From: a virus
Virus record (IMG/VR): IMGVR_UViG_3300021142_000002
Span: 1 to 64,000 of that record
Reading direction: 5' to 3' (one strand)
DNA length: 64,000 nucleotides
Shown: positions 1-64,000 of the stretch, piece by piece
How positions within the stretch are numbered: position 1 is the first letter of the stretch
Layout of the letters: each line of letters opens with the position of its first letter
Translations under genes and position numbers: made by a program
Notes under the pieces: generated by a model
What the model was told of the DNA's origin: nothing
What the model saw: only the letters and a program-made list of their open reading frames with translations
Databases searched by the model: none

Positions 1-2235
1 CAAACATTAGCTACTAATATAACAGGTACAAACAATACTGCAATGGGTGTTAGTGCATTGTTTAACAATACTGCAAGTAGTTTAACTGCTATAGGTTATA
101 ATGCGCTTTATTCAAACACAACCGGTACAGCAAATACTAGTGTGGGTAGTAGTTCATTAGTATCTAATACCACTGGATCTAATAATACAGCTTATGGTAA
201 TCAATCTTTACAAAACAATACGACTGGTTCTGTTAATACTGCCATCGGCGTAAATGCATTAATGTCAAATACTACAGGTAATAATAATACTGCTTTAGGT
301 TATTTAGCACTGCAGTATACTAGTACAGGTAGCTATAATACTGCTGTAGGATACCAGAGTGGCGAACTTAATACTACTGCTTCAAATGGTTCTTTCTTTG
401 GCTATAATAGTGGATATTCTAACACAACTGCTGTAGCTACCTTAGGTACAATAGTAGGCGGTAGTTCTTATACTAATGGTACTTACACTAACGTACAGCT
501 TACCTATTCTTCTGGTTCTACAGCCATTACTTACCCTAGAGCTAATATAGTAGTTTCAGGCGGGGCTATAACGTCTGTTACATTATTAACTTATGGTACT
601 GGTTTTAAGGATACCACTACCGTTATGTCCTGTGCTGCTTCCTCTATCGGTGGTACTGGTAGTGGGTTTACAGTGGCAACATCTACTTTGAATGGTGCTG
701 GAAGTAATGTAAATATAGGGTCACAAAGTGGTTATAATACATCTATTGGTTATAATACCACCGCTGTAGGTTATCAAAGTCTGTATTACAATACTACTGG
801 AAACAACTCAGTTGCAGTTGGTTATCAAGCTTTATATAGTAATACGACTGGTAGTGGTAATACAGCGGTAGGGTATTCAGCTTTAAAGAGTGCTACTAGT
901 GTTTCAGCTACATTTAATATAATTGTAGCCGGTACTGGATATTCTAATGGAGCTGCTACATTAACTGCATCTGCTGGTGGTACTCAGCCTACCAGTACAT
1001 GTAGCGTTACTTTAACTACTTCATCAGGTGCTATTACTGCTGTAACTTATGTATCCGGTGGTTTAGGCGTAGATTTAACTACTTCTTTTACTGTAACACA
1101 AGCTGGTGGCAGTAACGGGTTTGTAACAATAGCTACTGTTAATGCCGGTAACTTAAATACAGCTGTTGGTTATAATGCATTGACCAATAGTACAACTGGA
1201 TCCTATAACACTGCCATTGGATTTAATAGTTTAAGTTTTTTAACAACTGGTGTGCAAAACACCGCATTGGGATATCAAAGTTTGTATAGTAGTACGACTG
1301 GTACAAGCAATACAGCAGTGGGATGGAATTCAATGCAAAGTAATACCACTGGTGGTTCTAACACTAGTTTAGGTATGTACAGTTTAAACGCTAATACCAT
1401 AGGTTCTAATAATGTTGCTATTGGATATGGCAGCCTTCAGTATAATACTTTTGGTGGAGCTAATACCTCAGTAGGTATGCAAGCTATGCAGTATACCACA
1501 ACTGGTAGCCCCAATACTGCCGTTGGATACTCATCATTAAGATATAATACTATCGGCTTTAATAATACTGCTATAGGTTATCAGGCTTTAACTAATGCTA
1601 CCAGTCAAGCTGGTACTGTTGGCACAATAGTCGGCGGTTCTAGCTATACTAATGGTACTTACACTAACGTACAGCTTACCTATTCTTCTGGTTCTACAGC
1701 ACTAACCTATCCTACAGCTAATATTACTGTATCTGGAGGTAGCGTAACATCTGTTACTTTAGTGACATATGGTACTGGATTTGTAGATACCACTACCGTT
1801 ATGTCCTGTGCTAATACGAGTATTGGTGGAACAGGTAGTGGGTTTACCGTAGCCATTACAACATTGCAAACTGCTACAGGCAATACAGCTCTAGGGTATC
1901 AGTCAGGTGCGGTAGTGACTACAGGCTCTAACAATACTTATATAGGTACTAATGTTGGTGCATCAGGTGCTGCTGTAACCAATGAAACAGCTATTGGTTA
2001 TAACTTGAATGGCTCAGGCTCTAATACAGTAGCTATTGGTAACTCATCAGTTACTAACAATATTTTTAATGGTACTATTACGACTAATGGTAACAAAATG
2101 AATATTGCTACTGCTAAAACACCTGCAACCTCTTCTGATACAGGTACACAAGGAGATCATTGCTGGGATAGTAACTATCTTTATATCTGTACGGCTACTA
2201 ATACGTGGAAACGTATTGCTTTAACTACTTTCTAA
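1..2235 (+). CDS. Tail fibre protein with YadA-like beta-roll repeats (5' end outside window)
   Basis: The reading frame is open from base 1, so the gene starts upstream; 744 residues are visible. Most of the chain is a 17-residue repeat of the type NTAxGxxALxxNTTGxx, which resembles the head repeats of trimeric autotransporters and is expected to form a trimeric beta-roll fibre shaft. Two 83-residue modules (bases 442-690 and 1618-1866, SSYTNGTYTNV type) interrupt the roll. The last ~45 residues, with CWDSNYLYICTATNTWKR, form a compact C-terminal cap; nearly the same bases encode the matching segment of the next fibre near 6940. The chain is very rich in Asn, Thr, Gly and Ser, has almost no charge, and shows no enzymatic motif. 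A palindromic terminator follows. Role in host recognition is inferred from architecture. Confidence 0.85.
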   Translation, partial: QTLATNITGTNNTAMGVSALFNNTASSLTAIGYNALYSNTTGTANTSVGSSSLVSNTTGSNNTAYGNQSLQNNTTGSVNTAIGVNALMSNTTGNNNTALGYLALQYTSTGSYNTAVGYQSGELNTTASNGSFFGYNSGYSNTTAVATLGTIVGGSSYTNGTYTNVQLTYSSGSTAITYPRANIVVSGGAITSVTLLTYGTGFKDTTTVMSCAASSIGGTGSGFTVATSTLNGAGSNVNIGSQSGYNTSIGYNTTAVGYQSLYYNTTGNNSVAVGYQALYSNTTGSGNTAVGYSALKSATSVSATFNIIVAGTGYSNGAATLTASAGGTQPTSTCSVTLTTSSGAITAVTYVSGGLGVDLTTSFTVTQAGGSNGFVTIATVNAGNLNTAVGYNALTNSTTGSYNTAIGFNSLSFLTTGVQNTALGYQSLYSSTTGTSNTAVGWNSMQSNTTGGSNTSLGMYSLNANTIGSNNVAIGYGSLQYNTFGGANTSVGMQAMQYTTTGSPNTAVGYSSLRYNTIGFNNTAIGYQALTNATSQAGTVGTIVGGSSYTNGTYTNVQLTYSSGSTALTYPTANITVSGGSVTSVTLVTYGTGFVDTTTVMSCANTSIGGTGSGFTVAITTLQTATGNTALGYQSGAVVTTGSNNTYIGTNVGASGAAVTNETAIGYNLNGSGSNTVAIGNSSVTNNIFNGTITTNGNKMNIATAKTPATSSDTGTQGDHCWDSNYLYICTATNTWKRIALTTF
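442..690 (+). repeat. Inserted 83-residue fibre module, copy 1
   Basis: This 249-nt segment encodes a Gly/Thr-rich module that interrupts the 17-residue beta-roll repeats. It has the same length as copy 2 and shares 56 identical consecutive bases with it (469-524 versus 1645-1700), while flanking parts have diverged. Related modules occur in the giant tail protein downstream. Confidence 0.85.
1618..1866 (+). repeat. Inserted 83-residue fibre module, copy 2
   Basis: Second copy of the 249-nt module, in the same frame. It contains the same order of motifs as copy 1: SYTNGTYTNV, a YPxANI strand, and a closing GGTGSGF. The block of perfect identity inside otherwise diverged copies points to recent duplication or gene conversion. 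Confidence 0.85.
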
Positions 2236-2249
2236 AACTCTTCATAACT

Positions 2250-2283
2250 GAGATACTAGAGTGGATGTCCACTCTAGTATCTC
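2250..2283 (+). terminator. Palindromic terminator after first fibre gene
   Basis: A 16-bp stem (GAGATACTAGAGTGGA and its complement) with only two unpaired bases starts 15 nt after the stop codon. It is followed by TATGTTTTATTTTTT, giving a U-rich 3' flank. Confidence 0.8.
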
Positions 2284-2299
2284 TATCTATGTTTTATTT

Positions 2300-2324
2300 T
2301 TTACAAAATTCTATGTATGGAACT
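2300..2324 (+). promoter_or_regulatory. 25-nt repeated upstream element, candidate late promoter (copy 1)
   Basis: This 25-base block, containing AATTCTATGTATGG, is identical to the one at 7315-7339. Both lie just after a palindromic terminator and roughly 20-35 nt upstream of a fibre start codon. The shorter core AATTCTATGTAT also precedes the inner-head cluster. Late promoters of phiKZ are described as TATG-type, so a late-promoter role is inferred. Confidence 0.5.
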
Positions 2325-2342
2325 TACTATAGGAAATCCAAT

Positions 2343-5300
2343 ATGTCTGATAATATCGACAATGATCTAATAGCTTTATCGGCTAAAACAGATCGACTGC
2401 TTGCTCTTTTTAATCAACAACACAGTACGTTTGGATCAGCAATTGCCAATTTAAATGCTAATCTAAATAGTCTGCAATTACCTGTTATACAATCTATTGA
2501 AGCTACATTAACTAACTCTATTAATACCAGAGAAGTATTAGCTAACAAAACCGATACCATTGCTAACAATGGCAATGGCACTAATTATCCATCAACAGCG
2601 GGTGTAATTAACTATGTTACATCACAGCTAGCTAGTTATGTAACTTCTAGTTCTTTAACAACTACATTATCTAGTTATGCGTCTTCTAGTGCTATTGGTA
2701 ATTTAGCTAATCTACCTAACAGTACCACTAATTTAGTAGCAGCTATTCAATATGTTAATAGCATCATTGGTAGTGGAGGCGGTAGCTTAGGTTATACTGC
2801 AGAAAATATTGCTCATAAAAATGCTAGTGATGGATATGCCGGATTAACCGGTTATAATTTAAACTTAGTTAATACAGCTAATACTTTTACCAATCAATTA
2901 ACTAATAATGCCACTGCAGCTAGAACGTTTACACTCCAGGATAAATCATACACATTAGCTGGTCTTGATGACTTAGCCAATTATCTACCACTATCTGGTG
3001 GTACTATTTCTTCTACATGGAATAGTGGGTCGACTACCTTTACTGGATTAACACTTAACTTTACAGATACTGCTAGTCAGGGTAATAGCTTAATACAAGA
3101 TTGGAGACTTAATAACTCCAGTAAAGTATCTATTAAAAAGACAGGTGATATGTTGATTAATGGCATTACTATTGGGTTAGGTAATAACCAATTATCTGGC
3201 TGCACTGCCATAGGTTATCAAAGTCTGAATTCAAATACAGGTGGTACTAATAACACAGCTATTGGCTATTCAGCTTTATCAGGCATTACCACAGGTGTGG
3301 GTAACTTAGGCGTTGGATACACAGCAGGAGCTGGTATTACCACGGGTAACTATAATGTTGTTATCGGCACTTATAATGCTACTTTAGCAGCTAGTAATAC
3401 TGTATTAATTGCTGATGGTAATAATAATGAAAAACTAAGAGTTAAAGCATCTGGGGATCTTTTATTCAATGGTATTACATTAGGTCTAGGGTTAGGTAGT
3501 GTAGCTAGTAACTTAGCTTATGGTGCCAATGCTTTAGCAGGTTATACTACAGCTACTTATAACATTGCATTTGGCAACAATGCTTTAAATGCTAATACTA
3601 CAGGTGCTGGAAACTTAGCAATCGGCTATAATAGTTTAGCGGTTAATACAACCACTAACTATAACTTAGGTATTGGTGGTTATACATTAACTTCTAACAC
3701 TAATGGTACTTATAACTTAGGGATTGGTTATAATGCCTTATATACCAATAATACAGGTAACTACAATATAGCCTTAGGTTATAATAGCCTTTATGCGAAT
3801 ACTGCGGGCTCTAGTAATATTCATTTAGGTTATTTATCAGGCGCTGCTAATTTAACGGGTAACTACAATATAGCTATTGGATATAATAGCTTAAATGCTA
3901 ATACTGCCAATAGTGGATTAGTAGCTATTGGGCATAATGCTTTAGCAGTTAGTACAACCAGTGCAGTAGCTAATACTGCTATTGGTTATCAGTCTATGCA
4001 AGCTATTACTTCAGGCTATAACAATACGGCAGTAGGTTATAATACACTAAAAACAAGTACTTCTGGCTATAATAATTCAGGCTTTGGTTATCAGGCTTTA
4101 ACACTTTTAACTACTGGTACTAATAATGCTGCTTTTGGTTATAATAGTTTATCTACCGTAACATCAGGCTCTAATAACTCAGCCTTTGGTTATAACTCAC
4201 TGGCTAAAGTCACTACCGCAGGTGGTAACACAGCGTGTGGGAATAGTGCACTGTATACTCTATCTGGCGGGTCTCAAAATAATGCCTTCGGTATGAATGC
4301 ATTAAACTTAGCTACATCAGGTGCTTATAACTGTGCATTTGGTTATAATAGTTTTCCTGCATTAACCACTGCTCAGTATAATACGGGTTATGGTAATAAT
4401 ACAGGTTTATTAGTAACTAGTGGCAATAACAATACGTTTATTGGTTATAATAGTGGATCGACCGTAACCACAGGTACTAACAACATTATTGTGGGTTATA
4501 ACTCAAATACATTAGCTGCTACCGATACCAATGAAATTATTATTGGTGTAGGATTAACTGGAGCAGGTTCTAATACAGTGACTATTGGTGGTAGTGCAAT
4601 TACGGCTACTTACCTTTATGGTTTAATTTATCCAACCAGTTATACTACATTAGCTGCACCAGCTTATGCACTGGGCTCATTATATTTTGATAGCACCTTA
4701 AATAAACTAGTATTAGGCGGTGCCACTGCTAAAGAAACAATAGCTACATATGCTGATTTAAGCAATTATGTAACCTCTAGTTCTTTAACGACCACTCTAG
4801 GTGGTTATACCACTACAGCAGCCACCGCCGCCATTAGTAATAGAGTAGCTGTATTTGAATCAAGTGGTGCATCAGCAGTTGGCGCATTATCTAGTTTAAA
4901 TAGTGCAGTCACAGGCACCTCAATAGTAGCGGCTATTAATAACTTAAATGCAATCGTTGGATCATTAGGTAGTTTAGCGACTTCCGCAACCTCTATTGTA
5001 GCTGCTATTAATAGTGTAGCTGTTGGTGGTGGTGGTACAGTAAACTTATCTAACTATGCGCTACAGGCTGATTTAACAACTGAGGTTTCTAATCGTTCTA
5101 GTGCAATATCGGCAGTTAATACTACTATTGGGTCTTTAGGTGCTTTAACAGCAGGCATTACTAATACCTCTATTGTTAATGCTATCAATAGTAACTATTC
5201 AGCCATAAATAGTAATGCTTCGGCTATTAGTGCGGAATCTAGTACTAGAACATCTGCTATTAATTCAGTTAATACAACTATTGGTGCATTAACTAGTTTA

Positions 5301-7262
5301 AATACATCAGCAACCTCTTCCATTGTATCAGCTATTAATAGTTTAGTATCGGCAGGTGCTGGTGGTAGTTATTTACCGCTATCTGGCGGTACATTAACTG
5401 GTAATCTACTGTTTAATGAAACCACTGCCTTAATAGATGTTACTACAGCTACCGATACGGTTAGTTTATTTCCAACGGCTACAGGTACATTAGGTTTAGG
5501 TGTTGCAGCAACCACTATTAACATGGGTGTATCAGGTGGTACATTAAATCTAAATAGTACTAACTTAACGATGGCGAATGGATCAGCTATTAATTTAAAT
5601 GGTACAACACCTAGTATTAATACAAATCAAACCAGTATTTCATTATTCCCCAATGTTGCAACATACACTATTGCTGGTGCTAATTTAACCACATTAACGG
5701 CTGGAACAAATACGACCGCTGCATTAACCGCTACCTTTGGCGGTGCAATTACTGGTAATACTTTTAATTTTAATGGCACTGCTGCGGGTACTGTAACTCT
5801 AGCATCACCTACCACTACGGGTATATTAAACTTATTTACTGGTTTAACCAGTGGTACTGTAAATCTATTCACTAGCATGATTGCCAGCAGTGTTATAAAC
5901 TTAGGCGCATCAGCCTCTACTATTAATACAGGTGGTACTATTTCTACTACTGCCACTACAGGTAGTTTATTTAATAGTGCTGTGACCACTCTAAACATTG
6001 GTAGTGCAGCCACTACTATTAAAATAGGTAATGCGACCAGTACAACTACTTTAACAGCTTTTGGTTATAATAGTTTAACTGGAAATACTGGTACTAACTG
6101 TACGGCATTTGGTGTAGGTACATTAAACGTTAATACAGCAACTGGCGCTACAGCCTTTGGTTATAATGCATTAAATGTTAATACGAGTGGTGTTAATACT
6201 GCATTTGGTTATAGCGCATTAGCTTTAGCAACCACTGCTGCTGCCAGTGTTGCCGTAGGCTATAATAGTTTAACTAAGTCAACCACAGGTAGTAATAATA
6301 CTGCTGTAGGGTATAGTACATTAACTACAATGACTACTGCAAGTTCAAACACAGCGGTGGGTTTTAGTGCTTTAAACTTAACAACGGGTTCCAACAATAC
6401 AGCAGTTGGTGCCAGTGCACTGCAGAAAACTGCTGGCGGTGGATCAAACACTGCTGTGGGTTCTAGTACTTTATTTAACAATACTTCAGGTAACTATAAC
6501 TGCGGCTTTGGCACAAATACATTAAATGCTAGTACCACTGCTGCTAATAATGCGGGGTTTGGTTATCAATCAATGTATGTATCTACCACTGCGTATAATA
6601 ACGTAGCGGTAGGATATGAAACATTATTTGCTTTAACGACTGGTTATGCAAACGTAGCTATTGGTTATAATACTGGTTTAGTCTTAACAACGGGTAATAA
6701 CAATATTTATATTGGCGCTAGTAACTCAGCCTCTGCTATTGGTGCAGTCAATGAAATAGTCATTGGTACGAGTTTAACTGGAGCAGGTTCTAATACAGTG
6801 ACTATTGGTGGCTCTGGTATTACTGCTAATTACTTTACAGGCACTTTAAATATTGCTGGTAATCAGTTAAGTATTAGTACCACTCAGACACCTGCTAGTT
6901 TATCTGCTACTGGTACCGCAGGTACTTTCTGTTGGGATAGTAACTATCTTTATATCTGTACCGCTACTAATACGTGGGTTAAAAATGATATTAATGCAAT
7001 GGCTTATGCTAGTGTTGCAGTTAATACCACTTTAACTGTTGCTAATGGACATGTAGAAGTAACAGCATCAGGTGTTACCATTACGCTACCTACAGCAGTC
7101 AATAATACAGGTAAGAAGTTTACCATTGACAATAGTAGTTCTGGAAATATTACTGTTAATACGACTTCTAGCCAAACTATCAATGGTAGTACGACTAATA
7201 CAGTAGCTACAAATACTGCTATTAGAGTCATTAGCAATGGCAGTAACTGGCGTTTAATATAA
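2343..7262 (+). CDS. Large tail fibre protein with beta-roll repeats
   Basis: The start is placed at the ATG preceded by TATAGGAAAT; an upstream in-frame start would overlap the previous gene and run through the terminator and promoter-like element. The protein has 1639 residues. Residues ~1-100 are helical and match the N-terminus of the next fibre (an LLALFNQQ/LLNLFNVQ motif, then YPSTxGxxNYV), so this is probably the virion-attachment region. A LPLSGGT motif common in phage fibres appears twice. Beta-roll repeats of the NTAxGYNSL type fill residues ~290-750 and ~1240-1486; coiled-coil-like repeats with SAIxAVNTTIG lie between. The C-terminus (LPTAVNNTGKKFTIDN, then SNGSNWRLI) resembles a common fibre-tip domain. 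It is a receptor-binding or shaft protein by inference. Confidence 0.85.
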   Translation: MSDNIDNDLIALSAKTDRLLALFNQQHSTFGSAIANLNANLNSLQLPVIQSIEATLTNSINTREVLANKTDTIANNGNGTNYPSTAGVINYVTSQLASYVTSSSLTTTLSSYASSSAIGNLANLPNSTTNLVAAIQYVNSIIGSGGGSLGYTAENIAHKNASDGYAGLTGYNLNLVNTANTFTNQLTNNATAARTFTLQDKSYTLAGLDDLANYLPLSGGTISSTWNSGSTTFTGLTLNFTDTASQGNSLIQDWRLNNSSKVSIKKTGDMLINGITIGLGNNQLSGCTAIGYQSLNSNTGGTNNTAIGYSALSGITTGVGNLGVGYTAGAGITTGNYNVVIGTYNATLAASNTVLIADGNNNEKLRVKASGDLLFNGITLGLGLGSVASNLAYGANALAGYTTATYNIAFGNNALNANTTGAGNLAIGYNSLAVNTTTNYNLGIGGYTLTSNTNGTYNLGIGYNALYTNNTGNYNIALGYNSLYANTAGSSNIHLGYLSGAANLTGNYNIAIGYNSLNANTANSGLVAIGHNALAVSTTSAVANTAIGYQSMQAITSGYNNTAVGYNTLKTSTSGYNNSGFGYQALTLLTTGTNNAAFGYNSLSTVTSGSNNSAFGYNSLAKVTTAGGNTACGNSALYTLSGGSQNNAFGMNALNLATSGAYNCAFGYNSFPALTTAQYNTGYGNNTGLLVTSGNNNTFIGYNSGSTVTTGTNNIIVGYNSNTLAATDTNEIIIGVGLTGAGSNTVTIGGSAITATYLYGLIYPTSYTTLAAPAYALGSLYFDSTLNKLVLGGATAKETIATYADLSNYVTSSSLTTTLGGYTTTAATAAISNRVAVFESSGASAVGALSSLNSAVTGTSIVAAINNLNAIVGSLGSLATSATSIVAAINSVAVGGGGTVNLSNYALQADLTTEVSNRSSAISAVNTTIGSLGALTAGITNTSIVNAINSNYSAINSNASAISAESSTRTSAINSVNTTIGALTSLNTSATSSIVSAINSLVSAGAGGSYLPLSGGTLTGNLLFNETTALIDVTTATDTVSLFPTATGTLGLGVAATTINMGVSGGTLNLNSTNLTMANGSAINLNGTTPSINTNQTSISLFPNVATYTIAGANLTTLTAGTNTTAALTATFGGAITGNTFNFNGTAAGTVTLASPTTTGILNLFTGLTSGTVNLFTSMIASSVINLGASASTINTGGTISTTATTGSLFNSAVTTLNIGSAATTIKIGNATSTTTLTAFGYNSLTGNTGTNCTAFGVGTLNVNTATGATAFGYNALNVNTSGVNTAFGYSALALATTAAASVAVGYNSLTKSTTGSNNTAVGYSTLTTMTTASSNTAVGFSALNLTTGSNNTAVGASALQKTAGGGSNTAVGSSTLFNNTSGNYNCGFGTNTLNASTTAANNAGFGYQSMYVSTTAYNNVAVGYETLFALTTGYANVAIGYNTGLVLTTGNNNIYIGASNSASAIGAVNEIVIGTSLTGAGSNTVTIGGSGITANYFTGTLNIAGNQLSISTTQTPASLSATGTAGTFCWDSNYLYICTATNTWVKNDINAMAYASVAVNTTLTVANGHVEVTASGVTITLPTAVNNTGKKFTIDNSSSGNITVNTTSSQTINGSTTNTVATNTAIRVISNGSNWRLI

Positions 7263-7276
7263 AAGCTTTATAAATA

Positions 7277-7308
7277 GAGCATAGAGAGGATTAATCCTCT
7301 CTATGCTC
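7277..7308 (+). terminator. Palindromic terminator after second fibre gene
   Basis: A perfect 16+16 inverted repeat, GAGCATAGAGAGGATT and its complement, with a TTAA centre and no loop. ATTATGTTTAC follows at once. Confidence 0.8.
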
Positions 7309-7314
7309 ATTATG

Positions 7315-7339
7315 TTTACAAAATTCTATGTATGGAACT
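7315..7339 (+). promoter_or_regulatory. 25-nt repeated upstream element, candidate late promoter (copy 2)
   Basis: Identical over 25 bases to 2300-2324 and placed the same way, after a palindrome and 20-45 nt before a fibre start codon, with a CTATGTATGG core. The two surrounding spacers differ elsewhere, so the conserved block is likely functional. Confidence 0.5.
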
Positions 7340-7358
7340 CTTATAAGGAACTCTAATC

Positions 7359-10208
7359 ATGAGTACAACCGATATACTCTATCAGAAATTTGAAGACCTA
7401 TTAAATCTATTTAATGTACAAAATACTACATTTAATAGTACGATTGCTGGTTTGCAAACAACCATTAATTCAATACAAGTACCCAATATTCAATCTTTAC
7501 AAAATGCTATTACTACTAAAGAGAGTCTATCTAATAAGGTAGATGCTATTTTATCTAATGTTAATAGCAATGATTATCCATCCACTCTAGGCTTGGTAAA
7601 CTATGTTAGTAGTCTAACAGGTAATTTAAATAATTTACCTAATGGCACATCAACTATTGTTTCAGCTATTAGTTACATTAATTCTCAATTAACTAGTGTA
7701 TTAGCAGCCTATAATGTTTCTACGTCAATGGTTACCTCCATTGATAACATTAACACTACTTTAAATACCTACTTTGCTAATGGTGGTGGAAGCAACGTAA
7801 ACACGAGTAATTTAGTCTCTAATACATCTTTAGCAACTACATTAGCAGGTTATGTAACTTCTAGTGGGTTAACTTCTACACTTTCTAGTTATGCATTAGC
7901 TTCTTCGTTATCTAGTGAGATTACTAACCGCAGCTCTGCGATTACTACATTAAGTAATAGACTAGCTGTGTTTGAATCTGGCAGCAGCGCAATAGGTTCT
8001 TTATCTACATTGACTAATAGCGCATCCAGTATTGTTGCTGCAATAAATAGCATTACTGCTAGTTCAGCCAATTATGTTACCTCTAGTAGCTTATCAACAA
8101 CTTTAGCTAATTATGCTAGCACTAGTTCTTTAGGTAGCTTAGCTTCTGCCTCCACACTGTCTGCAGAAACGGCTAGTCGAACGAATGCGGATACAGCTCT
8201 CAGTAATAGGATTGCTATTTTTGAAACAAGTGGAAATAGTGCTATTGGTTTATTAAGTAATCTAACTGTCAGTGCAACGAGTATTATTTCAGCTATTAAT
8301 TCAGTTAACACTTCTTTAACTTCTGTTAATACAAAGATTGGTACAATGGCTAATTTGCCAGGCGCTACAACCGATTTAGTGAGTGCAATTAACTATGTAT
8401 CCTCTCATGCTTCTGCTAATTTAACCTTTACTAATGGACTAATAAATACCAGTGGTACCGTTACACCTACGTATGGTACAACGGCTGGTACTTTTTGTCA
8501 AGGGAATGATTCTAGATTAAACTATATGAACAGTAGAGTCTTTGTAACCAGTACTCAGCCTAGCACGCCTGTCTTTGGTGATGTATGGATTAATCCAACT
8601 GATCCGAGTACTTTAGTGACTGGACCTGCTGGACCCTCTACTCAAGTATATATTACAGGGGGTTATACTACCTTTACTTATAACCCAAATAATGGTACTA
8701 AATATCCAAGCTCTGTAGCTCCTTATACCTTTGTATTTACAAAAAATGGGGTAGCGGTAAGTTCTTCACTTTATTCAATAGCTTGGGCATTGTCAGATCC
8801 TACGAATAGTTTATTTACAGTGAGTGGATCAACTACAGGCACTAGCTTTGCACCTACTTTAAATAGTACTTTTGATGCGACTAAATGTAATAATGCTATT
8901 ACACTAACTATTACAATGAATGATGGTTCTGGTACTTATGTGGTCACTCAGCCTATTTCCATTACTCAATTAGGAACTAATGGTGCAAATGGCACTAATG
9001 GATCAATAGGTAGTAATGGTGCAGCAGGTCCTACTACTCAGTTATTTATTACTAGTAACACGACTAGCTTTTTATATAATGCAGCAGGCACTAGCTTTGC
9101 ACCTGCCATACAAGCATTTAGTTTTACCTTTACGCAAAATGGAGCTACTGTTAATTCTAGCAATTATACAATAGCTTGGAGTATTCCTAATAGTGCTAAT
9201 AGTTTATTATCGGGTACAAGCACTGCCGCTACGTTTACACCTACATTAGCCAGTAACTTTAACTCAGCTTTAGCAAGTAATGCAGTTAAGCTAGTTATTA
9301 CCATGTCAGATAGTATTACCATTTATCAAGCTATACAACCAATCTCTATTACTCAGGTAGGTGCTACCGGTGCTACAGGACCAGCAGGTGCTTCAGGTGG
9401 TTTTACTAGAACATCCACCACTTTAATGTGTGATTTCATTAGTTCGGTAAATACTACTTTTGCACCCTTTTCTTTGATTAATCAATACGGCAATTACTGG
9501 CAAGGAGCTAGTACAGCTTATATAGACCCTAATCATCCTGGTGTAGTGACTTTAAACTCTGGAACGAGTGGTAATGGAAATGGTATTTGGGCAGATAAGG
9601 AAATAATGATATTTCCTACAGCTAATACCACTAACCCAACAGTTTATACCTATGAAAATCAAGTGATGTTCCCAACTCTACCATCATCTAATGAGATATT
9701 TATTTTTGGTATTTATGATGGTAATACCAGTGGATCTTCTACTAATGGTATTTACTTTAAAAATACAGGCGCTGTATTTACCGGTTATTGTAATCACTCT
9801 GGTAGTCCTTATTTGCCAAACTATAATACAAATGTTCACACATCTACTACTTTTACAGTATCAGCTAATGTCTGGTATACATTCCAGATAGTAATAACGA
9901 CTACTTATCCTAGCGGTGGTGACATGGATATTAGCATTGCCTATAACATTTTAAACAGTAGTGATACTGTAGTATTTACTAATACATTAACACTAGTAGG
10001 TGTGCAAAGTGCTAATGGTGGGGGTAGTACAGTTGCTGCCATTAGAACAGCTAATGGAACAACAGCTGCTGCTTTAGCTCAGTATATACCCAGCACTAAT
10101 GCGATGCCAATGAGAGTTTATTTATCAGCTTACAGTACTTCAACTACCAGCATTGATTACATTGCTTTAGATTATTTATTATATTCAGTTACTAACTTAG
10201 TGAGATAA
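7359..10208 (+). CDS. Tail fibre protein with Ig-like doublet and lectin-like tip
   Basis: The ATG follows TATAAGGAACT. The protein has 949 residues. Residues ~1-110 resemble the N-terminus of the preceding 1639-residue fibre, so both probably dock on the same tail structure. Then come coiled-coil-like repeats (SNRLAVFES, TSIVSAIN) to about residue 380, a VFVTSTQPSTPVFGDVWINPTDP linker region, and two similar ~120-residue beta domains (~425-545 and ~560-675), each preceded by a short collagen-like Gly-X-Y stretch (GTNGANGTNG, GATGATGPAG). The last ~270 residues form a separate beta-rich domain with many aromatics, plausibly carbohydrate-binding. It lies 6 nt upstream of a small conserved protein. 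No catalytic motif was seen. Confidence 0.82.
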   Translation: MSTTDILYQKFEDLLNLFNVQNTTFNSTIAGLQTTINSIQVPNIQSLQNAITTKESLSNKVDAILSNVNSNDYPSTLGLVNYVSSLTGNLNNLPNGTSTIVSAISYINSQLTSVLAAYNVSTSMVTSIDNINTTLNTYFANGGGSNVNTSNLVSNTSLATTLAGYVTSSGLTSTLSSYALASSLSSEITNRSSAITTLSNRLAVFESGSSAIGSLSTLTNSASSIVAAINSITASSANYVTSSSLSTTLANYASTSSLGSLASASTLSAETASRTNADTALSNRIAIFETSGNSAIGLLSNLTVSATSIISAINSVNTSLTSVNTKIGTMANLPGATTDLVSAINYVSSHASANLTFTNGLINTSGTVTPTYGTTAGTFCQGNDSRLNYMNSRVFVTSTQPSTPVFGDVWINPTDPSTLVTGPAGPSTQVYITGGYTTFTYNPNNGTKYPSSVAPYTFVFTKNGVAVSSSLYSIAWALSDPTNSLFTVSGSTTGTSFAPTLNSTFDATKCNNAITLTITMNDGSGTYVVTQPISITQLGTNGANGTNGSIGSNGAAGPTTQLFITSNTTSFLYNAAGTSFAPAIQAFSFTFTQNGATVNSSNYTIAWSIPNSANSLLSGTSTAATFTPTLASNFNSALASNAVKLVITMSDSITIYQAIQPISITQVGATGATGPAGASGGFTRTSTTLMCDFISSVNTTFAPFSLINQYGNYWQGASTAYIDPNHPGVVTLNSGTSGNGNGIWADKEIMIFPTANTTNPTVYTYENQVMFPTLPSSNEIFIFGIYDGNTSGSSTNGIYFKNTGAVFTGYCNHSGSPYLPNYNTNVHTSTTFTVSANVWYTFQIVITTTYPSGGDMDISIAYNILNSSDTVVFTNTLTLVGVQSANGGGSTVAAIRTANGTTAAALAQYIPSTNAMPMRVYLSAYSTSTTSIDYIALDYLLYSVTNLVR

Positions 10209-10213
10209 ACATT

Positions 10214-10696
10214 ATGAATTCAAAATATGATTCTGCTAGAATTGCCTTTGGTACTAAACAAATAGATTGGTTAAATGATAATATTAAATGCGCTGCACTA
10301 TCACCTAGCTATCCAGGCGGTACTATTGCTCTAACTACTCATTCTACCTTTAATGATATTGCTAGTTATGTATTAACGGGCAGTCAGCCTATTATCACAC
10401 TCACTAATAAAGTAACCAGTGTTGGATCATTAGCCGGTGCTTTTTCGTCAGGTCAATTTAACTTTGTAGCGTTATCTGGAAACCAAACCATTGGATTTTT
10501 AGCTATCTTTAAAGATTATAACTTAGCTAATATTAATGGTGCACCACTACAAGGCTCTTATGGCTCTCAAATATTAGCTAACCAAGCTTGCCCATTAATC
10601 GCTTTAATGGATTCAGGGGAAGGTATTGGTGCAGGCACTAATGGGTTTGACATACAGGTAATATGGGATACCACAAAGGGTATTTTTAGATTATAA
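10214..10696 (+). CDS. Small fibre-associated protein
   Basis: This 160-residue protein starts 6 nt after the fibre stop codon, so the two are co-transcribed. It has an N-terminal YDSARIAFGTKQIDWLNDNIK segment, a central beta-rich part with GNQTIGFLAIFKD, and ends with IQVIWDTTKGIFRL. Its shape matches a widespread small phage family encoded next to tail genes, in which a threshold of beta strands ends in a ITVxWDNGxNKIFRL-like tail. The function of that family is not known to me; a fibre accessory or tip protein is inferred from position. No signal peptide or membrane segment. Confidence 0.65.
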   Translation: MNSKYDSARIAFGTKQIDWLNDNIKCAALSPSYPGGTIALTTHSTFNDIASYVLTGSQPIITLTNKVTSVGSLAGAFSSGQFNFVALSGNQTIGFLAIFKDYNLANINGAPLQGSYGSQILANQACPLIALMDSGEGIGAGTNGFDIQVIWDTTKGIFRL

Positions 10697-10721
10697 TTAA
10701 TTTTATTTTTTGGTAGGATTT

Positions 10722-13700
10722 ATGAATTTACTCTTAAACCCAACATCGTTTAATCTGTGGTCTTTTAATAAAACGACAGGTGGTGTACCATGCTTTACTA
10801 TTTATAAGGACATTGCTCAAAATCCATTTGGAACAGATAATTTAGCTGATTTAATAGTACCCGATATTAATGCCTATGGTGGGTTATATGAGGATATCAT
10901 TCTCCAGCCAAACACTACTTATTGGTTTTCTTTTTACACGTATACGCCGATTGGTAAATATGTTAGTTTTAGTTTAAATCTAACTCAAGGTGTTAATAGC
11001 ATTTACTGGGATTCTAATACAGGCACTACAACAACAGCAACCACCAAGTATCTATCTTCACCCACTACTTTTACTCAAGGTAGTGGCTATACACCTTCTT
11101 ATCAAGAAGCTACTTATAACAATGTAACCTTAACTTTAGTCTCTGGTACGCCACCTTCCGTTTATCCCGTTGCCAATATTAAAGTCATTAATGGTAGTGT
11201 TAGTACAGTTACCATTGTAACACCAGTTACCGGCGGTGATAACACAACTATTTATACAGCTACTAGCAATCTATTAGGTGGGACTGGATCTGGATTTACT
11301 TATAGCGCTAGTACCTCCACTATAATAGGTGGAGGCGGTTATACACCTTTATGTACAACTGTTTATCCTAATGTTACTTTAACTTATGTTTCAGGTACTA
11401 TTGTTACTACCCTACCTACGGCTAACATTACAGTGACTGCAGGTAAAGTGGTTAATGTAGCCTTGGTAAATAATCCAGTCGGTGGGGATATTACTACACT
11501 ATATTCAGTAGCGCCTTCTTCTATTGGTGGAACAGGTAGTGGGTTTAGTATTAGTCATTCTGCATTAACTGGATTAACACCTTATACCAGAATAGTTTGG
11601 AATTTGACTACGCCTAGTACTTTTGTTAATACATCCACTACTCGTGTTACTATTAATATTAGTGCGCCTTACCCGCAAATAGCTAATGCCTCTCAAGTCG
11701 TTATTTGGGGCGGGGTACTGGATACTAGTAATACTGGCTATGTTGAAACCAATATGTCTTATGGCATGTTAGGTATGGATGATGATACTGTACTGAGTAA
11801 TACGGTCTCTATTGATTTAAAGGATAGCTCAGGTAATCTGATTACTACACCATTTGATCCAGCTAGGTATAGGGTACATAATTACAATTTATTGCCCTTT
11901 CCAGACTCTTATGATTTAACTAAATGGACTTATACTAAATCTACTCTAAATACAGTCACTGCATTAAATAATTTAGTAGCAGGTAGTGGTTATGCGGACG
12001 GTGTTTATAATAACGTACAATTAGTTTATAACTCAGGTACAGCTGTTACAACATGTCCTGTTGTAAATATTACTGTTTATAATGGATCAGTATCTTCTGT
12101 TACTCTAGTCACTAATGGTTCTGGCATTACGAGCACTACCACTACCTTTACATGCAGTAATACACTGCTTGGAAATAAAGGATCTGGGTTTAGCATAGCA
12201 GTAGGCACGATTGGTTCTCAAGCTGGATTAACTATTACTAATAGTCTATATGAGAATCCTGGTAATACCTCTAAATTAACTAGCCTAGTCGTATCAGATA
12301 CAGGTAGTTATGGCGGTGTTAGTAAAGCTATTACAGTGTCTGCTGGAGCTACCTATACATTAACCTTTAGTGCTAACAGAATAAATCCTAATGGTAGTAG
12401 CTTTGCACTGCGCTTAAGGGTAAGTATTAATAACTTAAGTACTAATCTTTATTTAAATAATACAGCTACCAGTGGATATCAAACCAATTATGATAACTTT
12501 GTAACCGCAGCAACGGCTTGGACTACTTACACTTATACCTATACTGTGCCTGCTAATATTAGCAGTAATGCAGCTACCTTAGTTGTCTATATGACAGGTG
12601 CTACTAGCATTGTGTTTTATGGGTTTAATAATGTCTTAGGTAATGTACCTATTTCTTATTTAGAGCCTTATTTATTTTCATATAACTTTAATGGTTATGG
12701 AATAGATGATGACTCAGCTAGTGATACCCGCTTCCCATCTATTGATTTATACAACTCTAATCATGAGCTAACAACAGTACCTTTTGACCCTTATAGATTA
12801 GCACAGACTACTTACTTAGGGAAAAACTATTTTCCATGGGGAAATACTATCGGTAAGTTAGTTAACAATGCTTTCTTATATACTGTTAATACAAGTGTTG
12901 GAACACAGATCATTAATGACGTAGCGACGCCGCCTGCCGATATTGTTAATAACCCAGCTTACTTAGGCAATGCTGCTGATCTAATACAAGCGCCTAATGA
13001 TCCTACGTTAATTGGTAGTTATTTTAGCACACCTTTATCTTGGAATCTATTGCCTGCTTTAACTATAGGAAAACAATATGTTATTTCCTGTTGGGTAATG
13101 TCTAAGTACTTACCGTTAACAGGAACTATGTCAGTAAGTCCAGGTGGTAATTGGAATACAGGTTTACAGGTTCAAGGCTCTGAAGGTAATTTAGCTGATC
13201 CATCATGGAAAACATTAAATGGTAGTTATTCTATCATTTTACAAAATGATAGTAATAATGCAGGTTTATACAATGACATGGGTATTCCTAATGTAATACC
13301 TACTAATGAGTTATTGTTTACTAAACGAGCTGACCAAATTAGAGCCATTAGTAATAATGGCTCTACTAGTCTGTTAGTACAAGGCTGGACTAATAGTACC
13401 GTTTATGATATCTCTACAGCAACGAGTCTACCTACTGAAATTGCTAATATTAAATCATCTGTTTTAATCTATCAAGAATTAGCGTATGATCCCAATACCA
13501 GTAGCTACAATTATGATCTATGGGCTAAATATGCTGCCGATTACTCGTATGTAAATGGCAATGGAAATACAATTGTTGCATTAGATTCTACTAAACTAGC
13601 TTCTATTACAGCATGGGCTGTTATTTACCCAATGAAAGATGGTACTAAGGTGGTTAAGATATTCCAGTTCTATGGTACCCTATTTGGGGATACCTGGAGA

Positions 13701-16700
13701 TATCAATCTACTCAGGCTTATAGCCTTTATGACTCTGTTAATCAAGATTTAACTAAGCCCGTAGGCTATGGTTTCTTTTTTACCGGTTATTTATCTATTT
13801 ATGGTGGTATTAGGATTTATGATAATAGTAGTAAGACTACACCTACTAATATCAGTATCCTACCCAATGTCTGGACTAGGGTATCTTTACCATTTACAGC
13901 TACTCTACCTATGAATAACTTAACTCATTTTCTAGATAGACCTGGGAATAATGCAGGACCTTTATTTACTCAGAATACTAATTCCTGGACTATTACAGCT
14001 TTTATGCCTACTAATCCAAATGATGGTATTCATACGCCATGGTCACCTTTATACAGTAGTTATTACATCTATGGAATAATGATTAATGAAGGGACTGTGC
14101 CTTCAGTATATTTTCCTGATCCTTATCAGTTATATGCCTATAGCTTTCCAGGTATTGACTCAGAAGTTTATAATAGCTCACATACACTGCAACATGTTAA
14201 TGGCCCTAGCAAGATAACCTCAGGTGGAATATTAGCTGAAGATGAATATCCTCATCATCACATTGGTATAGATGTAGCAGGTTGTAGTTATTATGGAACT
14301 GCTAAAATATTTCTTAATTTAATGAAGTTAAGTAATGCAAGTCCTGTACTCACTGTAAATGATCCAACTGGCACATGGCCTGCTCAGTCGACTACACTCT
14401 GGAGACTCTATAGATCTTTATCGGTTAATAACATTGATACTTCTAGTAATGTATTAGGTACTCGTCTAATATTAAATGGTGTAGTCTTTACTACGGGTTC
14501 AACGACGATGACTTCCCCTAGTAATAATGGTGATAGTTGGTGGAGTTTTGATCCCACTAATTTAGTTAGATTATTAATTGGCACTAATGTGGCCAACAAT
14601 ACTAAAGTAGTTTCTTTTACTGTTAATAACACGACTAACTTGGTTACTTGGGTAGTTGATACTCCCTTTACAGGAAACAGTAGTGGTCAATATGGTATTA
14701 AGGCAGAGCTTATAGATGATTATACTATTTTGAATTTAGATTCAGATGGTTATCCTAGAAACTTACCGGTTGGTTATTATCTATATTCTTTAGTCTATAG
14801 AACAACACCAATATCATTTTTATTATTTTTAAATCCAGTAGCACAGCTGAATCATCCTATTTTACCAACAGGTTATTATACAGTTACTTGGGATGGCGAG
14901 GGCATTGTTGCCTTAGAGACCGATGTAGCTATTTTACCTAAACAGTATCCTGCCACTTTAATATCTTCTACTTCAAATAGTGCCTTATATTACGTCGATA
15001 CCAGTGGTAGTGCTGCCTTTACTACCTATACTAATATTACCTTAAGTTATAGTAGTGGCACACGGCCTTCTGTAATGCCCGTGGCAACACTTTGTGTGGA
15101 TTACTATGCAAAGTATGTATCAGCAGTTTTTGTGACTACAGCGCCTACTGGAGGCGATGCAAATACTGTTTATACAGTAGATAATACTTTAATGGGTGGT
15201 ACTGGAAATGGCTTTATCTGTAAGATAGATACTAGCAATCATAATAAGGTAACTATCCCTTGGGGTGGTCAAAACTATACGGCTAACACCAAGACATCCG
15301 CTAGTTTTAAATACTATAGAGGCTATGATACTAATGGTAATTTAACACTGCAAGGTTATACTGCTTTAAACTCTGAGACAGGTATTTTTACTATCATTAA
15401 AAGTAGTAATCCTAATAACAATGGAAACTATGTTAGAAATATTAAAGTCTTTGAAACTCAATATGCTGATTTAGTTAATGCTGGTGATATTTTTTATCCA
15501 GATTTTATTAATAGATTAGCTGATTTTAAATGCTTAAGATTTCTAGACTGGATGGCAGGTAATAGCTATCAGTACTTAACATCTATTAATAGTTTAACTA
15601 CTGAGTCTCATGTATCATGGGCTAATGGTAATATGGTGCCCTTATCTGTTATTATTGGCTTGTGTAATTTAGTTAAGAAAGATTGCTGGATTAACATACC
15701 CGTTTATTCCTCGGATGGGGATGCTTATTATTGGTATATTGCTAATCTATTTCAAAGTACTTTAGATCCCTCATTAAGACTTTATATTGAATATGGCAAT
15801 GAGCAGTGGAATGGTGGACTAGGACCTGGTTATTGGATTACTCAAGCGGCTACCTTTTATGGGTATGATAGCACTAAGGTATATTCAAATCCACCTAATT
15901 TGCTATGGTATAATCACATGTTTGCATATGCTATTTTATCTCAAAAAGTATTTAATATCTTTGCTAATGTATTTATCGGCTGTAGGAATAAACTCAATCC
16001 TCCAAGACTATGGGATAATCCTAAGAATCAAAAAAGACGATTATTTAGATGTTTAAGTACCATGCAGGGTAGTCAATCCATTACTTCTCAAATATGGTCC
16101 TTTGCATTGCCTTACTGTACTGCGGACTTTAATATTCCGTATGATGTTATTACACCTGCAGGCTATTATGACATTATAGGTGATGCAACAGTTAATGCTA
16201 ATACGTTAGCAGCATCTCCCAATGAGTGGCCTTGGACTAAAGAAGAATTAGAGCCTATCTTTGCAACCTCTTTAAATAATCAGACTAGTCAAGAAACAGC
16301 AGCAGCAATAGGTATTTTATCCAGTACTATTAGCACTGGCAGTAATGGCGTATTAGGTAGAGACAGTACAGGCGATCTATACAGTCCACTTATTTGTATG
16401 TATGAAGGAGGATTCGGTAGTGCCGGACCTAGCCCTTTAATGCTACAAGCTATTATGCAGTTATGCTTTGAAGAAGATGCACCCACTAACACTGTTTATA
16501 ATCTATCATTACAGCAATTTAATTGGTGGACTAATACCATGTTGCCTATGATGAGTAACTGTGATCTAGATGCCGCTGTTTATAACCAATGGGAAAGTAG
16601 TGTACAGTGGGCATCCAGTGGACAATGGGGTTTATCTGATAAGAGCAATTATACTGATACTCAGTATTATCAATTTCCAAGGCCTAGACTCTATAGTCAA

Positions 16701-16892
16701 ACGGCTGGTAGAATGGGAATGCCTACTATTACTATACCTATTTCACCTAGTAATACATATACGAGTAAACCCATGGTCTATGTTAATAATAGCTGGGTTT
16801 ATATGAGTAATTTTTATATGTATAACAATAGCTATTTTGCTAAAGTAGGTGCGCCTTCTTTAAGTTATTGGAATACATTAGTTTGGAAGTAA
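10722..16892 (+). CDS. Giant tail protein with C-terminal glycoside-hydrolase-like domain
   Basis: The ATG is preceded by GGTAGGATTT; an upstream in-frame TTG is less likely. The protein has 2056 residues. The N-terminal half consists of carbohydrate-binding-like beta domains separated by four copies of the GSGYxxGxYxNVxLxYxSG module found in the first fibre (residues ~108-200, 200-285, 413-502, 1410-1507). Residues ~1550-2000 look like a TIM-barrel glycosidase: IEYGNEQWNG places a likely acid/base at Glu1694, and ICMYEGGFG supplies a candidate nucleophile at Glu1895, about 200 residues later as in clan GH-A enzymes. Aromatic residues are plentiful. A tail-associated depolymerase for host capsule or slime is inferred. 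It closes the tail-fibre operon. Confidence 0.75.
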   Translation: MNLLLNPTSFNLWSFNKTTGGVPCFTIYKDIAQNPFGTDNLADLIVPDINAYGGLYEDIILQPNTTYWFSFYTYTPIGKYVSFSLNLTQGVNSIYWDSNTGTTTTATTKYLSSPTTFTQGSGYTPSYQEATYNNVTLTLVSGTPPSVYPVANIKVINGSVSTVTIVTPVTGGDNTTIYTATSNLLGGTGSGFTYSASTSTIIGGGGYTPLCTTVYPNVTLTYVSGTIVTTLPTANITVTAGKVVNVALVNNPVGGDITTLYSVAPSSIGGTGSGFSISHSALTGLTPYTRIVWNLTTPSTFVNTSTTRVTINISAPYPQIANASQVVIWGGVLDTSNTGYVETNMSYGMLGMDDDTVLSNTVSIDLKDSSGNLITTPFDPARYRVHNYNLLPFPDSYDLTKWTYTKSTLNTVTALNNLVAGSGYADGVYNNVQLVYNSGTAVTTCPVVNITVYNGSVSSVTLVTNGSGITSTTTTFTCSNTLLGNKGSGFSIAVGTIGSQAGLTITNSLYENPGNTSKLTSLVVSDTGSYGGVSKAITVSAGATYTLTFSANRINPNGSSFALRLRVSINNLSTNLYLNNTATSGYQTNYDNFVTAATAWTTYTYTYTVPANISSNAATLVVYMTGATSIVFYGFNNVLGNVPISYLEPYLFSYNFNGYGIDDDSASDTRFPSIDLYNSNHELTTVPFDPYRLAQTTYLGKNYFPWGNTIGKLVNNAFLYTVNTSVGTQIINDVATPPADIVNNPAYLGNAADLIQAPNDPTLIGSYFSTPLSWNLLPALTIGKQYVISCWVMSKYLPLTGTMSVSPGGNWNTGLQVQGSEGNLADPSWKTLNGSYSIILQNDSNNAGLYNDMGIPNVIPTNELLFTKRADQIRAISNNGSTSLLVQGWTNSTVYDISTATSLPTEIANIKSSVLIYQELAYDPNTSSYNYDLWAKYAADYSYVNGNGNTIVALDSTKLASITAWAVIYPMKDGTKVVKIFQFYGTLFGDTWRYQSTQAYSLYDSVNQDLTKPVGYGFFFTGYLSIYGGIRIYDNSSKTTPTNISILPNVWTRVSLPFTATLPMNNLTHFLDRPGNNAGPLFTQNTNSWTITAFMPTNPNDGIHTPWSPLYSSYYIYGIMINEGTVPSVYFPDPYQLYAYSFPGIDSEVYNSSHTLQHVNGPSKITSGGILAEDEYPHHHIGIDVAGCSYYGTAKIFLNLMKLSNASPVLTVNDPTGTWPAQSTTLWRLYRSLSVNNIDTSSNVLGTRLILNGVVFTTGSTTMTSPSNNGDSWWSFDPTNLVRLLIGTNVANNTKVVSFTVNNTTNLVTWVVDTPFTGNSSGQYGIKAELIDDYTILNLDSDGYPRNLPVGYYLYSLVYRTTPISFLLFLNPVAQLNHPILPTGYYTVTWDGEGIVALETDVAILPKQYPATLISSTSNSALYYVDTSGSAAFTTYTNITLSYSSGTRPSVMPVATLCVDYYAKYVSAVFVTTAPTGGDANTVYTVDNTLMGGTGNGFICKIDTSNHNKVTIPWGGQNYTANTKTSASFKYYRGYDTNGNLTLQGYTALNSETGIFTIIKSSNPNNNGNYVRNIKVFETQYADLVNAGDIFYPDFINRLADFKCLRFLDWMAGNSYQYLTSINSLTTESHVSWANGNMVPLSVIIGLCNLVKKDCWINIPVYSSDGDAYYWYIANLFQSTLDPSLRLYIEYGNEQWNGGLGPGYWITQAATFYGYDSTKVYSNPPNLLWYNHMFAYAILSQKVFNIFANVFIGCRNKLNPPRLWDNPKNQKRRLFRCLSTMQGSQSITSQIWSFALPYCTADFNIPYDVITPAGYYDIIGDATVNANTLAASPNEWPWTKEELEPIFATSLNNQTSQETAAAIGILSSTISTGSNGVLGRDSTGDLYSPLICMYEGGFGSAGPSPLMLQAIMQLCFEEDAPTNTVYNLSLQQFNWWTNTMLPMMSNCDLDAAVYNQWESSVQWASSGQWGLSDKSNYTDTQYYQFPRPRLYSQTAGRMGMPTITIPISPSNTYTSKPMVYVNNSWVYMSNFYMYNNSYFAKVGAPSLSYWNTLVWK

Positions 16893-16929
16893 TTTGTTTT
16901 AACCTTTAATTACCTGGATATTGAAAAAT

Positions 16930-17343
16930 ATGAAAAAATTTATTAAGCTTATGATTATTGCTAATTTTGTTAATTTTTTAGCAAGTTGTTCAGTAACAGA
17001 TTCTCTAATTAAAAAAGAAGAAGCTTTAATTATCCCAACCATTACAGCTATTAATAAAGTAGCTATTGAAACTATCTGTAGTCAACCAGAAGATACTAGA
17101 GTAGTTGCTTTAGTAAATATGGTTAATTCTGAAATTAAACCTAATACCTTAAGTATAAGTTGTCCACAACAAGTTATTAGTACAGTTAACTTACCTACTT
17201 TAAAACCTTTTTCTAAACTACAGTTAACCGCTATTAAAGGTAGTGTATTAACTTACTGTACTGACCCACTATTAGCTGGGGGCATTTTAACAGAAGTCAA
17301 TACTGTACTCAGCCCAATTAGTGTATCTATTACCTGTAATTAA
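16930..17343 (+). CDS. Small lipoprotein, possible spanin-like lysis protein
   Basis: The chosen start is the ATG of MKKFIKLMI; an in-frame TTG lies three codons upstream. The 137-residue product has a lysine-rich N-terminus, a hydrophobic stretch and an LASC lipobox, predicting lipidation at Cys20 after signal peptidase II cleavage. The mature part has four further cysteines (TICSQ, SISCPQ, TYCTD, SITCN), suggesting disulfides in the periplasm. Two related halves seem present (VNSEIKPNTLSISC and VNTVLSPISVSITC), so it may be an internal duplication. It precedes the transglycosylase by one gene, so an outer-membrane lysis role such as a spanin is possible, but no sequence signature proves it. 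Confidence 0.6.
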   Translation: MKKFIKLMIIANFVNFLASCSVTDSLIKKEEALIIPTITAINKVAIETICSQPEDTRVVALVNMVNSEIKPNTLSISCPQQVISTVNLPTLKPFSKLQLTAIKGSVLTYCTDPLLAGGILTEVNTVLSPISVSITCN

Positions 17344-17353
17344 AATTTATGAG

Positions 17354-17392
17354 GTGAGTTAATACTGTGCCAAAAGGCAGTCTTTAACTCAC
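17354..17392 (+). terminator. Interrupted hairpin after the lipoprotein gene
   Basis: GTGAGTTAA pairs with TTAACTCAC and an inner TGCC pairs with GGCA around an AAAA loop. No long T-run follows, and the next gene starts 17 nt later, so it may be an attenuator or an RNA-processing site and not a full terminator. Confidence 0.5.
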
Positions 17393-17409
17393 TAAATGGG
17401 AATTAATAA

Positions 17410-18078
17410 ATGTCAGAATATAAACAATACATCGGTGTTAAATTAGTAGAAGCTTTTGAAAGAGCAGCGACTGAAGAAGATAGACGCGGTGTACATCCAG
17501 TGGGTGCTCTAGGTTATCAGGTTAAATACCCAGATGGTTATTTATCTTGGTGCCCAAAGGTCGAGTTTGAAAAATACAATCGTCAAGTAAGTGGCTTAAC
17601 CTACGGCATGGCTAATACAGTTACTAAAGAGCATATTGATAGTATTATCATTGACGAGCAATATAGTCGCGTTATAGGTACTACTATCACTCATTGTGCC
17701 TTAACATTGCTAAACGGGTTTGTGGTAACAGGTGAATCGTCTTGTGTTGATGCTACCATTTTTAATAAAGCAATGGGTGAGAAATACGCCAGAGAAAAAG
17801 CTTATGAGAAAATATGGGAATTAGAAGGCTATCTTTTAAAACAAAAAATGTATGAGCAAAACCAAACTTATACCTTTGAAGAAGCGATTAAATTATTAGA
17901 TAGTGGAAAAACAATATCTCCTGTATCTTTTCCTAGCGTATCTTTCTTTAAAGGTATTGCTGGTCCTATCTATGGAACAGCTGCTGGCGAGGAGGCCTAC
18001 TTCATTAACAGAAATAATAAAATAGCTTTATTTAAGCTAGAAGAGTTTGTCAAAGAAGATAAGTATATCGTAGTATAA
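17410..18078 (+). CDS. gp49/gene 66-type phage protein with N-terminal IGVKLV domain
   Basis: The 222-residue protein has two recognisable parts. Residues 1-60 (YIGVKLVEA, then YQVKYPDGYLSWCPKVEFEK) resemble a small phage domain usually found alone. Residues ~85-150 (LTLLNGFVVTGESSCVDATIFNKAMGEKYAREKAYEKIWELEGYLL) closely fit the N4 gp49 / Sf6 gene 66 family. The final ~70 residues contain FEEAIKLLDSGKTISP and an IALFKLEEF close, possibly another small domain. The family is widespread in phages, but I know of no proven biochemical role. It sits between a lipoprotein gene and the transglycosylase gene, with strong palindromes on both sides, and may be transcribed as its own unit. Confidence 0.7.
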   Translation: MSEYKQYIGVKLVEAFERAATEEDRRGVHPVGALGYQVKYPDGYLSWCPKVEFEKYNRQVSGLTYGMANTVTKEHIDSIIIDEQYSRVIGTTITHCALTLLNGFVVTGESSCVDATIFNKAMGEKYAREKAYEKIWELEGYLLKQKMYEQNQTYTFEEAIKLLDSGKTISPVSFPSVSFFKGIAGPIYGTAAGEEAYFINRNNKIALFKLEEFVKEDKYIVV

Positions 18079-18095
18079 AAACGTTCTAACAATGT

Positions 18096-18138
18096 ATCAG
18101 ATGCGTTAGATACTCAAAAGGTATCTAACGCATCTGAT
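18096..18138 (+). terminator. 18-bp stem terminator
   Basis: ATCAGATGCGTTAGATAC pairs with its complement around a 7-nt TCAAAAG loop. ATGTTCCTAATTT follows. This is the longest stem in the window that has a clear loop. Confidence 0.8.
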
Positions 18139-18164
18139 ATGTTCCTAATTTAAGAGACTTGATT

Positions 18165-18800
18165 ATGAAAAAGTTAATCGGATTATTAATCCTACTGTTT
18201 AGTAGTGCTGTCTTTTCAGCACCTATACAGAAATCAATAACAACGAAGAAACAACATAGTAGTCACGTCGTATCTTTTATAAAGAATGAAAGCAAAGTGA
18301 CAGAAGTACTTTCGATCTTTAATGCCAATAAACAATACGATGATTCATTTAAACAGTCGAGTAACCAATATTCACTTGACTATCGGCTACTCAAAGTAGT
18401 CTGCACTGTAGAATCAAAACTAAAGTATGATGCAGTATCTAAAGAAGGTGCAATTGGACTTTGTCAACTTATGCCAAAGACTTGGAATAACATAAAGAAA
18501 ATCAGTAAGAAGAAATTAAATAAAATAAAAGATCCTCATCAATCTATTCATGCAGCTGCCACTTATTTTAATTATTTAGATAATTTTTGGAGAAATATAG
18601 ATAATAAAGAAAACCGCATTAAATTAGTTCTGGCGAGTTATAATGCTGGGGAAGGTAATATATCCAGATCTAAGAAAAAATGTCGTAGTGGCGATTACAG
18701 AGCGATTATGGGGTGTTTAAAGAGCTTTACTAGTAAGAAATCTGAAGAAACTAAAAATTATGTAGATTTAGTAATGAGTAGTTATTATAGGGTGATTTAA
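18165..18800 (+). CDS. Secreted lytic transglycosylase (SLT-type endolysin)
   Basis: The ATG after AAGAGACTTGATT gives a 211-residue protein; a TTG two codons upstream is less likely. MKKLIGLLILLFSSAVFSA is a clear signal peptide, probably cut after Ala19 or nearby. Residues ~65-175 form a lysozyme-like SLT domain: TVESKLKYDAVS gives the catalytic Glu83, followed by EGAIGLCQLMPKTW and later LASYNAGEGNIS, which are the standard motifs of Slt70/MltC-type enzymes. It would cleave the peptidoglycan glycan strand between MurNAc and GlcNAc, acting from the periplasm. Export by Sec makes it a SAR-independent secreted lysin. Two cysteines near the C-terminus may form a disulfide. It is the last gene of the lysis segment. 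Confidence 0.9.
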   Translation: MKKLIGLLILLFSSAVFSAPIQKSITTKKQHSSHVVSFIKNESKVTEVLSIFNANKQYDDSFKQSSNQYSLDYRLLKVVCTVESKLKYDAVSKEGAIGLCQLMPKTWNNIKKISKKKLNKIKDPHQSIHAAATYFNYLDNFWRNIDNKENRIKLVLASYNAGEGNISRSKKKCRSGDYRAIMGCLKSFTSKKSEETKNYVDLVMSSYYRVI

Positions 18801-18823
18801 AACAAAAAAAAAACGAGCATAAT

Positions 18824-18853
18824 CCATACAGTGATCCTAGGATCACTGTATGG
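18824..18853. terminator. Perfect palindrome between convergent genes
   Basis: A 30-nt perfect inverted repeat, CCATACAGTGATCCT then its complement, centred on CTAG. TACTATGTTTAC flanks it on the plus side, and ATTATGCTCG plus a 10-nt T-run flanks it on the minus side, so it can stop transcription in both directions. Confidence 0.85.
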
Positions 18854-18861
18854 TACTATGT

Positions 18862-19467
18862 TTACTTTAAGTTATAATTAAAATCTCTAGCAATCATATT
18901 TTCTGACTCCATTAGTTCCTCTGAACTATGGGGCAATTTAAGTAAGTTACAATCTTCTGTAATCCACACTTCATTCTGCCCAATAGATAAATCACGATAT
19001 ACTGTGGTAACCCAATATCTAACATTGATGGTATTAAGACCCACTTCCAAAACAGGTTCAGCAATACGAACTAGCTGGCGTTCATTTTCTTCATATGCTA
19101 ATTCACTGTTTTTAAATCTAATGTATTTATTAGTATCAATAGTTATTATACCTTTAGTTTCAATATTAACTTCAGGTTCAGCGCTAACTGTCTTTGGCCC
19201 ATTTGTTAATTTAGCCTTTAAAGTAGATTTCAATTTTTCATATAAATCTTTTTGTTCCTTATCAGTGATGAGCTCTAGCGCATCTTCATGGACTATCAGT
19301 TCCAAAGAAAACATTTCTTCATTTGTACAAGAATGTCCATGGGTTAATGTAATCGTGGTATGCACTCTGCATGACTTATCAGCTTTTTCTTCAACTAATC
19401 CTGGAATAATACCATAAACACAATGGTAATATTTAACCTTTGATAATTCTTTAATTATTTTTGCCAT
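18862..19467 (-). CDS. Hypothetical protein
   Basis: This 201-residue protein starts at an ATG after AAAGGAGAAAGAAA, a strong ribosome-binding site. I do not recognise it. It has two Cys-containing patches near the N-terminus (YYHCVYG, DKSCRV), a LTHGHSCTNEEMF segment, and a beta-rich second half with RYWVTTVYRDLSIGQNEVWITED. There is no signal peptide or membrane helix, so it should be cytoplasmic. It is the last gene of a minus-strand run of small proteins headed by the zinc-ribbon gene at 20971 and is followed by the convergent palindrome. Confidence 0.7.
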   Translation of the reverse strand: MAKIIKELSKVKYYHCVYGIIPGLVEEKADKSCRVHTTITLTHGHSCTNEEMFSLELIVHEDALELITDKEQKDLYEKLKSTLKAKLTNGPKTVSAEPEVNIETKGIITIDTNKYIRFKNSELAYEENERQLVRIAEPVLEVGLNTINVRYWVTTVYRDLSIGQNEVWITEDCNLLKLPHSSEELMESENMIARDFNYNLK

Positions 19468-19479
19468 TTTCTTTCTCCT

Positions 19480-19557
19480 TTAAATTTTAAACGGTTTTAA
19501 TTCAATTTCATACTGCCTTACACTATCTAACTTTAATAATTTCTTGATTATTATCAT
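19480..19557 (-). CDS. Very small translationally coupled protein
   Basis: A 25-codon frame, MIIIKKLLKLDSVRQYEIEL then KPFKI, begins in an ATGA overlap with the stop codon of the upstream gene and ends just before the ribosome-binding site of the next gene. It fills an otherwise empty gap exactly. Its basic and hydrophobic start followed by a charged end is protein-like. Expression is inferred only from the coupling. Confidence 0.4.
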   Translation of the reverse strand: MIIIKKLLKLDSVRQYEIELKPFKI

Positions 19558-20267
19558 TTTATCTTCTTGATTAAATTCTTCCAGTTATCTGTTTTCACAG
19601 GTTCCTTAACCGGCTTAGTTTTATTATACAGTCTTGGAAAAGAATTTCTACTAACTGAAACTTGATAACCATCCCAGGTTGTGATAACCTCTTTATATCC
19701 AGCGTTAATAGATGAGCCTTGAGAATAGCTACTGTAGGAGTCTATTGTGACAATAACTGGTTGATAATAATTGGCATATAAACTAAGAGTATTCATCACT
19801 CCTTTTACTCTATTTAATTCAAGAGGATTAGCAAGGTAATACATTGCTTTAACAAACCCTAATGCTTTAAAGGGATCATTAATTATATACTCTTCAGAAT
19901 CAGATTTTTTAAAAAAAGAATACTGCTTTAACCTAAAGTACCTATTGGATAATAGGTTATTTGCAAACCCAATATACAGCTCAGCAAATCTTTCTGCGTC
20001 AATATCATCTTCAACAAAATAGAAATCCGGAGGCGGCATATCTTTAACAGTCTGTCTTGTTTTGAGTCTATGAATATTTAATAGACCATTTTCAACATCG
20101 TGTTTGTTTAACGATATCATAAAGGGCAACAGTTTTGTTTCATAAAGAGAATTCGGATAATCTTCTTTGCTGATAAATAGAGTTTTATTGGTTAGTGTAG
20201 CAGGCTCTTCCAACATTAACTTTGTTATTCGACTACTCATTGTGCTGAGTTCACTGGCTGTCGGCAT
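19554..20267 (-). CDS. Hypothetical protein
   Basis: The 237-residue product starts 17 nt inside the end of the upstream gene, indicating translational coupling. I do not recognise the family. It contains PPPDFYFVEDDIDAERFAEL, a LYANYYQPVIVTIDSYSSYS stretch and a lysine-rich C-terminus (KTKPVKEPVKTDNWKNLIKK). No transmembrane segment is seen. It lies within a four-gene overlapping set, so its function is probably linked with its neighbours, perhaps in early takeover of the host; that is inference. Confidence 0.7.
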   Translation of the reverse strand: MPTASELSTMSSRITKLMLEEPATLTNKTLFISKEDYPNSLYETKLLPFMISLNKHDVENGLLNIHRLKTRQTVKDMPPPDFYFVEDDIDAERFAELYIGFANNLLSNRYFRLKQYSFFKKSDSEEYIINDPFKALGFVKAMYYLANPLELNRVKGVMNTLSLYANYYQPVIVTIDSYSSYSQGSSINAGYKEVITTWDGYQVSVSRNSFPRLYNKTKPVKEPVKTDNWKNLIKKIK

Positions 20268-20781
20268 GAGTATCTAGCTCCAATCTTCTACCACTTGCTT
20301 TAATTCGTTTAGCAGCATTTACTAAATCTTGAATACCGTTGGAGTGTTCAAAGGCATTATCAAACATCCCAACATTTCCACTTTCAATCATACAGTTTGT
20401 CATAATCTTAATTAAATCTTCTTTATGACTTTCAAAGGGTTTACAAAATGTTATTTCTACTTCCAATGATGCATTACTTACCCTATCAAAGGTTGTGACT
20501 AGATAGGTATTCTTTCTAACCTTTTTATTAAAGTCTACTTTAAAGGTAAACAATTGCATTCCATTGTCTATACTATCAAAGGATAAAACCTTTATTATAT
20601 AGACATTGGGTTCAATATACTCTCTATCAGTAATATACCCAACCCACTCAGACTGATATACTCCACCACCTGCCATTACAAATACTGTTCTAGAATGGTC
20701 CTGGTTTGGCAATATAGAATGTATCCATTTAAATAATTTATTATATAGTTTAATTCTTAATTCATTAATTTTTTCTTTCAT
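20251..20781 (-). CDS. Hypothetical protein
   Basis: The ATG of MKEKINELRIK is preferred because GGAAATAAAG precedes it; a GTG four codons upstream is possible. The product has 176 residues. An N-terminal basic amphipathic segment (INELRIKLYNKLFKWIHSIL) is followed by a beta-rich core (VFVMAGGGVYQSEWVGYITDREYIEPNVYIIKVLSFD) and a helical tail. It overlaps both neighbours by about 17 nt. I do not recognise the fold. Confidence 0.68.
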   Translation of the reverse strand: MKEKINELRIKLYNKLFKWIHSILPNQDHSRTVFVMAGGGVYQSEWVGYITDREYIEPNVYIIKVLSFDSIDNGMQLFTFKVDFNKKVRKNTYLVTTFDRVSNASLEVEITFCKPFESHKEDLIKIMTNCMIESGNVGMFDNAFEHSNGIQDLVNAAKRIKASGRRLELDTHADSQ

Positions 20782-20971
20782 CTTTATTTCCACTTAAGTT
20801 TTGTTTAATAGTTTCTTCAAGAACATCATTTAAACATTCATTGCAATAAAGTCGTTTACCTTTCTTTTTACCCACTGGAGTATGTTCATTTAATACTCTA
20901 CCAGCTTTTCTACATTTTTGACATTCTCCTATTATATATCCTCCATTAAGATATAGTATTTTCTTTGCCAT
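20765..20971 (-). CDS. Small zinc-ribbon-like protein
   Basis: The start is the ATG of MAKKILYLNGG, preceded by TTGGAG at good spacing; a longer frame begins eight codons earlier without such a site. The 68-residue product has CQKC at about residues 22-25 and CNEC at about 47-50, separated by a basic segment (VGKKKGKRLYC), a classic four-cysteine zinc ribbon. Such small proteins often bind nucleic acid or RNA polymerase. It is the first gene after the candidate promoter at 20999-21012 and heads the overlapping set down to 18862. Confidence 0.72.
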   Translation of the reverse strand: MAKKILYLNGGYIIGECQKCRKAGRVLNEHTPVGKKKGKRLYCNECLNDVLEETIKQNLSGNKDERKN

Positions 20972-20998
20972 AAATTTACTCCAATATACTAACATCTA

Positions 20999-21012
20999 TT
21001 AGATAATGTATA
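20999..21012 (-). promoter_or_regulatory. Candidate early/middle promoter, TATACATTATCTAA
   Basis: On the minus strand this reads TATACATTATCTAA, about 28 nt upstream of the zinc-ribbon start codon. The same 14-mer or a close variant lies upstream of four other minus-strand genes. It directly follows a palindrome plus a six-T run, making a terminator-promoter tandem. Confidence 0.55.
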
Positions 21013-21020
21013 GATAAAAA

Positions 21021-21050
21021 ATACTAGAGTATCCTAGGATACTCTAGTAT
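21021..21050 (-). terminator. Perfect palindromic terminator after the RNR operon
   Basis: A 30-nt perfect inverted repeat, ATACTAGAGTATCCT then its complement, centred on CTAG and followed on the minus strand by TTTTTT. It lies 11 nt after the stop of the small gene that follows the reductase. Confidence 0.85.
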
Positions 21051-21061
21051 TAATAGTCTCT

Positions 21062-21310
21062 TTATTTCTTTTTCATTTCTTCTTCATATACTTTCAAAGG
21101 TGCTGGATGCAAAGTAAATGAACTAAACCATTTACTAAGTGGTCTAGACCAATAGGTATTATCCTTTAATCGTCTATAGACTACAGTGGCTGGATATTCT
21201 TCCTGTCTTTCTGCCTCTAAGTTAGTTACTACAATAACCTGATAAATGTTATTAGTCTTTAAATGTATCCAATAACTCTCTTTATTAGGAATGATTTTAA
21301 AACTTACCAT
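21062..21310 (-). CDS. Small DUF1653-like protein
   Basis: This 82-residue protein starts within the last codons of the reductase gene (14-nt overlap), so it is translationally coupled. The pattern WIHLKTNNIYQVIVVTNLEA ... ATVVYRRL ... YWSRPLSKWFSSF resembles the DUF1653 family, whose members read H-Y-K-x-x-x-Y-x-V, V-V-Y-x-x-L and W-x-R-P-L-x-x-F. The biochemical role of that family is not known to me; an SH3-like beta barrel is expected. Coupling to a nucleotide-metabolism gene is notable but does not prove a link. Confidence 0.6.
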   Translation of the reverse strand: MVSFKIIPNKESYWIHLKTNNIYQVIVVTNLEAERQEEYPATVVYRRLKDNTYWSRPLSKWFSSFTLHPAPLKVYEEEMKKK

Positions 21311-23429
21311 AATAGCCTTCTTTTAAAGCATCAAATAAATTAGCAGCAGAATGCAATTCATTATCATATTCTATTTCTTCATTACCCTTTACCTCTACTA
21401 TGCTACCATCTTCCAATGTAAACTGATAAATAGTATTTTCTAAATCAGATTCTTTTACTAAAACGCCTTGAAAAACTTCAGGGTTAAATCTAAAAGTAGC
21501 AGTTCCTTTAAGCCCACTATCATAGCCGTATATATAAACCTTTTTAAAGTCTTCAAAGGGATAATCAGTAGGTACATTCACTGTTTTAGATATAGATGAG
21601 TCAATCCATTTTTGTGCAGCAGCTTGAATATTAACATGCTGCTCTATAGTAATAGTTTCAGATGAGATAAAATAATCTGGCAATTTCTCTTCTTCTTTTT
21701 CACTGTAGGGTATTGCATTAGGATTAATCAATTCTCTATAAGCTAATAACTCATAAGAGAATACATCTACTTTCTCTTTAGTCTTCTTACCCTCTCTAAT
21801 AATGTTTCTAGAATAGTGATGTGCAAAGCTAGGCTCAATACCATTGGATACATTATTGGCTAATGATAAGGATATAGTGCCAGTAGGTGCAATTGAGCTA
21901 TGATGGGTAAAACGACAACCATATCTTTCTATTTCTCTTCTAAAGACTGGTCCTAATTCATCAAATATTTTTGCCATATAAACACTTTTACTGAATAAAT
22001 ATTTTCCAGGAACTTGTTTACCGACTTTAGACCCATTTAAAATAGAAGGATTCTTATTAGCCATGCCCTCTGTAATGGTAAACATTTTATCCATTATAGG
22101 CGCTGCACCTTTCTCTTTAGCTAATTCTAACCCTACTTCAAATCCAGTTACTGCCATGATTTTAGTTACCTGTTCAGTAAAGTAAATAGATTCATCACTG
22201 CCGTAGACTTTACCTAACATAGCTATTGTGGAGCCTAATCCTAAATAACCCATACCATGTCTTCTCTTTTGTTCTAATTCATAACGTTGTTGTGCTAACG
22301 GCAATCCATTAATCTCAACGACATTATCAATCATTCGTGTGAATATTCTAACTACTTCAGTATACTTATCAAAGTCAAATCTTGCATTTTCAGTAAAAGG
22401 ATTAGTAATAAACTTAGTTAAATTAATAGATCCAAGCAAACAAGAACCATATGGCGGAAGCGGCTGTTCATTGCAGGGATTAGTGGATCTAATGTTTTCA
22501 CAAAACCAATTGTTATTCATTTCATTGACTCTATCTATTAAGATAAAGCCAGGCTCTGCATAGTCATAGGTAGATGACATAATGACATCCCATAATCTTT
22601 TAGCAGAAATTGTTTTATAGATTCTACAAGCTACAAAACCTTTATCATTAGTAATATAGTTTTCAGTAACTGGGAATTCTCTATATTTAATAATGGTTGG
22701 ATCAGTTAAGTCAAATTGATTGAGCTCTTGTTCCTTTAGAGTAATAGGGAAAGATAATGGCCAGTCTTTATCTTCTTTAACAGCATTAATGAATTCATTA
22801 GTAATTAGAATAGAAAGATTAAATTGTCTTAATCTACCATCTTCTTTTTTAGCTTTAACAAATTCTAAGATATCTGGATGGTGTATATCAAAAGTACCCA
22901 TTTGAGCACCGCGTCTACCACCGGCTGATGATACTGTAAAACACATTTTATCGTAGATGTCCATAAAGGATAATGGACCAGAGGTATAAGCACCAGCACC
23001 AGCAACGAATGAATCTCTGGGTCTAAGTGTAGAAAACTCATAACCAATACCGCAGCCAGCCTTTAGTGTTAAACCGGCCTCATGGAGCTTAGCAAGAATA
23101 CTATCCATAGAGTCATTAATAGTATCCGATACTGTACAGTTAATTAAAGAAGTAGCAGGTTTATATTGCTCTGCTCCAGCATTGGACATAATACGACCAG
23201 CTGGGATTGCACCGTTTTGTAGAGCCCATAGAAACTTATTATAGCAGTGTTCTCTTAACGATTCATGTTCTACATTAGCGAGTGCTCTAGCGACCCTTTT
23301 AAAAGAGTCTTCCATAGTCTCATCAATGATATTTCCATTGTTATCTTTTAATCTATATTTTTTATCCCAGATATCATAAGAGGCAGGTTGTACTGGAATA
23401 ATAGTTTCGTTATTAATAGATTGAGTCAT
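21297..23429 (-). CDS. nrdJ: Class II (adenosylcobalamin-dependent) ribonucleotide reductase
   Basis: The chosen ATG follows AAAGGAAATATTAATA and gives 710 residues. The barrel motifs are clear: NCTVSDT (Cys98, redox), MCFTVSSAGGRRGAQMGTF, GRLRQFNLSILIT, NPCNEQPLPPYGSC (thiyl-radical Cys319, Glu321, partner Cys330), and ASIAPTGTISLS-like HHSSIAPTGTISL. The sequence style (LRQFNLS, NPCxEQPLPPYG) is that of B12-dependent NrdJ, and no nrdB or nrdG gene is adjacent. It reduces ribonucleotides to deoxyribonucleotides for phage DNA synthesis. There is no N-terminal ATP-cone and no CxxC tail; the C-terminus ends AANLFDALKEGYYGKF. The usual Gly in NPCGEQ is Asn320 here. It heads a unit with the coupled DUF1653-like gene. 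Confidence 0.92.
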   Translation of the reverse strand: MTQSINNETIIPVQPASYDIWDKKYRLKDNNGNIIDETMEDSFKRVARALANVEHESLREHCYNKFLWALQNGAIPAGRIMSNAGAEQYKPATSLINCTVSDTINDSMDSILAKLHEAGLTLKAGCGIGYEFSTLRPRDSFVAGAGAYTSGPLSFMDIYDKMCFTVSSAGGRRGAQMGTFDIHHPDILEFVKAKKEDGRLRQFNLSILITNEFINAVKEDKDWPLSFPITLKEQELNQFDLTDPTIIKYREFPVTENYITNDKGFVACRIYKTISAKRLWDVIMSSTYDYAEPGFILIDRVNEMNNNWFCENIRSTNPCNEQPLPPYGSCLLGSINLTKFITNPFTENARFDFDKYTEVVRIFTRMIDNVVEINGLPLAQQRYELEQKRRHGMGYLGLGSTIAMLGKVYGSDESIYFTEQVTKIMAVTGFEVGLELAKEKGAAPIMDKMFTITEGMANKNPSILNGSKVGKQVPGKYLFSKSVYMAKIFDELGPVFRREIERYGCRFTHHSSIAPTGTISLSLANNVSNGIEPSFAHHYSRNIIREGKKTKEKVDVFSYELLAYRELINPNAIPYSEKEEEKLPDYFISSETITIEQHVNIQAAAQKWIDSSISKTVNVPTDYPFEDFKKVYIYGYDSGLKGTATFRFNPEVFQGVLVKESDLENTIYQFTLEDGSIVEVKGNEEIEYDNELHSAANLFDALKEGYYGKF

Positions 23430-23521
23430 TATTAATATTTCCTTTTGTGTTATTAGTGAAGACAAATGATAGGAATTAGGACTATAAATTTATTGAAAAA
23501 AAAAAGAATAATAAAGATAGG

Positions 23522-23550
23522 TAGATAGACTCCCTTAGGGAGTCTATCTA
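23522..23550 (-). terminator. Palindromic terminator overlapping the stop of the 57-residue gene
   Basis: TAGATAGACTCCCT pairs with its complement around one unpaired base. The stop codon of the small gene lies inside the stem. A long run of T follows on the minus strand about 15 nt further on. Confidence 0.75.
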
Positions 23551-23717
23551 GAAGAATGGTTACTTAATGCACTGCTAAAATATTGATCGACGTTTAAGAT
23601 GATAAGTTTTTGTTTTTGTTCTTCAGTAAGAACCAACTGTGATGGCTCTAATGGGTGTCGGCAGAACCGATAAAATCTACTCGCTTCAATAATTTTGGCT
23701 TGAGGAATTCTAGCCAT
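23544..23717 (-). CDS. Small hypothetical protein
   Basis: A 57-codon frame starts at an ATG after GGAGACAGGA and ends inside the palindromic terminator. The product begins MARIPQAKIIEASRFYRFCR and contains EPSQLVLTEEQKQKLIILNV, a natural mix of charged and hydrophobic residues with a helical second half. I do not recognise it. It lies between two terminators and so is either a monocistron or the last gene after the higher-GC gene upstream. Confidence 0.6.
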   Translation of the reverse strand: MARIPQAKIIEASRFYRFCRHPLEPSQLVLTEEQKQKLIILNVDQYFSSALSNHSSR

Positions 23718-23742
23718 TCCTGTCTCCTAAAAAAAAATATAA

Positions 23743-23764
23743 AGTGGGAGGTTTTACCCTCCCA
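23743..23764 (-). terminator. GC-rich rho-independent terminator
   Basis: On the minus strand GTGGGAGG and CCTCCCAC enclose a short GTAAAA-type loop and are followed by TTTATATTTTTTTTT. This conventional GC-rich hairpin is unlike the AT-rich loopless palindromes elsewhere in the window, and it closes the higher-GC gene beside it. Confidence 0.85.
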
Positions 23765-23777
23765 CCAACACGATGGA

Positions 23778-24242
23778 CTATTTTAGTCCGATATAATCAT
23801 CGTGTTTAAATACAGCGGTTTTGGTTACAACACCTGTAACAGGGTCGGTTGTTTCCACACTTTGGCGAACTGAAAAGGCGTGCACCACGGTGAAGCCGGC
23901 TTTCTCAAGCATAGGGATTAAGTGATGTAATAACCCTCCATGGCCCCCTACCATTACAGTGGTGGCAATTGAGAGGATGTGGCGTGCATCCTCTCTATCA
24001 GGTTGAGGGAAGTTCCCGTTCCCGTCGGTCCACACATTTTTGAGGTACTCATGTACCTCCCCATAGCGCCATTCTTGCGCTAAAGCGGTAATCAGGGTTG
24101 CCCTTTCGAGCAACTCCGCTTTGGTTAAAGCTGAGCCAAGGGTCAGCGCAGTTTTCAGGACTTCTAGTTGTTGACCTTGAAGGTCAACAACTTCAACTTG
24201 ATCAGCCGTTCTTTGGTGTTGCGTGGCGTTTAAAATTTTCAT
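23778..24242 (-). CDS. Conserved small accessory protein, higher GC than its neighbours
   Basis: The 154-residue product starts after GCAGGAGATTTGAT, a strong ribosome-binding site. It begins MKILNATQHQRTADQ and ends with VVHAFSVRQSVETTDPVTG then TAVFKHDDYIGL. This pattern matches, from memory, an unnamed family of ~130-150 residues in bacterial accessory DNA and phages (MKILNxTQHxxTPEQ ... YAFSxRxSVE ... FRHxGF). The central VMVGGHGGLLHHLIPMLEKAGF resembles a small nucleotide- or ligand-binding loop. Codons are clearly more GC-rich than in neighbouring genes, and it has its own conventional terminator, which suggests recent transfer. Function unknown. Confidence 0.7.
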   Translation of the reverse strand: MKILNATQHQRTADQVEVVDLQGQQLEVLKTALTLGSALTKAELLERATLITALAQEWRYGEVHEYLKNVWTDGNGNFPQPDREDARHILSIATTVMVGGHGGLLHHLIPMLEKAGFTVVHAFSVRQSVETTDPVTGVVTKTAVFKHDDYIGLK

Positions 24243-24373
24243 ATCAAATCTCCTGCCTCTATGAGGACTTTAAAAGTTATGGTAAGTTGGATTACTTATA
24301 TAAGTTAATCCATTAAAATAATATATACATGAAATTTTTTTTGAATCCATTTTAAACAAAAAAAAACATAGAA

Positions 24374-24407
24374 TAGATAGAGTAGGGTATATACCCTACT
24401 CTATCTA
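24374..24407 (-). terminator. Perfect palindromic terminator
   Basis: A 34-nt perfect inverted repeat, TAGATAGAGTAGGGTAT then its complement. On the minus strand it is followed by TCTATG and a run of eight T. It ends the unit containing the 63- and 209-residue genes. Confidence 0.85.
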
Positions 24408-24412
24408 ATTAG

Positions 24413-24604
24413 TTAACTTTTGCCAGATTGTCGATAAGCTATTTTTAGCTTTCTAATATCTTCTTGATCTTTAGGCCTATTAAGGGACTTCTTTTGCAGC
24501 AGCAATTTAAAGATTGAATAACAGGTAATGCCTTCAATAAATTTATGAAATACTTCTGGCGGTACTGTAGCATCTGTGAGTAGGTGCGGTAAAGAATTTA
24601 CCAC
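24413..24604 (-). CDS. Small hypothetical protein with GTG start
   Basis: A 63-residue frame begins at GTG 13 nt after the upstream stop codon. It reads MVNSLPHLLTDATVPPEVFHK and ends with a lysine/arginine-rich segment (KKSLNRPKDQEDIRKLKIAYR). It is protein-like but unrecognised. A competing ATG frame just upstream gives only a short peptide. It is the last gene before the palindromic terminator. Confidence 0.5.
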   Translation of the reverse strand: MVNSLPHLLTDATVPPEVFHKFIEGITCYSIFKLLLQKKSLNRPKDQEDIRKLKIAYRQSGKS

Positions 24605-24617
24605 TAATGTTCATGGA

Positions 24618-25247
24618 TTAATCCAATGTAGTTAAGTGTCCATGTATTGGATCCATAAAATAGCTTTGTGGATTACTGGTCCTTGAAAGCACAGTTCTGT
24701 CAGGATTGCAGGAAGCCTTTAAAATATCTGCCATACGCTGACTGCTTTCATTTCTTTCTGCAGCCGCTTGGAATGCAAATTGACGAGAATAATCGTCTTG
24801 AATATCTAATACGATAGACACTCTAGTATTCTCTTTCCTTCGCAGGGTATACCCTTTATATGCCCATGCATTTTCTTCATCGGACCAATTAATGTCTGAA
24901 AAGTTACATGTATAGACTACGTTATGGACGGAATAAAGCAGATAAATCAATTTCTCATCCAATTGATATATCTGGATTATGGAAAAGTTTTCACAACCTT
25001 TCCATGGTGTAACAATGCTACCTAAGTTACCTGGCAAATGATCAACATCTGTTTTTTGCAATTGAGCTTTATTTACGGATTGGTAAATGTTTTCCATTCC
25101 GATAAAGTAAACACCACACACCTTTTCACCAGCAGAGTGTATTTCAGCCAATAATATATTATTGCCAAAACGAAACAATCTTTCGTCAGAGTTTTTATCT
25201 AATTGAATTAATACATACTCACCTTCTTTAAATTCATTTTCTTGCAT
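24618..25247 (-). CDS. Hypothetical protein
   Basis: The 209-residue product starts at an ATG after TTTAGGAGAAACTAAA. It opens with FKEGEYVLIQLDKNSDERLF, which looks like an SH3-like beta strand pair, and has a beta-rich middle (IQIYQLDEKLIYLLYSVHNVVYTCNF). The last 60 residues include RQFAFQAAAERNESSQRMADIL. No membrane segment or known catalytic motif. Upstream, TAAATATATTATTTATAGG is a weak variant of the CATTATCTA promoter motif. I do not recognise the family. Confidence 0.68.
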   Translation of the reverse strand: MQENEFKEGEYVLIQLDKNSDERLFRFGNNILLAEIHSAGEKVCGVYFIGMENIYQSVNKAQLQKTDVDHLPGNLGSIVTPWKGCENFSIIQIYQLDEKLIYLLYSVHNVVYTCNFSDINWSDEENAWAYKGYTLRRKENTRVSIVLDIQDDYSRQFAFQAAAERNESSQRMADILKASCNPDRTVLSRTSNPQSYFMDPIHGHLTTLD

Positions 25248-25310
25248 TTTAGTTTCTCCTAAAGATTATTAATATCCTATAAATAATATATTTATCTAAT
25301 TAATTAGAAT

Positions 25311-25344
25311 AGTGAGTATAGTAGCCTAGGCTACTATACTCACT
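25311..25344 (-). terminator. Perfect palindromic terminator after the portal gene
   Basis: A 34-nt perfect inverted repeat, AGTGAGTATAGTAGCCT then its complement, with a CTAG centre. It starts 8 nt after the portal stop codon. Confidence 0.82.
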
Positions 25345-25351
25345 CAATTAA

Positions 25352-27895
25352 TTACTTTTTAGTATCATCTGGTTCTTCTTCTTCTTCATCGACTGTAGGT
25401 AAGTCTTTATCACCTACTCCAAAATCATCTTCATCATCAGTAGGTTCTGTAGAGCCATCATCAGCTCCCTCAGTATCTTCTCCCTCACCATTATCCATAT
25501 CGCCCATTCCATCATCTGTTTCTTCTGGAGGTGGTGGATTGAGTTTATCTACTTCAGCTTGAATTTCTTTTTCTTCTTTATTTTCTACCTTCTTAACATG
25601 TTTAATAGTGTCGGCTATTAGTTTCATAACAGTGTCATTATGTTTACTCAATTGCTCTTCTACGTTGTTTTCAGGGTTAATTAAGATAGCATCTATTTCT
25701 GGCATAATGTTTTTAGATCTTAAGAACTGTCTCTTTAATAGATTTAAATAACACGCTTTAACATCTTCAATACCTAAACCTATATACTCACCTGTTAGCA
25801 TATCTTTAATCATACCTTCAGAGATATAGTTATCTATTACTTTCTCAGCTAGACTACAGAAATCATCATACTCTTGAGATTGTGCTTTAATAACAGCATC
25901 GTCAGGCTGTGGTAATACGACTTTAATACTAGCAATTAACTCAGGCATGGTTAATTTAGATTTTTTACCGAGTTCTTCAAATTTCTTTTTTATTTCTGAA
26001 AATAAAGAACCACCATGACTAATATACTTTTGCACAAAGTCTGTTAAATGACCTGTATAGTCTTTTTGTACTAGAGCATATTTTTTAGCTTTAATTAAGT
26101 TATTAGATATTACAGTGGCTGCAAAATCAGCTTCTCCTGTTTTATCAACGTCCTCTCTAGATACCCAAAGTCCTGCATAGTGAATATCTTTTAGCATATC
26201 CATAATACCAGTATCGGGTGGAGTAATTTCTTTTTTAGTTTCTACTACATCTATTTCCGTGCCAGGAAATCTACTCCCGCCATTAATCTTAACTTGAATA
26301 CCACTTTTTTGCAGTGAGTCAATAATATCTAATGGGTTTAATCGACCTATTGGAACGCCAGATGCCTGTAGTGCTACATATTCATTTAGGATTTGCTCTA
26401 CAGTTGATTGAGGATCAATGTCATCTTCATCTAGCGTAATCTCTAATCTTCTTAAATTAACAGAAGATTTAATAGCTGTCATGACCATAGCAAAGGTAAG
26501 AATAGCTCTAAATGAAGCATAGAGTTTAGTCTTCTCTAATAGAGAAATACCATGTCCTGTTTCTGAATAATTAAAAGCAATGTAAGTGATCATTTCAGCA
26601 GGTACATAGAGAATTCTAGTCTTTTGCTTTTCTAACTGTCTATAGAGCATGATTCTATAAAACTCTCCAAGGTCTGCCACTTGTATTTTCTTTCCAGTAA
26701 CGCCTTTACCAATAGCAGCCGTTAGTTTAGCTTCAAACTGTTCTTGATAGGCACTGTTAATAGTCTTATTAAATTCTGTACTATGATCTTGCTTTAAGTT
26801 ATTATTAACATAGGAAACACCTAAACCAATATGATTCATTAGTGTTTGGTTTTCCATTTGGTTTTCTAAGCGTTGATTTAACTGCTTCCATTTATTACTA
26901 TTTTTAGCATAATGAATCGGCACACCATCTTCGTCTATAAAGATTAAATAGCCTACATGTTCTTTAGGCTCAGATGGTTTATGGACAGGTACTACCGATT
27001 CAGGCGGTAGAGTAATGACTAATGGATCATAATCCTCATCGACATCTTTTTCTTGTACACCATCGACTAATTCTGTTTTTAATCCAATAAAGGGTTTATA
27101 AGCTACACTCCTGTTCTTATAAATGTTATTTGTCTTTTTATCAATAATAGCTTCTAGGCCATAAGCATGCATAAGGACATCTTTTACTTTAGCAGAACTA
27201 ATACCATCGGCTATAGCAGGTTGTGCTAGATATAAAAGATTATCAGTAATTTCAACATAAGACTCTTTAAATAGGTCATCAGGATCTAATGGTTTATTAT
27301 CAGGACCCACATCATTAATAGCTTCAAAGGCATAGGTGTAATCTTTATTTCGGTCATTATAAATAATGCCTATATTACCTAATCTTTGATTAGTAATTTT
27401 ACTGGAATCTAATTCACTAATAGACTCTAAGCCGTGAGTATTTTCTTTAATTAAATTAGAAACTGCAGAAGGTGGTATAACCATAATGGGATAACTGCCT
27501 TTACTAAAGAGAGCTTTCCCTAAGATATCAGCCTTTTCACCATTTAAATCATAGACTGTCGAAAAATGTTCTTTAATGAGTTCAGCAATTTCTGGCGGAG
27601 CATCTTTATCCACAGTGATATTAAGATTAGTATCTTTCATATCAGTAGGCGATAGTATCGTTGATACTAGGATCTCTCTAACTTGTTCTAGGTCTGGGAG
27701 TAATTCCATAATACCTTCATTATCATCTAGTTTTTCTGCGTGTTCAATAACGATAGCACGAAGCTTATTATAATCTAGATGTCTGTCTATCCGAGTCTTC
27801 TTTTCTACTGATTGTTCTACTGCATCTAAAATAGGTACTTTCCATTGTTTTTGTATTTCAGACTTTAATTGTAATTTGTCTTTTTTATCTTTCAT
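25352..27895 (-). CDS. Portal protein, phiKZ type
   Basis: The 847-residue product begins MKDKKDKLQLKSEIQKQWKV. It has the layout of jumbo-phage portals: an N-terminal wing (LVSTILSPTDMKDTNLNI), ALFSKGSYPIMVIPPSAV, the central ILYVPAEMITYIAFNYSETGHGISLLEKTKLYA segment followed by an ITLDEDDIDPQSTVEQILNEY helix region, and EADFAATVISNNLIKAKKYAL. The last ~70 residues are extremely acidic (DDGMGDMDNGEGEDTEGADD and after). Portals form the dodecameric ring at one capsid vertex through which DNA enters and leaves. The gene is transcribed away from a divergent virion cluster at 27966. Assignment rests on length and motif memory of phiKZ gp129 relatives. Confidence 0.75.
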   Translation of the reverse strand: MKDKKDKLQLKSEIQKQWKVPILDAVEQSVEKKTRIDRHLDYNKLRAIVIEHAEKLDDNEGIMELLPDLEQVREILVSTILSPTDMKDTNLNITVDKDAPPEIAELIKEHFSTVYDLNGEKADILGKALFSKGSYPIMVIPPSAVSNLIKENTHGLESISELDSSKITNQRLGNIGIIYNDRNKDYTYAFEAINDVGPDNKPLDPDDLFKESYVEITDNLLYLAQPAIADGISSAKVKDVLMHAYGLEAIIDKKTNNIYKNRSVAYKPFIGLKTELVDGVQEKDVDEDYDPLVITLPPESVVPVHKPSEPKEHVGYLIFIDEDGVPIHYAKNSNKWKQLNQRLENQMENQTLMNHIGLGVSYVNNNLKQDHSTEFNKTINSAYQEQFEAKLTAAIGKGVTGKKIQVADLGEFYRIMLYRQLEKQKTRILYVPAEMITYIAFNYSETGHGISLLEKTKLYASFRAILTFAMVMTAIKSSVNLRRLEITLDEDDIDPQSTVEQILNEYVALQASGVPIGRLNPLDIIDSLQKSGIQVKINGGSRFPGTEIDVVETKKEITPPDTGIMDMLKDIHYAGLWVSREDVDKTGEADFAATVISNNLIKAKKYALVQKDYTGHLTDFVQKYISHGGSLFSEIKKKFEELGKKSKLTMPELIASIKVVLPQPDDAVIKAQSQEYDDFCSLAEKVIDNYISEGMIKDMLTGEYIGLGIEDVKACYLNLLKRQFLRSKNIMPEIDAILINPENNVEEQLSKHNDTVMKLIADTIKHVKKVENKEEKEIQAEVDKLNPPPPEETDDGMGDMDNGEGEDTEGADDGSTEPTDDEDDFGVGDKDLPTVDEEEEEPDDTKK

Positions 27896-27965
27896 ATATT
27901 TCTCTTAGAAATCATTTAAATATAATTATTATTGTTTTCGTATGTACAATAATAAAGGAATCATT

Positions 27966-30191
27966 ATGTTAATTTCTGACGATTACTCTAACTATGTTAG
28001 GGATACTATTAATTTAGTACGAGGTCTTGTTATAAAGTCTCAACAAACGATAGACTCGATAAATTCTTATTTATCAGTAATAGGTTATACTGTTTCATCA
28101 GATCCTACTACCTGGAAATACTATTTAAACTTAGTAGGGCAATATCATCCATCTGATATTCCTATGCAAATTTATTCTTTAGATACTAAATCTTTAGTTA
28201 GTTTTGATAGTACAACAATGCTAAATCACCCAATGACAATGGCTAATTTAAGGACTTATCAAACAACATATGATAATTTGGTAGCTCAATATGAATTAGT
28301 TTGTGATAATGCAGGTAAGCTACATCAGACTGATTTAATTAGAGGTATTATCTCTCCTATACCGAGTATAACTGATGCTATAGCGGCTGATAATTATACC
28401 ATTTTACACTATAATAAAACAATGACTGGGCAAGGTAATATTAATTTAATTGGATTGGGGGAATATAATCTAATTAATGATATTCAGCAATACATCAACA
28501 ATGTGACTACTCGTTGGGAAGTCCCTGCCTTTGCAATATCTGATCCATTATACCCTGCTGCTTTTTTAGGTATTTTATACGTCAATCTAGTACCCGCTAT
28601 TATCGCTATTCGCTTAGAAAATTGTAAAACTGATCAAGTCCATGAATATCATATTTGGAATTACTTATCTGGTTATTTTAATATTAGCCAGTTTAAGGAT
28701 ATACTTCCTTATGAACAAGCTTTCTTTTTGTATAGAAACATAGATTGGATTACTCATAATGCGGGTAAGAAATCGACTCTAAACTTTTTAAACAGTAATT
28801 TTGCTTATCCCTTTGGTATTCAGTTATATAGTTTTGATATCAGGATAGCAATGGGTACAGCACTGGATAATTTAAATCTAGGTAATTTAAAAGAGTTAAA
28901 TAGAGAGACTAGAATTAGTAGGTATCCTTATAATCAAATAGATACTATTAATAGTACCACTCGATTAGATACCCCAGATTACTTAGTTAATAAGTTAGTT
29001 AATAGCGCACCTTTAAATTTGGTTAATTTACAAGCAGATACTGATTACTTAAACAATCTTTATAATGTTACACCGAGCATTGAGATGCCTACAGGCGTTA
29101 TTGATGCAGAGATTATTGTTACCAGTACAGTAGCTTTAGTTTATAACTATAAGGAGAGAATAAATTATTGGCTCTATTTAACGACTAATGGAAAAATGGA
29201 TGTTAATCTATCTATTGATATTCCAGGTTTAGCAATTAGTGGTTTAAGTATTAATGCTCAAGATGCTGCTATTTTATTAATTTATGCATCGAGTCAGTAC
29301 TTTTTAGCTAACAACAAAACTACATTTACCCCTGCTCCTAATTTATTAGTTAATATACCCACTATTAATGTAATGGATATCATGCAGCCCATTACATTAA
29401 TTACTGAATATCAGGCTAGAGGATTAATTGATAATTATATTTCTAGTCAAATAGATTACTACTCAGTCATTGCAAATCATATTACCTTTCCAAATACTAT
29501 TCTTTATTCATTGGATGAATTTAATAACTTTATTAACTCAGTCATTAATAATAAAGTTTTTCACATTTTATTAAAGTATTCAGAACCCAGCTCTATGGGA
29601 CAATCTGAAATACAAACCATTTTAGATTTGTATTATCAAAATAGTGTTTGCGCCATAGCGACCGCTGAAACAAAATATGCAGACTTCTTTAATAGAATAG
29701 GATTTGACCCATCTACATTAGATTCTGGACAAACATTAGATTTAATTAATACAATACTACAAACTTTTGTGGGTATACTGCCAGAGACTTATACACTACA
29801 ACAGCCTTATGAGGCATTAATTGAAATCTTAAGAACTGTTTGTAGCTATACTATTCAGTTTGTTGAAGGCAATGCCACTAATGATATCGAACCTATTGAT
29901 TTAAGTTTCTCTAATATATCGTGGTATCAAAAAGGATTAATTGATCCCGGTGTAGGAATAGACTTTACAGACAGTTATACCATTATATCTAATGGACTCG
30001 ATGTGCAATCTATTATGCCTTTACTGCATGAAATTGATGTATCTGGAGATATTGAATTAGATTATGGATTAGATACTGCTAATGTGGTAGAAATATCAGC
30101 CACTATAGAGGCTGGACTTGGGTTAAATTGTACTACTTTCATTGATTCCTATGATAGAGTACACATAGGCGTTAACGTAAACACACACTAA
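27966..30191 (+). CDS. Virion structural protein, phiKZ-like
   Basis: The ATG of MLISDDYSNYVRDTINLV is preceded by AATAAAGGAATCATT; an upstream in-frame ATG eight codons earlier lacks a site. The 741-residue product is rich in Asn, Ile, Tyr and Leu, with sections such as TWKYYLNLVGQYHPSDIPMQ and NSNFAYPFGIQLYSFDIRIAMG. No enzymatic motif is visible. It is followed by a second virion-type gene and RuvC, an order reminiscent of the phiKZ segment after the portal. A baseplate or neck role is inferred only from context. Confidence 0.68.
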   Translation: MLISDDYSNYVRDTINLVRGLVIKSQQTIDSINSYLSVIGYTVSSDPTTWKYYLNLVGQYHPSDIPMQIYSLDTKSLVSFDSTTMLNHPMTMANLRTYQTTYDNLVAQYELVCDNAGKLHQTDLIRGIISPIPSITDAIAADNYTILHYNKTMTGQGNINLIGLGEYNLINDIQQYINNVTTRWEVPAFAISDPLYPAAFLGILYVNLVPAIIAIRLENCKTDQVHEYHIWNYLSGYFNISQFKDILPYEQAFFLYRNIDWITHNAGKKSTLNFLNSNFAYPFGIQLYSFDIRIAMGTALDNLNLGNLKELNRETRISRYPYNQIDTINSTTRLDTPDYLVNKLVNSAPLNLVNLQADTDYLNNLYNVTPSIEMPTGVIDAEIIVTSTVALVYNYKERINYWLYLTTNGKMDVNLSIDIPGLAISGLSINAQDAAILLIYASSQYFLANNKTTFTPAPNLLVNIPTINVMDIMQPITLITEYQARGLIDNYISSQIDYYSVIANHITFPNTILYSLDEFNNFINSVINNKVFHILLKYSEPSSMGQSEIQTILDLYYQNSVCAIATAETKYADFFNRIGFDPSTLDSGQTLDLINTILQTFVGILPETYTLQQPYEALIEILRTVCSYTIQFVEGNATNDIEPIDLSFSNISWYQKGLIDPGVGIDFTDSYTIISNGLDVQSIMPLLHEIDVSGDIELDYGLDTANVVEISATIEAGLGLNCTTFIDSYDRVHIGVNVNTH

Positions 30192-30206
30192 ACATTTAGG
30201 ATTAAT

Positions 30207-31052
30207 ATGTCAAACTCAGTTAAAACAAGAAACTTTACTAACTTAGATATTCTAAGAGCTTTAAACTTACCCTTTGCAGTAGATCAATACACTACATTAA
30301 ATGAAAAGTTTAATGTAGGCAATGTATCGCCTCCTTCATCTGGCTATCCAGTTATTCAGTATTTAGCAATTGGCCGCGGTGGACATCAAAATGTGGTAGG
30401 CTCTGGAAATAACACTTTAACACAACCTTTATTTCATGGTTGTACAGATTCTGCTTTATTTGAACAAATACCTTTTGTATTAGCACCTGTGGGCAATGAT
30501 CTTACTACATTACAAAGAGCTAATTATAGACTGAGAGTGCCTGTTACTATTGGTGGAAACGCATATTTTGCATATTACTTAAAAGTCATTAGCATTAGTG
30601 GCATTACACCCAGTTCAAACATTGTTACTTTATCTAATGGTATAGTAACTACCGATACTCCTTTTTCTACATCTATTGCCAATTTAAGTCCTAGTCCTGT
30701 TAATGTATCTAATACCACTATCAATATTTCAACAGGTCAGCACTTAGTAACACAAGCAGTATTGCCTATTACTTTAAACAGTACTGATATTACTAACATT
30801 AATAATGCAGTTAATATCATTTATGGTGATCCTCGCTATGCGACTATCTCTGAAGTAGGTATTGTTGGTGGTTTTGATATTAGTGTAACATCGAGTGCAG
30901 GTGGCTCTACTGTAACCTATACTGATATTCAAACAGCTCAGATTATGGCTTTTGTAAGTACTCAGTTAGAACTACAACAAAATCCATCCTCCATAACATT
31001 GCAGTATGCAATATCTAACTCAGCGCCTTACCCACCAGTCATTACTTCTTAA
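30207..31052 (+). CDS. Virion structural protein
   Basis: The 281-residue product starts after TTTAGGATTAAT, 15 nt beyond the previous stop. A YLAIGRGGHQNV motif near residue 50 and LNSTDITNINNAVNIIYGDPRYATISEVGIVGG in the second half are the kind of segments seen in phiKZ-group baseplate-type proteins. The chain is beta-rich, with few charges. It ends 3 nt before the RuvC-like gene, indicating one transcript. Function is inferred from neighbours. Confidence 0.65.
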   Translation: MSNSVKTRNFTNLDILRALNLPFAVDQYTTLNEKFNVGNVSPPSSGYPVIQYLAIGRGGHQNVVGSGNNTLTQPLFHGCTDSALFEQIPFVLAPVGNDLTTLQRANYRLRVPVTIGGNAYFAYYLKVISISGITPSSNIVTLSNGIVTTDTPFSTSIANLSPSPVNVSNTTINISTGQHLVTQAVLPITLNSTDITNINNAVNIIYGDPRYATISEVGIVGGFDISVTSSAGGSTVTYTDIQTAQIMAFVSTQLELQQNPSSITLQYAISNSAPYPPVITS

Positions 31053-31054
31053 AG

Positions 31055-31603
31055 ATGAATACATATAGAGTGATGGGAATAGATCCTGGTTCTTCCCATT
31101 GCGGTATATGTATAATGGATATGGATATAAAAGGTCAGTGTAGAGTATGTCATATAGAGACTATTCATGCTGATCTTTTATTAAAGCATTATCAGGATGT
31201 TATTTATATTCATGGAGAAAGATTTGCTAAAGAATTAGCTATTGGTGATAAATTCAAATTAATAATTAATCTTTATAGACCTAACTTAGTTATCTCTGAA
31301 GCACCTTATTTTAATCCAGGCAGACCTCAAGTTTATTCCGTATTAGTAGAATTACTCACCATGTTTAGACACTTTGTATTTCAAGTTAGCAATACTTTGC
31401 AGTTTGAAACGATTGATCCTAGTTCAGTAAAAAAGTGCTTAAAGGTATCTGGAACATCAGGTGATAAAAACTTGATGTTAGAAGGTTTATTAAAACAACC
31501 AATATTATATGACGAACATGTAACTATTACTGCATTAGACGAACATAGCGTCGATGCAGTAGCTGTTGCGTACTATAAATGTGTTGAATTAAATAAGCTA
31601 TAA
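31055..31603 (+). CDS. RuvC-like Holliday-junction resolvase
   Basis: The 182-residue protein has the RNase H-fold active site of RuvC: MGIDPGSSHCG (Asp10), VISEAPYF (Glu82), and LDEHSVDAVAVAYY (Asp162, His164, Asp167). Glycine and serine after the first Asp fit the nucleotide-binding turn. It would cut four-way junctions and branched DNA, either during recombination-dependent replication or to debranch concatemers before packaging. The start ATG has a weak site (TTAAAG) and lies 3 nt after the structural gene, so translation is probably coupled. Placement among virion genes supports a packaging role. Confidence 0.88.
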   Translation: MNTYRVMGIDPGSSHCGICIMDMDIKGQCRVCHIETIHADLLLKHYQDVIYIHGERFAKELAIGDKFKLIINLYRPNLVISEAPYFNPGRPQVYSVLVELLTMFRHFVFQVSNTLQFETIDPSSVKKCLKVSGTSGDKNLMLEGLLKQPILYDEHVTITALDEHSVDAVAVAYYKCVELNKL

Positions 31604-31618
31604 GAGGAGTAGCCACAA

Positions 31619-31972
31619 ATGGGTTTATTTAAACATCTACTGGAAATAGATAGTTCAGATTTAGATTCATTTGTAGAAAGACTATTGCTCTACATTCAAC
31701 TCTATCTGGAATTAAATTCTAATGACAATGCTGCGGAAATAAACACAACTCATGAATTAGGTGGTTACGCAATATTAGGTATTGTATTTACATATGCTAT
31801 TAAAGTAATGCCAGTATTGGTTGTGGTTATATATAAAGGAATACGGTTTTATAAAGATTCTATTAGATTTATGCAGAGAAGAAAACGAAGACAAAATGTA
31901 GATGATGCTTTTGAACGTTTATCCAAAATGTCAAATGCGGATAGAAAGAAAAAAGAAGAAGAGAATAAATAA
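31619..31972 (+). CDS. Small membrane protein
   Basis: This 117-residue protein follows RuvC by 15 nt with a AGAGGAGTAGCCACAA site. Residues ~45-72 (LGGYAILGIVFTYAIKVMPV and LVVVIYKGI) form one long or two short membrane helices. The C-terminal third is strongly basic, then mixed-charge (MQRRKRRQNVDDAFERLSK, ending in KKKEEEN). Basic residues after the helix suggest a cytoplasmic C-terminus. It could be a holin or membrane-anchoring protein; neither is shown. Confidence 0.6.
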   Translation: MGLFKHLLEIDSSDLDSFVERLLLYIQLYLELNSNDNAAEINTTHELGGYAILGIVFTYAIKVMPVLVVVIYKGIRFYKDSIRFMQRRKRRQNVDDAFERLSKMSNADRKKKEEENK

Positions 31973-31973
31973 C

Positions 31974-32007
31974 AGATAGTGCATGGCCAATTGGCCATGC
32001 ACTATCT
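31974..32007. terminator. Perfect palindrome between convergent genes
   Basis: A 34-nt perfect inverted repeat, AGATAGTGCATGGCCAA then its complement. AATTATGTTCTTTTTTTTTT follows on the plus strand. It sits between convergent genes, so it should act in both directions. Confidence 0.87.
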
Positions 32008-32025
32008 AATTATGTTCTTTTTTTT

Positions 32026-33546
32026 TTACATCAGTTCAACTGAGTACTTATACTCACAAGGTGACATAATAGGTTTACCTAAACGCCACACTTTATATCG
32101 GGTATAAGTTTGATCCAACATTTCGACACAGACTGCCGCAGGGGGTAACAAAGCAAAAGCCTGATCAAATAGATCATTGATAATTTCCTCATTAACACCA
32201 GGCTCTAAGCACTTTAATGCTTTGCTATTTTTAAGATACTTAAACAGATAAGGCATGAATATAACTTCAGTATACTTAGAAATCATAATAGCAGGGATTT
32301 CTTTATCAGAATAACTCCTGATAGTAATTGGTACTATACTGTCAACTAGTTTATCAATATAGTGTTCAATAATGGCAGACATATCTTCCAAAGCACCGAC
32401 ATTGCTTAAATACTGACAAACTGATACTGGATTACCGATGAAGGGTAAAAACTCAGCATCATTAATGCCATAGCGTTTATCCATGGTATTAATAATAAAG
32501 TCACTGATATTGTTTGCAAACCAAACAATTGTTTTGTAGGACTCAGGAACATTTTTAGAGACTTCTTTAAAGATAGCTGACATCTCAACTAAACTATCGG
32601 CTGAGATAACACTGTCTAATGCATTTTTAAATGCATCTTCTTCTTGCTCATCAAAACCTGGAATAATGGTTTCAGAAAAGTATCCAGTTAATGTTGGCAT
32701 AGTAATGTCACTTAACCCCACTAGATCATCGTTAAATGTCTTTTCATCACTCTTGTAAGAAAGAATATGATGTTCTTTTGCTTCGGGTGTTAAGAGCTTG
32801 TTCTTGATAGGAACAATATGCTCTTTCTTTGCAGCCAATGGATTATTTTGAGTAACTGTTCTTTCATTAAACTCAAAAGCATCCGGTGTTGGATTGGGTA
32901 TTGCAGTGCTGCTTACATGGTTTTCTCGTTGCATTGTTTCTCCTATTGCCGCTGCCAGCGGACTTTGACTAATTAAATTATCCCCATTTGCTAGACTATT
33001 TGCATAGGGGTTAATAGGCGCTGTATATACGCTAGATTGCAGTGGTGCATTGTTAACTGCATTAGTCTGCATATAAGGCTGCTGTTGCCCCGAATACTGA
33101 TACCCACTACCATAGGGTTGCTGAGCAGGATTCATCGCCTGTGGTTGAGTACGGAACGCTCTAGCGTATTCTAACACACCAGCATGGTAACTTTTGATCC
33201 AATTAGCTGAATTATCAAACTCAACTATTTGAATGCCATGTTTGAAAATCTCCTCATGCGCTATTCTCTCAATTGCTTTAATAATAATATCATTGGCTTG
33301 TTGAATATTCCACTGCGTACTATTAAAGAAGGTTAAAAGAAAGTCATCAACTAATCCTCTACCATCACTTAATATGATAGCTTCAATGGCTGGAAGATTA
33401 TTAATAACCGCATCTTTTACATGAGGTGGAATATCAGGTCTATGAGTAACAATCTTAGCTGCATTAGTTAAGACAGCCTTAGTATTGTTATAAACCATGT
33501 TATGGATATCAGCCCTATAAATATTAGGGATATCTATTACTGCCAT
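32026..33546 (-). CDS. Hypothetical virion-type protein with Pro/Gln-rich linker
   Basis: The 506-residue product starts after AGGAGAAGATTAAA, 2 nt past the upstream gene. Residues 1-130 are helical (HDMVYNNTKAVLTNAAKIV-like). Residues ~135-215 form a low-complexity Pro/Gln/Asn/Tyr linker (GYQYSGQQQPYMQ). The C-terminal ~270 residues are helical, ending SPCEYKYSVELM, with SADSLVEMSAIFKEVSKNVP. I do not recognise either domain. The flexible linker between two helical domains suggests an assembly or scaffolding role, but this is a guess. It pairs with the 555-residue gene upstream. Confidence 0.65.
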   Translation of the reverse strand: MAVIDIPNIYRADIHNMVYNNTKAVLTNAAKIVTHRPDIPPHVKDAVINNLPAIEAIILSDGRGLVDDFLLTFFNSTQWNIQQANDIIIKAIERIAHEEIFKHGIQIVEFDNSANWIKSYHAGVLEYARAFRTQPQAMNPAQQPYGSGYQYSGQQQPYMQTNAVNNAPLQSSVYTAPINPYANSLANGDNLISQSPLAAAIGETMQRENHVSSTAIPNPTPDAFEFNERTVTQNNPLAAKKEHIVPIKNKLLTPEAKEHHILSYKSDEKTFNDDLVGLSDITMPTLTGYFSETIIPGFDEQEEDAFKNALDSVISADSLVEMSAIFKEVSKNVPESYKTIVWFANNISDFIINTMDKRYGINDAEFLPFIGNPVSVCQYLSNVGALEDMSAIIEHYIDKLVDSIVPITIRSYSDKEIPAIMISKYTEVIFMPYLFKYLKNSKALKCLEPGVNEEIINDLFDQAFALLPPAAVCVEMLDQTYTRYKVWRLGKPIMSPCEYKYSVELM

Positions 33547-33547
33547 T

Positions 33548-35215
33548 TTAATCTTCTCCTTTTATTTTCAAATCTCTCAGTTCCTCTACCTCATCCAATT
33601 CATGTTCAATTAGATTAGAAATCTTATGTTTTCCTAGTAACTGTCTTATCGAGTTAATTTCCTCTTCTAATTCAGGTCTAGGTGTAATATAAGTTCTTTC
33701 ACCAAAGTTTACAAATGGATTCATCTTTTCCCTACCCAATGGATCTTTATTACCAATCCACTGATAAGTACCTACCTCTGCCTGTGATGCATGTAATAAT
33801 AATCCAGGATCATTAGTTACTTTCTTAGCCCGTTTATTACCACCGACTACAGTTGCTTTACCATGAGAAATGGTATTACAAGTTGCTGCAAACATTTTAC
33901 AATCGGTTGCAATACTAATAGGTGTTAACTCACCATGTCCCATGGTTGTAAAGATAGCATCTTTAGTTAGCTTTTTCATCATGATATTATTAATCTTTTC
34001 TACTGTCTGCAAATTCTCCGGTAGTTTTTGCAACATATACATTGCCATATGTATGTTATATACAACATGGTATAGTAAATGCTTGACAGTTGATAGCTCT
34101 TTATAATACATGCTACCGACATCATGATGGATAACTATATCTTGAAAGTTAACACAAATATAATGGAATAACTCAAAGATATCATTGCAATGTATGTTAT
34201 CACTGGCTAACACTCTACGAGTAATCGGATCCATATTAGACTTAGTAGACTGTAAATGGGTTTCCATTTTCTCATATTGCTTTCTTTCTGTACCACTGAT
34301 ACGATAGATAAATCTATCCAGTAGTATTAACCATAAATCAGGAATAGCTAAATCTTCAACTTCAGCTAAATTATCACTACAATTATCTATGATATAAAAG
34401 ATAGTCGCAATAATGCCATCGAGTAAAGGATAGTACTCTCCTTTATTAATAGCAATCCTAATTTCAGTGGGGGTATAATCGCCCTTATTTACAACAGGTG
34501 GAAGCTGCCTACTCCGATAGACCATCCACTCATTTAGATCTAATTGATCTAACTCTTGTTTACCTATCTTTGCATTGACTTTAAATAAGCGTCTAAGCAT
34601 TTCTGGCAAACCATATTCAGCCAACATATAGTGCACTAATGTTGGATTTAACTGAGCTCTCTCTTTTTCTTTCATACCATTCATGAGATAGCTGGTAACG
34701 CAACTTGAATTTATTACCCTATTGTTAAGATAACATGACACGTCCTTCTGATGAAAACCCATCCTAATTTTAGGCGTGGGCATATAAATACTATTTTTCT
34801 CAATGTTGAAAACTTTGCCTCCCACTACTGGTGTCAACAGATATTGGGTACCCTTTAAATAATAAATCCCGCCATCACTTATGAATGGTAAAAAACTGTA
34901 GTGGGGGCGAACTTCTGTACCTTTAAACTTGAATTGGTACTTCATCAGGTATACATCGGATCTTAATAGGTCAAAAGATCTCGTTGGTTTTAACTGCCGA
35001 GTAATTTCTCTAAATTGCTCAACAGGTGTGCATCTTTTACCACCAGTATAAATTAAACCTGGCGGGAAGGATTCAGATGCGCAACGAATAGTATCGTGTA
35101 TCCAAGCTTCTGCTTCTTCATTAACTTGATTAACGGCAATATTATTTATAATCTTTTTATTCATTCGAGGCTGTTGGGCATCAACTAGACCTAATAGATT
35201 TAAATCTATTGGCAT
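33548..35215 (-). CDS. Large unrecognised protein
   Basis: The 555-residue product starts at an ATG after GGAGATATAC. Conserved-looking segments are DLLRSDVYLMKYQFKFKGTE, SFLPFISDGGIYYLKGTQYL, MGFHQKDVSCYLNNRVINSS and MGHGELTPISIATDCKMFAA. It has cysteines in NDIFELFHYICVNF and SSCVTSY but no clear zinc site. It is soluble and evenly mixed in composition. Size and location in a phiKZ-like genome make a subunit of the phage multisubunit RNA polymerase or a virion enzyme conceivable, but no polymerase signature (for example DFDGD) is present, so I leave it unassigned. Confidence 0.65.
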   Translation of the reverse strand: MPIDLNLLGLVDAQQPRMNKKIINNIAVNQVNEEAEAWIHDTIRCASESFPPGLIYTGGKRCTPVEQFREITRQLKPTRSFDLLRSDVYLMKYQFKFKGTEVRPHYSFLPFISDGGIYYLKGTQYLLTPVVGGKVFNIEKNSIYMPTPKIRMGFHQKDVSCYLNNRVINSSCVTSYLMNGMKEKERAQLNPTLVHYMLAEYGLPEMLRRLFKVNAKIGKQELDQLDLNEWMVYRSRQLPPVVNKGDYTPTEIRIAINKGEYYPLLDGIIATIFYIIDNCSDNLAEVEDLAIPDLWLILLDRFIYRISGTERKQYEKMETHLQSTKSNMDPITRRVLASDNIHCNDIFELFHYICVNFQDIVIHHDVGSMYYKELSTVKHLLYHVVYNIHMAMYMLQKLPENLQTVEKINNIMMKKLTKDAIFTTMGHGELTPISIATDCKMFAATCNTISHGKATVVGGNKRAKKVTNDPGLLLHASQAEVGTYQWIGNKDPLGREKMNPFVNFGERTYITPRPELEEEINSIRQLLGKHKISNLIEHELDEVEELRDLKIKGED

Positions 35216-35267
35216 GTATATCTCCTAATTGTGGTTGGGATATACAATACAACTGCATTGTATATTT

Positions 35268-36614
35268 TTACCCAGCAGCCGCTGTCTTCATAATCTTAAA
35301 TACAGCGAATGCTGTGGTAATCGCTGTGACTACTACTTTCGCTAAATCGGTAAAAAATTGCATTCGTGACTTTGTCTTAGCTTTTTCTCTTTCTTCCTTA
35401 GCTGTTCTTTCTTCTGACTTCATTCTTTCTTGTTCATATTTTATCTTTTCTTTTGCAAACGCCTCCTCAACTCTAGCCTGTTCTCTTTTTCTTTCCAAAT
35501 CTTCTTTATCTGCCGCTAACTTTTCTCTTTCTATTTTATCTTTCTCTCGTGCCATTTCGGCTTTAAGCTTTAACATTTCTTCTTCATGCGCCCTTTTTAT
35601 TTTATCGAGTCTAGCTTCTTCTTCTTTATTCTTGGCATCTAAAATAGCTTGCGCTTCATCACGTCTTGCTTTTGCATTTTCTAAATCAATTTTTAGTTGA
35701 CTCAGTTCAAGCTGCTGAGCTGCAATATCTTTTTTAGTTCTTTCTATTTCAAGCTCATACTGTTTTAAACTATAAGCTTGTTGGTTATTTCCCTTCCTAA
35801 TCCAATCCACTGCTTCAGCATGAGTTCTAAAGCATGGAACTGGACCTTGATGATTCAATACCTGTTCTAAAGTAAAATTTATCATCATGTTAGAATCAAC
35901 ACCTTCCTCTTCTTTAGAAAAGCCTGCAAATTTTACACCAGGTGCTACTTTAACATTGGGTCGTTTTGGTTTAACTTCAGCGATTATGTTATTCCATACA
36001 GCATAAATTGGCTGATGCTGAATTTCTGGATTTTCGGGCATATACATTACTGCTGCCATAAAGTCTGTCTCCGGGTTAAATCTGTCATGATGATTAAGAT
36101 AGTTAGTCATGACAGCTTCTTTGTTAAAAGGGTGGTCGTATATGGTTTTTCCATTACAACCTAAAGTAATCATTACATCAGAGCGAGCTAAATAGACTCC
36201 TCTAGTTTTTTTCTTTAGCAATTTAAATGGAATTGTTTCAATCCATTCAATGCATCTATTTTGGTTTTCATTAGCAATAGCTGTTAGCTGCTCAGTTAAT
36301 GGATCATTTCCATTAATCGGTCTAACAAATATTTTAAAGTCTGGATTTCCTGAAACTCTTTTTCTGTGGACTACAATGAATTCTTTAGGTAAGTCTGGAT
36401 TACAAACTGGTGGTAATAAACTAACACTACCATCTCTAAAACTAATATAAATTTTAGACGGTGTATTGTTGATATATTCCAATGTAGAATGCATTATATT
36501 GCCATAACCTAATGCATTTAATTTAGTGATCATATCCCTATTATCTTTCTGAAATGTTCCTTCTACCACAGTCGCATCTATTGTTTCACGAAATCTACTT
36601 TTAGTTTTTTCCAT
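35268..36614 (-). CDS. Coiled-coil protein with C-terminal membrane anchor
   Basis: The 448-residue protein starts after AAAGGAATATAAA and lies behind a candidate promoter at 36644. Residues 1-270 are globular (YISFRDGSVSLLPPVCNPDL, FIVVHRKRVSG). Residues ~280-415 are an unbroken, highly charged coiled coil of Glu, Lys, Arg and Ala heptads. The final ~28 residues (FFTDLAKVVVTAITTAFAVF then KIMKTAAAG) are hydrophobic and could be one membrane helix. The layout is that of a tail-anchored, rod-like protein that holds a globular head away from a membrane or from the phage shell. I do not recognise the family. Confidence 0.68.
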   Translation of the reverse strand: MEKTKSRFRETIDATVVEGTFQKDNRDMITKLNALGYGNIMHSTLEYINNTPSKIYISFRDGSVSLLPPVCNPDLPKEFIVVHRKRVSGNPDFKIFVRPINGNDPLTEQLTAIANENQNRCIEWIETIPFKLLKKKTRGVYLARSDVMITLGCNGKTIYDHPFNKEAVMTNYLNHHDRFNPETDFMAAVMYMPENPEIQHQPIYAVWNNIIAEVKPKRPNVKVAPGVKFAGFSKEEEGVDSNMMINFTLEQVLNHQGPVPCFRTHAEAVDWIRKGNNQQAYSLKQYELEIERTKKDIAAQQLELSQLKIDLENAKARRDEAQAILDAKNKEEEARLDKIKRAHEEEMLKLKAEMAREKDKIEREKLAADKEDLERKREQARVEEAFAKEKIKYEQERMKSEERTAKEEREKAKTKSRMQFFTDLAKVVVTAITTAFAVFKIMKTAAAG

Positions 36615-36643
36615 TTTATATTCCTTTAAAGTGGCATATGTAA

Positions 36644-36657
36644 TTAGATAATGTATA
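36644..36657 (-). promoter_or_regulatory. Candidate early/middle promoter, TATACATTATCTAA
   Basis: On the minus strand this is an exact match to TATACATTATCTAA, extended upstream to ATATATACATT, 30 nt before the start of the coiled-coil gene. It is one of five such sites in the window. Confidence 0.55.
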
Positions 36658-36767
36658 TATTTAATTTTTTTAAGAATAAAAAAGAAGACATAGCTATAGT
36701 AGGATACCCAAGTTGTTTGCTTTAACTAAATCCTTGTGCGACACTAATGAAATATAGACTGTAAAAA

Positions 36768-36799
36768 TAGATACACAGAGCCTAGGCTCTGTGTATCTA
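36768..36799 (-). terminator. Perfect palindromic terminator after the capsid gene
   Basis: A 32-nt perfect inverted repeat, TAGATACACAGAGCCT then its complement, with a CTAG centre. TTTTTACAG follows on the minus strand. It lies 41 nt past the major capsid stop codon. Confidence 0.85.
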
Positions 36800-36839
36800 A
36801 CATGTTTTTACTTTTATTTAATTATTTTACTAAACAATC

Positions 36840-39185
36840 TTAGTAATGCATGATACCATTAGTTGGATTGTTTACTGGAGCTTGTGAGTTGTAAGAAGGT
36901 ACATTGTTGGTAGCTGTTAAACCAGCATTAGTAACTAATGTTGGGTACAGAGTATTCAAGTTCAATACGTCCAAACGACCTAAGATAGGCAGAGTAACAT
37001 AAGAATTACAACGTGGAACAGTATGGATTTCTTGTACTGTACGACCATTTCTGTTAATAGCCACATCATAGGTAATAGGTGGAGTAATTAACATTCTACC
37101 AAAATCTAATGGATGGATTTCTTCACCACCACCAGCTCTACGGAAAGAGATGTAGAGTTTAGACAATGAGTTAGTAGCATCATGAAAGAAATTGTTATTT
37201 GATTTAGTAATGAAATAACGACGACCATCACCGAATGTACGAGTATCGCCTGATTCCATGAAATGTGGAGCCAGTTTAGGATCAGTTGCTAAAATGATAT
37301 CAAATGCATCAATGTCACCTAGTGTCATTTCCAGAGCAGCTAAGTAATGAGATTGAGTCAACATTTGGTTTACCATGTTAGTAACCGTTGCAATCAATTG
37401 ACCTCTTAAGTTATCCAACGCATCTTTAGAGTTCATTGTAGTAACTGCCTGTGCAACATCTAATTGGTTATAGATGTAAGTAGGTGTTACAAACTCTGCA
37501 CCCATGAAAGGTGAATTGTAGTTCATTGTAGAAAGTGTAGTACCATTAATTTGTGATAATACAATTTCAGCATTTGCCAATGCTTGAACAGCACGACCAT
37601 TGTTTCTGATCTTAGCACCATAGCCTAAACCTTCCAGTGTAACATTGTTAGGTGCGCCAATTGGAGCTTGAGAAATAATAGGTGCTTGCAAGTTTACAGG
37701 GAAACGATACATGATCATTGTGTTAGAATCAATGATAGTACCATTTTGACGTAAGTTGCTGTTAGTACGACGAGCGAGGGGTTGATAGCCTAATGGCGTT
37801 ACAGTAAATGCACTGCCTGTTGCAGCTAATAATGGGTTAGATGCAGATAGAGCTGGAACATTAACGTCATAAACCAAAGTACCGGTTGGATCAAAGATTT
37901 GCGCAATACTTGCACCTGCCGCATCGACACGAACATTACCACGTTCAATGTTAGCACGAGCTGATAAGTTAACATTCAATACAATTTGGAAATTGCTAGA
38001 ACCAGAAATATTTAATGCTGCTAAAATATCAGTGACCATGTTAGTTGGACTAACAGTAAGCGCGCCTGAAGCAACTGGAGTCAATGCATAAGTGCTTAAG
38101 TTTTGGTCAAAGCTAAGAGCGGCTACCATGGTAGTTTGATACTCTTGACCTAAGCCTTGGTTCACTTGTGATAATACAGCGCCCAATTGACCAGAAATAT
38201 CAGTTGCAATAATAGCATTGGTTGTTCTAGTACCATTATTAAATGTTAACTGAGTATAAACAGTACCGATATTGATAATGTTATCCAGAGAGTCAGTTTC
38301 ATCCAATACGCCTGCTGCAAATAAAGAAGAGGCATATGAAAGAACTAATACGTCGGCTGAAGTACCAAACAAAATTGGTAAAGTATTAATAGAGTTGCCA
38401 TTAATGTTTCTTGACATAACTGGAACTTTAGTAGCAGGTACTAAAGCAGTTAAGTTAGTAGAAACATCAGAGTTAGGAACAATAGAAGTCGCTTCAGATT
38501 CCAAAATAGATGGATCTAACAATGCTTGGATCAAACTAGTTTTAGTCAATCTGTAAGCAGAAGGACTTGACAAGTTGTGCGCTGTAGTACTAAAGATTTT
38601 AGGAATAGTAATTTGTACATCCACACCGTTTTGACCGGCTGGTACAATTTGTTGTGGAAACCAAACTTCTTCAAAACTACCAGAGATTGCTGCTTGAGCA
38701 TTTGCAATAGCAGTTGCTGGCAGGTATTTTTGCACTGAAATAGGATCAAATGATTCTAAACCAATACCGGTTTGATCACCGTCTGCAGGCGATACAGTAA
38801 CACCTTTACCACCTTCCAATGGAACGATAGAACGATTAGCTTCAGTGTAAGCCCTAGCTGCTTCTTTAGAATAAAGAATAGAGTAAGCTGCTGATTCCAA
38901 TGCTGCATTTAAACGCATAGGATTCATATCTTTGTATTTAGCGCCACCTAACAGTTTGCATAATGAATCACAACCTTTTAATTCATTAACCAGCATGTCT
39001 TTTTTAGACATTGCCATGCCGTATTCAGAGTCATTTAAAGTTTCTAGTCCGATAAACTGATTAGCGGTCTCAGCATTAACGTAGTTACTTCCACCCTGTG
39101 CAATAACTGCTGCTACTTCATTTACTGCAGCAGTGTGTAATTCTCTCTCTGGAGAACCACCATTAGCCTGTATTCTTCTGATCAT
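36840..39185 (-). CDS. Major capsid protein precursor
   Basis: The 781-residue product begins MIRRIQANGGSPERELHTAA after AAAGGAAAAACAC. Its length and style fit the phiKZ gp120 capsid family (~750 residues), an HK97-fold shell protein with a cleaved N-terminal domain. A likely processing site is IGLE-SFDPISVQKY at Glu144, which matches the S/A/G-x-Glu preference of the phiKZ head protease and would leave ~637 residues. The body has beta-rich stretches (EVWFPQQIVPAGQNGVDVQI, LYISFRRAGGGEEIHPLDFG), and the C-terminus ends NNPTNGIMHY. Codon choice is cleaner and slightly less AT-rich than around it, as expected for a highly expressed gene. It is followed by a strong palindromic terminator. Confidence 0.82.
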   Translation of the reverse strand: MIRRIQANGGSPERELHTAAVNEVAAVIAQGGSNYVNAETANQFIGLETLNDSEYGMAMSKKDMLVNELKGCDSLCKLLGGAKYKDMNPMRLNAALESAAYSILYSKEAARAYTEANRSIVPLEGGKGVTVSPADGDQTGIGLESFDPISVQKYLPATAIANAQAAISGSFEEVWFPQQIVPAGQNGVDVQITIPKIFSTTAHNLSSPSAYRLTKTSLIQALLDPSILESEATSIVPNSDVSTNLTALVPATKVPVMSRNINGNSINTLPILFGTSADVLVLSYASSLFAAGVLDETDSLDNIINIGTVYTQLTFNNGTRTTNAIIATDISGQLGAVLSQVNQGLGQEYQTTMVAALSFDQNLSTYALTPVASGALTVSPTNMVTDILAALNISGSSNFQIVLNVNLSARANIERGNVRVDAAGASIAQIFDPTGTLVYDVNVPALSASNPLLAATGSAFTVTPLGYQPLARRTNSNLRQNGTIIDSNTMIMYRFPVNLQAPIISQAPIGAPNNVTLEGLGYGAKIRNNGRAVQALANAEIVLSQINGTTLSTMNYNSPFMGAEFVTPTYIYNQLDVAQAVTTMNSKDALDNLRGQLIATVTNMVNQMLTQSHYLAALEMTLGDIDAFDIILATDPKLAPHFMESGDTRTFGDGRRYFITKSNNNFFHDATNSLSKLYISFRRAGGGEEIHPLDFGRMLITPPITYDVAINRNGRTVQEIHTVPRCNSYVTLPILGRLDVLNLNTLYPTLVTNAGLTATNNVPSYNSQAPVNNPTNGIMHY

Positions 39186-39197
39186 GTGTTTTTCCTT

Positions 39198-39638
39198 TTA
39201 TAAATAATTGAGATAACAGATTTCGAACTGTTTAGTTTGTTTTAAGTCTTCAAATAGCAGTACTGCCGACATAGCGTTGAGTATATTCAACATACTCTGT
39301 CTGAACATATTATCAGTATTATAGGATTCATTATATTCTTCCCACATGATAATAGTATTTTTGTTTGGACACACTGCATTTAATAAAGTGTTTCTATCTA
39401 CAACAGCATGTAATGGTTTTAAATAAGTATTATCAATAACATCGACTACTTTTTTAAAACCACATTCATATAAAAGCTTACCCTTTTCTTGTAGGTAATC
39501 GGTCATAGCAACAACAGATCTATAATCAGCTGCTGATAGTATCTCATACAATTTTTCAATCGTTAATGTTCTTATGCCAATACCAGCTTCATCGAGTATC
39601 TTTTTTTGTTGTAAATTTAAAAAGATAACTGAATTCAA
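39198..39638 (-). CDS. Hypothetical protein upstream of the capsid gene, TTG start
   Basis: The start appears to be TTG, 8 nt after AGGAG, giving 146 residues (MNSVIFLNLQQKKILDEAGI). It contains IEKLYEILSAADYRSVVAMTDYLQEKG and ends LKQTKQFEICYLNYL. No family was recognised. It lies 12 nt upstream of the major capsid gene on the same strand, so they share a transcript. The divergent helicase gene starts 88 nt away, and that spacer must hold promoters for both directions. Confidence 0.65.
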   Translation of the reverse strand: MNSVIFLNLQQKKILDEAGIGIRTLTIEKLYEILSAADYRSVVAMTDYLQEKGKLLYECGFKKVVDVIDNTYLKPLHAVVDRNTLLNAVCPNKNTIIMWEEYNESYNTDNMFRQSMLNILNAMSAVLLFEDLKQTKQFEICYLNYL

Positions 39639-39725
39639 TTATATATCTCCTGTAAGAGGTTGTAGTTACTAGTCATAATAATTACACTCAAACTATCTAA
39701 CATTCACTACCGGTAATATTAAACT

Positions 39726-41252
39726 ATGGAAAACTGTATATTACAATTAACTAAAATGATTACTGCACTGTATTATAATGATTTAGCTGAAGATAATAAT
39801 CCTCAGTTATTTGAAGAAATACAGAGTATGGTATCTGAGATAAAAATAGATACTAGAGCCAGCAGTGGCCTAGGTGGTGAAGAATTAGTAATAGAAGCTT
39901 TAAGATATACATTAGAGCGAATGCTGGCTAATAAAGAAGGTCATTATGATAGACAAGATTTAATAACCACTCTATCTATTAACTTACAAGGCAATAACGA
40001 ATATATCTTAATTGCTAAAAATGCATTAGAAGAAAATGTTACTAGCATTGATGCTAGAAAACGTGTGACTTCAATTATGCAAGAATTAAGATATGAGAAG
40101 AAAAAGAATAAACTAAGACAAGTCGTAACTAAGATGAATGCTAAAGTTAATTTTAGTGGTGAGTTTTTTGAACTCTCTCCTTTAGTTAACACTATCATGA
40201 TGGAATTACAAGAAATACAATTTAATAAAAGCAGTGAAGAGATTACAGGCTTTGTGGGTAGAGTTAATTTTACCGATGAAGAAAGTATTGAAGAAGCTTT
40301 AACTAAAGGTGTGGAATTAAATAGTGCAGAAGGATTATGGAATACAGGATTAAGAGGATTAAATGCGGCAGCAGGTGGTGGTCCTAGTAGAGGTGCATTA
40401 GTAAACTTTGGTGCATTAACTCACAATTATAAATCAGGTATATTAAATGATCTATTTCTTAATTTACCTGTATTTAATCAACCTTGGATGTGGGATAGTA
40501 CCAAAAAGCCATTAATTTTAAATATCTCCTTTGAGCAAACCATAGATCAAAACATTATTTTGCTCTATGAAAAGTTCTATGAAGTGAAGTATAATAAACC
40601 TTGTAATATAAAAGATATTAATTATGGGGATGCTAAAAAGGAATTAAAAGAGTATTTAGAACAAAATGGCTATACTGTTTTAATGGAGCATTATGAGCCG
40701 AGTAATTTTTGCATCTATGATTTATTTGATATACTTAATAGATACATAGATGAAGGTTATGAAATCCATGCAGTTATTTGTGATTACTTATCTCAGATTG
40801 CAAAAAATACAGCTGGAGATAAAGACGAAATGAAAATACAAAAGACTTTTGAGATGACAAGGAACTTTTGTTATCCAAGAGGAATAACCTTCTTTACAGG
40901 CCATCAGTTAAGCACAGAGGCGCAGCAATTATCCAGAGAGAATACTACTACCTTTACTAGAAAAGTGTGCACAGGTGGCTGGTATATGCATTGTAAGGCG
41001 CTGCATACTAAACTAGACTTAGAATTTGTAATGCACATTCATGAACATCAAGATGGTAATAAGTATTTGATGTTTAGTAAGGGTAAACATAGAATTGGCG
41101 GCAGTAAAGTACCTTTAAAGTATAATCATTTTATATATAAATTTGAACAAGTAGGTGGTATAGTACCTGATGTATTAGAGGAAAATAGTAGAGTGTTGTA
41201 TGAATTGCCACGAAGTATTAGTATGGATGATGTGGTAGAGAGCTGGGACTAG
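39726..41252 (+). CDS. DnaB-like replicative helicase
   Basis: The 508-residue protein has a C-terminal RecA-type core. SRGALVNFGALTHNYKSG sits where the Walker A loop belongs but lacks a classical GKS/T; HAVICDYLSQIAKN is a Walker B-like strand with Asp; GITFFTGHQLSTEAQQL fits the motif H3 region with a sensor Gln; and KYLMFSKGKHRIGG is a plausible arginine/lysine finger loop. phiKZ-group genomes carry such a DnaB-like protein near the capsid gene. The N-terminal ~190 residues are helical and should bind primase or loader. It would be a hexameric 5'-3' helicase at the fork. The loose P-loop is worth checking. Confidence 0.75.
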   Translation: MENCILQLTKMITALYYNDLAEDNNPQLFEEIQSMVSEIKIDTRASSGLGGEELVIEALRYTLERMLANKEGHYDRQDLITTLSINLQGNNEYILIAKNALEENVTSIDARKRVTSIMQELRYEKKKNKLRQVVTKMNAKVNFSGEFFELSPLVNTIMMELQEIQFNKSSEEITGFVGRVNFTDEESIEEALTKGVELNSAEGLWNTGLRGLNAAAGGGPSRGALVNFGALTHNYKSGILNDLFLNLPVFNQPWMWDSTKKPLILNISFEQTIDQNIILLYEKFYEVKYNKPCNIKDINYGDAKKELKEYLEQNGYTVLMEHYEPSNFCIYDLFDILNRYIDEGYEIHAVICDYLSQIAKNTAGDKDEMKIQKTFEMTRNFCYPRGITFFTGHQLSTEAQQLSRENTTTFTRKVCTGGWYMHCKALHTKLDLEFVMHIHEHQDGNKYLMFSKGKHRIGGSKVPLKYNHFIYKFEQVGGIVPDVLEENSRVLYELPRSISMDDVVESWD

Positions 41253-41273
41253 AAAAAAAAATAATTAGATAAT

Positions 41274-41307
41274 GAGTAGAGATAGAGCCTAGGCTCTATC
41301 TCTACTC
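41274..41307. terminator. Perfect palindrome between convergent genes
   Basis: A 34-nt perfect inverted repeat, GAGTAGAGATAGAGCCT then its complement, with a CTAG centre. TATGTTACTTTTT follows on the plus side, and ATTATCTAATTATTTTTTTTT follows on the minus side. Confidence 0.85.
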
Positions 41308-41311
41308 TATG

Positions 41312-41437
41312 TTACTTTTTATAGTTAGTTAAATCTTCTTTAAAAGATTCTAATAAAACTTTACTGATGCCCACCTACTCCTCTTCTGAAAGCTTAATAG
41401 CTTTATCAAAGAATTCATCTAGAAATTCTTTAGGCAC
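41312..41437 (-). pseudogene. Out-of-frame remnant of a gene end with an internal TAG
   Basis: Just past the stop of the 104-residue gene, another frame reads PKEFLDEFFDKAIKLSEEE, then TAG (41375-41377), then VGISKVLLESFKEDLTNYKK and TAA. The composition is strongly protein-like and similar to the local proteins. One missing base near 41435 would join it to the upstream gene, and CAG to TAG would explain the stop. It is probably the decayed C-terminus of the upstream gene or a separate lost small gene. Confidence 0.45.
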
Positions 41438-41744
41438 ACACTGTCAACTGCTCATTTCCCATAAAAGGAATTTCGGTAATAAAGTAACCAAGCCGATTCA
41501 CGTAATGAAGGTCTGAGATAATATAAAAATTATCTTCTTCCTCAATCATGGTCCAAACGGTATATTGGTCTGCATGAAAGGCTGCAGCTACATACAACAT
41601 GTCGTTTGGATCTGTATCATAAAGATACTCCCTACCATCACTGGCTTCATTATTAGGATTTTTAACTGGCTTATAAGCTTCAAACCAATTTTCAAAACTA
41701 ATCGTTCCAATGTCTTTAGGAACAAGTACTTCTAATTCACTCAT
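41430..41744 (-). CDS. Hypothetical acidic protein, possibly truncated
   Basis: The 104-residue product begins MSELEVLVPKDIGTISFENW and contains YLYDTDPNDMLYVAAAFHADQ and LGYFITEIPFMGNEQLTV. It is acidic and soluble, with no membrane segment. It overlaps the end of the upstream gene by an ATGA. The sequence after its stop codon stays protein-like in another frame for about 40 codons, so the present C-terminus may result from a one-base change. I do not recognise the family. Confidence 0.62.
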   Translation of the reverse strand: MSELEVLVPKDIGTISFENWFEAYKPVKNPNNEASDGREYLYDTDPNDMLYVAAAFHADQYTVWTMIEEEDNFYIISDLHYVNRLGYFITEIPFMGNEQLTVCA

Positions 41745-42031
41745 TTTAATCTCCTGTAGTTAGTAATGCCTAAACCAACACGGTCTAAGCATATGTCAAT
41801 TCTTTCAAGCATGGATGGTTTAGTATCATAGTTAGCTTCTACGATTCTTTTTCTTAAAGACTTTAAGTATTTAACTTGCTCATTTAAAGTCCTGTAATCA
41901 GAATCTAGTTCTTCTCTAGTAAGAACATTAGGATCTAACACATTCCTTAAAACCAGTATTATTTTAGAATCATTAATTTTAGCTATTCTAGCTACCATTA
42001 ATGTCGCTAAATTCTTTTCTTCAGCATTCAT
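41741..42031 (-). CDS. Hypothetical protein
   Basis: The preferred start is the ATG of MNAEEKNLATLMV, after TATAGGAGAAACA; a longer frame starts ten codons earlier without a site. The 96-residue product is helical and highly charged (KIILVLRNVLDPNVLTREEL, QVKYLKSLRKRIVEANYD). It ends in an ATGA overlap with the next gene. A candidate promoter lies 31 nt upstream. No family recognised. Confidence 0.62.
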   Translation of the reverse strand: MNAEEKNLATLMVARIAKINDSKIILVLRNVLDPNVLTREELDSDYRTLNEQVKYLKSLRKRIVEANYDTKPSMLERIDICLDRVGLGITNYRRLK

Positions 42032-42061
42032 TGTTTCTCCTATAAATGATATTGATATCAT

Positions 42062-42075
42062 TTAGATAATGTATA
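42062..42075 (-). promoter_or_regulatory. Candidate early/middle promoter, TATACATTATCTAA
   Basis: An exact minus-strand match to the 14-mer lies 30 nt upstream of the 96-residue gene. It follows a palindrome and an eight-T run, again a terminator-promoter tandem. Confidence 0.55.
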
Positions 42076-42116
42076 CTTAATATAATTTTGAGAAAAAAAA
42101 ATATTAGCATGTTTAT

Positions 42117-42142
42117 TGTAGACTAGCCTAAGCTAGTCTACA
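42117..42142 (-). terminator. Palindromic terminator
   Basis: TGTAGACTAGC pairs with its complement around CTAA, 8 nt after the stop of the 89-residue gene. ATTTTTTTTCTC follows on the minus strand. Confidence 0.78.
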
Positions 42143-42149
42143 AATACAT

Positions 42150-42419
42150 TTACAGATAATCGTCCTCTTTGGGTAAAGGGTTCTTCATCCTTGCCATAAA
42201 TGTGGATGCCAACATCATAGTAGCTGACGTTGACCTTACAGTTTTTACGCCATTGCCACTCATGGCTTTTACCTCCACCTCATAATGAACTGATGTTATT
42301 TCTTTTTTGGAATTCACTGTTTTTAAACAGTCTTTGATTTCGCCGACCATAAATGTAGTCATAGCATCTGCTGTTAACACTACCAGATCGCCGACCTTAT
42401 AATCTCTTTTTGTACTCAT
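42150..42419 (-). CDS. Small hypothetical protein with SH3-like start
   Basis: This 89-residue product begins MSTKRDYKVGDLVVLTADAM, a typical SH3/KOW-like beta strand opening, and contains VHYEVEVKAMSGNGVKTVRS. The ATG follows TAGGAGAAAAAAAA. Composition is a little less AT-rich than in the neighbouring helicase gene. A single conserved use is not evident. It sits between two palindromes and is probably its own transcript or read through from the gene at 43152. Confidence 0.6.
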   Translation of the reverse strand: MSTKRDYKVGDLVVLTADAMTTFMVGEIKDCLKTVNSKKEITSVHYEVEVKAMSGNGVKTVRSTSATMMLASTFMARMKNPLPKEDDYL

Positions 42420-42451
42420 TTTTTTTTTCTCCTAAATAAAAAACATAATTC

Positions 42452-42483
42452 AGATAGAGTGGGGCATATGCCCTACTCTATCT
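42452..42483 (-). terminator. Palindromic terminator with one G-U pair
   Basis: AGATAGAGTGGGGCAT pairs with ATGCCCTACTCTATCT except for one wobble pair. AATTATGTTTTTTATTT follows on the minus strand. It starts 6 nt after the stop of the 220-residue gene. Confidence 0.8.
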
Positions 42484-42489
42484 ACTGTA

Positions 42490-43152
42490 TTAGCCCTTTA
42501 ATACTGATTGGAATTTCTTGGCCATGGCTGGATCAATGGCCTCCATGGCAGTAATTGCATCATTAAGACGCTTTACAGACCAAGCCTCCTTCACATCGTT
42601 TAACGACTGACCATAAATGCCAACTTGGCCCAACCATTGCAATGCTTCTTGCTTCCATTCAGGATGGTCTTTAAATAGAGGAAAAAGATTTTTCTGCCAA
42701 GGTGTAGCATCACGCTTACGTGCATCATGATACTCTAGCACCTTCATTGGTCTAATATCTGCCAGAGCTGCAAACCAATCTGGAATGGTGTCACGATTTC
42801 CTTCACGAACATAATAGAAACTTTTTCCATCGGGAAACTCCTGAATCAGTTCTTTATCTCCATTTTCTGACCACCAGCCGATTTCTCGACCTTTAAGGGA
42901 TTTAACCCAATCCCATGTAGGCTCAAATTTCTCAACCTGAGTTTCAATCTCCAAGTTTTTAGGATTGATTACTTCTAGTTGATGGCCAACTAATTTGCCC
43001 TTCATCTTGATGGGTACCGTTTTTAACAGCCCAGTTCCAAACTGAGGATTCTCTAAAGGATACTGATTATCGGCTGCAACCATCTTTGCAATTGCAGCCA
43101 ACACTAAAGGCCGGGTAAGGCCACTTACTTTAAATTCAGAACGATATTTCAT
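42490..43152 (-). CDS. Hypothetical protein, higher GC than its neighbours
   Basis: The ATG of MKYRSEFKVSGLTRPLVL is preceded by TTTTGGAGATTTACA, a better site than the in-frame start 15 codons upstream. The 220-residue product contains VEKFEPTWDWVKSLKGREIGWW, IPDWFAALADIRPMKVLEYHDARKRD and a Lys/Gln-rich end (AMAKKFQSVLKG). It is rich in Trp and soluble. Codons (GAC, CTG, GCC, ACC) are more GC-rich than in adjacent genes, suggesting more recent acquisition. A promoter motif and a palindrome both lie upstream of the start. No family recognised. Confidence 0.65.
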   Translation of the reverse strand: MKYRSEFKVSGLTRPLVLAAIAKMVAADNQYPLENPQFGTGLLKTVPIKMKGKLVGHQLEVINPKNLEIETQVEKFEPTWDWVKSLKGREIGWWSENGDKELIQEFPDGKSFYYVREGNRDTIPDWFAALADIRPMKVLEYHDARKRDATPWQKNLFPLFKDHPEWKQEALQWLGQVGIYGQSLNDVKEAWSVKRLNDAITAMEAIDPAMAKKFQSVLKG

Positions 43153-43181
43153 TGTAAATCTCCAAAAGGGTTTGAATAAGT

Positions 43182-43215
43182 TAATTGGAATAATCACTAG
43201 TGATTATTCCAATTA
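43182..43215 (-). promoter_or_regulatory. Perfect palindrome in the leader of the 220-residue gene
   Basis: A 34-nt perfect inverted repeat, TAATTGGAATAATCACT then its complement with a CTAG centre, lies between a promoter motif (43213-43226) and the start codon at 43152. Unlike the other palindromes it follows a promoter, so it could be a leader hairpin, attenuator or operator as well as the terminator for the helicase gene. Confidence 0.6.
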
Positions 43216-43226
43216 GATAATATAAA
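43213..43226 (-). promoter_or_regulatory. Candidate early/middle promoter variant, TTTATATTATCTAA
   Basis: The minus strand reads TTTATATTATCTAA, two mismatches from the common form, 61 nt before the ATG at 43152. The palindrome starts three bases inside its downstream edge. Confidence 0.45.
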
Positions 43227-43252
43227 TGTTAATTAATTTTGAATCTATAGTT

Positions 43253-46033
43253 TTACCAATTAATAGCTGACTTTACTACAGATTTAGACTTAATATAGCA
43301 TTTTGGCATATCAGCACCTTCAATGCATGAATCTACTATCTCTTGAGATAATAGAGCATAATCTATTAGATGTTCCATACCTGCCATTTCTTCTATTTCG
43401 TCAGTTTTTACTGACTTAGCTCTAATAGTAGAATGTTCTCTACCTAAGATCTTATCAACTTGTTCTTGAGACCATTCTTGTATCTCTTGCATTCTAGTGG
43501 ATAGATTAGGTATTTCTCCAGTATCTAATACAATGTCATAGATATAGACCTGAGCTGTTTGTCCTATTCTGTAAACACGGGCTGAAGCTTGTGTTCTATC
43601 TAGACTTCTAAAAGGTGGATTTAAGAAGATACAAACATTAGCCATGATTAATGTTACACCTGTTGATAAAGACTTAATAGTAGCTATTAATGGATTAACT
43701 TTTGCATTCTCTTTAAACTTCTTTAAGATGTTTGTTAAGTCCCAGTTATTATCAGCATAGACTGCAATAGGCTCAAATCCTTTAGATTTAAAATAATCCA
43801 TAGCAGAGTTAGCTGTATCTACATAGTCAGTAAAACAAATTGTTTTCTTTTCTGCATCTTCTACTATCTTATCAATGTCGGAATGCCATACTAGCTCAGA
43901 ATGTAACTCAGCTCTTCTTCTACCTAATACACCACCTAAGTATTCGCCCATAACAACTAATATAACGTATTTATAAACACCTTTACTTTTCTTAAATTTA
44001 TTCTTTAAGTCTTTATCCAATAAAGGCATTATTTTTTTCTTTTCAAAGTCATTACAATACATGCTCATATGACCCATAGTGGTAGGATCAAAGTACTTTC
44101 TAATTTCTTTTACATATTCCTTATATAGATTATAAGCAGTAACATCTTCTTTATGGACTAAATGTTTTTCATAGACTTCAATACCCGCTTTATATATCTT
44201 TTCATGCTCAGGCATTTCCTTTACATACTTTTCTAATCTTTCTTTAAGAAACTTAGTAAATTCTTCTTTTAGATAAGGACCCGTATAGCGAGTAGCATCA
44301 GGTAATTTAATCTTTAATTCTACACTAATAGGTTTAGTATCTCCCATAACAACTGATTGTGGGATTTTGTGCGCTAACATTCCTAATCTATGCTGTAATA
44401 TTTCTAAAGCCCTATTGGCAGAACGATTATAGATACATTTAAAGCGTTCTTCAACATTAGGTGTAAACATAGGGTCAATAGCTTTTAGCAAAGGCACCAG
44501 CTCGTTACCAATGCACCTTACTGAAGTCCCTGACTCATGTATTATGTTTTTAGATCCAGATAATTTACACATTTCTAAATAGAGTTCAGTCCTTAAAGAT
44601 TTTACATCATTTAAATTATGACTCTCATCTAAGATAATACAAGGGTTTTTAAATCTAGTTTCTTTTCTACTAAAAAACTCTACAGCCTTAGATAAAGCTT
44701 CATAATGAAATATATAAAAGTCCATTCCTGGAGGAGGCGATGTTTCCATATCTGACTTCCATATTGTTTTAGTTCCTTTATACTGTACGTTAATAGCATC
44801 TGCCCAGACGGAATTAATAATGTATTTAGGACAAACTATAACTGTAGTATCTGCATGTAGGCATAATGCAATTGCTAGACCCATAATTGAGTTATGAGTA
44901 ACTATATAGTCATCTGTTATATAGAGCTGGTCTGGATGATCTATGGAAATACATTTAACTAGTTGTTTACCCTTATACTCAACAGATTTAATGCCTATTT
45001 TGTTAAATGAAGAAATAGAATACTTTACACCATTACTAAAATCATCTGCTATATAGCCTATTGATCTAAATAACTCTATGATAAGTCTTCTAATATCATG
45101 ATTAACAATAATTAGAAAACCTGAAGTACTATAAGATTTAAACTTTTCTATTAGTAAACTAGCTAATTGAAATCTTTGTTTATGAGATCCATTTAAAGCA
45201 TTATTGACTTCAGTAATATTAATATTAGGAATATCTAAATCTGGAATATCTTTAGAGATTACATCAGGTAGTGGTAAGTCTAGAAAAACATAGTCTATTG
45301 TTTTATCTTCTAATAAATCTTTAAGTACTAGAGTGGTTGCTAAATAACCATCTGGGCATTTATTGGTATATACTTTCCATAAATGATCATCAGCAGCTTC
45401 TGTAGATCTATCATCAGCTAATGTTATTTTAAAGGTAGGTTTATAAACAGGCTCAGTAGTGTTAATAACTACTGAGGATACACCAGACTGAGTAATTACT
45501 GTATCACCTACTTTAATATCACCCATAGTGGTCCAACCATTAGGCACTCTAATTTTACAATGTAAAGGCTGAGCTTTTCCTGTACCCACATCTGCTGCTA
45601 ATAAATATCCGTTTAAATGAGAGGATACTACCTTTTGATCATAGGCATTTAAAGCTTCCAGCTGAGCCGGTAATAGAGTATAGGTCATTTTAGATAACTG
45701 ACTATAATCTAGCGTATGTTCTTTATTTTCCTTTAAGTAATCTGCATACCATGTTTGACTCTTTAAACATTGCAGTATCTTAACAATATCACTGTCTCTA
45801 CTATCTCTATTTTTATATTCTAAAATCTTAGCAATAGAGTAATAAACATCAGGTACAAAAAAAGAATGGAAAGTAACTGATCTAGCACTCTCTGTATTAA
45901 ACATATACTTTCTAATAACACTCGTGCACCAGACTTTATCAATGTCTCTTAATAGATCTCTAGTTCTAATATTGTTAATGGTAACAATACCTCGATTAGA
46001 TTCCTCTACATGTATTTTGAATAAATTAAACAT
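43253..46033 (-). CDS. SNF2-type DEAD/H helicase interrupted by an intein
   Basis: The 926-residue precursor is a superfamily 2 helicase. The Q-motif region LLPAQLEALNAYDQ precedes ADVGTGK, where an intein (residues 154-381) splits the Walker A motif; splicing would restore GTGKSIMGLAIAL. Then come CIILDESHNL (Walker B, DESH), HESGTSVRC (motif III region), TICFTDYVDTANSAMDYF (motif IV), ATIKSLSTGVTL (motif V) and RTQASARVYRIGQ (motif VI), a typical SNF2 set. The mature protein would have 698 residues. It is an ATP-driven DNA translocase, perhaps serving replication, recombination or transcription. The final 60 residues have no domain that I recognise. Start follows TAGGATATTATA. Confidence 0.85.
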   Translation of the reverse strand: MFNLFKIHVEESNRGIVTINNIRTRDLLRDIDKVWCTSVIRKYMFNTESARSVTFHSFFVPDVYYSIAKILEYKNRDSRDSDIVKILQCLKSQTWYADYLKENKEHTLDYSQLSKMTYTLLPAQLEALNAYDQKVVSSHLNGYLLAADVGTGKAQPLHCKIRVPNGWTTMGDIKVGDTVITQSGVSSVVINTTEPVYKPTFKITLADDRSTEAADDHLWKVYTNKCPDGYLATTLVLKDLLEDKTIDYVFLDLPLPDVISKDIPDLDIPNINITEVNNALNGSHKQRFQLASLLIEKFKSYSTSGFLIIVNHDIRRLIIELFRSIGYIADDFSNGVKYSISSFNKIGIKSVEYKGKQLVKCISIDHPDQLYITDDYIVTHNSIMGLAIALCLHADTTVIVCPKYIINSVWADAINVQYKGTKTIWKSDMETSPPPGMDFYIFHYEALSKAVEFFSRKETRFKNPCIILDESHNLNDVKSLRTELYLEMCKLSGSKNIIHESGTSVRCIGNELVPLLKAIDPMFTPNVEERFKCIYNRSANRALEILQHRLGMLAHKIPQSVVMGDTKPISVELKIKLPDATRYTGPYLKEEFTKFLKERLEKYVKEMPEHEKIYKAGIEVYEKHLVHKEDVTAYNLYKEYVKEIRKYFDPTTMGHMSMYCNDFEKKKIMPLLDKDLKNKFKKSKGVYKYVILVVMGEYLGGVLGRRRAELHSELVWHSDIDKIVEDAEKKTICFTDYVDTANSAMDYFKSKGFEPIAVYADNNWDLTNILKKFKENAKVNPLIATIKSLSTGVTLIMANVCIFLNPPFRSLDRTQASARVYRIGQTAQVYIYDIVLDTGEIPNLSTRMQEIQEWSQEQVDKILGREHSTIRAKSVKTDEIEEMAGMEHLIDYALLSQEIVDSCIEGADMPKCYIKSKSVVKSAINW
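44891..45574 (-). other. Ala-1 intein in the Walker A motif, with decayed endonuclease segment
   Basis: The insert spans residues 154-381 of the helicase (228 residues). It begins AQPLHCKIRVPNGWTTMGDI, has DIKVGDTVI and ADDHLWKV (His217) as N-terminal splicing blocks, and ends CISIDHPDQLYITDDYIVTHN before Ser+1, a classic C-terminal block with His380-Asn381. The first residue is Ala, not Cys or Ser, so splicing would need the alternative route used by KlbA-type inteins. Between the blocks, HKQRFQLASLLIEKFKS and later LIIELFRSIGY resemble a LAGLIDADG endonuclease that has lost its acidic catalytic residues and much of its length. Confidence 0.88.
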
Positions 46034-46101
46034 TATAATATCCTAATTAATAATGGGTTTATATAGGGTCATAAAATGAAAGCAAAAAAAAAAGATTTGG
46101 G

Positions 46102-46128
46102 GAGGGTATAGAATTATTCTATACCCTC
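46102..46128 (-). terminator. Palindromic terminator after the lipase gene
   Basis: GAGGGTATAGAAT pairs with its complement around one base. On the minus strand CCCCAAATCTTTTTTTTTT follows. The decayed lipase end lies between it and the lipase stop codon. Confidence 0.8.
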
Positions 46129-46133
46129 TTTAC

Positions 46134-46202
46134 TTAGTCTATATCTGCATCACCATGGACAATTTCATACATCTCATCATCATCTAATTCATTCTGCCAT
46201 GC
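46134..46202 (-). pseudogene. Out-of-frame continuation of the lipase C-terminus
   Basis: Overlapping the lipase stop codon, another frame reads EYIAWQNELDDDEMYEIVHG then DADID and TAA. It has no start codon of its own. In the lipase frame the DNA reads ATT GAG AGT ATA TAG; removing one GA from GAGAG would give NKLIEYIAWQNELDDDE. This looks like a two-base insertion that cut about 20 acidic residues from the lipase. Confidence 0.45.
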
Positions 46203-46876
46203 TATATACTCTCAATCAGTTTATTAAAAATAGTCATTGCATGGTTGTTAATGGTAGAGCCTGTATTAATAGACACAGGTATACATTTACCCACATGCTG
46301 ATAGGTTTCATATTCAATAATAGGCAGCGGTATAGTAGGCACTACATCTTCAGTGTTAAAGAACCTGCAAGTATCAATTGGCAATGCTTCAAAGTTTTTA
46401 GCAAAGTCAATATTACCTACTCTAGGGGATGAAAATGTATAAAGAGTAGGATTTAAATAAGCGAGTTCATCTGCCATTAATGTGGCAATAGCAGCCCCCA
46501 GACTATGACCTGCAATAAATAATGGATTCTTAGGGCGCCAGGCTTTAATGTCTTGAATCATTTGCTCATGGAGCTTATAGAAGCCTTTATGGACCTTACC
46601 ACCCCTAGGGAAATCTATTAACTCACAGTCTGCATTACTAATCCAATCAGCTACACTATCAGTACCTCTAAAGATAATGAAATCAGCATCCCCAATGGTG
46701 CCAATAAAACCAAAGTATTCAAGATCTTTACAAAAGCCCATAGGTCTTGCAAAAAGAGCCATTTGTTTTTGACCTTTAATAAAGTCAGGTTCAATAATAT
46801 TCTCTTTATTCTTTACTAACTCTGCTTTGTCATACGCATATTGAATATACTGAGTGATTTCCGATAGATAGTTCAT
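46202..46876 (-). CDS. Class 3 lipase-like alpha/beta hydrolase
   Basis: The 224-residue product has the hallmarks of lipase class 3: IIFRGTDSVADWISNAD (oxyanion strand), VHKGFYKLHEQM, the nucleophile elbow AGHSLGAAIATLMADEL (Ser125), TFSSPRVGNIDFAK, CRFFNTEDVVPTIP (Asp177) and STINNHAMTIFNKLI (His212), so the triad is complete. There is no signal peptide, so it would act inside the cell, perhaps on membrane lipids or as a phospholipase; the substrate cannot be told. The start overlaps the acetyltransferase stop by ATGA. The C-terminus appears recently frameshifted, just after the catalytic His segment. Confidence 0.85.
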   Translation of the reverse strand: MNYLSEITQYIQYAYDKAELVKNKENIIEPDFIKGQKQMALFARPMGFCKDLEYFGFIGTIGDADFIIFRGTDSVADWISNADCELIDFPRGGKVHKGFYKLHEQMIQDIKAWRPKNPLFIAGHSLGAAIATLMADELAYLNPTLYTFSSPRVGNIDFAKNFEALPIDTCRFFNTEDVVPTIPLPIIEYETYQHVGKCIPVSINTGSTINNHAMTIFNKLIESI

Positions 46877-47403
46877 GCAGCTTTCTCCGATAAGTTTAAT
46901 ACCATACGAGACTTATTAGCCCCTTGTTTTGTATAGAATTTAAAGCCCATTAATTCATACAGTTTCTTAGCTATTAAATTCCCATTATCCACTGTAAGAT
47001 ACAGGTATTTAGCTACCTGATCTTTTCTCAATAAAGCAATTAATGTATTAATCATTAATCGTCCATATCCTTTCCTTTGATACTCTTTTAAAATACCAAT
47101 TCCAAATTCCCCAGAAATAACGTCAGTAGAAGATTTATATCTTAATACACCTACTAATATATCATTGACTTGTAGTACTAGATAGTAGTTAGGTAAATCA
47201 ATATACTTATTGAGTCTATTGATCTCAAACCGTGCTTTATCGTTGGGATTAACATTATTTGATCTTAGGAAGATAGATTCTTTAACTAATTGCTTTTGCA
47301 ATTCAATTAAATTATCTTTATCTTCCATAACTGCTTTTCTTACATGAACTTCTACTTGATCAGGTTTATCATAGAAGTCACTTACTTTTAATGTTGGTCG
47401 CAT
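46873..47403 (-). CDS. GNAT-family N-acetyltransferase
   Basis: The start is the ATG of MRPTLKVSDFYD, preceded by TTGGAGAAGGTC; an upstream TTG is possible. The 176-residue protein shows the GNAT fold: VHVRKAVMEDKDNLIELQKQ, YYLVLQVNDILVGVLRYKS, the acetyl-CoA loop GIGILKEYQRKGYGRLMINTL (motif A, Q/RxxGxG/A), and NLIAKKLYELMGFKFY (motif B). It transfers an acetyl group from acetyl-CoA to an amine on an unknown substrate. It overlaps the second GNAT gene upstream and is coupled to the lipase gene downstream. Confidence 0.85.
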   Translation of the reverse strand: MRPTLKVSDFYDKPDQVEVHVRKAVMEDKDNLIELQKQLVKESIFLRSNNVNPNDKARFEINRLNKYIDLPNYYLVLQVNDILVGVLRYKSSTDVISGEFGIGILKEYQRKGYGRLMINTLIALLRKDQVAKYLYLTVDNGNLIAKKLYELMGFKFYTKQGANKSRMVLNLSEKAA

Positions 47404-47885
47404 AGAGACCTTCTCCAAATGTAGCCAAAGTCTTTAACTTCGGTATTAGATTTTATAAAGTTCTTTTTGGTAAAGAAGTTAATAGAAGGTTTATTTTCTT
47501 CCTGTATTGTACAAAACAAACTATCATAACCTAAACTAATAGCTTCTTTTATAGCCAGGTCCAATAAATTAGATGCAAATCCTCTTCCTTTATAATCTTC
47601 CTTAATACCTAAACTAATTAATCCAGTTAGATTATAGAAATTAATGTTTGGTAGTTCATTACTGTTTTGAAGCATTAAATAGCCGATAGGAATATTATCA
47701 TTAATATTCTCATAAGCCAATAATATAAACTCCTTAGTCTTTTTACCCTTCTTTAAAATACGACTATCTGCCAGCCAATGGGAGTTATTATAAGGTAAGT
47801 AAGGTGTTTCATCCTTTAACCAATATCTTAAATTAACTAGACTTTCTAAATCTGCCAGTGTGGCTGTTTTAATTAATGATAACAT
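47388..47885 (-). CDS. GNAT-family N-acetyltransferase
   Basis: The 165-residue product has ATLADLESLVNLRYWLKDET at the start, IPIGYLMLQNS in the core, the acetyl-CoA motif LGIKEDYKGRGFASNLLDLA, and NKPSINFFTKKNFIKSN at the end, all typical of GNAT enzymes. It is not a close copy of the neighbouring GNAT, so these are two different enzymes placed side by side. A candidate promoter lies 32 nt upstream, so it heads the operon GNAT-GNAT-lipase. The target, possibly a host protein or metabolite, is unknown. Confidence 0.82.
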   Translation of the reverse strand: MLSLIKTATLADLESLVNLRYWLKDETPYLPYNNSHWLADSRILKKGKKTKEFILLAYENINDNIPIGYLMLQNSNELPNINFYNLTGLISLGIKEDYKGRGFASNLLDLAIKEAISLGYDSLFCTIQEENKPSINFFTKKNFIKSNTEVKDFGYIWRRSLCDQH

Positions 47886-47916
47886 TTTGTTTTCTCCTAA
47901 GTAAAGTAATGTCCTA

Positions 47917-47930
47917 TAGATAATGTATCT
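47917..47930 (-). promoter_or_regulatory. Candidate early/middle promoter variant, AGATACATTATCTA
   Basis: The minus strand reads AGATACATTATCTA, sharing the ATACATTATCTA core, 32 nt before the GNAT start codon. It heads the acetyltransferase-lipase operon. Confidence 0.5.
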
Positions 47931-47945
47931 ATTAAAAGATTTCTA

Positions 47946-49292
47946 TTATCGAGTAGCTCTTTCTATACTTAAGGTTAAATTAGTGCTAGATACATAGTTA
48001 GTATCAGTAACATTAGGTTTATAAGTCATCACTGTGGTTTCTGTGAAAGATAGAATACCAAATAGACTATAAGGAACATCTCTGTATTTATAGATGAACT
48101 TAACAGGCATGCCAGGATAGAGTAAATAAGGGTTAGAGTGTTCCCAAGTTACTTTAACGATATTAATTAAACTAGCAATTGCCTGACTAGCTGCTTCCCA
48201 TGGATTAGAAGATAATAATCCCGGCACAGCTTTAATGTTATCTAATTCACCTTCTCTTTGCTCAAAGCTTACATTAACAAAGTTTCTTCCCTTCGGCGTA
48301 TTAGCTTGACCACCTTTAACATCATGAAAATGATCGAGTAAATTACCTGTTTTAGCGAGTTTAAAACCCTGACCTGATCTATCTATTTGACTATCAGCAA
48401 AGTCAATGTGTTTAGTATCTCCAGTTGCAAAGATATAGATTTCATTACCATCTTGATAATAGCTATTGGTGATACCCATCATTTCATTTTTAGGTACATT
48501 AACAATAGTTAAGCGTGTACTGGAATTACTATACCGTGTAAAGTCAAAGAGTGGATAAATATACCATATTCCTTGAGTAAGATAGTAGCCTAATGAAGCT
48601 GAGTATACTCCCCATTTCTTTTGTAGCCAAGCTGGCAAATCTGCTAATCTAACCCCATTAGGTATTAGTCGTTGATAATACCTTTCAGTATTATTAGGCT
48701 CATAAACCGATACACTAAATCCTTTTGTCATATCCTCAGATAAAGCCTTTAAGGGCTGACTCATTAATCCTTGCAGTAATTCTTTCATTGTACAATTTCT
48801 ATAGACTCCACCTACATCCCAGAGTCTAAATTCAGATAATCCTTTTTCCACCATTTGTACATGGATAGTAATTAACTCTCCTAAGTCATCTGTATAATTA
48901 CCAGATAATTTACCTGATCTAGTTTCAATAGCCTCTGAAGTATTATCGGTTAGAAATGCATTATAGTTTTCTGTCACTACATTTCCTATCACTGATTTCT
49001 TTCCAGTAATGCCAGTGAGTGTTCTAATTAACTGACATTTTAATAGTCTTCTATCAAGCGCTATAAGCTGCATATAGATAGATTTATAAACCTGCATACT
49101 CACATATAACTGATCTGATATTTCTGTCATATACGACGATATACGATGAATTGAGACCACATTATGGACGGGTATTTCATCGTTTGTGCTACCATCAATA
49201 AAAGTGGCTGTATAATCCCAATTAACTGGATTTTGTTGATTGTTATTTATGTTATTAAATAACTGTTTATAGACTGCATCATCAATAATCAT
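47946..49292 (-). CDS. Virion structural protein, possibly baseplate-hub type
   Basis: The 448-residue product begins MIIDDAVYKQLFNNINNNQQ. It has VSIHRISSYMTEISDQLYVS early, a central YYLTQGIWYIYPLFDFTRYS, and toward the end EHSNPYLLYPGMPVKFIYKY followed by FGILSFTETTV, a pattern reminiscent of tail hub proteins in which a ligand strand set precedes the spike. It is beta-rich and has no enzyme motif. It is the last of four structural genes transcribed together from about 54223, with gaps of 9-10 nt, and no terminator is visible between them. Confidence 0.62.
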   Translation of the reverse strand: MIIDDAVYKQLFNNINNNQQNPVNWDYTATFIDGSTNDEIPVHNVVSIHRISSYMTEISDQLYVSMQVYKSIYMQLIALDRRLLKCQLIRTLTGITGKKSVIGNVVTENYNAFLTDNTSEAIETRSGKLSGNYTDDLGELITIHVQMVEKGLSEFRLWDVGGVYRNCTMKELLQGLMSQPLKALSEDMTKGFSVSVYEPNNTERYYQRLIPNGVRLADLPAWLQKKWGVYSASLGYYLTQGIWYIYPLFDFTRYSNSSTRLTIVNVPKNEMMGITNSYYQDGNEIYIFATGDTKHIDFADSQIDRSGQGFKLAKTGNLLDHFHDVKGGQANTPKGRNFVNVSFEQREGELDNIKAVPGLLSSNPWEAASQAIASLINIVKVTWEHSNPYLLYPGMPVKFIYKYRDVPYSLFGILSFTETTVMTYKPNVTDTNYVSSTNLTLSIERATR

Positions 49293-49301
49293 AGTGATCT
49301 C

Positions 49302-49982
49302 TTATCTAGGACTAAACTTATAAGGATTGGTTTCATCGGTATAATCTGGACCAAAAGTAGCTGTTCTGCTAAAGCCATCAAGAAATACTTTGTTAGGATT
49401 AGTGGTTAAGTTTCCAGTGGCCGTATTGCCACCTAATAATTGTTGCAACTTAACCATAGCAGAATCACCTTGATTATTAACCGTATAACCATTAGCTAAA
49501 TCCTCTAATAAAGATTGTAAGTTTTTTAAAGCTTCAATATCTTCAGCAGGTGGTCCTTCATAAAACGGCTCTAGTAAGCCTTTATATTTAATCTCTTCTA
49601 GATAAGTACAAAGATCAGAATATATTTCTACTGAATTAATAGGGTTTAATAGCCCTACAGTACCTTTCTTATAAATCATACTAGCCAGCGTTGCTGTATT
49701 TAAACTCACTAACTCAGCAGCAGTTTTTCCAATGCTCTCATTGTATTCCTCACCAATAGAGAATCTAGAAGTGCCATAAAGCATATCAAGCACACCTTGT
49801 TCATTAGAACAAGTTTCTATTCTAGACATTTCTCTATTGACTATTCCAAACCCTGCACCCATTGGTTTAGGATTAAAGACTTCATGTTCTTTAGGAACAT
49901 TATGAATAACTGATAAAGAAACTTTAGTAGTTTCACAGAGCCAATATTTATCAAATAAAGCAGCACCGGCATCATAGGGCAT
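49302..49982 (-). CDS. Virion structural protein
   Basis: The 226-residue product starts MPYDAGAALFDKYWLCETTK. It contains NRMSRIETCSNEQGVLDMLY-like elements and a helical middle (AELVSLNTATLASMIYKKGT) with a C-terminal DGFSRTATFGPDYTDETNPY. It is part of the tight gene run 54223 to 47946. I see no recognisable domain. A baseplate or tail assignment rests on position only. Confidence 0.58.
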   Translation of the reverse strand: MPYDAGAALFDKYWLCETTKVSLSVIHNVPKEHEVFNPKPMGAGFGIVNREMSRIETCSNEQGVLDMLYGTSRFSIGEEYNESIGKTAAELVSLNTATLASMIYKKGTVGLLNPINSVEIYSDLCTYLEEIKYKGLLEPFYEGPPAEDIEALKNLQSLLEDLANGYTVNNQGDSAMVKLQQLLGGNTATGNLTTNPNKVFLDGFSRTATFGPDYTDETNPYKFSPR

Positions 49983-49990
49983 ATTAGTGT

Positions 49991-51508
49991 TTACCTAGCA
50001 ATGGTTAAAAGAGCAATAATAATAGGAATTTGATAAAACCTATCCATTGGATTTAAACTATCTAAAGAAGTAGCAATAGGTAGTATATCACTTAATAAAA
50101 TAGGTAATTTATTTATTACATTAGATACATTAAATTCAATTGGCGATTGACCTGATAATCCATTATAAAAGTTACTACTAAAGATGTAACTTACTGTACT
50201 AGTATCGACTAATTGGGATACATTAGTTAATGGAGTACTTGTTGGAACTTGATAGTTATTAACTAGGTTTTTAATGTTATCTAAAGTAGTATTTAAAGTT
50301 ACTGTATCATTAGTTAAATAAGCCTGATAGGCTGCCATAATTTGCATTGAAATAGTTAACGCATCTATCTTGGCGGCAGTAATGGCTGCATTCTGAAAAG
50401 CAGTATTTAACTGATCATTTAAAATAGAGTCAGACAGCATAGACTGAATAGCACTGACTTCTTCTACCAGAGCTTCAGATACTGTTAAATCAGGATAGGT
50501 ATTATCAGCTATACCACCTGATACATTTGGATAAATAACATAATCAATAGGAGATACCTGTAGATTATGTCTTTGAAATGGAGCTGAAAATGAGTTAGAT
50601 GAAAGAGTCGTCATCTGTTTAACAGCATGTTTTAATACCGCATTAGATTGTTTAGTAATGGCATCAAAAACAGTAGAAAAAGGCTGATAAAGAAATGAAC
50701 ATTTTAAATCATATTCAATTGGAAAATTAAGTCCTTGTAACCACTCTGTTTTAACAAAGCTGTTAAAAAACTTTACGATAAAAGGATCATACGTTAATGC
50801 AGGACTCTTGATATTTTCAGGTAATATAAATGTGGATGAATAGTAATCAAAAAACTGTAAATAATACTCTTGTATTAGATCTAAGATTATTTGATTCTTA
50901 GTCGTATACTGATTATATTCAGATTCAGTCTTTAGAGGATTAGTATTATAATCTAATAGACTAACATCAAAAATAAGTCTATTAACCACATACTGTTCAT
51001 AGTAAGCCTGCTTATCAGGATTTAAATAACTAATTTGATTATAGGTAATAGACCAAACAGATTCTTTAAATTGAGAAGCTCTAGAGACTGCAGTAACCTC
51101 AAATACACCATAAGTGTTACCTTGGATAATGGCAAAGAATATATCACCCGCTTGAGGAGTAATAACTGGATAAACATTAGATTCACCAGTCACTACAGAT
51201 ATGCCTAAACTAGTATCTAGATTGGATTCTAAAGATGAAGTAGCTCTGAGTTCAAAATTCTCTATCTTAAGATATTGTTTTAGAGTAGGGTCTTGAACAT
51301 CATTGCTATTAATAATGGGATCATCTTTACCTAAGTACTGATTAAAGTAAGTACATTGCCAAGGTGTACCATCAAGCTGTGTTATTAAAGCACCCTGATA
51401 TTGAAAACTAGAATAAGAAGATGCTGTATCAATGATAGGTATAGGTGTTTCAGAAGGTAAGGTAGGCGGTAGTGGAATAACAGGTGAGTTATCATTATAA
51501 ATAGGCAT
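49991..51508 (-). CDS. Virion structural protein
   Basis: The 505-residue product begins MPIYNDNSPVIPLPPTLPSE, a Pro-rich start. Residues ~25-150 look like a beta domain (WQCTYFNQYLGKDDPIINSN, GDIFFAIIQGNTYGVFEVTA). The middle is helical (QIILDLIQEYYLQFFDYYSS), and the C-terminal 200 residues have long helices with VTLNTTLDNIKNLVNNY. The style matches the large, Asn-rich tail and baseplate proteins of phiKZ-group phages, but no assignment is certain. Confidence 0.6.
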   Translation of the reverse strand: MPIYNDNSPVIPLPPTLPSETPIPIIDTASSYSSFQYQGALITQLDGTPWQCTYFNQYLGKDDPIINSNDVQDPTLKQYLKIENFELRATSSLESNLDTSLGISVVTGESNVYPVITPQAGDIFFAIIQGNTYGVFEVTAVSRASQFKESVWSITYNQISYLNPDKQAYYEQYVVNRLIFDVSLLDYNTNPLKTESEYNQYTTKNQIILDLIQEYYLQFFDYYSSTFILPENIKSPALTYDPFIVKFFNSFVKTEWLQGLNFPIEYDLKCSFLYQPFSTVFDAITKQSNAVLKHAVKQMTTLSSNSFSAPFQRHNLQVSPIDYVIYPNVSGGIADNTYPDLTVSEALVEEVSAIQSMLSDSILNDQLNTAFQNAAITAAKIDALTISMQIMAAYQAYLTNDTVTLNTTLDNIKNLVNNYQVPTSTPLTNVSQLVDTSTVSYIFSSNFYNGLSGQSPIEFNVSNVINKLPILLSDILPIATSLDSLNPMDRFYQIPIIIALLTIAR

Positions 51509-51518
51509 TTAACTAATC

Positions 51519-52736
51519 CTAATCTAAGTTTTTAACACAGGCATTCAGATAATAATAAGCTGATCTAATAGTATTATAAAATTGTTCTGATAAATGATCA
51601 TCAAAAATATAAGCATATAAGTGCTCAGATTCTAATTTGCCCATCTCATGAGTTATTAATTTACTCGCATCTTCAAACTCTTGTTTATCATAAGCACCGG
51701 TGCCCGACGGCATGGCTATTTTCTTATTATGACAATGCTCTATCAATTCTACTTTATTTATTAAACTATCTAAATGGTCATTAAACTCATAGATGGTTTT
51801 ATAAGGATCTGGTGTAGCTATGCTATAAAACTTATCTATTAAAGAAATCATTGACTTTATTAAACTTTTAATTTCAATGCCAGAAAGAACTTTTACTTTA
51901 ATGTTAGAAGTAGATGGTGGATGATTATCGCTGCAAATGGCTGCATAATCATAAAGGGAAGTTATTACACAACCTTCATCATCTTTTTCCATAGCATCCC
52001 AAAGATAACATTGTCCAATAAAACTTTCTTTACTTCTATAAAAAATATCTCCACTAGTAGTTTCTTTTGCATCTTCTGGGAAATCATTTTTAGGGACTTC
52101 TGCCATAGATATATTGGCATTAGTTAAGTAGAGTTTACTTATTTTACCAAAGTCTAATACTTTAGATTCTCTAACTTCCTTATAGCTTTTAGCTAGTCCG
52201 GATAATGTTTCACCATTTTTGCTAATAATAACTTTTAATTTTGGATAGCATTCATCAATAATAAAGGCATTAACTGGTTTTGGATGTTTTTCATAAGCCG
52301 CTAATAAACCTTCCAAACCTTTAATTATTTCTAATTCATGAGAATCAATTAAAGCTAAATCAGGTATGTGCATATTCTTAGTAGGTATTTCTTTTTCCTT
52401 AGGTAGCTCATGTCCATGTACTTTATTATCTAATTCTTCTAAATGCTCTTTAAAGGCTTTAATTGTTTTTGTTTCCCATATTTTCTTTTCTTTCTTTTTC
52501 TCTGCATTTTTAGCAAATGATTCTTTTATCTTTTTGATAAAATCACCAATACCTTCCATGCCTACTTCCCTTTCTTGCTTAATTGCTTGATCTTCTAATT
52601 CTTTATATTCTTTTCTTGCTAATAATGCTTCTTGTTTTTTTACTTCCATTTCTTCAAATAGTTCTTCTAAACTAGGTTTAACTTCTTCTTCCACGTTAAA
52701 TTCTTTTAAAAAGTCTTTTACTTTAGTATATTTCAT
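51519..52736 (-). CDS. Inner-head-type protein, shortened paralogue
   Basis: The 405-residue product starts in an ATGA overlap with the gene upstream. The first ~60 residues are acidic and helical (EEEVKPSLEELFEEMEVKKQ) and end at VGME-GIGDFIKKIKESF. That junction (Glu61) matches the AIE-GISDSIK processing-like site of the four paralogues at 54335-59821. The C-terminus (TIRSAYYYLNACVKNLD) also resembles their shared ending (AAYNYASKSLKNLK). I therefore read it as a fifth, diverged inner-head protein, cleaved in the prohead. The middle is mostly helical with lysine-rich patches. This is inference from motif and layout. Confidence 0.62.
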   Translation of the reverse strand: MKYTKVKDFLKEFNVEEEVKPSLEELFEEMEVKKQEALLARKEYKELEDQAIKQEREVGMEGIGDFIKKIKESFAKNAEKKKEKKIWETKTIKAFKEHLEELDNKVHGHELPKEKEIPTKNMHIPDLALIDSHELEIIKGLEGLLAAYEKHPKPVNAFIIDECYPKLKVIISKNGETLSGLAKSYKEVRESKVLDFGKISKLYLTNANISMAEVPKNDFPEDAKETTSGDIFYRSKESFIGQCYLWDAMEKDDEGCVITSLYDYAAICSDNHPPSTSNIKVKVLSGIEIKSLIKSMISLIDKFYSIATPDPYKTIYEFNDHLDSLINKVELIEHCHNKKIAMPSGTGAYDKQEFEDASKLITHEMGKLESEHLYAYIFDDHLSEQFYNTIRSAYYYLNACVKNLD

Positions 52737-54223
52737 TGTTGGTTCCTATAAGCAATTAAGTTAGCATTTAAAACAGCGAGTCCATTAACAATTTTGTAAT
52801 CTGTATTTCCTATTTCATTAATAGCGTCGGTTAAACTATTAGTATTAACACGAGTACCATTTCCAATAGTGGCGATAGAAACACAAGGGTCTATAAATTG
52901 TAGTAGGTTAGTTAAACTAGTTGGATCATTGAGTAGATTTCCCCAATCTACCTTAGATAAGTCAGTTAAAACAGATATTCTTACATAATTTCTTTTTCTT
53001 AAATCTAGATTAACATGACTCATTAATCTAAAGTTATTATCAATATAAAGAGCTACTGAGTTTTCAAAATCGTCGACTTCAAAGCAGTCTATATAGATAG
53101 GCCATCTAAATAAAGTACAAAGATTACTACTATATGTTTTCATTAGCGAAATAAGCCACTCAGGAACGCCATAGCTAATCAATAAATTTAAATCTAATAG
53201 ATAGGTTAGGTTATCTACTTCTAGCTGTACAGGGATAATAGCGAGCGTATAAACAGAGGGTAAATTTATCTTAGGCATCCAGCCATCTGATACAATAGGG
53301 TCTGGTATTTTCATACAAGTATGACCATGTAAGTTACTAGTTACTTTCTGTACAGATTGAGTAAAAGTAATAGGCGCATCTCTGTTATTACCATGAAATC
53401 TTCTATCATGGTATTTAGAAATATTACTTAAATCAATTACTTGATTATGAATGTACTTTTGATATTCTAATAAAATAGCCCCTGGTCTATCATAGTCTAT
53501 CTGGAAAGTAAATTCTAATGTGGATATAGGAGGCTCTTTACTGGTTTCTTGAATATCGGGTAAATCGGTAAATTGTCCTAATACACCGACATTTTTTACA
53601 TTCATGGCTAATGATCGTTGACTATCATCTAAGTTTTGTCTAACGACTAAGCCATTAGTAGAAAAGTTATTTTGTAAAAACTCTTTTAATGTTAAACCAT
53701 AAGGTGCTACAGCTTCTGATAATTTATAAACTTTATTAATATAGCTAGTAATGTCAGTGGGTATATTAAAGTTATAAAGAATATCAACATAGCAAAAAGG
53801 TTGAGCTAATGTTAAACGTCTTCTTAAAGCATTTAACCAAGAAGTTAATACATCATAGCCTTTACTTCTATAAGTAAACTTAATAGTTAATTGCATCCTA
53901 TTATACATAGGTGTTAAAGCTATGCCTAATTTAGGATGATTAAAAATAGCAGGAAATTCTGTTTGATATTTGTTCATATCAAAGAAAGCTGGATCAGGCG
54001 CTTCAGAGTATTCTACTTCAGCATAATTATCCACTGTTAGCTTTAAAGCTTCATCAGGCGTATTAGTTTGTTGCATGGGGGAAATACCTCCTCTTTGAAC
54101 ATAGAGGATATCTTTAATGATGGGCATTTCAGTAGAATATACTAATTGTTCAGTTACTGATTTAACAATAGATCGAGTGACTGTATTATCAATATCATCT
54201 ATTTTAACGACTACTGTAGTCAT
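52733..54223 (-). CDS. Virion structural protein
   Basis: The 496-residue product begins MTTVVVKIDDIDNTVTRSIV. It contains YNRMQLTIKFTYRSKGYDVL, SWLNALRRRLTLAQPFCYVD, and FQIDYDRPGAILLEYQKYIH, followed by a helical region and a beta end (RKRNYVRISVLTDLSKVDWG). I recall similar large proteins in phiKZ-group virions but cannot name the component. It is the first gene of a structural run. Upstream, AATACATTCTACTC is a weak relative of the promoter motif. No enzymatic residues noted. Confidence 0.62.
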   Translation of the reverse strand: MTTVVVKIDDIDNTVTRSIVKSVTEQLVYSTEMPIIKDILYVQRGGISPMQQTNTPDEALKLTVDNYAEVEYSEAPDPAFFDMNKYQTEFPAIFNHPKLGIALTPMYNRMQLTIKFTYRSKGYDVLTSWLNALRRRLTLAQPFCYVDILYNFNIPTDITSYINKVYKLSEAVAPYGLTLKEFLQNNFSTNGLVVRQNLDDSQRSLAMNVKNVGVLGQFTDLPDIQETSKEPPISTLEFTFQIDYDRPGAILLEYQKYIHNQVIDLSNISKYHDRRFHGNNRDAPITFTQSVQKVTSNLHGHTCMKIPDPIVSDGWMPKINLPSVYTLAIIPVQLEVDNLTYLLDLNLLISYGVPEWLISLMKTYSSNLCTLFRWPIYIDCFEVDDFENSVALYIDNNFRLMSHVNLDLRKRNYVRISVLTDLSKVDWGNLLNDPTSLTNLLQFIDPCVSIATIGNGTRVNTNSLTDAINEIGNTDYKIVNGLAVLNANLIAYRNQQ

Positions 54224-54297
54224 AGTTTTAATACCTATTAATAGGGGTTAATCTGTCTATACGATGAGTAGAATGTATTAAATAAAAGGCTGACATA

Positions 54298-54327
54298 ATA
54301 CCACTCAGGATTAATCCTGAGTGGTAT
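54298..54327 (-). terminator. Perfect palindromic terminator
   Basis: A 30-nt perfect inverted repeat, ATACCACTCAGGATT then its complement, with a TTAA centre. It starts 8 nt after the stop of the inner-head gene. ATTATGTCAGCCTTTTATTT follows on the minus strand. Confidence 0.83.
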
Positions 54328-54334
54328 AGATATG

Positions 54335-55654
54335 TTATTTAACAGTTTCTAAATTATGTAAACTAGCCGTACAATAATTGGCGATTGCTGAAAAAAGACT
54401 TAAAGTATGTTTATAAATGTCTAATTGTGGCTGAACAACTGAGGCTGTAGAGTAATGGATATACGTAACAGCCTTTTTAAGTACATAATAAGAATCCGTA
54501 TGTTTATCACCTTTAGCTAAAGCATCTTCTACACCGGCACATTCCTTTAATAAAGTATTAATGGCTTGTTTACCTTTAATAGCATTATTTTTATCATTAA
54601 TGACAAAATATAAAGAATTAAGCATCGCTGTTATATATTTGTCAATTTGTCTTTTAGTTAATGCCTCAAAACTTTTAACTAATCTTTTATTACCCACCCC
54701 TTCGTTCATTACCTTACAAGTTAAATAATATACCTTTTCTTTATAGGAGAATACGTTAATCATAATAAATGCGCCCCCCAACAGTGGGGATGAGCAGAAA
54801 GTATATGTTGTACCCCCATTACCGTCATTAAGAGGTTTTAATGTATTTTCTGATAAATTAGAAATTTTACTTTTTAAAACTCCAATAACATGTTCACTAT
54901 CTAAAGGATCAAATCTTTTAGCATTATCTAATATATCTGTTATTAATTTTTGTATAATTTCATAATTAATTAATCCATGAATAAATGAATGATAATCTAA
55001 TAATTGCTTATCAATGCTCGTTCCATCAACTTTTATTATTTCTTCAGCCTTTTCGGATAAGAAAATTAAACGCTCTTTAGGCCTTTTATCATCAGTATAA
55101 AATTTCTCATTAATTTTTTGGAGCACTAATAAATGAGCTTTTAATGCTACTGCTTTAATTGATAGTTTTTCAAAGAAAGTACCTATCTTATCCATAAATG
55201 CTTTAATGAAAGCTAATATTTTCTTAAACGTTTCTTTAATTGAATCAGATACACTTTCTATAGCATATTCAGTATATTTCTTTCTTCCATCTACCTCATC
55301 AATAGACTCTAATGAAGGGAATAGGATTTCTTCATCAGGAGATAATTGCTTAATAATTTTATTAGCAGCTAATGTAGCCATTATGGCTGATTGCTTATCC
55401 ATTCCATCATGATCTAATGACTTTAACATTATTTCTTTTAAAGCTTCTATTCTGGTAGTGGTATCTACCAGAATAGAAATAGCATCGTTTAAAACATCTT
55501 CTTCAGTAAGTGAGGTATATAATTCATGATCTGGTATCATTTTAAGATCATCTAAACTAACATTTTGATTCACAGTATCTCCTTGTGTTTCAGCATTTAC
55601 TTCTTCCATTAATTCTTCAATACCAGCTCTGTAACCATATATTCTTCTTAACAT
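54335..55654 (-). CDS. Inner-head (internal core) protein, paralogue 1
   Basis: The 439-residue product begins MLRRIYGYRAGIEELMEEVN, a leader shared with two paralogues. Residues 20-115 are acidic (a probable propeptide with EALKEIMLKSLDHDGMDKQS). Two Glu sites follow: FPSLE-SIDE (Glu116) and YAIE-SVSDSIK (Glu133), both fitting S/A-x-Glu protease sites of phiKZ-like heads. The body is helical and lysine-rich, ending LFSAIANYCTASLHNLETVK. Such proteins are packaged with DNA inside the head after the propeptide is removed. The first 78 nt around the start, and a 76-nt internal block, are identical to paralogue 2. Confidence 0.72.
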   Translation of the reverse strand: MLRRIYGYRAGIEELMEEVNAETQGDTVNQNVSLDDLKMIPDHELYTSLTEEDVLNDAISILVDTTTRIEALKEIMLKSLDHDGMDKQSAIMATLAANKIIKQLSPDEEILFPSLESIDEVDGRKKYTEYAIESVSDSIKETFKKILAFIKAFMDKIGTFFEKLSIKAVALKAHLLVLQKINEKFYTDDKRPKERLIFLSEKAEEIIKVDGTSIDKQLLDYHSFIHGLINYEIIQKLITDILDNAKRFDPLDSEHVIGVLKSKISNLSENTLKPLNDGNGGTTYTFCSSPLLGGAFIMINVFSYKEKVYYLTCKVMNEGVGNKRLVKSFEALTKRQIDKYITAMLNSLYFVINDKNNAIKGKQAINTLLKECAGVEDALAKGDKHTDSYYVLKKAVTYIHYSTASVVQPQLDIYKHTLSLFSAIANYCTASLHNLETVK

Positions 55655-55689
55655 AATTGTATTCCTGTTTTAATAAAATATTTTCCATT

Positions 55690-57045
55690 TTATTTTTCCT
55701 TTTTAGCTGATACAACATCACTAACCTTTCCTTTTAGATTGCGCACTCTAGCCCAAATAATGTTTCTATAAGACCGAGTAACTGCCAATGCAGTTAATAC
55801 TACAGCCATGTTTGTTTTAGAAGCAGATGTAGCCGATTCAACAGCATGTTTAGAGATTGCTTTAAGTATTTCTACCTTTGTATTAGCTTCATCAACACTA
55901 TTAGTGCTGGCCTGTGACATTTCTACCTTTAGCTCAGACATAAATTTCTTATTAGCCTCCAGTGTCTTTGCCATCATGCTATTACTATCGTAAATAAAAT
56001 CTAATAGCTTTAATAAACTTTCTATTTCTCTAATTATAGTTGATTTATTACTGGCTGGTAATTTCTCTTCAGAAGCATCAGTATGCGCCTTTCCAAGACT
56101 GACAGAAATACCTGATATAAACTCGCCTTCTTTAATTGAAGATTCTAGGAGTTTAATAGTTATAAAAATACCACCTAAATATTGTTCAGATTGAAATAAT
56201 TTTGTCGCAGTATTATAAGTAAATTTAATACCATAGGTGGAAAAGTCACTAGCTTCAACTGAAGCCATATTAACTGAACCTTCTTTTAAATGCTTAAATA
56301 TTTTTTCTTCAATAACTTTAGAAATTTTAGTATTGAAGTCTGACATACCAGCTAACATTCCAATTAACTTAGTAATTCCATCATCCGGAAAAAATACATG
56401 TCCAGCAGTAAGGTTTTTAACATCATTTTTTGAAACAGTGACTTCTTTTTCAGCAGCACCTTTACTCTCATCAATTTTTTTAGCAAATATTAGAACTCCC
56501 TTTATTAAGGTTTTATCAAATTTACTTTTAGTAATGATTTTATTAAAAAATTCTTTAGCTTTCTCTATAAATGTATTAATTAATCTAAAAACATTTTTAA
56601 TAGCATTTTCAATACTTTCACCTAAAGACTCTATAGCATATTCAGTATATTTCTTTCTTCCATCTACCTCATCAATAGACTCTAATGAAGGGAATAGGAT
56701 TTCTTTATTTTCAGGCAATGTATTACTCATTAGCTTATTAACTGCAAAGGAAGCAAAAATAGCTGATTGTTTATCTAGACCACCTTTGTTCAATGACTGA
56801 ATCATTAGATCACGAATAGCCTCTAAACCCTCTGAAGTATCCTCTGCCTGAGATAATGCATCGTCAACCACTTCTAAATCGCTGCTAGCAATGAGTTCAT
56901 CTTCCGGAAAGGTTGGCATTTCTTCATCAACAGCATTTCCAAATTCCTCTTCCTCTTCTGGAGTTACTTTATATAATTCATGCTCGTTTACTTCTTCCAT
57001 TAATTCTTCAATACCAGCTCTGTAACCATATATTCTTCTTAACAT
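55690..57045 (-). CDS. Inner-head (internal core) protein, paralogue 2
   Basis: The 451-residue product shares the MLRRIYGYRAGIEELMEEVN leader and the FPSLE-SIDE (Glu122) and YAIE-SLGESIE (Glu139) processing-like sites with paralogue 1. The propeptide is very acidic (TPEEEEEFGNAVDEEMPTFP). The C-terminal part ends with RSYRNIIWARVRNLKGKVSD, which keeps the family's terminal Asn-Leu-Lys. Between the leader and the sites the two paralogues are only loosely alike, while short DNA blocks are identical, which points to gene conversion. It is expected in the internal core of the capsid. No enzymatic motif is visible. Confidence 0.72.
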   Translation of the reverse strand: MLRRIYGYRAGIEELMEEVNEHELYKVTPEEEEEFGNAVDEEMPTFPEDELIASSDLEVVDDALSQAEDTSEGLEAIRDLMIQSLNKGGLDKQSAIFASFAVNKLMSNTLPENKEILFPSLESIDEVDGRKKYTEYAIESLGESIENAIKNVFRLINTFIEKAKEFFNKIITKSKFDKTLIKGVLIFAKKIDESKGAAEKEVTVSKNDVKNLTAGHVFFPDDGITKLIGMLAGMSDFNTKISKVIEEKIFKHLKEGSVNMASVEASDFSTYGIKFTYNTATKLFQSEQYLGGIFITIKLLESSIKEGEFISGISVSLGKAHTDASEEKLPASNKSTIIREIESLLKLLDFIYDSNSMMAKTLEANKKFMSELKVEMSQASTNSVDEANTKVEILKAISKHAVESATSASKTNMAVVLTALAVTRSYRNIIWARVRNLKGKVSDVVSAKKEK

Positions 57046-57065
57046 AATTGTATTCCTGTTTTAAA

Positions 57066-58382
57066 TTAAACTTTTTTAAGATTAGCTAAGCATTTTAAAC
57101 CATAATTATAGCCAGCATGAATTGATCTAATACCTTGCTTATATAAATCTAACTCTGGCTGAGCTAGGGATAAAGATATATGCCCCATATTAGATATCAT
57201 TGATCTAAATGTATTATAGTTATCTAATTGTTCTGCCGTTAATGAACCTTGTACTTTGCCTGCCATTAATTTTTCAAAGTCTTCAGCTTCTTTTATATAA
57301 CGCTTTATTAATTCTTCACGTTTATTTAAATCTACTTTTTTACTATATAAAAGTTTAGCTAATTTCTTTAACTCTATAAATAAATCCATTACTTCCTTTT
57401 TATTTAGAGCCACTGCATGTAACTCTTTATGAGGTAAGGAGGCAATAATACTTTCTTGTTTAGTCATTATTTGAAAACCAGTAAAGTATCTAAAATTACT
57501 TGATTTACAAATATGGCCAGTTAATAAGCAAACGATTATTCTGCTGCCCAAAAGAGTTTCCTCTCCAGCTAATACGACTCTTTCTGTAGAATTATGAATA
57601 GTATCCGAAGTTATCTTAAGTTTAGTTGGAAAAGCATTTATTAAAGTTTTACCCACATGAATTAAAGATAGATTATCTTTAAAATCAGTATCTAGCATAT
57701 CGTGATGAACTGTTAAAATATCTACCACATTGCTTGCTATTTCTATAGCTGGGTGGCGTTCAGTTACTAGGCTATAAGCGGTATAAAATTCTTTAACTCG
57801 CTCAGATACTTTATTAACAACAGTATCTGTAGTAGATAGATTAATAAAGTCTGATTCCCTTAATTCAATTTGCTCATCTTCTTTAACATAGCCTTCATAA
57901 CGTGGTGCCAAAGATTCAATGGTTGATCCTAAATGTACCTCATAAAGTTTAGCCATTGATATATAGTTCTTCATAAAGGCATTAATTCTGTTGTACCATT
58001 TAATAACAAAAGCAATTATTTTTTGTAAGTGATGTTTAATTGAATCAGATACACTTTCTATAGCATAATTTGTAGATTCTATAGCATCAATGGATTCTGT
58101 AGCAAATCCAGGCAATGGTTTTCCAAACTTTTTATTTAGCTGATTAGCAGTCAATTGAACCACGGCTAATGAATTCTTATCTAATCCATTATACTCTAAT
58201 GATTCTAACATCATTTCTTTTAAAGTTTCTAACCCCTCAGTAACCTCATAAGCTTCATCAATTGCAGATGAAATTAATTCTGGTTCTGTTCTTAAATCAA
58301 GACTCTCATCTGATAAACTAGGCTGTACATCACCAGTTGTTTCTAAGATAGGGCCTAATTCTTCTTCGGTATCAATATCCAT
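57066..58382 (-). CDS. Inner-head (internal core) protein, paralogue 3 without leader
   Basis: The 438-residue product begins MDIDTEEELGPILETTGDVQ and lacks the RRIYGYRAG leader of its relatives. It keeps GLETLKEMMLESLEYNGLDK, the ATE-SIDA site (Glu96) and YAIE-SVSDSIK (Glu109). The C-terminus (YKQGIRSIHAGYNYGLKCL then ANLKKV) matches paralogue 4. Start after AAGAGGATATATTA. Loss of the leader may change its packing signal or timing. Role in the head is inferred from the family. Confidence 0.7.
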   Translation of the reverse strand: MDIDTEEELGPILETTGDVQPSLSDESLDLRTEPELISSAIDEAYEVTEGLETLKEMMLESLEYNGLDKNSLAVVQLTANQLNKKFGKPLPGFATESIDAIESTNYAIESVSDSIKHHLQKIIAFVIKWYNRINAFMKNYISMAKLYEVHLGSTIESLAPRYEGYVKEDEQIELRESDFINLSTTDTVVNKVSERVKEFYTAYSLVTERHPAIEIASNVVDILTVHHDMLDTDFKDNLSLIHVGKTLINAFPTKLKITSDTIHNSTERVVLAGEETLLGSRIIVCLLTGHICKSSNFRYFTGFQIMTKQESIIASLPHKELHAVALNKKEVMDLFIELKKLAKLLYSKKVDLNKREELIKRYIKEAEDFEKLMAGKVQGSLTAEQLDNYNTFRSMISNMGHISLSLAQPELDLYKQGIRSIHAGYNYGLKCLANLKKV

Positions 58383-58428
58383 TAATATATCCTCTTGTTG
58401 GAATAGTAGTCATAGTAATCAGCATAGT

Positions 58429-58460
58429 GGAGTAATAGGTCTATATAGACCTATTACTCC
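58429..58460 (-). terminator. Perfect palindromic terminator inside the inner-head cluster
   Basis: A 32-nt perfect inverted repeat, GGAGTAATAGGTCTAT then its complement. No strong T-run follows on the minus strand, so partial read-through into paralogue 3 is likely; its higher-expressed neighbour upstream is paralogue 4. Confidence 0.7.
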
Positions 58461-58477
58461 TAGTATTATTCCGAAGC

Positions 58478-59821
58478 TTATTCTTCTTTTCCAGCTTTTT
58501 CAACTTTTAAATTCTTCAATGATTTAGAAGCATAGTTATAAGCTGCTTTTGCAGAAGCCAATCCTTGTTTATGCAGTGAAAGGTCTGGTTCCATCAAAGA
58601 GAAAGATAAATTTTTAGATCCATATAAAACTTCTTTCATGTATTTATAGGGCTCAGATTTAGCTGATGGATCATTATGGCCAATTACGTCCAAACGTTCT
58701 TCCATGTTATAAATTTCATTTATAATTGTTTTTCTTTCAGTAATATTTAACTTGCTTTCTTTAATGGCTTTTGCCAATTCGGCAACTTCTCTTGCGATTT
58801 CAGCAACTTCGCCCGCATCCAATGCTTTAACTGCTGAAGCAACTTTAGGAAGTGATACACCTTCTGGTGTTCCAGTATAAACTTCTGCGCACCAAAAAAC
58901 ACTATGCCATCCAAGAAATTCAGCTTTTACAACAGTTTCACCCAAGAAGACTTCATTACTTTCTAATTTAACTTCATCTTCACCTGATTTAACTTCTTTC
59001 ATTTTAATAGGTGATGCTGAGCTATATTTTTTAGCCCAAGCCTCTGGGGAACCAATACCTTTAAGATCTTTAATATCTGGTTCTTTACCAACTTTCATTG
59101 CTGCTACTTTACCACAAAACTCTTTAATGATTTTGCAAGAAGCATTTTCAGTACCTAATTTATTAATAACTGTGGTCAAAGCTTTTAAACCAGCTGGTAG
59201 TGCAGCCACTGCGCCATTAGAAACTAAGTTACGGAATTCAGTTTTAGAAATTGATAACTCTTCTTTTTGCATTTTACCAACACGGCCAGAAGCTTTACCA
59301 GCTAATGCTAAAGCACCAGTTTGCAGGCGAGCAGCTTCAGCTTTATGACCTTCCCAGAATTCACCAATTTTAGTGATCCATGTTTTTACCATGGTAGTAA
59401 TTTTGGACCAGGCAGATTTAATAGAATCGCTAATGCCTTCAATTGCAATAGAGGTTGCAGCGACATTATCAATATCATCTTCTAAAGACTCAAGGCCTGC
59501 CGCAGTAGTATCAACTTTAATGAAATTGCCAGCAGTTGTTTTAATGGCAAAAGCTGCAAAAGTAGCTGCTTGTTTGCTAAGACCACCATCTTCTAATGAT
59601 TTAATCATTAATTCTTTAATGGATTCTAAACCTTCAGCAACTTCTTCAACGCGTTCTACTGCTTCTTCAACAACATCGGCATCTGAACTTTCTTCAATTT
59701 CTTCTTCTTCATACTCAGGAATAGGCTCACCTACTTCTTCAGGACCTTGCCCTTCCATTGCATTTACTTCTTCCATTAATTCTTCTAAACCAGCTCTATA
59801 ACCATATATTCTTCTTGACAT
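58478..59821 (-). CDS. Inner-head (internal core) protein, paralogue 4
   Basis: The 447-residue product begins MSRRIYGYRAGLEELMEEVN. The propeptide is acidic (EEVGEPIPEYEEEEIEESSD) and ends at GLE-SLED (Glu111) and AIE-GISDSIK (Glu128). The remainder is alanine- and lysine-rich (GALALAGKASGRVGKMQKEEL) and ends YKQG-like AAYNYASKSLKNLKVEKAGK. Codons are cleaner and less AT-rich than in paralogues 1-3, which suggests the highest expression of the group. It is the first gene of the cluster, after a late-promoter-like element at 59878. phiKZ gp93/gp95/gp162-type internal proteins are the likely relatives; assignment from layout and cleavage sites. Confidence 0.75.
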   Translation of the reverse strand: MSRRIYGYRAGLEELMEEVNAMEGQGPEEVGEPIPEYEEEEIEESSDADVVEEAVERVEEVAEGLESIKELMIKSLEDGGLSKQAATFAAFAIKTTAGNFIKVDTTAAGLESLEDDIDNVAATSIAIEGISDSIKSAWSKITTMVKTWITKIGEFWEGHKAEAARLQTGALALAGKASGRVGKMQKEELSISKTEFRNLVSNGAVAALPAGLKALTTVINKLGTENASCKIIKEFCGKVAAMKVGKEPDIKDLKGIGSPEAWAKKYSSASPIKMKEVKSGEDEVKLESNEVFLGETVVKAEFLGWHSVFWCAEVYTGTPEGVSLPKVASAVKALDAGEVAEIAREVAELAKAIKESKLNITERKTIINEIYNMEERLDVIGHNDPSAKSEPYKYMKEVLYGSKNLSFSLMEPDLSLHKQGLASAKAAYNYASKSLKNLKVEKAGKEE

Positions 59822-59877
59822 AATTGTATTCCTATTTAAATAGTGTAAATTTTAATTAATTAATTAGTATCTAATAG

Positions 59878-59889
59878 ATACATAGAATT
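59878..59889 (-). promoter_or_regulatory. Late-promoter-like core AATTCTATGTAT before the inner-head cluster
   Basis: On the minus strand this 12-mer equals the core of the 25-nt element found before two fibre genes. It lies 57 nt upstream of the inner-head start codon. Sequence on either side differs from the fibre copies. Confidence 0.4.
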
Positions 59890-59975
59890 AGAAAGTTATT
59901 TTCTTTCTATGCTTTGATAAAACCTTTGCTTCCTAATCCAGAAGTAGCAAGATGAAATGGTCCACCAACTTTCAT

Positions 59976-60310
59976 TTATTCAATAACTGCTGATCCTTTT
60001 TTGACCTCATCAATAAACTTAATATAATCTAATCTATTTTTTTATTTCAAACTTATTGTTAAACTTTATATTAAGCTGTAACCAACACATATTACCGTTT
60101 TCATCATGAGAAATTTCAGCAGGTTTTTCATTTTGTTACCATACCAAAACCATTCATATTTTTTTTTATTGTCTCATAATCACTCTCATTAAAATTTGTT
60201 TTTTCTTTAATTTCTTTAATATAAGTTAATTGACTTTTCCCAAAAATTAAAATTAAAGTCTTATTTAAAGATTCAGGCTTTTCTTCAGTAAGGGCAAATA
60301 AAATATAGAG
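59976..60310 (-). pseudogene. Decayed protein gene, several frameshifts
   Basis: Three consecutive fragments in different frames read like one protein: LTEEKPESLNKTLILIFGKS through to KKNMNGFGMVTK (stop at 60128), then EKPAEISHDENGNMCWLQLN ending KFEIKK (stop at 60034), then RLDYIKFIDEVKKGSAVIE. No usable start codon was seen at the front, and the beginning lies in the palindrome at 60306. Homopolymer runs of A and T at each junction are likely sites of the frame losses. The original product, about 105 residues, is unrecognised. Confidence 0.5.
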
Positions 60311-60337
60311 AGATAGTCTATATAGATTATCTCTCTA
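60306..60337 (-). terminator. Palindromic terminator with one G-U pair
   Basis: TAGAGAGATAGTCTAT pairs with ATAGATTATCTCTCTA except for one wobble pair, 10 nt after the stop of the 76-residue gene. ATTTTATTTGCC follows on the minus strand. Confidence 0.75.
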
Positions 60338-60347
60338 GTATTAGTTT

Positions 60348-60578
60348 CTACCATAAAGGAAAAACTGCATTAATATCATTGAGTGCTGTTTCAACAGATG
60401 ATCCTGCAACCACTACTGGATTAGCCGTCCACCATTGTTGTACAATCCTTTTATTAACCGCTGAAATTTTATAATGACTTAAACTAACCATCACCTTTCT
60501 TTTAAAGGCTGCTGTAATTCTACCATTGCTACCACGTTTAATCTGAGTACCACTTGTTTCTAGAGTCGATGTGCTCAT
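60348..60578 (-). CDS. Small hypothetical virion-type protein
   Basis: The 76-residue product begins MSTSTLETSGTQIKRGSNGR and contains AAFKRKVMVSLSHYKISAVN, ending NDINAVFPLW. It is basic and compact. It follows the 202-residue gene by 32 nt and ends the structural run that starts at 63268. No family recognised. Confidence 0.6.
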   Translation of the reverse strand: MSTSTLETSGTQIKRGSNGRITAAFKRKVMVSLSHYKISAVNKRIVQQWWTANPVVVAGSSVETALNDINAVFPLW

Positions 60579-60609
60579 AATTTTCTACCTATTAAATATA
60601 TTAAAGAAC

Positions 60610-61218
60610 TTAAGCCATTTTATCATGTCTACCCATTGGGCGACGCCAGGCATTGGCTGTTACTTCCATCTTAGTACCTCCTTCTAAAGGCCAGATAGAC
60701 TGGTTAGCACTATCAAATGATGTTCCACCTTTAGTAACATTATTACTAATACCGCTTAATTGCATTTCTGTAAAGAATAGATGGGCTCTAAGTAGAGTAT
60801 GTGCAATGCCTAATAGATATTGCTCACCCTTTTTCATTCTTACCCAATGTAAAATAACCTCTTTATCATAAGCTTCATTATTAGGTAATCCTAATTCATT
60901 TAAAACAGCTTTACGATGAGTTAAATATTTTCTATATTCTGCATCTGCTTGATAGTCCATTAAGGGAGATGCCTTATTGCCCTCAATGCACTCTAACCAG
61001 AATCTAGGTAATGTTCTCCATTTACCTGTTTTCATATTTTCTAAGCAATCGTGGAGTAAATCCCAATAAGTAAAACTCTTTCCTAAAATAGGGTCATTGA
61101 CATTATAAGTATTAAACATACTCATTAATTCCATGATGTTAACTACTTTAGGATCTGGAGCATTCTTTGATTGTTTAAAAATGGTGTGCAGTAAATTAGC
61201 TCTCTCTTCATTAAACAT
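60610..61218 (-). CDS. Virion structural protein
   Basis: The start is the ATG of MFNEERANLLHTIFKQSKNA, which overlaps the upstream gene's stop by 8 nt; other in-frame ATGs lie a little upstream. The 202-residue product is helical and Trp-rich (TYWDLLHDCLENMKTGKWRT, LPRFWLECIEGNK), with EVILHWVRMKKGEQYLLGIA and a C-terminal ANAWRRPMGRHDKMA. No known domain. Coupling with the 310-residue gene suggests a shared complex. Confidence 0.6.
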   Translation of the reverse strand: MFNEERANLLHTIFKQSKNAPDPKVVNIMELMSMFNTYNVNDPILGKSFTYWDLLHDCLENMKTGKWRTLPRFWLECIEGNKASPLMDYQADAEYRKYLTHRKAVLNELGLPNNEAYDKEVILHWVRMKKGEQYLLGIAHTLLRAHLFFTEMQLSGISNNVTKGGTSFDSANQSIWPLEGGTKMEVTANAWRRPMGRHDKMA

Positions 61219-62143
61219 TATCATGAGCTTTTTCTTCCATGTCTTCAATCTTAGCAGAAATTTTATTAATCAAATTACTATAATAAGCAATTTGTTTTTC
61301 TAAAGATTGTACCTTATTAGGATCTTCAGTAGCTATTGCATCGGCCTGTAAAGCTTTTAGAATTAATTGTATTCTAATTAATTCAGCTTTATTTTTTTCA
61401 TGGCGTTCAGCTCTCCAACCATTCATAGCTAAGCCACAAATATACCAAGGATTCCATGTAACAAAGGCTGTACAGGCCTTATAAGGATCTAATTTATCAG
61501 TCATTGTAGGATGACTAGATTCCCAGTCTTGTTCATTAAAGGTATGGCCTTTAAGATCTTTAATACTATTTAAGAAATGAGTTAATGGCTGCATATGCAT
61601 ATTAACTGCTGCTGCAAAGGCCATTATATTTTCTAGTTCATTAACATATTCAATGTCGCATTTAATGGTCGGACTAAAGAAGACTTCAGGGCTATAACCA
61701 TCTTTTAAATGCTTAGATAATACGGTCTCACATGCTACTGCAGTTAGCCATGCTTTAGCATAATCACTAATTAAAGTAATTCCTTCGATGTATTTAATGA
61801 TATTAAGCCTGTAATAGTCCGAAGTAATTTTTAAATTCTCTTCAGTAAATTCTTGCTTAATTAAAGCGATGACATGATCCTCATTATCTTGAATCATTTG
61901 CACTACTTTTTTAATTGTTTCATACGCACTTTCATGATAGCCATGAATGTATTTTTTTAATTCAAATTCAGTATTATCGAGTGTTTTACCTACAAAACCT
62001 GCAACGCCTGAAATAGAGTACATAGGCTCAATAGTGCCATTAATTTCAGCAAAGGCATGCTGAGCATCAATGGAAATATCTGTTCTTTTAAAGGTAGGAA
62101 TTAATCGCTTAAAATAATTCCCTAAGTTTGATAATTTAAACAT
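61211..62143 (-). CDS. Virion structural protein
   Basis: The 310-residue product begins MFKLSNLGNYFKRLIPTFKR and is mostly helical. It includes YSISGVAGFVGKTLDNTEFE, LISDYAKAWLTAVACETVLS, WESSHPTMTDKLDPYKACTA and a C-terminal coiled-coil helix (KAELIRIQLILKALQADAIA then SLEKQIAYYSNLINKISAKI). It follows the 367-residue gene by 21 nt after a weak site. phiKZ-like baseplate or head proteins have this general make-up; assignment is by context. Confidence 0.6.
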   Translation of the reverse strand: MFKLSNLGNYFKRLIPTFKRTDISIDAQHAFAEINGTIEPMYSISGVAGFVGKTLDNTEFELKKYIHGYHESAYETIKKVVQMIQDNEDHVIALIKQEFTEENLKITSDYYRLNIIKYIEGITLISDYAKAWLTAVACETVLSKHLKDGYSPEVFFSPTIKCDIEYVNELENIMAFAAAVNMHMQPLTHFLNSIKDLKGHTFNEQDWESSHPTMTDKLDPYKACTAFVTWNPWYICGLAMNGWRAERHEKNKAELIRIQLILKALQADAIATEDPNKVQSLEKQIAYYSNLINKISAKIEDMEEKAHDNV

Positions 62144-62164
62144 AATTTAATTCCTGATAGTAGT

Positions 62165-63268
62165 TTATAGTTGAGCTGCATTGCCTAGATTATAAGCTCT
62201 CATGATATCATCAATATTAACACCATTAGCCTTTTTAGAATTTTGTTTAATATCATCTAGCGTATACTCACCATAATGATCAATACCTCTTTGATACATG
62301 GTGAATCTTTCCATTCTGGTATCAACAACTATTAACATCATAGTAAAGTTATTTTCAAAATACTTATTTCTAACATGAGTATCTTTTAAACTACCTTTTA
62401 AAACGAGTTCTAAATCAGAAGCTGTTTGCTTACTGATAATGACCATAGTGGAAATAGAGTTAGGTGATCCATAACCAGAAGCTAATGACGCTAATGCATC
62501 ATTGATCTTTTTACTACGTGCTTTAGATAATAAACCTGTTTTATCAGCTAAGATAGCTTTTTTATCAGCTTCAATTAAATCCTGGCATAATAAAAAATCT
62601 CTAAAGAAAGAAATCTCACCAGAGCGCCACTGGTGATAACGAGTACCAAAGTTTAAATCAGCAGAGTTAGATTTAGCAATGAATAAAAAATCATCAGGTT
62701 CAATAGATTTAGGGTTTAAACGACAAACCACAGGAATGCTGACTGTATTATTACCTTCTCTTAATTTTACATCTAATAGCTTGCCGACTGCTAAATTACT
62801 CTCTTCCGTGATATTGTGTATAGTCTTATCAAACTCAAAAGACTTCTGTGAAGAAGATTGATCACCTAGTGCTTCGGTGCCATAAGAAGGTAGATAATGA
62901 GCCGTATCATCAATGGAATTTAATCCAGTCCATCTCGATAACTCAGCGGCATGCATAACTGTTCTATCAGTAGAAAATTGGTCTAAAACCTGCATAACCC
63001 TAACACTATCTACTGACATAGCAATATTTACTGCAGATAAATAATATCCACAATAAATAGATAAAAGAGTTTGCATTAAAGATGAAACTTGTTTTGGATC
63101 TAAACCTAAAACTCTTTTGTCGATCAAGACAACTGGATTGAGTTGAGTCGGTTTAGTATATTCAGTTAATGAGCCATTAGACATACTGGCAAACTGATTA
63201 GCTGACTGAGCTGCAATAGATAATAAACTAAGGTCAGCACCTGCAATAGCACTTAAAATTTTAGACAT
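62165..63268 (-). CDS. Virion structural protein
   Basis: The 367-residue product begins MSKILSAIAGADLSLLSIAA after AAAAGGAAAAGTA. It has VLIDKRVLGLDPKQVSSLMQ, IPVVCRLNPKSIEPDDFLFI and FENNFTMMLIVVDTRMERFT. The mixture of a helical start and beta-rich second half, with MQTLLSIYCGYYLSAVNIAM in the first third, suggests a tail or neck protein. It heads the minus-strand run and faces a divergent virion gene at 63307. The spacer of 38 nt holds starts for both genes and is very short. Confidence 0.6.
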   Translation of the reverse strand: MSKILSAIAGADLSLLSIAAQSANQFASMSNGSLTEYTKPTQLNPVVLIDKRVLGLDPKQVSSLMQTLLSIYCGYYLSAVNIAMSVDSVRVMQVLDQFSTDRTVMHAAELSRWTGLNSIDDTAHYLPSYGTEALGDQSSSQKSFEFDKTIHNITEESNLAVGKLLDVKLREGNNTVSIPVVCRLNPKSIEPDDFLFIAKSNSADLNFGTRYHQWRSGEISFFRDFLLCQDLIEADKKAILADKTGLLSKARSKKINDALASLASGYGSPNSISTMVIISKQTASDLELVLKGSLKDTHVRNKYFENNFTMMLIVVDTRMERFTMYQRGIDHYGEYTLDDIKQNSKKANGVNIDDIMRAYNLGNAAQL

Positions 63269-63306
63269 ACTACTTTTCCTTTTATAAATATTAATTTGGA
63301 CACGTT

Positions 63307-64000
63307 ATGAGCGATATCGGCAAAATAGACAGCGGACTAATAGATATCTCATCTAGAAGCCAACCCTTTGGGGGCAGTAACATATCCACTTATTCTGTCT
63401 TTAGAGGACTGAATGCTTTAGGGGGTATTCCTGCTCTTCTTCCTAACACCGACAACCAAGGCTATGTATTCTTTACAAAACCTTGCCTAAACTTATCATA
63501 CGATAATGTTATACCTTTTAGAAAATTAGTATATTTGGCGGATACTAGACCTACCTCGATGGGTAATGCTATTCGCTGTATGTTAAGTCCTAGCTTAATG
63601 GAAGGTAATGAAAACAATAGATCATTAATAGTAGATGATAAATGCGCTTTTTTACCCATTAGTAATTTACTTAGAAAACTCAGCGCACCACCTGATATTG
63701 TTGCTGATGTTTATACCTCTAGTGAAGGCTATAATAAAGAGCAGATTAGCTTTATTGATAGTAAAACAGGTATCTATAATGCCTATGATTTAACAGCTGA
63801 ATTCCAAAATATGGAGGGTGATCCCATTACTAGCATTTTTGATAGCTGGATCATTTATGCACAACGAGTCCTTGATGGCACTATGCTACCCTTTCCTAGA
63901 AATCAAATAGAAAGGCGAGTAGATTATCAAACGAGAATCTATAGATTGATTATGGATAGAAATAAAGAATATGTGCAAAAGATATCAGTCTCTGATGCAT
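63307..64000 (+). CDS. Virion structural protein (3' end outside window)
   Basis: An ATG at 63307 opens a frame with no stop to the window end, 231 codons so far. It reads MSDIGKIDSGLIDISSRSQP, then FGGSNISTYSVFRGLNALGG, and later FDSWIIYAQRVLDGTMLPFP and RRVDYQTRIYRLIMDRNKEY. The DWRY and FP motifs with MDRNKEYVQKI are like those of phiKZ-group structural proteins that occur beside the head-tail genes. No Shine-Dalgarno better than GGACAC was found. It is divergent from the gene at 63268. The assignment rests on style and position. Confidence 0.68.
   Translation, partial: MSDIGKIDSGLIDISSRSQPFGGSNISTYSVFRGLNALGGIPALLPNTDNQGYVFFTKPCLNLSYDNVIPFRKLVYLADTRPTSMGNAIRCMLSPSLMEGNENNRSLIVDDKCAFLPISNLLRKLSAPPDIVADVYTSSEGYNKEQISFIDSKTGIYNAYDLTAEFQNMEGDPITSIFDSWIIYAQRVLDGTMLPFPRNQIERRVDYQTRIYRLIMDRNKEYVQKISVSDA

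What the first reader, a model, noticed from the sequence alone, without database searches (positions are those of the whole stretch)
15400..16892. Glycosidase-like domain at the end of a 2056-residue tail protein
IEYGNEQWNG (Glu1694) and MYEGGFG (Glu1895) look like the acid/base and nucleophile of a clan GH-A hydrolase, within ~450 residues rich in Trp and Tyr. Most phage depolymerases are beta-helix enzymes; a TIM-barrel tail enzyme this large, preceded by several carbohydrate-binding-like domains, would be less common.
Basis: partly seen in the sequence, partly recalled or inferred. Interest (0 to 1): 0.6.

Follow-up and report, generated by a model that had tools for sequence, protein, structure and literature searches.

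The report
Jumbo phage tail sugar-cutting enzyme
A giant phage carries, at the end of a 2056-residue tail protein, a barrel-shaped sugar-cutting enzyme of a family that bacteria keep next to their slime-making genes; the family is widespread in bacteria and uncultured phages, yet none of the family libraries searched here has a model for it and no catalogued phage matched it.

Summary
ORF 10722-16892 (+) encodes 2056 aa; IEYGNEQWN puts a Glu at 1694 and MYEGG a Glu at 1895. The domain matches no model in Pfam, NCBIfam or PHROGs, no PDB sequence, and none of 50,697 named phages. Searches with it found a large unmodelled family: at least 117 viral contigs and 117 bacterial contigs over many phyla. 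In a 104-sequence alignment Arg1606, Asn1693-Glu1694, Tyr1815 and Tyr1894-Glu1895 never vary; Arg1606, Tyr1815 and Glu1895 were not in the search motif. AlphaFold2 of the phage domain gives a (beta/alpha)8 order with the two Glu at strands 4 and 7. A compact relative models well (pLDDT 89); its best PDB matches are clan GH-A enzymes (GH10, GH5, GH53), without detectable sequence relation to those families. So the GH-A reading holds, but the module is larger than stated (about residues 1172-2008, with two inserts). Best reading: a virion-borne retaining glycosidase that cuts host exopolysaccharide, on a phiKZ-like jumbo phage; in several Alphaproteobacteria the relatives sit beside glycosyltransferase and flippase genes. 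Substrate, activity and virion location are inferred. TIM-barrel tailspikes are known but rare; the one tested is unrelated.

The parts
10722..16892 (+). 2056-aa tail protein gene carrying the glycosidase module at its C-terminus
   Evidence: ORF
14235..16745 (+). Clan GH-A-type catalytic module (about residues 1172-2008), interrupted by two inserts
   Evidence: family profile A4 matches 14235-14381, 14640-15020 and 15351-16745; AlphaFold2 model
14262..14273 (+). barrel strand 1 (residues 1181-1184)
   Evidence: DSSP of model, strand 25-28
14640..15020 (+). beta-strand-rich accessory part between barrel strands 1 and 2 (residues 1307-1433)
   Evidence: family profile positions 98-188; strands in models
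15537..15539 (+). Arg1606, barrel strand 2, invariant
   Evidence: 104 of 104 sequences, not in the search motif
15798..15803 (+). Asn1693-Glu1694, end of barrel strand 4; proposed acid/base
   Evidence: 104 of 104 (part of the search motif); position in models
16164..16166 (+). Tyr1815, end of barrel strand 6, invariant
   Evidence: 104 of 104, not in the search motif
16404..16406 (+). Glu1895, barrel strand 7; proposed nucleophile
   Evidence: 104 of 104, not in the search motif; 55 of 58 in the viral-only alignment
15018..15209 (+). fourth copy of the tail protein's own GGTGSGF-type repeat, inserted inside the catalytic module (residues 1433-1496)
   Evidence: phmmer of repeat 1 against the protein; absent in the plasmid relatives aligned
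11028..11291 (+). GGTGSGF-type repeat copy 1 (residues 103-190)
11301..11540 (+). GGTGSGF-type repeat copy 2 (residues 194-273)
11964..12185 (+). GGTGSGF-type repeat copy 3 (residues 415-488)
10893..11057 (+). CBM_4_9-like stretch 1 (residues 58-112)
   Evidence: 21.4 bits, below Pfam cut-off on its own
12288..12590 (+). CBM_4_9-like stretch 2 (residues 523-623)
   Evidence: 19.9 bits on its own; best stretch 524-623 in the whole protein
13056..13262 (+). CBM_4_9-like stretch 3 (residues 779-847)
   Evidence: 20.7 bits on its own
10214..10696 (+). upstream 160-aa phrog_644 protein; partner gene conserved next to the enzyme in related viruses
   Evidence: PHROG hit; 56% and 37% identical partners in L011 and L012 (L012 partner also phrog_644)
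7359..10208 (+). upstream 949-aa fibre-like protein
   Evidence: weak collagen-type match only; C-terminal part similar to the gene at the same place in L011

Best explanation
The C-terminal part of this tail protein is a retaining glycoside hydrolase of clan GH-A type. Glu1694 (strand 4, preceded by Asn) is the acid/base and Glu1895 (strand 7) the nucleophile, with Arg1606 and Tyr1815 as conserved active-site support. The N-terminal part (CBM_4_9-like stretches and small repeats) acts as stalk and glycan-binding part. The phage, a phiKZ-like jumbo phage, most likely carries it on the tail and uses it to cut the host's exopolysaccharide or capsule during adsorption. The enzyme belongs to a large family shared with bacteria, where in several lineages it sits in polysaccharide-synthesis loci. 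Shown: gene, homology, conserved residues, fold by prediction, genomic setting. Inferred: catalysis, retaining mechanism, substrate, virion location.
For: Coding and residues. Bacterial relatives at E 2e-17. Both Glu plus Arg1606, Tyr1815 and Tyr1894 invariant in 104 sequences. (beta/alpha)8 model of the phage protein with the Glu pair on strands 4 and 7; GH53 top PDB match, probability 1.00. Relative modelled at pLDDT 89.4 with glycosidase matches, mainly GH10, GH5 and GH53, throughout its top 50. Three collinear profile matches in the same frame. Neighbouring genes on the same strand match virion structural and tail spike PHROGs. The 160-aa partner gene is conserved next to the enzyme in three viruses. 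Major head, internal head and helicase genes place the virus with phiKZ-like jumbo phages. Bacterial relatives lie next to GT2/GT1 glycosyltransferases, Polysacc_synt flippases or a Bac_transf sugar transferase. 12 of 24 tested viral contigs with the family carry a terminase gene.
Against: No activity data. The phage model is of mixed quality (mean pLDDT 65.6, low in the inserts and the last 50 residues) and the distance between the carboxylates was not measured. The strand-3 His found in 85 of 104 relatives is Val1661 here. No PHROG for the protein itself, so virion location rests on neighbours. Three of 58 viral rows lack a Glu at column 1895, possibly misaligned or inactive.
Confidence: 0.75

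Rival explanations
1. The barrel is a catalytically dead or receptor-binding (lectin-like) module that only recognises host glycans.
For: Tail protein context with CBM-like stretches; the strand-3 His is replaced by Val in this protein.
Against: All residues invariant in the family, including both Glu, Arg and Tyr, are retained although the phage domain is only 58% identical to L011 and about 29% to a bacterial relative; a mere binder would be expected to lose them.
Confidence: 0.1
2. It is an active glycosidase but not a virion part: a soluble enzyme released at lysis to disperse biofilm or help spread.
For: Bacterial relatives are mostly stand-alone enzymes near EPS genes; virion location is not directly shown.
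Against: Fusion to about 1150 residues of fibre-like sequence, with a repeat shared with the neighbouring structural gene 43-2235, and position after tail-spike-like genes.
Confidence: 0.12
3. The barrel belongs to a known GH family (GH5, GH10, GH53 or other) and is only too diverged to be recognised. This concerns classification and is compatible with the best explanation.
For: Fold matches to GH10, GH5 and GH53; the best profile alignment to GH5 puts SNE on the GH5 NE in register.
Against: No Pfam model matches the barrel in the phage domain or the relatives tested, nor any NCBIfam model; hhalign probabilities 3.1, 0.5 and 0.3% against GH5, GH10 and GH53 sets.
Confidence: 0.15

Closest known systems
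Clan GH-A glycoside hydrolases (GH5, GH10, GH53 and others)
   Same: (beta/alpha)8 barrel; Asn-Glu ending strand 4, Glu on strand 7, Arg on strand 2, Tyr on strand 6
   Different: no detectable sequence-profile relation to GH5, GH10 or GH53 and no Pfam model; beta-strand-rich part between strands 1 and 2
Unmodelled bacterial family found here (plasmid and chromosomal proteins annotated as hypothetical, calcium-binding or cadherin-like)
   Same: same domain, all invariant residues shared; E 2e-17 by tblastn
   Different: stand-alone or fused to RTX, PKD or cadherin-like parts in bacteria; here fused to phage fibre repeats and with inserts
TIM-barrel tailspike depolymerases of Acinetobacter phages such as Aci07 (PMC11823257)
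   Same: TIM-barrel enzyme in a phage tail protein, phage reported with depolymerase activity
   Different: no sequence relation to the Aci07 spike (hhalign probability 0.1 to 0.2%); that spike is 690 aa
Beta-helix tailspike depolymerases
   Same: presumed role: virion-borne polysaccharide cutting
   Different: different fold and catalytic layout

Membership tests
Clan GH-A | (beta/alpha)8 barrel | tested here: met
   predicted models; PDB matches
Clan GH-A | acid/base Glu preceded by Asn at the end of strand 4 | tested here: met
   Asn1693-Glu1694 just after model strand 531-535, i.e. residues 1687-1691; invariant
Clan GH-A | nucleophile Glu at strand 7 | tested here: met
   Glu1895 on model strand 739-742; invariant in 104
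Clan GH-A | Arg at strand 2 and Tyr at strand 6 (from general knowledge of GH5-type enzymes) | tested here: met
   Arg1606 and Tyr1815 invariant
Clan GH-A | the two carboxylates about 5 angstrom apart, retaining mechanism | not testable with these tools
   no coordinates returned, no assay
GH5, GH10 or GH53 | sequence-profile match | tested here: not met
   hhalign probability 3.1, 0.5, 0.3%; no Pfam match
any CAZy family without a Pfam model | CAZy or dbCAN profile match | not testable with these tools
   CAZy is not held
Acinetobacter TIM-barrel tailspikes | sequence homology to the Aci07 depolymerase | tested here: not met
Beta-helix tailspike depolymerase | right-handed beta-helix catalytic domain | tested here: not met
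Phage tail structural protein | encoded in a cluster of virion/tail genes | tested here: met
   phrog_6002, phrog_4636 and phrog_23837 matches of the neighbours; shared repeat
Phage tail structural protein | present in purified virions | not testable with these tools
   no proteomics
CBM_4_9 | Pfam cut-off score | tested here: inconclusive
   44.6 bits summed over three stretches, each 19.9-21.4 alone against a cut-off of 25.9

The most novel reading that the evidence does not exclude
The domain founds a new glycoside hydrolase family of clan GH-A that cuts bacterial exopolysaccharides, used by bacteria within their own EPS loci and repeatedly exchanged with tailed phages as a tail depolymerase class that current depolymerase catalogues and phage protein libraries miss altogether.
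Probability: 0.5. Interest if true: 0.75.

Novelty: new variant of a known kind. Interest (0 to 1): 0.6.

Why it matters
Phage depolymerase searches look mostly for beta-helix and propeller folds. Here is a barrel-type class present in at least 117 viral contigs and in many bacterial phyla, with no model in the Pfam, NCBIfam and PHROG libraries used and no member found among 50,697 named phages. If active, it gives a directly testable set of new EPS-cutting enzymes, with the bacterial gene neighbourhoods pointing to the substrates.

Tried and rejected
Pairwise searches of the phage domain and of four other members against named phages found no match that reached the limit of 0.01; the whole tail protein gave one chance hit at E 7. 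A single-protein scan of viral contigs found only a near copy; the alignment-based scan was needed. Foldseek of the phage model against viral structures gave no significant match. PDB sequence searches gave only chance hits. The Rhodobacter GTA tailspike TspA was checked in the literature and is a beta-helix, not this. phrog_15 found no terminase; PF03237 and PF17289 did. Text searches for the motif found no paper.

Full report
What is there. The window lies in a 220,366-base virus record. ORF 10722-16892 on the + strand encodes 2056 residues.

The virus. Window genes match PHROGs for a major head protein, internal head proteins, a DnaB-like helicase, a polymerase and virion structural proteins. 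The closest named relatives of the helicase and major head protein are Vibrio jumbo phages such as BONAISHI and the Yong phages, with Erwinia and Pseudomonas phages among the further matches. I read this as a phiKZ-like jumbo phage (inference from these genes). The two large genes at the left end of the window match virion structural and tail spike PHROGs. A small repeat ending in GGTGSGF occurs four times in the tail protein and again in ORF 43-2235.

No known family. The C-terminal domain matches nothing in Pfam, even at E 10, nothing in NCBIfam (one weak fibre-domain hit lies elsewhere in the protein), no PHROG and no PDB sequence beyond chance hits. tblastn against 50,697 named phages found nothing.

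Relatives. tblastn against plasmids found bacterial relatives, the best at E 2e-17, with 25-36% identity. An alignment of eight showed both Glu invariant. With this alignment a scan of viral contigs found 117 confirmed relatives; of the 80 kept, one is a near copy, one is 58% identical and the rest are about 23-41%. Every open frame with the motif scores E 3e-62 or better against the family profile. The records span Proteobacteria, Planctomycetota, Bacteroidota, Cyanobacteria, Armatimonadota, Acidobacteria and others. No Pfam model matched the barrel part in the viral or bacterial members tested, and four other family members, three of them viral, also found no named phage. Of 24 viral contigs tested, 12 carry a terminase gene, so at least those are tailed phages or prophages rather than stray bacterial DNA.

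Conserved residues. In the 104-row alignment A4 the invariant columns include Arg1606, Asn1649, Pro1660, Glu1690, Asn1693, Glu1694, Trp1696, Asn1697, Tyr1815, Tyr1894, Glu1895 and Gly1897. Those from 1690 to 1697 belong to the search motif and are partly selected. Arg1606, Tyr1815 and Tyr1894-Glu1895 are not, so their invariance is independent evidence. In the viral-only alignment Arg1606 is kept in 57 of 58, Tyr1815 in 58 and Glu1895 in 55.

Fold. AlphaFold2 of residues 1157-2056 gives pTM 0.72 and mean pLDDT 65.6, with 75-97 over barrel strands 2-4 and low values in the inserts and the last 50 residues. The strands follow the (beta/alpha)8 order; Asn1693-Glu1694 close strand 4 and Glu1895 lies on strand 7. 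Its best PDB match is a GH53 beta-1,4-galactanase (E 2.5e-4, probability 1.00), with GH5 enzymes further down at insignificant E-values. A compact relative from Microcoleus vaginatus, modelled with 104 sequences including the phage's, reaches pLDDT 89.4 and pTM 0.86. It has 143 PDB matches at E 0.001 or better, and its top 50 are glycosidases, mainly GH10 and GH5, with GH53 and GH1-type entries, at probability 0.99-1.00 but only 7-13% identity. Profile comparison with GH5, GH10 and GH53 sets gathered here was not significant (3.1, 0.5 and 0.3%), although the best GH5 alignment puts SNE on the GH5 NE in register. So the fold and active-site layout are those of clan GH-A, while the family is none of the three tested. 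CAZy itself could not be searched. Distances between the two carboxylates were not measured.

Anatomy. The family profile matches three collinear pieces in one frame, 14235-14381, 14640-15020 and 15351-16745. The module is therefore about residues 1172-2008, and strand 1 lies far upstream of the stated 15400. The second gap holds the tail protein's own repeat (residues 1433-1496), so a fibre repeat sits inside the enzyme. Upstream are three CBM_4_9-like stretches, significant only together.

Setting and mechanism. The 58% relative L011 aligns with residues 505-2044 of the longer frame and shares the preceding 160-aa gene and the fibre end before it; L012 shares the partner gene as well. In bacteria, neighbours of the family gene in Sphingomonas, Hyphomicrobium and several Rhodobacterales are GT2 or GT1 glycosyltransferases, Polysacc_synt flippases and a sugar transferase; those loci were chosen by eye from 15 mapped, so the share of members in such loci was not measured. 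Plasmid relatives lie near glycosyltransferases, a mannose-1-phosphate guanylyltransferase, or rfbA and a sulfotransferase. Together this suggests an enzyme acting on bacterial exopolysaccharide. A quick tree needs 17 changes between viral and bacterial labels, at least 10 forced by supported branches, suggesting repeated exchange; it is a quick tree with long branches, so the number is rough.

Prior knowledge. DepoScope found TIM barrels in 10 of 984 fold hits among phage proteins (PMC11326577). Four of 313 Acinetobacter tail spikes were reported with a TIM barrel, their phages having depolymerase activity (PMC11823257). The Aci07 spike is unrelated by sequence to this family. So a barrel tail depolymerase is known and rare, and this is a separate family from the one tested.

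Verdict.

Noticed in passing
window 11028-11291, 11301-11540, 11964-12185, 15018-15209 and ORF 43-2235: A repeat of about 80 residues ending in GGTGSGF occurs four times in the tail protein, once inside the enzyme module, and at least twice in the neighbouring structural protein.
   Followed up: partly
window 16746-16892: The last 48 residues are rich in Tyr and Asn and poorly modelled (VYVNNSWVYMSNFYMYNNS); perhaps a short fibre-tip element.
   Followed up: no
L007 1-5989: A Paracoccus marcusii plasmid protein annotated as family 16 glycosylhydrolase carries this domain as well, so two hydrolase domains may be joined in one chain.
   Followed up: no
L188 96-1937 and 2402-4243: Two copies of the family lie side by side in one bacterial contig.
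   Followed up: no
window 18159-18800: Small ORF whose sequence looks like a soluble lytic transglycosylase with a signal peptide (ESKLKYDAVSKEGAIGLCQLMP), just downstream of the tail genes; read by eye only.
   Followed up: no
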